DNA from: a bacterium
GTDB lineage: Bacteria > Thermosulfidibacterota > Thermosulfidibacteria > Thermosulfidibacterales > JALWSI01
Assembly (NCBI GenBank): GCA_027080315.1
Contig: JALWSI010000174.1
Location: forward strand, 1-15,540
Length of the DNA stretch: 15,540 nt
Direction: 5' to 3'
Under the pieces are notes generated by a model. The model worked only from the letters and a program-made list of their open reading frames with translations. It was not told the origin of the DNA and made no database searches. Shown piece by piece: positions 1 to 15,540 of the stretch. Every line of letters starts with the position of its first letter. Position 1 is the first letter of the stretch. The position numbers and the translations under genes are program-made.

Positions 1-1
1 G

Positions 2-745
2 TACATACCCATGAGGTATGTTGATGGCATCTTTGAGGCTGTAGAGAGGGGACAGGTGGATTTCGGGGTTGTTCCTTTTGAGAACTCCACAGAAGGGGTG
101 GTGAGCCACACCCTGGATATGTTCCTTTCCTCTGAGGTGAAGATATGCGGGGAGGTCTATCTTCAGGTGACCCATAACCTTCTCTCTCTCTCAGGCTCTC
201 TGAACGAGGTTGAGGTGATCTACAGCCATCCCCATGCCACTGCCCAGTGCCGAAAATGGATCACCTCTGCTCTGCCAAGGGTGCGCATAGTAGATATGCC
301 CAGCACAGCAGAGGCCGCATTGAGGGCCAAAGAGGATCCCAAAGGTGCTGCCATTGCCAGCGAGATGGCAGCGGGGCTTTACGGACTCAAGATAGCCGCA
401 AGAAAGATAGAGGACCTTTCTGAAAACTACACCAGGTTTCTCGTGCTGGGTATCCAGAGCGACGAGCCCACGGGCAACGACAAGACCTCGCTTCTGGTGA
501 GCATCTCTGATGAGGTTGGTGCTCTTCACAGGATTCTTGAGGGGTTTGCCCAGTACGGCATAAACCTTACCAAAATAGAATCTCGCCCATCGCGTTTGAG
601 ACCCTGGGATTACGTCTTTTTCATAGACCTTGAGGGTCACTGCAAAGACGAGAATGTTGCAAGGGCCCTGGCCCATGTTGATAAGTTGTCCCTTGCCACA
701 AAGGTGCTGGGGTCGTATCCTGTCAAGAGACCAATAACCCCTTGA
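2..745 (+). CDS. pheA: Prephenate dehydratase with C-terminal ACT domain, 5' end outside window
   Basis: Converts prephenate to phenylpyruvate, the committed step of phenylalanine synthesis in the cytoplasm. The reading frame is open from base 2 (Y-I-P before the first Met at 11), and those residues fit the family, so the gene is cut by the window edge and the Met at 11 is not the true start; 247 residues are visible. The catalytic domain shows the GVVPFENSTEG stretch near residues 25-35 and the Thr-Arg-Phe substrate motif (NYTRFLVLG, T144-F146 of the fragment). An ACT regulatory domain follows, with the Phe-binding ESRP signature at fragment residues 193-196, so feedback inhibition by phenylalanine is expected. 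A fused chorismate mutase domain upstream (P-protein form) cannot be judged. ctpA starts 27 nt downstream on the same strand. Confidence 0.95.
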   Translation, partial: YIPMRYVDGIFEAVERGQVDFGVVPFENSTEGVVSHTLDMFLSSEVKICGEVYLQVTHNLLSLSGSLNEVEVIYSHPHATAQCRKWITSALPRVRIVDMPSTAEAALRAKEDPKGAAIASEMAAGLYGLKIAARKIEDLSENYTRFLVLGIQSDEPTGNDKTSLLVSISDEVGALHRILEGFAQYGINLTKIESRPSRLRPWDYVFFIDLEGHCKDENVARALAHVDKLSLATKVLGSYPVKRPITP

Positions 746-772
746 GGTTATAGAACAGGTTTGGAGGAAGGT

Positions 773-2116
773 ATGAAGAGAAGCAAGATTTTCAGGTCTC
801 TAATCCTAAGCGTTTTGATTGGAGCCGTGGTGGTTACGGTGTTGCCCATAACAGGCACCACCGCTGGCAAGAAGAACCAGAGGGAAGAGATCTACAAGAA
901 GCTCAGCGTTTTCACCCAGGCCCTGACCTACATTGAGAAGAACTATGTGAAAGAGGTTGATCCTCAAAAGCTCATATACGGTGCCATCAAAGGCATGGTG
1001 GCAGAGCTTGACCCCCACACAACCTTCATGCCCCCTGACTTTTACAAAGAGATGGAGATTGAGACCAAAGGGGAGTTTGGTGGTTTGGGTATAGAGATCA
1101 CCATGAAGAAGGGTATTCTCACCATAGTCTCTCCCATTGAGGGTACACCAGCTTACAAAAAGGGATTGAAGGCTGGAGACAAGATAATAGCCATTGAGGG
1201 CAAACCCACAAGGGGCCTCACTCTTATGGAAGCGGTTAAGAAGCTGAGGGGCAAGAAGGGAACCAAGGTGACCATAACCATCCAGAGGGACGATGAGAAG
1301 CCCTTTGATGTCACCATAGTTAGAGACATTATCAAGGTTAAAAGCGTCTCTTACCGTATGGAGGATCCAAAGGCCAAGATAGGCTATGTCAGGATACGTT
1401 CATTCCAGGAGAAGACCTCTAAGCAGCTTGATAAGGCTCTTAGTGCTTTGGAAAAGCAGGGGATGAGAGCCCTTGTTCTTGATCTCAGAAACAACCCCGG
1501 TGGGCTATTGAGCCAGGCTGTTGGAGTCTCTGATAGATTCTTGGGGAAAGGCAAGCTGGTGGTGTCAATAAAGGGGAGAAACGGTGCCAACGAGGTGAAG
1601 TTTATGGCCCACAAAGAGCATACTTTCCCCTATCATCCCATGGTGGTTCTGGTGAATGCCGGCAGCGCCAGCGCCTCTGAGATCGTTGCAGGTGCCCTCC
1701 AGGACTGGCACAGGGCGGTGATTGCCGGTGAGCGTACCTTTGGCAAGGGCTCGGTGCAGACGGTGTATCCTTTAAGCGACGGTTCTGCCTTAAAGCTCAC
1801 CACTGCTGCCTACTACACACCCACAGGCCGTTCCATCCAGGAAGAGGGGATAATCCCTGATGTTGAGATTCCCTCCGATATCACTGAGAAGTCTGAGGGC
1901 AACAAGACAGTGATCCGTGAAGAGAGCCTTAAACACCACTTTGCTCAAGGGGTGATAAAGCCTGAGAAGAAGAAGGGTAAAAAGGGTGAATCCCAGAAGA
2001 GCCCAGAGGATAAGCTGAAAGACTACCAGCTGAAGTACGCCTTGGAGTTCCTGAAGGGCTGGCTGCTGATCAACAACAAGGAGATCTTTGGCGGAGAAAA
2101 AGCTGCCCAAAGGTAG
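773..2116 (+). CDS. ctpA: S41 family C-terminal processing peptidase (CtpA/Prc)
   Basis: Serine endopeptidase of the periplasm that trims or degrades exported proteins from their C-terminal end. I chose the ATG at 773 (447 aa) because GGAGG lies at 763-767, 5 nt upstream; a TTG at 761 in the same frame overlaps that Shine-Dalgarno sequence and is unlikely. Residues 1-30 form a signal peptide or anchor (MKRSK, then a hydrophobic stretch). A PDZ domain follows at about residues 95-170 (GGLGIEI, GLKAGDKI), then the S41 core with LRNNPGG, nucleophile Ser300 within GSASASE, and Lys325 and Gln329 in GKGSVQT, matching the Ser-Lys dyad of E. coli Prc. The tail from about residue 400 is Lys-rich. It overlaps the next gene by 29 nt. 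CtpA beside a divergent polysaccharide deacetylase is a recurring bacterial neighbourhood, often linked to cell-wall hydrolase control. Confidence 0.95.
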   Translation: MKRSKIFRSLILSVLIGAVVVTVLPITGTTAGKKNQREEIYKKLSVFTQALTYIEKNYVKEVDPQKLIYGAIKGMVAELDPHTTFMPPDFYKEMEIETKGEFGGLGIEITMKKGILTIVSPIEGTPAYKKGLKAGDKIIAIEGKPTRGLTLMEAVKKLRGKKGTKVTITIQRDDEKPFDVTIVRDIIKVKSVSYRMEDPKAKIGYVRIRSFQEKTSKQLDKALSALEKQGMRALVLDLRNNPGGLLSQAVGVSDRFLGKGKLVVSIKGRNGANEVKFMAHKEHTFPYHPMVVLVNAGSASASEIVAGALQDWHRAVIAGERTFGKGSVQTVYPLSDGSALKLTTAAYYTPTGRSIQEEGIIPDVEIPSDITEKSEGNKTVIREESLKHHFAQGVIKPEKKKGKKGESQKSPEDKLKDYQLKYALEFLKGWLLINNKEIFGGEKAAQR

Positions 2117-3500
2117 TTCAAAGAAGAGCCCCTCCCCCTCTTCAAAGGGAGGGGCCTCCCCTTCCAAAAAGAGAAGGAGCACCTCATCCCGGACCAGAAG
2201 GAAGAAAGGGTCTCAGGCGTTTCCTATATTCATAGCTGCCTTTATGGGCTTTCTTGTGGCCTTGCTGCTTGTGGGCGGTTTTTTCGTCTTCAAAAAGCAC
2301 CGCACTTCTCCAGCTCCAAAGGTTGCCACCATGGCCGACTTTCATCCCTCCCCCAAGATTCGGGTTATCATGGGCAGGGTTCATGCCCTTGTGAAGTCTC
2401 TTCAGAGGGAGATGGGAGACAAGGTCGTTACCCTTGTTGACTCTTTCTCTTACTACCAGTGCACAGACAACCGTTGCTGGAGAGTTGAGACCGCCACCTA
2501 TGTCACCGATCTTGCCCCTACCAAGATTCTATCTGAGCTCAGAAGGTCCCTTAGGACCACCCAGGGACTTGAGGACGTTAAGATTGAGAGCAGTTCCTTC
2601 CAGTGGCTTAGGGGAGAGGGTCTTTCGGTCTCTTTTCTCTTCAAAGGACAGCTTGTTGGCAGGTACACCTTTGTGGAGATTGAAAAGGATGAAGACAGAG
2701 AAGAGGCGTTGCAGTTTAAGCCCTTCTTGGAGCCCAATCTTTCCCAGCACCCCGGTAAAGAGCCCCCAATGGTTGCCATTGTGATAGACGACGTGGGCTA
2801 CACGAGGCAGGCAGCTGATCTCTTCCTGGGACTGCCCTTTCCCATCACCGTCTCAATAATACCCTTCACCCCCTTTGTGCACTATGCCATTGAGAAGGCC
2901 CAAAGATCGGGAAAAGAGGTGATGCTTCACATCCCCATGGAGTCTGGCGGCCACAGGGAGGCTATTGAACGCATGGAGTCACGAACCAAGGGCATGCTGA
3001 GGGTCTCAATGTCAGACGCTGAGATACTCGCCATGCTTCGCCGTGAGATTGCCGCTGTACCAGGTGCCATTGGCGCAAACAACCACATGGGATCAAAGTT
3101 CACATGCAACAGGCACAAGATGAAGGTTGTGCTCAAAGAGCTTAACCGCCACGGGCTCTTCTTCTTAGACAGTCTCACCTCTTCCCGCAGCGTTGCCTAC
3201 AGGGTTGCCAGAGAGATGGGCATGCCGGCCTTAAGAAGGGACGTCTTCCTTGATCACTCACACACCAAGAAGGCCATGAACAGGCAGTTCAAAAGGCTTG
3301 CCGCCATTGCCCTTAAAAGGGGGTACGCCGTTGCAATAGGCCATCCCCTTTTGCCAACATACACCATGATAAAAGAGGGGGCTTCCAAATTGAGGGAGAT
3401 GGGTATAGAGATTGTGCCCATATCAAGGCTGTTGAAACGAGTTGAAGGAGCGAAGAATGGGAGAAGTGGTTTTCAAAAGGCCAGAGAGCTTAACCAATAA
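2088..3500 (+). CDS. Divergent polysaccharide deacetylase family protein (DUF610/YibQ-like)
   Basis: Membrane-anchored protein with a NodB-like fold of the divergent polysaccharide deacetylase family; the substrate is not firmly known, and an envelope glycan is the usual assumption. The start is TTG at 2088 with AAGGAG at 2078-2083, inside the end of ctpA. The first 45 residues are rich in Lys, Arg, Ser and Pro, then a membrane helix spans about 46-68, placing the rest outside the cytoplasm. The C-terminal domain (about 225-450) has the expected conserved blocks: IDD at 233-235, HIPME at 281-285, NNHMGS at 331-336, FFLDS, RDVFLD and AIGHP. After the domain ends at about [11 protein letters not shown], a tail of some 20 residues ([19 protein letters not shown]) runs 44 nt into the next gene and looks like a non-homologous extension. 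I am confident of the family, not of the reaction. Confidence 0.9.
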
Positions 3501-3945
3501 GCCCTTTCACTTTTGTCCTGGTTGCCACCACGGAATAGCCCACAGAATTGTGGCCCAGGTGATTGATGAGCTGGGCATAAGGGAGGACACCATCGGCATA
3601 GCACCGGTGGGATGCGCGGTATTTCTCTACGATTACTTCAATCTTGATGTTAGCGAGTCGCCCCACGGCAGGGCCCCGGCGGTTGCCACAGGCATCAAGA
3701 GGTGTATGCCCGACAAGGTGGTCTTCTGCTACCAGGGCGACGGAGAGATAACCGCCATTGGCACCGCAGAGATCGTTCATGCTGCAAACAGGGGCGAAAA
3801 CTTCACGGTGATCTACATCAACAACGCGGTTTACGGGATGACCGGAGGCCAGATGGCTCCCACCACCATTGTGGGGCAAAAGGCGTCAACCTGCCCCTAC
3901 GGCAGGGATCCCCAGAACTCTGGCTATCCCATCCGCATGTCTTAG
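3457..3945 (+). CDS. 2-oxoacid:ferredoxin oxidoreductase beta subunit, N-terminal part ending at in-frame TAG
   Basis: TPP-binding beta subunit of a KorB/VorA-type oxidoreductase, which decarboxylates a 2-oxoacid, transfers the acyl group to CoA and reduces ferredoxin. The start is ATG 3457, with AAGGAG at 3445-3450 six nt upstream. Visible motifs are CPGC at 20-23, [23 protein letters not shown] at 94-96 and INN followed by [12 protein letters not shown], which make up the TPP site. At codon 163 the frame hits TAG (3943-3945) after GYPIRMS. In family members, as I recall them, this reads GYPIR(V/M)SEMLATLEG, so the TAG sits where a Glu codon (GAG) is expected. Family-typical sequence resumes without a frameshift at the next codon. 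This half alone lacks about 84 C-terminal residues and is unlikely to work by itself. Nonsense mutation, split gene and sequence error are all possible. Confidence 0.85.
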
Positions 3946-4197
3946 ATGCTTGCTACCCTTGAGTCTCCTGCCTTTCTGGCCCGGGTTGCCCTAACCAGCC
4001 CTGCAAGGATCAAGAAGGCGAGGCAGGCTGTGAAAAGGGCTTTTCAGATGCAACTGAACGAGATGGGTTTCTCTATGGTTGAGATCCTCTCTGCCTGCCC
4101 CACCAACTGGAGGATGTCTCCCCAGCAGGCCAACAGGTGGATAGAGGAAGAGATGATGCGTTACTTCCCCCTTGGGGTCTTCAAGGATAGGGGTTAA
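3946..4197 (+). CDS. 2-oxoacid:ferredoxin oxidoreductase beta subunit, C-terminal part after in-frame TAG
   Basis: Continuation of the beta subunit in the same frame as the preceding part, beginning with ATG directly after TAG (TAG-ATG). Its 83 residues start MLATLESPAFLARV and carry the conserved end of the subunit: MVEILSACPTNW, WIEEEMMRYFPLGVFKD. No Shine-Dalgarno sequence is seen before the ATG, so separate expression would need termination-reinitiation by the ribosome that stops at 3943-3945. No frameshift or second stop has built up over 250 nt, so the stop is either recent, tolerated, or an error. If the TAG is read as Glu, the joined product is 246 residues, a normal length for this subunit. 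The gamma subunit gene starts 3 nt after this stop. Confidence 0.8.
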   Translation: MLATLESPAFLARVALTSPARIKKARQAVKRAFQMQLNEMGFSMVEILSACPTNWRMSPQQANRWIEEEMMRYFPLGVFKDRG

Positions 4198-4200
4198 AGA

Positions 4201-4743
4201 ATGAACGGCGAAAGAGGAATAGACATCTTTATTGCAGGCATAGGTGGGCAGGGCGCCCTGACTGTGGGAAACGTACTTGCCACTGCGGCGGCCAACCAGG
4301 GGCTTCACACCACTTGGCTTCCTATCTACGGGGTTGAGAAGAGGGGAGGCGAGGCCACCTGCACGGTGCTTCTCTCAGAGTCTCCCATAGAGGCTCCTGT
4401 TGTTGGCAACCCTTCAACGGTTGTTATACTCCACCCCAAGATTCTACACTACGCCGAAAAGGTGAGAGTCAAGGGCAGACTGATTTTGAACACCTCTTTA
4501 GTTGATCCATCTGAGGCTGCCAGAGATGATGTTGAGATCATTGGCATACCTGCCACAGAGATGGCGGCTGAGCTGGGCAGTGAGCAGGCTGCAAATGTGG
4601 TGCTTTTGGGGCTACTGGTTAAACTAAGCGGCATTCTCTCCCTTGACTCCGTTAGAGAGGTTCTTGAGTCAAAGCAGAAAGACGATAGACTGAAAGAGAT
4701 AAACAAGAAGGCCCTTCAGGCTGGCTACGATTTCGTGGACTGA
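4201..4743 (+). CDS. 2-oxoacid:acceptor oxidoreductase gamma subunit (KorC/VorC type)
   Basis: Gamma subunit of the same ferredoxin-dependent 2-oxoacid oxidoreductase as the beta subunit just upstream; it forms part of the heteromeric cytoplasmic complex, in the CoA-side domain. The protein has 180 residues, normal for the family, and shows the Gly-rich GIGGQGA motif at 11-17 and the conserved block WLPIYGVEKRGGEATCTV at about 39-56. It looks intact. The start ATG is 3 nt after the beta gene; a weak AAGGAT/AGGGG-type ribosome site lies at 4183-4193. No alpha (pyrimidine-binding) or ferredoxin-like delta subunit gene adjoins it: polysaccharide deacetylase precedes the pair and uppP follows. 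The substrate (2-oxoglutarate, branched-chain or other 2-oxoacid) cannot be read from this subunit. Confidence 0.9.
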   Translation: MNGERGIDIFIAGIGGQGALTVGNVLATAAANQGLHTTWLPIYGVEKRGGEATCTVLLSESPIEAPVVGNPSTVVILHPKILHYAEKVRVKGRLILNTSLVDPSEAARDDVEIIGIPATEMAAELGSEQAANVVLLGLLVKLSGILSLDSVREVLESKQKDDRLKEINKKALQAGYDFVD

Positions 4744-4746
4744 GGG

Positions 4747-5535
4747 TTGAAACTTCTCTTTTCGTGCATCGCCCTGGGGCTGCTGCAGGGATTAACAGCG
4801 TTTCTTCCGGTTAGCAGCTCGGGGCATTTGGTGATGCTTCAGGGGTTGTTGGGGTTCAAGGAGAACCCCGTGGCCTTTGATCTACTGTTGCACCTCGCGA
4901 CCCTGGGGGCGGTGTTTCTCTACTTTCGCAAAGACCTTTGGCGTCTTACCCTTTCGCTATTTCCCCCTTATTCAGAGAGGGTTGAAGAGAGAAGGCTGGT
5001 GGGATGGATACTTATTGCCACGGTGCTAACCGCTGCCATAGGCCTTGGCCTGAAGCATCAGGTTGAGGTACTCTTCTCCACTCCAAAGTGGGTGGCAGGG
5101 GCCTTGCTCTACACGGGCTTGCTTCTTTTTGTGGGAGACTGGGTTGAAAGCGGCAGGGTACGCTCTGAAGATGCGGGTCCCTGGCGTAGTCTTATGGTTG
5201 GGCTGTTTCAAGGGGTGGCAGTTTTCCCAGGGGTTTCGCGCTCGGGCTCCACTGTGGTTGCGGGGATACTAACCGGCATGAGCAGAGAAGAGGCTGGCAG
5301 GTTCTCGTTTCTTCTTGCGGTTCCAGCCATTCTGGGGGCTGCTGTCTTGGAGGCTCCCCATATCTCAAGTATCCCCTCCAAGCTCTTTGTGCCCTACCTT
5401 GCAGGCATGGTGGTGGCCTTTGTTGTAGGCTATGCCGCCATAGCGGTCTTTTTGAAGGCCATAAAGACCCGTTCACTTAAGTGGTTTGGACTTTACTGCT
5501 GGGCAGTGGCCTTGGCGGGGTTCTTTCTCTTTTGA
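4747..5535 (+). CDS. uppP: Undecaprenyl-diphosphatase UppP/BacA with Ala at catalytic Glu position
   Basis: Integral membrane phosphatase that dephosphorylates undecaprenyl diphosphate, recycling the lipid carrier for peptidoglycan and other glycans. The start is TTG 4747 (MKLLFSCIALGLLQG), 3 nt after the gamma subunit gene and without a clear ribosome site, which suggests translational coupling. The 262 aa length and the many hydrophobic helices are normal. The second family motif, PGVSRSGST, is intact with Arg165 at the position of E. coli R174, and SSSGH (Ser24, His27) is intact. The first motif, (E/Q)-X3-E, is not: Q14-G-L-T-A18 has Ala (GCG, 4798-4800) where E. coli BacA has the essential Glu21. 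One base change from GAG explains it. The protein may be inactive, or the base may be wrong; the family assignment itself is secure. Confidence 0.92.
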   Translation: MKLLFSCIALGLLQGLTAFLPVSSSGHLVMLQGLLGFKENPVAFDLLLHLATLGAVFLYFRKDLWRLTLSLFPPYSERVEERRLVGWILIATVLTAAIGLGLKHQVEVLFSTPKWVAGALLYTGLLLFVGDWVESGRVRSEDAGPWRSLMVGLFQGVAVFPGVSRSGSTVVAGILTGMSREEAGRFSFLLAVPAILGAAVLEAPHISSIPSKLFVPYLAGMVVAFVVGYAAIAVFLKAIKTRSLKWFGLYCWAVALAGFFLF

Positions 5536-5688
5536 GGCTATTGTAGCCGGCAAGGCTTTGGTCTTCACTAACCCTAACCCTTTAGTGTTTTGAAAGGTTT
5601 TATTTTGATAAGGCTTAGTTCTTTGTTGAAGAGCGTTTTGAAAGATGGTATGTAGCAATTTGTGAAATCTGAGATTGGAGGAGTAGCA
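5536..5688 (+). promoter_or_regulatory. Leader region of the surface protein gene, with repeated GTTTTGAAAG
   Basis: Gap between uppP and the secreted protein gene. Right after the uppP stop is a small hairpin (GGCTA-TTG-TAGCC, 5536-5548) without a T-run, so it is not a convincing terminator. GTTTTGAAAG occurs twice, at 5587-5596 and 5635-5644, 48 nt apart. A weak sigma-70-like promoter can be drawn as TTGAAG (5626-5631), 17 nt, TATGTA (5649-5654). A strong ribosome site, GGAGGAG at 5677-5683, decides the ATG at 5689. The promoter assignment is uncertain. Confidence 0.35.
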
Positions 5689-7254
5689 ATGCATAGGTAT
5701 TTTGAAAAATTGCTGGTGGCAGTGGTGATTGTGGGAACGGTGGTATGGTTCTATTCGCTTTTGGGGATTCCGGATGCCCAGTCCGTAACAACATTACCAC
5801 CCGTGATGGATACCCTAACAGTGGACGGGAACATCCACGGCTGCGGAACAACCGCGGGCACTAACCTGGTCTTTTACAGCCACGTTATTCCATCTCCAGG
5901 AGGAAATATTAGCAATACTCACTTTCAATGGGATTTTGATGGCGATGGTGTAACAGACTGCAGCACAGACTGTGCTACAACTGTAGGAGCCACATGCGCT
6001 ACGAGCACCGTTATGCACGCTTACGCTGCAGGTATCTACAGCGCCAAGGTTAAGGCCTGTTATTGCTCCACTGCAGTGTGCACAGAGAGGGAGATACTGG
6101 TTGCAGTGGCGCCAACAGGAGGCAGCGCCGCCGTCATTATGAACCCTTTAGACCCCACCCACCCGGAGTGGATTGGGGTGTACGTGGATAAGGGACAAAT
6201 ATTCGGGATGGACCCGGGCACTCCCGGCGCGCCTGCGGGGGTGACCCCCCAATACCTGCTGGCGTACGGGGTGGATCTGTCAGGATACCAGGGGGTTAGC
6301 CTTCAACCGGGAAGGAAGGTAAGGAATGGGGCAGGAACAGGTGAGACCGTCACCGTTCACGCTGGTCCCTTTGACCTTAATCAGAACACCGTCTTTTACA
6401 AAGAACTCAACGGAGGCTGGCAAGATGTCTCTTCTCTCGTCACAATAGACTGTTCCACAACTGGCATCGTGCACTTCAGCGTGACAGACAACGGCGAGCT
6501 GGATGGATGTAGTACAACTGACATGATCACCGATCCCCTCCTTATCGGGATTTCCCAACCTGTTGCTACATCTCCTCCCAATCCCCCCTCTGATGTTTCT
6601 GTAGAGGCTGTTGGGGGATGCGAGGCCGGATGCGTTGCGAGTGTTACCCTTAGGTGGAAATTTGTTTCTGGTGCAGATGGTTATCTCATCTACAATGCCG
6701 ATACCGGTCAGCTTGCCAAATGGGTGAAAGACGGCACCGCCACAAGCTACACCTTCCACAATTTGCCCTGTGGGCAGATCTTCCACTTCTACCTCAAGAC
6801 CCACAGCTACGCGGGCAACTCACGGCCCAGCAAGACCGTGGCGGTTGAGGTGCCGGCCTGCTCTGGCAGCGGTGGTAGCGGCAACGCCGCTGTGAGCCTT
6901 GTATGGCCTTCAGACAACAGCGCAATAAACTACGACGACTTTTCTGCTGCGGACTACCTCGTGGTCTTTGCCTGGAACAAGGTTGATAGCGCCAAAGGCT
7001 ACCTGCTGAGCCTTGAGCTTGATGACGGTAGTGGCTCATCCATAACCGGCCAGGTGGTGTTCTCTGGCGACAACGGCCTTATTGAGGCAGGAAACCTGGT
7101 GGGCATCTACTTTAAGCTGGATAAAGACGGATGGAACGCCCTTGTGCCCTACACTGTGACATGGCAGGTGAGCGCCTTAAGCGATCCCAACGACCTGAGC
7201 AGCATCTTGGGCACCAGCGAGAAGTACAGCTTTACATTCAATCCAGCGCCGTAG
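5689..7254 (+). CDS. Secreted or surface multidomain protein with PKD-like and fibronectin type III domains
   Basis: Function unknown; probably a secreted or cell-surface binding or structural protein. I chose ATG 5689 (521 aa) because GGAGGAG ends 5 nt before it; an in-frame GTG at 5662 has no such site. A signal peptide or anchor lies at about 7-28 (LLVAVVIVGTVVWFYSLLG). Residues about 35-125 resemble a PKD domain (WDFDGDGVTD at 81-90, later HAYAAGIYSAKVKA) with many Cys. Residues about 130-290 faintly resemble a choice-of-anchor U domain (VFYKELNGGWQDVS; NGELDG..TDMITDP). An FN3 domain follows from about 296 to 388 (LRWKFVSGADGYLIY). A Ser/Gly linker (392-398) leads to a final beta-rich domain with WNKVDSAKGYLLSLEL. 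Thirteen Cys in an exported protein suggest disulfides or covalent attachment. There is no sorting tail, and the gene stands alone between an operon and a bidirectional terminator. Confidence 0.75.
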   Translation: MHRYFEKLLVAVVIVGTVVWFYSLLGIPDAQSVTTLPPVMDTLTVDGNIHGCGTTAGTNLVFYSHVIPSPGGNISNTHFQWDFDGDGVTDCSTDCATTVGATCATSTVMHAYAAGIYSAKVKACYCSTAVCTEREILVAVAPTGGSAAVIMNPLDPTHPEWIGVYVDKGQIFGMDPGTPGAPAGVTPQYLLAYGVDLSGYQGVSLQPGRKVRNGAGTGETVTVHAGPFDLNQNTVFYKELNGGWQDVSSLVTIDCSTTGIVHFSVTDNGELDGCSTTDMITDPLLIGISQPVATSPPNPPSDVSVEAVGGCEAGCVASVTLRWKFVSGADGYLIYNADTGQLAKWVKDGTATSYTFHNLPCGQIFHFYLKTHSYAGNSRPSKTVAVEVPACSGSGGSGNAAVSLVWPSDNSAINYDDFSAADYLVVFAWNKVDSAKGYLLSLELDDGSGSSITGQVVFSGDNGLIEAGNLVGIYFKLDKDGWNALVPYTVTWQVSALSDPNDLSSILGTSEKYSFTFNPAP

Positions 7255-7276
7255 ATTAAAGTAGGTTTCAAATACC

Positions 7277-7309
7277 AAAAAAGCCGCCCTTCCAAAGGGC
7301 GGCTTTTTT
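7277..7309. terminator. Bidirectional rho-independent terminator
   Basis: Perfect GC-rich stem GCCGCCCT (7283-7290) and AGGGCGGC (7296-7303) with a 5-nt loop, preceded by six A (7277-7282) and followed by six T (7304-7309). It can end transcription from both sides, so it serves the surface protein gene on the plus strand and the converging TVP38/DedA-like gene on the minus strand. Confidence 0.93.
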
Positions 7310-7321
7310 CGTCAGTGCCAT

Positions 7322-8017
7322 TTAGCCGTGGTTAAGCCTCTTCTTCACCAACGGAGAGATCAGAAGAGCTATGGCCAGGGGTAGCATCACCAGTATGGGG
7401 AGTATCCTTAGGGCACCTTCTACCTTCATAAGCCCTACCCTGTATCCTATGTATGAGTAGAATATGGTGGTGGGGAATATTCCCACGGCGGTTGTCCACA
7501 AGAATGTCCAGGGAGAGATGGAGGTCAGGGCCAGAAGGGGATTGAGAATGAAGTAGGGAAGAGCAGAGGTGAAACGCAACACCAGGATGTACCGCACCCC
7601 GTGCTTCTTGAGCTGATCCTTCACACCGTTCCATCTCCCCTCAAGCCGTCGGGCAACCATGCCTCTGAAGAGATAGCGCACCATGAGAAAGGCGAGGAAG
7701 GCCCCCATGGTAGAAGAGGCTCCTGCCAAGAGGGTTCCTTTCCAGAACCCAAACATACCTCCTCCCACCATGGTCAAGAAAAAGGTGATTCCCGGCAAAC
7801 AGAGAACAGCAGCCAGCAGATAGATTAAGGTGTAGATGAGAGCCGACTTAAAGGGATGGGCGTGAATAAACCTGTGAAACTGAAGGCTGTGGGTGCGAAC
7901 CTCCTGATAGCTGAAAAGCCTGTCTCCACCCAGGGCATAAAAAGAGGCCACTGCTGTTACCAAGGCTAAAAGAAGAACCGTCTTTCTGATTGAGATTCCA
8001 GCGGGGAACATCACCAT
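7322..8017 (-). CDS. TVP38/TMEM64 family membrane protein (VTT/SNARE-associated domain)
   Basis: Polytopic inner-membrane protein of the DedA/TVP38 superfamily; members are implicated in lipid transport (flipping of polyprenyl phosphates or phospholipids), but the role of this subgroup is not settled. The 231 aa protein has an N-terminal helix (about 11-30), then the VTT domain with LPGITFFLTMVGGGMFGFWKG near 73-93 and an amphipathic Arg-rich stretch (RYLFRGMVARRLEGRW), followed by the re-entrant FTSALPYFILNPLLAL and WTTAVGIFPTTIFYSYIG blocks typical of the family. The start is ATG at 8017, with a GA-rich ribosome site (GGAGAGGGAG) about 10 nt upstream; an alternative ATG lies two codons in. 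It is monocistronic, convergent with the surface protein gene and divergent from groES. Confidence 0.88.
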   Translation of the reverse strand: MVMFPAGISIRKTVLLLALVTAVASFYALGGDRLFSYQEVRTHSLQFHRFIHAHPFKSALIYTLIYLLAAVLCLPGITFFLTMVGGGMFGFWKGTLLAGASSTMGAFLAFLMVRYLFRGMVARRLEGRWNGVKDQLKKHGVRYILVLRFTSALPYFILNPLLALTSISPWTFLWTTAVGIFPTTIFYSYIGYRVGLMKVEGALRILPILVMLPLAIALLISPLVKKRLNHG

Positions 8018-8332
8018 AAGTTATTCATCTCCCTCTCCTTCTTCGTAGGTTGCTCGGCTTGCTCTTTCTCTTTACCTGTCCCACAACCTCGGGCTTTCCT
8101 AAATAACCCACAAAGGGCTCTTTCACAAACCCTGTTGTCTGCTGATGAGGCTCGTTTTTATCTCCTGATAAATTAAATATGCTATTTTATGATATTTATA
8201 GACTAAAATCATTTCTAATCAAAGTCTAATTCCTTGAAATAATTGACTATGTTTGCACGAAAAATTTTTAAAGAAAATCCGCTTTACCCACTTGCCAAAC
8301 TGAGGGCTTATGCTTAAATTTGGCAACCGAAA
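8018..8332. promoter_or_regulatory. Divergent AT-rich regulatory region between the TVP38 gene and groES
   Basis: No gene seen. Hand count gives about 22% GC for 8161-8280, against roughly half in the flanking genes. A possible minus-strand promoter for the TVP38 gene is TTGTGA (complement of 8123-8128), 17 nt, TATTTA (complement of 8100-8105). For groES, weak plus-strand candidates are TTGACT (8243-8248), 18 nt, TTTAAA (8267-8272), or TTGCCA (8292-8297), 16 nt, TTAAAT (8314-8319). A TAGACT/AGTCTA inverted repeat lies at 8199-8204 and 8223-8228. The AT-rich block could act as an UP element or a bend. None of the promoter boxes is strong. Confidence 0.45.
8292..8326. repeat. Inverted repeat TTGCCAAA-N19-TTTGGCAA upstream of CIRCE
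   Basis: Perfect 8-bp arms at 8292-8299 and 8319-8326 separated by 19 nt, ending 6 nt before CIRCE and covering a possible groES promoter (TTGCCA to TTAAAT). The core TTGGCA appears again as the start of the left CIRCE arm (8333-8338), 13 nt from its copy at 8320-8325. This fits a second operator or a relic of an operator duplication; no known regulator is recognised. Confidence 0.5.
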
Positions 8333-8359
8333 TTGGCACTCAGGAGTAGTGAGTGCTAA
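8333..8359 (+). promoter_or_regulatory. CIRCE operator (HrcA binding site) of groESL
   Basis: TTGGCACTC (8333-8341), 9 nt, GAGTGCTAA (8351-8359): the consensus TTAGCACTC-N9-GAGTGCTAA with a single mismatch in the left arm. CIRCE is the binding site of the heat-shock repressor HrcA, so groESL is expected to be repressed by HrcA and induced by heat or misfolded protein. It lies 28 nt before the groES start, in the position typical for groESL operons. hrcA is not in the window. Confidence 0.95.
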
Positions 8360-8387
8360 TAAATCTTAAGGAGGAGGGAGTTTAGGT

Positions 8388-8681
8388 ATGAAACTCAGAC
8401 CGCTTCACGATCGGGTTCTTGTTAAGCCTTACGAGGAGGAAGAGGAGAAGACCAGCGGCGGGATCATCATTCCCGATACCGCCAAAGAGAAACCCCAGAG
8501 GGGTAAGGTTGAGGCCGTTGGAGAGGGTCGCATACTTGAGAGCGGCGAGAAGGTTCCCATGTGCGTTAAGGTTGGAGATGAGGTGATCTACGGCAAGTAT
8601 GCCGGCACAGAGATCAAGATTGAGGGCGAAAAGTACCTCGTGATGCGCGAGGATGACATCTACGCCGTTGTAGAAAAATAA
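8388..8681 (+). CDS. groES: Co-chaperonin GroES
   Basis: Ten-kDa co-chaperonin that forms the heptameric lid of the GroEL folding chamber in the cytoplasm. The 97 aa product is full length: [14 protein letters not shown] at the start, a mobile loop at about 18-32 ([17 protein letters not shown]) with the conserved GGIIIP GroEL-contact motif, and the usual end ([16 protein letters not shown]). The loop carries a run of five Glu. The purine-rich ribosome region AAGGAGGAGGGAG (8368-8380) precedes ATG 8388. groEL follows after 34 nt, and both are under the upstream CIRCE element. Confidence 0.98.
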
Positions 8682-8715
8682 CGAGAAAACTTAGAGAGAA
8701 GAAGGAGAGAGAGCC

Positions 8716-10335
8716 ATGCCAGGAAAGGATTTGAGATTCAGCGAAGAGATCAGGGCCAACATGTGCGAAGGCGTTGAGATGTTGGCCAAGGCCGTGAAGG
8801 CCACCCTTGGACCCCGTGGTCGCAATGTGGTTATTGAGAAGAAGTTTGGTGCTCCTCTCATCACCAAAGATGGAGTGACCGTTGCCAAAGAGATTGAGCT
8901 TGAAGACAAGTTCCTGAACCTTGGTGCCCAGCTGGTGAGAGAGGTTGCCAGCAAGACCTCTGATGTGGCTGGTGACGGAACCACCACCGCCACGGTGCTG
9001 GCAGAGGCCATCTACAAGGGCGGTCTCAAGAACATCACTGCTGGAGCCAACCCCATGAGCGTGAAACGCGGCATTGACAAGGGCGTGGAGGCCATGGTGG
9101 AGGAGCTCCGCAAGATGAGCCGCGAGGTTCAGGAGAAGAAAGAGGTGGCCCAGGTTGCTGCCATCTCTGCCAACAACGACAAAGAGATCGGCGATCTTAT
9201 TGCCGACGCCATGGAGAAGGTTGGCAAAGACGGCGTGATCACCGTTGAAGAGGCCAAGGGCCTTGAGACCACCCTTGAGGTTGTTGAGGGTATGCAATTT
9301 GACAGAGGATACCTCTCCCCCTACTTCGTCACCGATCCCGAGAAGATGGAGGCCGTCTTTGAGGATCCCGTAATTCTGATTCACGAGAAGAAGATCAGCA
9401 ACATGAGGGACCTGCTGCCCCTGCTTGAGGAGGTTGCAAGGTCAAGCAGGCCTCTCTTGATCATTGCCGAGGATGTGGAGGGCGAGGCCCTTGCCACCTT
9501 GGTGGTGAACAAGCTGAGAGGAACCCTCAACGCCTGCGCGGTGAAAGCACCCGGTTTTGGCGACAGGCGCAAAGAGATGCTGAAAGATATCGCCATTCTC
9601 ACTGGCGGTCAGGTGATCTCCGAGGAGCTTGGTATCAAGCTTGAGAACGTTAAGTTCACCGACCTTGGCAGGGCCAAGAAGGTGATTGTTGACAAAGAGC
9701 ACACCACCATAGTTGGCGGCGCCGGTGACTCTGCTGCCATTGAGGGCAGGGTGAAGCAGATCAAGAAGCAGATTGAGACCACCACCTCTGACTACGACCG
9801 CGAAAAGCTTCAGGAGCGCCTGGCCAAGCTGGTTGGTGGTGTGGCAGTGATCAAGGTGGGTTCTGCCACCGAGACCGAGTTGAAGGAGAAGAAGGCCAGG
9901 GTTGAGGACGCTCTCAACGCCACCAAGGCGGCGGTTGAAGAGGGAATCGTGCCAGGTGGTGGCGTAACCCTCATCAGGGCATCCCGTGCCTTGGACAAGG
10001 TTGAGACCAGCGATGACGACGAGAAGATCGGCATTGAGATCCTCCGTAAGGCCGTTTGTGAGCCCCTGAGGCAGATTGCCGAGAATGCCGGTTACGAGGG
10101 CTCTTTAGTGGTCCAGGAGGTTAAGGCCAAAGAGAAAGACACCATAGGGTTTGACGCAAACGCCCTTGAGTATGTTGACATGTTTGAGCGTGGAATCATT
10201 GATCCTACCAAGGTGGTGCGTTCTGCTCTTCAGAATGCCGCCAGCGTGGCAGGGCTTATGCTCACCACCGAGTGTGGGATCGTTGAGATTCCTGAGCCTG
10301 AGAAGGCTCCTATGCCTTCAATGCCTGAATACTAA
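8716..10335 (+). CDS. groEL: Chaperonin GroEL
   Basis: Sixty-kDa chaperonin that folds proteins in an ATP-driven double-ring chamber. The 539 aa protein is complete and ungapped relative to the family: ATP-binding [11 protein letters not shown] with Asp87, [11 protein letters not shown], the catalytic Asp398 in VEDALNAT, and [16 protein letters not shown] at 8702-8707 lies 8 nt before ATG. The C-terminal tail is unusual: after the last conserved segment ([11 protein letters not shown]) it ends in a short Pro/Met stretch, APMPSMPEY, instead of the flexible Gly-Gly-Met repeats found in most bacterial GroELs. A strong terminator follows. A long antisense frame inside this gene is a codon-bias shadow. 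Confidence 0.98.
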
Positions 10336-10365
10336 ACCCCCCACACACAACACTTCCCCAGATTG

Positions 10366-10401
10366 TGCCCCCGATCTTGCAAGGGTCGGGGGCATTTTTT
10401 T
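10366..10401 (+). terminator. Rho-independent terminator of groESL
   Basis: TGCCCCCGA (10366-10374) pairs perfectly with TCGGGGGCA (10386-10394), extended inward by a G-U and a C-G pair, followed by seven T (10395-10401). It ends the groESL transcript 31 nt after the groEL stop. The ATG of the next gene lies only 11 nt past the T-run. Confidence 0.93.
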
Positions 10402-10412
10402 ATCTTAAGGCC

Positions 10413-11192
10413 ATGAGTAGAAGGCCAATGCTTACCCTGCTAACCGACTTTGGAGACTCAATCTATCCGGCCCAGATGAAGGGGGTGATTCATTCCATCC
10501 TTCCAGAGGCCAATGTGGTGGACCTCTCTCATCATGTTCCCTTCGCAGATATTAAACAGGCCTCTTATGCTCTTCTCTGTTCTTTTCGCAGTTTCCCCGT
10601 GGGAACAGTACATATCTGTGTGGTGGATCCCGGAGTGGGAAGCCGTAGGGAGGTGTTGATTCTGCACCTTTCTGGCCACACCTTTGTTGCACCTGATAAC
10701 GGGTTATTGTGGCCCCTGTGGGAGAGGTTTGCAGCAAGGGTCTTTCATTTAAGAGAGTTTGATTGCTTCTGCCTGCCCCAAAGCCTCACCTTTCATGGGA
10801 GGGACGTATTCGCCCCTGTTGGGGCCTGGATTGCAAAGGGGGTTCCTCTCATAACCATTGCTGAGCCTGTGGATAAACCTGCGGTGACTCTTGGCCTGCC
10901 AGAGCCACAGGTTCAGGGGAATGTGCTCACAGGAGAGGTGGTTTTTGTGGATCCCTTTGGCAATCTCATCACCAACATTGAGCTAACCGGGCTTCATAAG
11001 AAGGTAGAGAGGGTGGTTCTGGAGGATCACACCATTGAAGGGCTGGCTAACTCTTACCTTGAGTGGAAGGATAAGGGTTTGGGGGCAATAGAGGACAGCT
11101 GCGGTTTTCTTGAGATATTCTCCTATCAGGGAAGCGCGAGGGATCTTACCGGGGCGGGGGTGGGTTCTAAGGTGCAACTCTTTTTATCTTAG
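10413..11192 (+). CDS. SAM hydroxide adenosyltransferase (SAM hydrolase, DUF62 family)
   Basis: Splits S-adenosylmethionine with water into adenosine and methionine; the family is common in archaea and thermophilic bacteria and its physiological role is unclear. The 259 aa length fits. Conserved blocks are LTDFG (10-14), VVDPGVGS (70-77), APDNGLL (93-99), FHGRDVFAP (127-135) and DPFGNLITNI. Asp72, Arg79 and His128 match the Asp-Arg-His set described for this family. The start is uncertain: ATG 10413 has only TAAGG 2 nt upstream, ATG 10428 (MLTLLTDFG, 254 aa) has GAAGG 3 nt upstream, and the frame is open to 10365 within the terminator, which is surely not coding. With the groESL terminator right in front, expression needs read-through or a very short leader. 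hemB follows 88 nt downstream. Confidence 0.9.
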   Translation: MSRRPMLTLLTDFGDSIYPAQMKGVIHSILPEANVVDLSHHVPFADIKQASYALLCSFRSFPVGTVHICVVDPGVGSRREVLILHLSGHTFVAPDNGLLWPLWERFAARVFHLREFDCFCLPQSLTFHGRDVFAPVGAWIAKGVPLITIAEPVDKPAVTLGLPEPQVQGNVLTGEVVFVDPFGNLITNIELTGLHKKVERVVLEDHTIEGLANSYLEWKDKGLGAIEDSCGFLEIFSYQGSARDLTGAGVGSKVQLFLS

Positions 11193-11280
11193 CCTATTTT
11201 GGTGCTCTAACGCCTTGACTTAAGAGGGCGATTGAAAGAGAAGGGTTCTCAGGGGAGGGGGATAAAAGGAGGAGCAGAGT

Positions 11281-12255
11281 ATGGCCTTTCCCGTTCACAG
11301 GATGAGAAGACTTAGAGGCTCTGATGCCATTCGCAGAATGGTGAGAGAGACAGTATTGAGGGTGGATCAACTTATTCAGCCTTTTTTTGTTGTTGAGGGA
11401 ACCGAGGTTGCAAATCCAGTCTCTTCCATGCCAGGGGTTTACCAGCTCTCTATTGACAGGCTCATCCCAGAGGTGAAGAAGACCCATGAGCTGGGTATTC
11501 CCGCTGTTCTGCTTTTCGGTATCCCTGCCCATAAAGATCCTGTTGGTAGCGAGGCCTACAGCGACCAGGGGATAATCCAGAGGGCGGTTAGAGAGATAAA
11601 GGCCCAGGTTCCTGATATTCTGGTGATCACCGACGTGTGTCTATGCGAGTACACGGACCACGGCCACTGCGGCGTGGTTAAGGACGGCAGGGTGCTTAAC
11701 GACCCCACCTTAGAGCTTTTGGCAAAAGAGGCGGTCTCCCACGCCAAGGCGGGGGCGGATATTGTGGCTCCTTCTGACATGATGGACGGCAGGGTTAAGG
11801 CCATAAGAGAGGCCCTTGACGGTGAGGGGTTTACCGAGATTCCCATTCTCTCTTACGCTGTTAAATACGCCTCGGCCTTCTATGGCCCCTTCAGGGATGC
11901 TGCAGAGTCTGCTCCCCAGTTCGGAGACAGAAAGACCTACCAGATGGACCCTGCGAATGTGAGAGAGGCCCTAAAAGAGGCGGCAAGCGACCTTGAAGAA
12001 GGCGCCGATATGCTCATGGTTAAGCCAGCTCTGCCCTACCTTGATGTGATCAGGGTGGTAAGAGACGCCTTTCCTCAGGTGCCTCTGGTAGCCTACAATG
12101 TGAGCGGCGAGTATTCGTTGATAAAGGCCGCTGCCAAGATGGGCTGGATAGACGAGGAACGGGTGATGATGGAGGCCTTGACCGGAATCAAAAGAGCAGG
12201 TGCAGACATCATCATCACCTATTTTGCCATGGAGGTTGCCACCCTTCTGCAATGA
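11281..12255 (+). CDS. hemB: Delta-aminolevulinic acid dehydratase (porphobilinogen synthase), Zn type
   Basis: Condenses two 5-aminolevulinate molecules to porphobilinogen, an early step of tetrapyrrole (heme, siroheme, cobamide) synthesis in the cytoplasm. The 324 aa protein is full length. Schiff-base lysines are Lys195 (SYAVKYAS) and Lys248 ([10 protein letters not shown]). The metal site [14 protein letters not shown] has Cys120, Cys122 and Cys130, the three-cysteine Zn-dependent pattern also found in E. coli, not the Asp-rich Mg type. The ribosome site AAAGGAGGAG at 11266-11275 is strong. The 88-nt gap upstream shows no terminator, so co-transcription with the SAM hydrolase gene is possible. 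The stop overlaps the start of the TPR gene (ATGA). No other hem gene is present here. Confidence 0.97.
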
Positions 12256-14813
12256 TGCGTAAGCTACTAATAGCCCTACTCTTTGTTTTGCTGCCTTCTC
12301 TGTCTTTTGGAGAGAAGGTGGAGACTGCCCCCTTGCCTCCAAAGCCCTTCAATGCCTCTGAGATCCTGCGTCAGCATAATCTTTTGAAAGGGGACGATTA
12401 CCAGAAGGGCCTTGAAGAGATAAGGCTTAGGATAGAGAGGGAGCTTAACGCCACCCAAGAGTTGGAGCCTTTTGAGCCTCCTACTGCTCAGGTCCAAGAT
12501 GAGAACTCCTCAGAAGTTGAGAACGAGATTGTAGAGAACGAGACCGTAGAAGAGGAGAACGCATCCCAGTTAGAGAACGCAAGCTCTGAGTCAGAGAGCC
12601 TAACGGCTAACGAGACCCGCACAGAGGAAGAACCCCTTTCTGGCTGCTCTACCAAACAGGTGTCTGGTCTTGGATTACCCCTGCCTCAAGAGACCACTCA
12701 GCGGCAAGAGGAGAGACCCTCTTGGCCGACCCCCATCTCTCCTGAGCAGGTGAAAAGGATAAACCTGTGGAGGGATCCTTTAAGGGTAGGGAGAATAGAC
12801 TGGAAGAAAGAGCTTGAGAAGGTGCCAATACCCTTCAAAGACTCTGAGCTGATTGCTGAGATCCTTGAAGACGGTGACTACAACGAGGCTTACAAGAGGA
12901 TCTCTCTCTTCTCGGGTCAGCCTGAGATAGAGAGGTTCAAGAGCCTTCTTGGCGTTGCTATTGGAAAGTGCAATTATGTGTTTCCTCCTACCGAGACCCT
13001 GCTGCTGTTGCTTGCGAAGAGGGGATGCTGGAAGACCATAGTGGCCCACAGAAAAGAGTTCTCCTCTATGCCCGGGGGTAAGCTATGGGTGGCCCAGTCT
13101 CTCTTGAGGCTTGGGAGGTGGAAAGACGCTCTTGACATATTCAGGATGGTGCCCAAGGGCTCCTGGTACAGACCGTGGGCTGAGATCAAAGTGGCCTTGC
13201 TAAACTTCGCTATGGGGGACAACTCTACGGCATTAACCCAACTTAGCGAGTTGGCTCCCGGTTTTCAGGCAGGAACTCCTCTTGCCGAAAACACCTTCTA
13301 TCTTCTTGGAACCCTATCCCTGCTTCTGAATAGAATTGATAGCGCCAAGGGGTGGTTTGAGAAGACCATCACCAATGGCACATCCTCGCCTTTAGACACC
13401 AGAGCCTCGTATTGGCTTGGATGGATCATGTGGGCCAAGGGGAATAACGAGAAAGCGGCTTTCCACTTCTCCATAGCCCTCAGAGGAAGTGGCAGGCTCT
13501 CGTTAGAAGAGCGTATTGAGGCGGTTCGTCTCATACTTGATAAGGGATTAGAGGTTGACTCTTTGGCATTAGAAAAGGCTTTGCCGGCCTCTATGTCTGC
13601 TGTTCCTAAAGAGCGCAGGAACGAGGTGGCGGTGTTGAAAGGCAGGGTGATGCTTAAGTTGGGCAAGCCCAAGAAGGCCATAGCCCTGTTCCGCAGGGTT
13701 TCAAAGGGCGAGAACCCCTGTGTGAAAGAGGTGTATCCTGAGCTCTGCTCTTTGACGGTCTCTGCCCTCGTTGGGGCGGGAGAGATGGATGAGGCTGTTA
13801 ACCTTGTGATGTTGGGCAATGCCTCTTCGGTGCCCTCATTGTTTGAGGGTGTGAGAGAGATTATGAAGGCCATGGTGGATAAGGGCCTGTGTGATCAGGC
13901 AATAGAGCTGGGCAAGAACTGGAGAGAGCTTGAGAAGGATCCGGTCTTGCTTGAGTGCCTTGTCTCAAAGTACCCCCCGGGCAAATGGTTCTCCATTTAC
14001 CAGAAGGCCAAGAGGGATAAGGCCCTTTCTCTTTCGGTGGCGGTAGATGTGGTCTCGTCGCTTGTTAAGAACGGTTTTCTTGATATGGCGGTGGTTGAGA
14101 TTGGAGACCTTCTTGACAACATGCCCCAGCCTCCCTACAGCTACGAGCTCAGGTTTTTACTGGCTAAGGCTTTGATATTACAGGGGAACTACTCAAAGGC
14201 CCGGGAGATAGCCAACGCTCTCTTCAAAGAGGTTGAATCTCAAGAAAAGGTGGCCCAGTGGAGGGTTGCCTTGGGAGACGCCTGCAGAAAGATGGAGAAC
14301 TGGCAAGAGGCTCTCTTCTACTATCAGGGTGTGGACACTCCAGAGGCTCTTGAGGCAATGGCCCAGTGCTACGGTGCCATGGGCAACAAAGAGCTTCAGA
14401 TTGAGACCTACAAAGAGCTCTTCACCAAGGGAGAGGGTGAGCTTAAGTGCAAGGCCGGGGTGGCTCTGGCAGCCCACTACCTTGCCCAGAGCCTTCCCTC
14501 AATAGCCTTCTCCTTTGTTCAGAACCCCACCCTTTGCTCCGGCGATGAGGCCATTGAGTTCCATACACTCAGGGCCAAAGCCATGGAGTCCCTTGGCAGA
14601 TTCAAAAGCGCTGCCAAAGAGTACGAACAGGTCTTTTATCTCTTGCCAAAAGGCGAACCCCAGCGCTGGAGAATGCTGTTGAGCGCTGCAGAGAACTACG
14701 GATTTGCTGGGTACAAAAGAAAGGCAAGAAGGCTTTTGAGGTTTATCTCAAATAGCGCCCTAGATGATGGGCTAAAAAGCGAAGCCCTCAATGCTCTTAA
14801 AGAGCTGAAGTGA
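12252..14813 (+). CDS. Exported tetratricopeptide-repeat protein with acidic, sequon-rich N-terminal region
   Basis: Function unknown. The 853 aa protein begins with a signal peptide ([20 protein letters not shown], likely cut after Gly20), so it acts in the periplasm or at the cell surface. Residues about 64-130 are low-complexity and acidic (runs of Glu with Asn, Ser and Thr) and contain five of seven closely spaced N-X-S/T sites at N34, N66, N85, N96, N103, N109 and N120. From about residue 190 to the end the protein is helical with degenerate TPR-type repeats, e.g. [84 protein letters not shown]. The start codon overlaps the hemB stop (ATGA) with no close ribosome site, so translation is probably coupled. 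TPR proteins of this kind usually scaffold envelope complexes; no partner is indicated. Confidence 0.8.
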
Positions 14814-14845
14814 GGAAAGGGTGGTTAGTAGATCTTCCTGAGAGA

Positions 14846-14902
14846 TTGACATTGCTCCTGACCCTTTTTGTATACTTACGAGTATTATACTTGTGAGTAT
14901 AC
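14846..14902 (+). promoter_or_regulatory. Putative operator-controlled promoter with tandem palindromes
   Basis: TTGACA at 14846-14851 matches the -35 consensus; TATACT at 14871-14876 matches five of six -10 positions, with a long 19-nt spacer. Two palindromes of form ATACT-N4-AGTAT lie at 14872-14885 and 14887-14900, 15 nt apart start to start, the first on the -10 box. The whole is framed by TTGTATACT (14868-14876) and AGTATACAA (14896-14904). This resembles repressor sites on a promoter, yet no gene starts downstream on this strand. Confidence 0.4.
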
Positions 14903-14959
14903 AAATTCGCACGGATATTCTATAAATTAAGGCGGTGGCACCAGAGGCCACCGCCTTTT
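14883..14959 (+). ncRNA. Candidate small RNA from promoter to hairpin terminator (speculative)
   Basis: If the promoter with -10 box at 14871-14876 is active, a transcript would begin near 14883 and meet the hairpin at 14931-14955 plus TTTT, giving an RNA of roughly 75 nt. It holds no convincing open frame; the longest is a ten-codon GTG frame at 14893-14925. Read-through would make RNA antisense to the 3' end of the chemotaxis receptor gene. No known small RNA family is recognised. Confidence 0.2.
14931..14959. terminator. Hairpin terminator between convergent genes
   Basis: GGCGGTGGC (14931-14939) pairs perfectly with GCCACCGCC (14947-14955) around a 7-nt loop, followed by TTTT (14956-14959) on the plus strand. 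On the minus strand the chemotaxis receptor stop lies 8 nt before the stem and the tract after it is TTAATTTAT, so it can also terminate that gene. Confidence 0.8.
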
Positions 14960-14962
14960 GCC

Positions 14963-15540
14963 TCACACCTTGAAGACATCTACGGCCTTTGTCATGGCTT
15001 CTGACTGGTGGGCCAGTTCTTCGCAGTTTGCACTCACTTCTTGGGCTGCCGCGGCGTTCTCCTCTGCCATGGCTCCAAGGCTGTGGGCTGACTCTGCTAC
15101 CCTTGAGATGTCATCGGCTATGCTCTGGGTGCTGCGACTCATGTCCTCCATGGTCTTGCTTATGTCTTCCAATCCCAGGGCAATGGCTCTGCTCTGGTCC
15201 TCTATGTCGTTCATCTCTTTTACCTTTCTCTCTATCTCTTCTCCGTTCTGAGTGATCACCTCAGATAGGCTTATTGTGGTTGCAGATTGTTCCTCTGAGG
15301 CAGAGGCTATGTAGTTGACAATGTCGTTCATCTCGTTGCTCACCTCGTTTATCTCTTGAACAGCTCTTATCACCTCTAAAGCCACAGTTTGCATCTCTTC
15401 TATCTGTTTTGAGATCTCTTCGGTGGATTGTGATGTCTTTTTTGACAGTTCCTTCACCTCGCTTGCCACAACGGCAAAGCCTTTGCCAGCCTCCCCTGCC
15501 GAGGCAGCTTCAATAGTTGCATTTAGGGCCAGAAGGTTGG
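14963..15540 (-). CDS. Methyl-accepting chemotaxis protein, C-terminal signalling domain, 5' end outside window
   Basis: Cytoplasmic signalling end of a chemoreceptor that controls CheA kinase through CheW. The frame is open to the window edge (192 residues visible). It starts with the hairpin-tip sequence [24 protein letters not shown], the most conserved stretch of the family and the CheA/CheW contact, then the returning helix of the coiled coil with heptads rich in Glu, Ser and Ala, including likely methylation sites such as [11 protein letters not shown] and [12 protein letters not shown]. It ends in [11 protein letters not shown] with no CheR/CheB-tethering pentapeptide. A GTG at 15469 lies inside the conserved tip and is not a start. 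The sensor, membrane and HAMP parts are outside the window, so the ligand is unknown; no other chemotaxis gene is nearby. Confidence 0.95.

Follow-up and report, generated by a model that had tools for sequence, protein, structure and literature searches.

A gene for the beta subunit of a 2-oxoacid:ferredoxin oxidoreductase carries an in-frame TAG at codon 163, which raises the question of whether UAG is read through at this position, whether the stop and the ATG directly after it divide the gene into two working parts, whether the gene is an old pseudogene, or whether the stop is a recent mutation or an error in one assembly. The stretch of DNA analyzed (the window; contig C174, 15,540 nucleotides) belongs to a metagenome-assembled genome (MAG) of 1.84 Mb in 253 contigs, with an estimated completeness of 94% and contamination of 2.8%. 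The features under discussion are as follows.

2088 to 3500, + strand: divergent polysaccharide deacetylase gene (PF04748), overlapping the start of korB, with the same gene order in relatives
3457 to 4197, + strand: 2-oxoacid:ferredoxin oxidoreductase beta-subunit gene (KorB/VorB-like; korB), interrupted by TAG, matching TPP_enzyme_C and PorB/KorB-type profiles
3943 to 3945, + strand: in-frame TAG, codon 163 of korB
3946 to 4194, + strand: downstream part of the korB frame, 83 codons, intact and constrained, with an ATG lacking a Shine-Dalgarno site
4201 to 4743, + strand: gamma-subunit gene (KorC; korC), intact, the next gene, with a POR domain and a TIGR02175 match above the cut-off

A stop codon inside a conserved korB frame

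As assembled, the korB frame opens with ATG at 3457, continues for 162 sense codons to the TAG, and resumes at ATG 3946 to 3948 with 82 further sense codons before TAA at 4195 to 4197, giving the C terminus PLGVFKDRG. The original prediction had described this TAG, the adjoining ATG, and a frame that stays open and family-like to PLGVFKD, all of which were confirmed. The part upstream of the stop (N-part) matched PF02775 (TPP_enzyme_C) at 1.6e-17 and NF008820 at 103 bits over residues 13 to 150, and the latter match rose to 114 bits over residues 13 to 217 when the stop was read through. The TPP_enzyme_C domain and the similarity to PorB/KorB profiles place the product among the beta subunits, as do the TPP-binding motif and full-length alignment that it has in common with the solved KorB/PorB/VorB relatives 8ys5, 6n2n, and 5b46. 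Unlike known members, it is a short form of about 246 amino acids, the gene for its likely alpha subunit lies elsewhere in the genome, and even the read-through protein matched TIGR02177 (7.4e-30, 104 bits) below the curated cut-off of 262 bits; the beta subunit of an intact paralogue on contig C79 also fell below that cut-off, at 92.5 bits. The uninterrupted reading frame expected of a beta subunit is missing. Because the read-through protein aligns with relatives over its full length (75 to 87% identity within the order), the profile match crosses the stop, Glu is nearly invariant at this position, and homologues carry sense codons there, the TAG in the assembled sequence is a true in-frame stop within a conserved gene and not a chance open reading frame (ORF) boundary. 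An Rfam scan of the window gave no match.

Comparison with sister genomes, suggested alongside the original prediction, returned GAG or GAA at codon 163 in every order relative with a matched copy (G001, G002, G003, G005, G006, G007, a partial G008 copy, and the public records L030 and L031 of the G001 and G005 assemblies); no korB homologue was matched in order relative G004, whose assembly is 71% complete. This is the outcome that had been named in advance as marking an error or a strain-private mutation. Glu was nearly invariant at position 163 in a 25-sequence alignment. Across about 100 homologous loci the codon was mostly GAG or GAA, with some GAC, GAT, or AAC (Asp or Asn), and every alignable homologue had a sense codon, with neither a stop nor a split gene at this position among them. 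The stop is therefore private to this assembly, as judged against a comparison set made up of other families of the order and the roughly 100 loci. With Glu in close relatives and no sign of read-through, the TAG is almost certainly a fresh private mutation or a sequence error.

The codon before the stop also differs: codon 162 (3940 to 3942) is TCT (Ser) in the window and GTG or GTA (Val) in all order relatives. Relative to GTG GAG, the commonest pair in relatives, the TCT TAG found here differs at four adjacent bases. Chance or a multibase event may account for this, and so may a consensus fault confined to this spot.

Constraint downstream of the stop and a probable split of the kor genes between two loci

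The age of the stop was judged from substitutions in the downstream part (C-part). Nonsynonymous divergence (dN) of the C-part between the window and relatives was 0.14 to 0.15 for the nearer family and 0.30 to 0.35 for the farther family, and the corresponding C-part/N-part dN ratios (1.5 to 1.8 and 3.2 to 3.4) lay within or below the range of 1.6 to 5.8 found among relatives with intact genes. Six relatives agree at 46 C-part columns, and the window differed from them at five of these (A170S, V185I, I192V, E197Q, and V210I), all conservative changes private to it. Synonymous sites were close to saturation (pS, 0.5 to 0.8), a distance at which prolonged neutral decay would show as much greater damage. 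By these substitution patterns the downstream codons of korB are as constrained as those of relatives, with no relaxation, and the stop is either recent or not real; the dN ratios and the five conservative changes thus bear out the earlier argument that an intact downstream sequence speaks against long decay.

These data bear on the possibility that korB is an old pseudogene, replaced by a paralogous operon elsewhere in the genome. A complete and intact alpha-beta-gamma operon (VorABC-like) is present on contig C79, and its beta subunit is 57% identical, which provides a candidate replacement. However, relatives G003, G005, and G007 carry this paralogue together with an intact window-type beta subunit, korC and the lone korA are intact, and the downstream codons are not relaxed. 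This reading was rejected and is considered very improbable.

The surroundings of the gene point the same way. The order PheA, S41 peptidase, deacetylase, KorB, KorC is kept across order relatives with readable flanks, with BacA next in several of them. No alpha gene adjoins korB-korC in the window (3457 to 4743). A lone, intact korA lies on contig C124 (L220:3052-4173, − strand), flanked by recN-like and glyS-like genes, and each of the eight order relatives carries a close homologue of it. The layout across the order is thus beta and gamma beside the deacetylase without alpha, and a lone alpha at another locus, and the alpha subunit from C124 is the likely partner of the beta and gamma subunits encoded in the window. 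Conservation of this arrangement suggests that members of the order require the enzyme. Since both the operon and the lone alpha gene have been kept, a long-standing loss of korB would be surprising and is unlikely.

Reinitiation, recoding, and the preferred explanation

Of the four origins first listed for the stop, a GAG-to-TAG nonsense mutation and a sequence error fit all the evidence, while a functional split gene and programmed read-through found no support. In a functional split gene, termination at TAG and reinitiation at the adjoining ATG would yield two beta-subunit fragments that assemble. The start codon directly after the stop is what such a gene would have, reinitiation is efficient at very short stop-to-start distances, where coupling can be supported in general (PMC10666635), and the downstream part is constrained. 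Weak reinitiation is therefore possible at TAG-ATG, but nothing suggests selection for it. The Met is an ordinary, ancestral family residue and not a new start, its codon being CTC, CTG, or GTT in three of six order relatives, and the sequence upstream of ATG 3946 contains no Shine-Dalgarno-like purine run. No relative is split. AlphaFold2 modeling (mean pLDDT, 86) places residue 163 in a short helix (161 to 165) directly before a core strand (173 to 178), so that a break at this point would remove two core strands and long helices. A split gene of this kind is accordingly as improbable as the old pseudogene, and a newly evolved two-piece KorB that remains functional in this lineage, whether through TAG-ATG reinitiation or through leaky UAG read-through, is only slightly less so.

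Programmed or general read-through would require pyrrolysine, a suppressor tRNA, or a reassigned TAG, and was examined across the genome. Full-length release factor 1 (RF1) is encoded on contig C98 (527 bits, over the cut-off). The only match in a PylS profile search of the genome was lysyl-tRNA synthetase (LysS), and no CUA anticodon was present among the tRNAs read by ARAGORN, so that the pair that marks pyrrolysine-using organisms, PylS and tRNA-Pyl(CUA), was not found. The tRNA search recovered 36 genes, an incomplete set in which a suppressor tRNA could have been missed; the one tRNA that ARAGORN did not read has a 10-N gap and, inspected by eye, looks like tRNA-His. TAG terminates 99 of 407 genes with closed ends (about 24%) in a sample of 62 contig stretches (513 kb, about 29 kb of it masked), and with RF1 present and TAG in use as a stop, the genome does not resemble one with a TAG-reassigned code. 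Coding-like extensions past stops were also surveyed. Besides a few short TAG extensions (39 to 48 codons) and TAA and TGA pairs with lower scores, the survey gave the best-scoring and longest in-frame pairs, which were tested by Pfam. The tested pairs proved to be distinct neighboring genes, NrdD (below) excepted, and all eight tested in-frame TAG pairs joined two unrelated families, none being an interrupted gene, which makes them ordinary neighbors. Taken together, RF1, the negative searches for PylS and a CUA tRNA, and the ordinary behavior of TAG at gene ends and in gene pairs show UAG to be a normal stop in this genome. Although the frame after the korB stop is open and constrained, recoding was rejected on these grounds, on the lack of conservation, and on the RNA 3′ of the stop, which folds no better than shuffled sequences (z, +0.43), making read-through the least probable of the readings.

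The best explanation, and a highly probable one, is a very recent nonsense mutation or a MAG consensus error in an otherwise normal korB, private to this assembly. A single G-to-T difference has turned the conserved Glu codon to TAG in this MAG, through either a very recent nonsense mutation, which one strain may have fixed or merely contributed to the sample, or a wrong consensus base in the assembly; the two are rated about equal. If the stop is real, RF1 would end translation after residue 162, with little or no translation of the 83 codons downstream, and the beta subunit would be without its final two core strands and the surrounding long helices, probably losing its function. About 3.2% of single substitutions in korB create a stop, so one such event per MAG would be unremarkable.

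The korB stop is ordinary, and its closest known counterparts are genes interrupted in single prokaryote genomes. Frameshifts that interrupt genes in single prokaryote genomes have been attributed to sequencing error or recent mutation (PMC3711429), and as in korB, such singletons occur in one genome only, with relatives intact and the rest of the gene normal. That class concerns frameshifts caused by indels, whereas korB carries a nonsense substitution; a literature search on nonsense artifacts in MAGs gave general material only. A lone in-frame stop in one MAG calls for comparison with sister genomes before recoding is proposed.

A split NrdD and a predicted tRNA-Sec

Two further observations concern other parts of the genome. 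ARAGORN predicted a tRNA-Sec (anticodon tca) on contig C237 (L169:4793-4887, − strand), which means that the organism may encode selenoproteins.

The anaerobic ribonucleotide reductase NrdD is split on contig C16 (L163:689-3040, − strand), where the zinc-site segment is the last part of the core ORF and a separate downstream ORF carries the glycyl-radical segment EIYSRIVGYYRPVQNWNEGKKKEF, with the motif VYSRIVGYYRPVQNWN.GK. The same separation occurs in all eight order relatives (L223 to L230), in which the small ORF does not share the reading frame of the core, encodes 52 to 59 amino acids, and starts with an ATG behind a GGAGG-like Shine-Dalgarno site. Rfam identified no intron at the junction. 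Outside the order, the split was found at L240, L241, L242, L244, L246, L247, L256, L257, and L259, with NrdD fused at other loci; counted from the match table, roughly 24 of about 60 matched nonorder genomes had a short open frame. A limited literature search found no description of a split NrdD with a stand-alone glycyl-radical ORF, and novelty is not claimed. At L247 (outside genome G130), the small ORF is extended in frame by a thioredoxin/glutaredoxin-like segment (CPGCKPVKN). The arrangement is similar in principle to YfiD, the spare part of pyruvate formate-lyase (PMC8683613), and a stand-alone glycyl-radical subunit would merit separate study.
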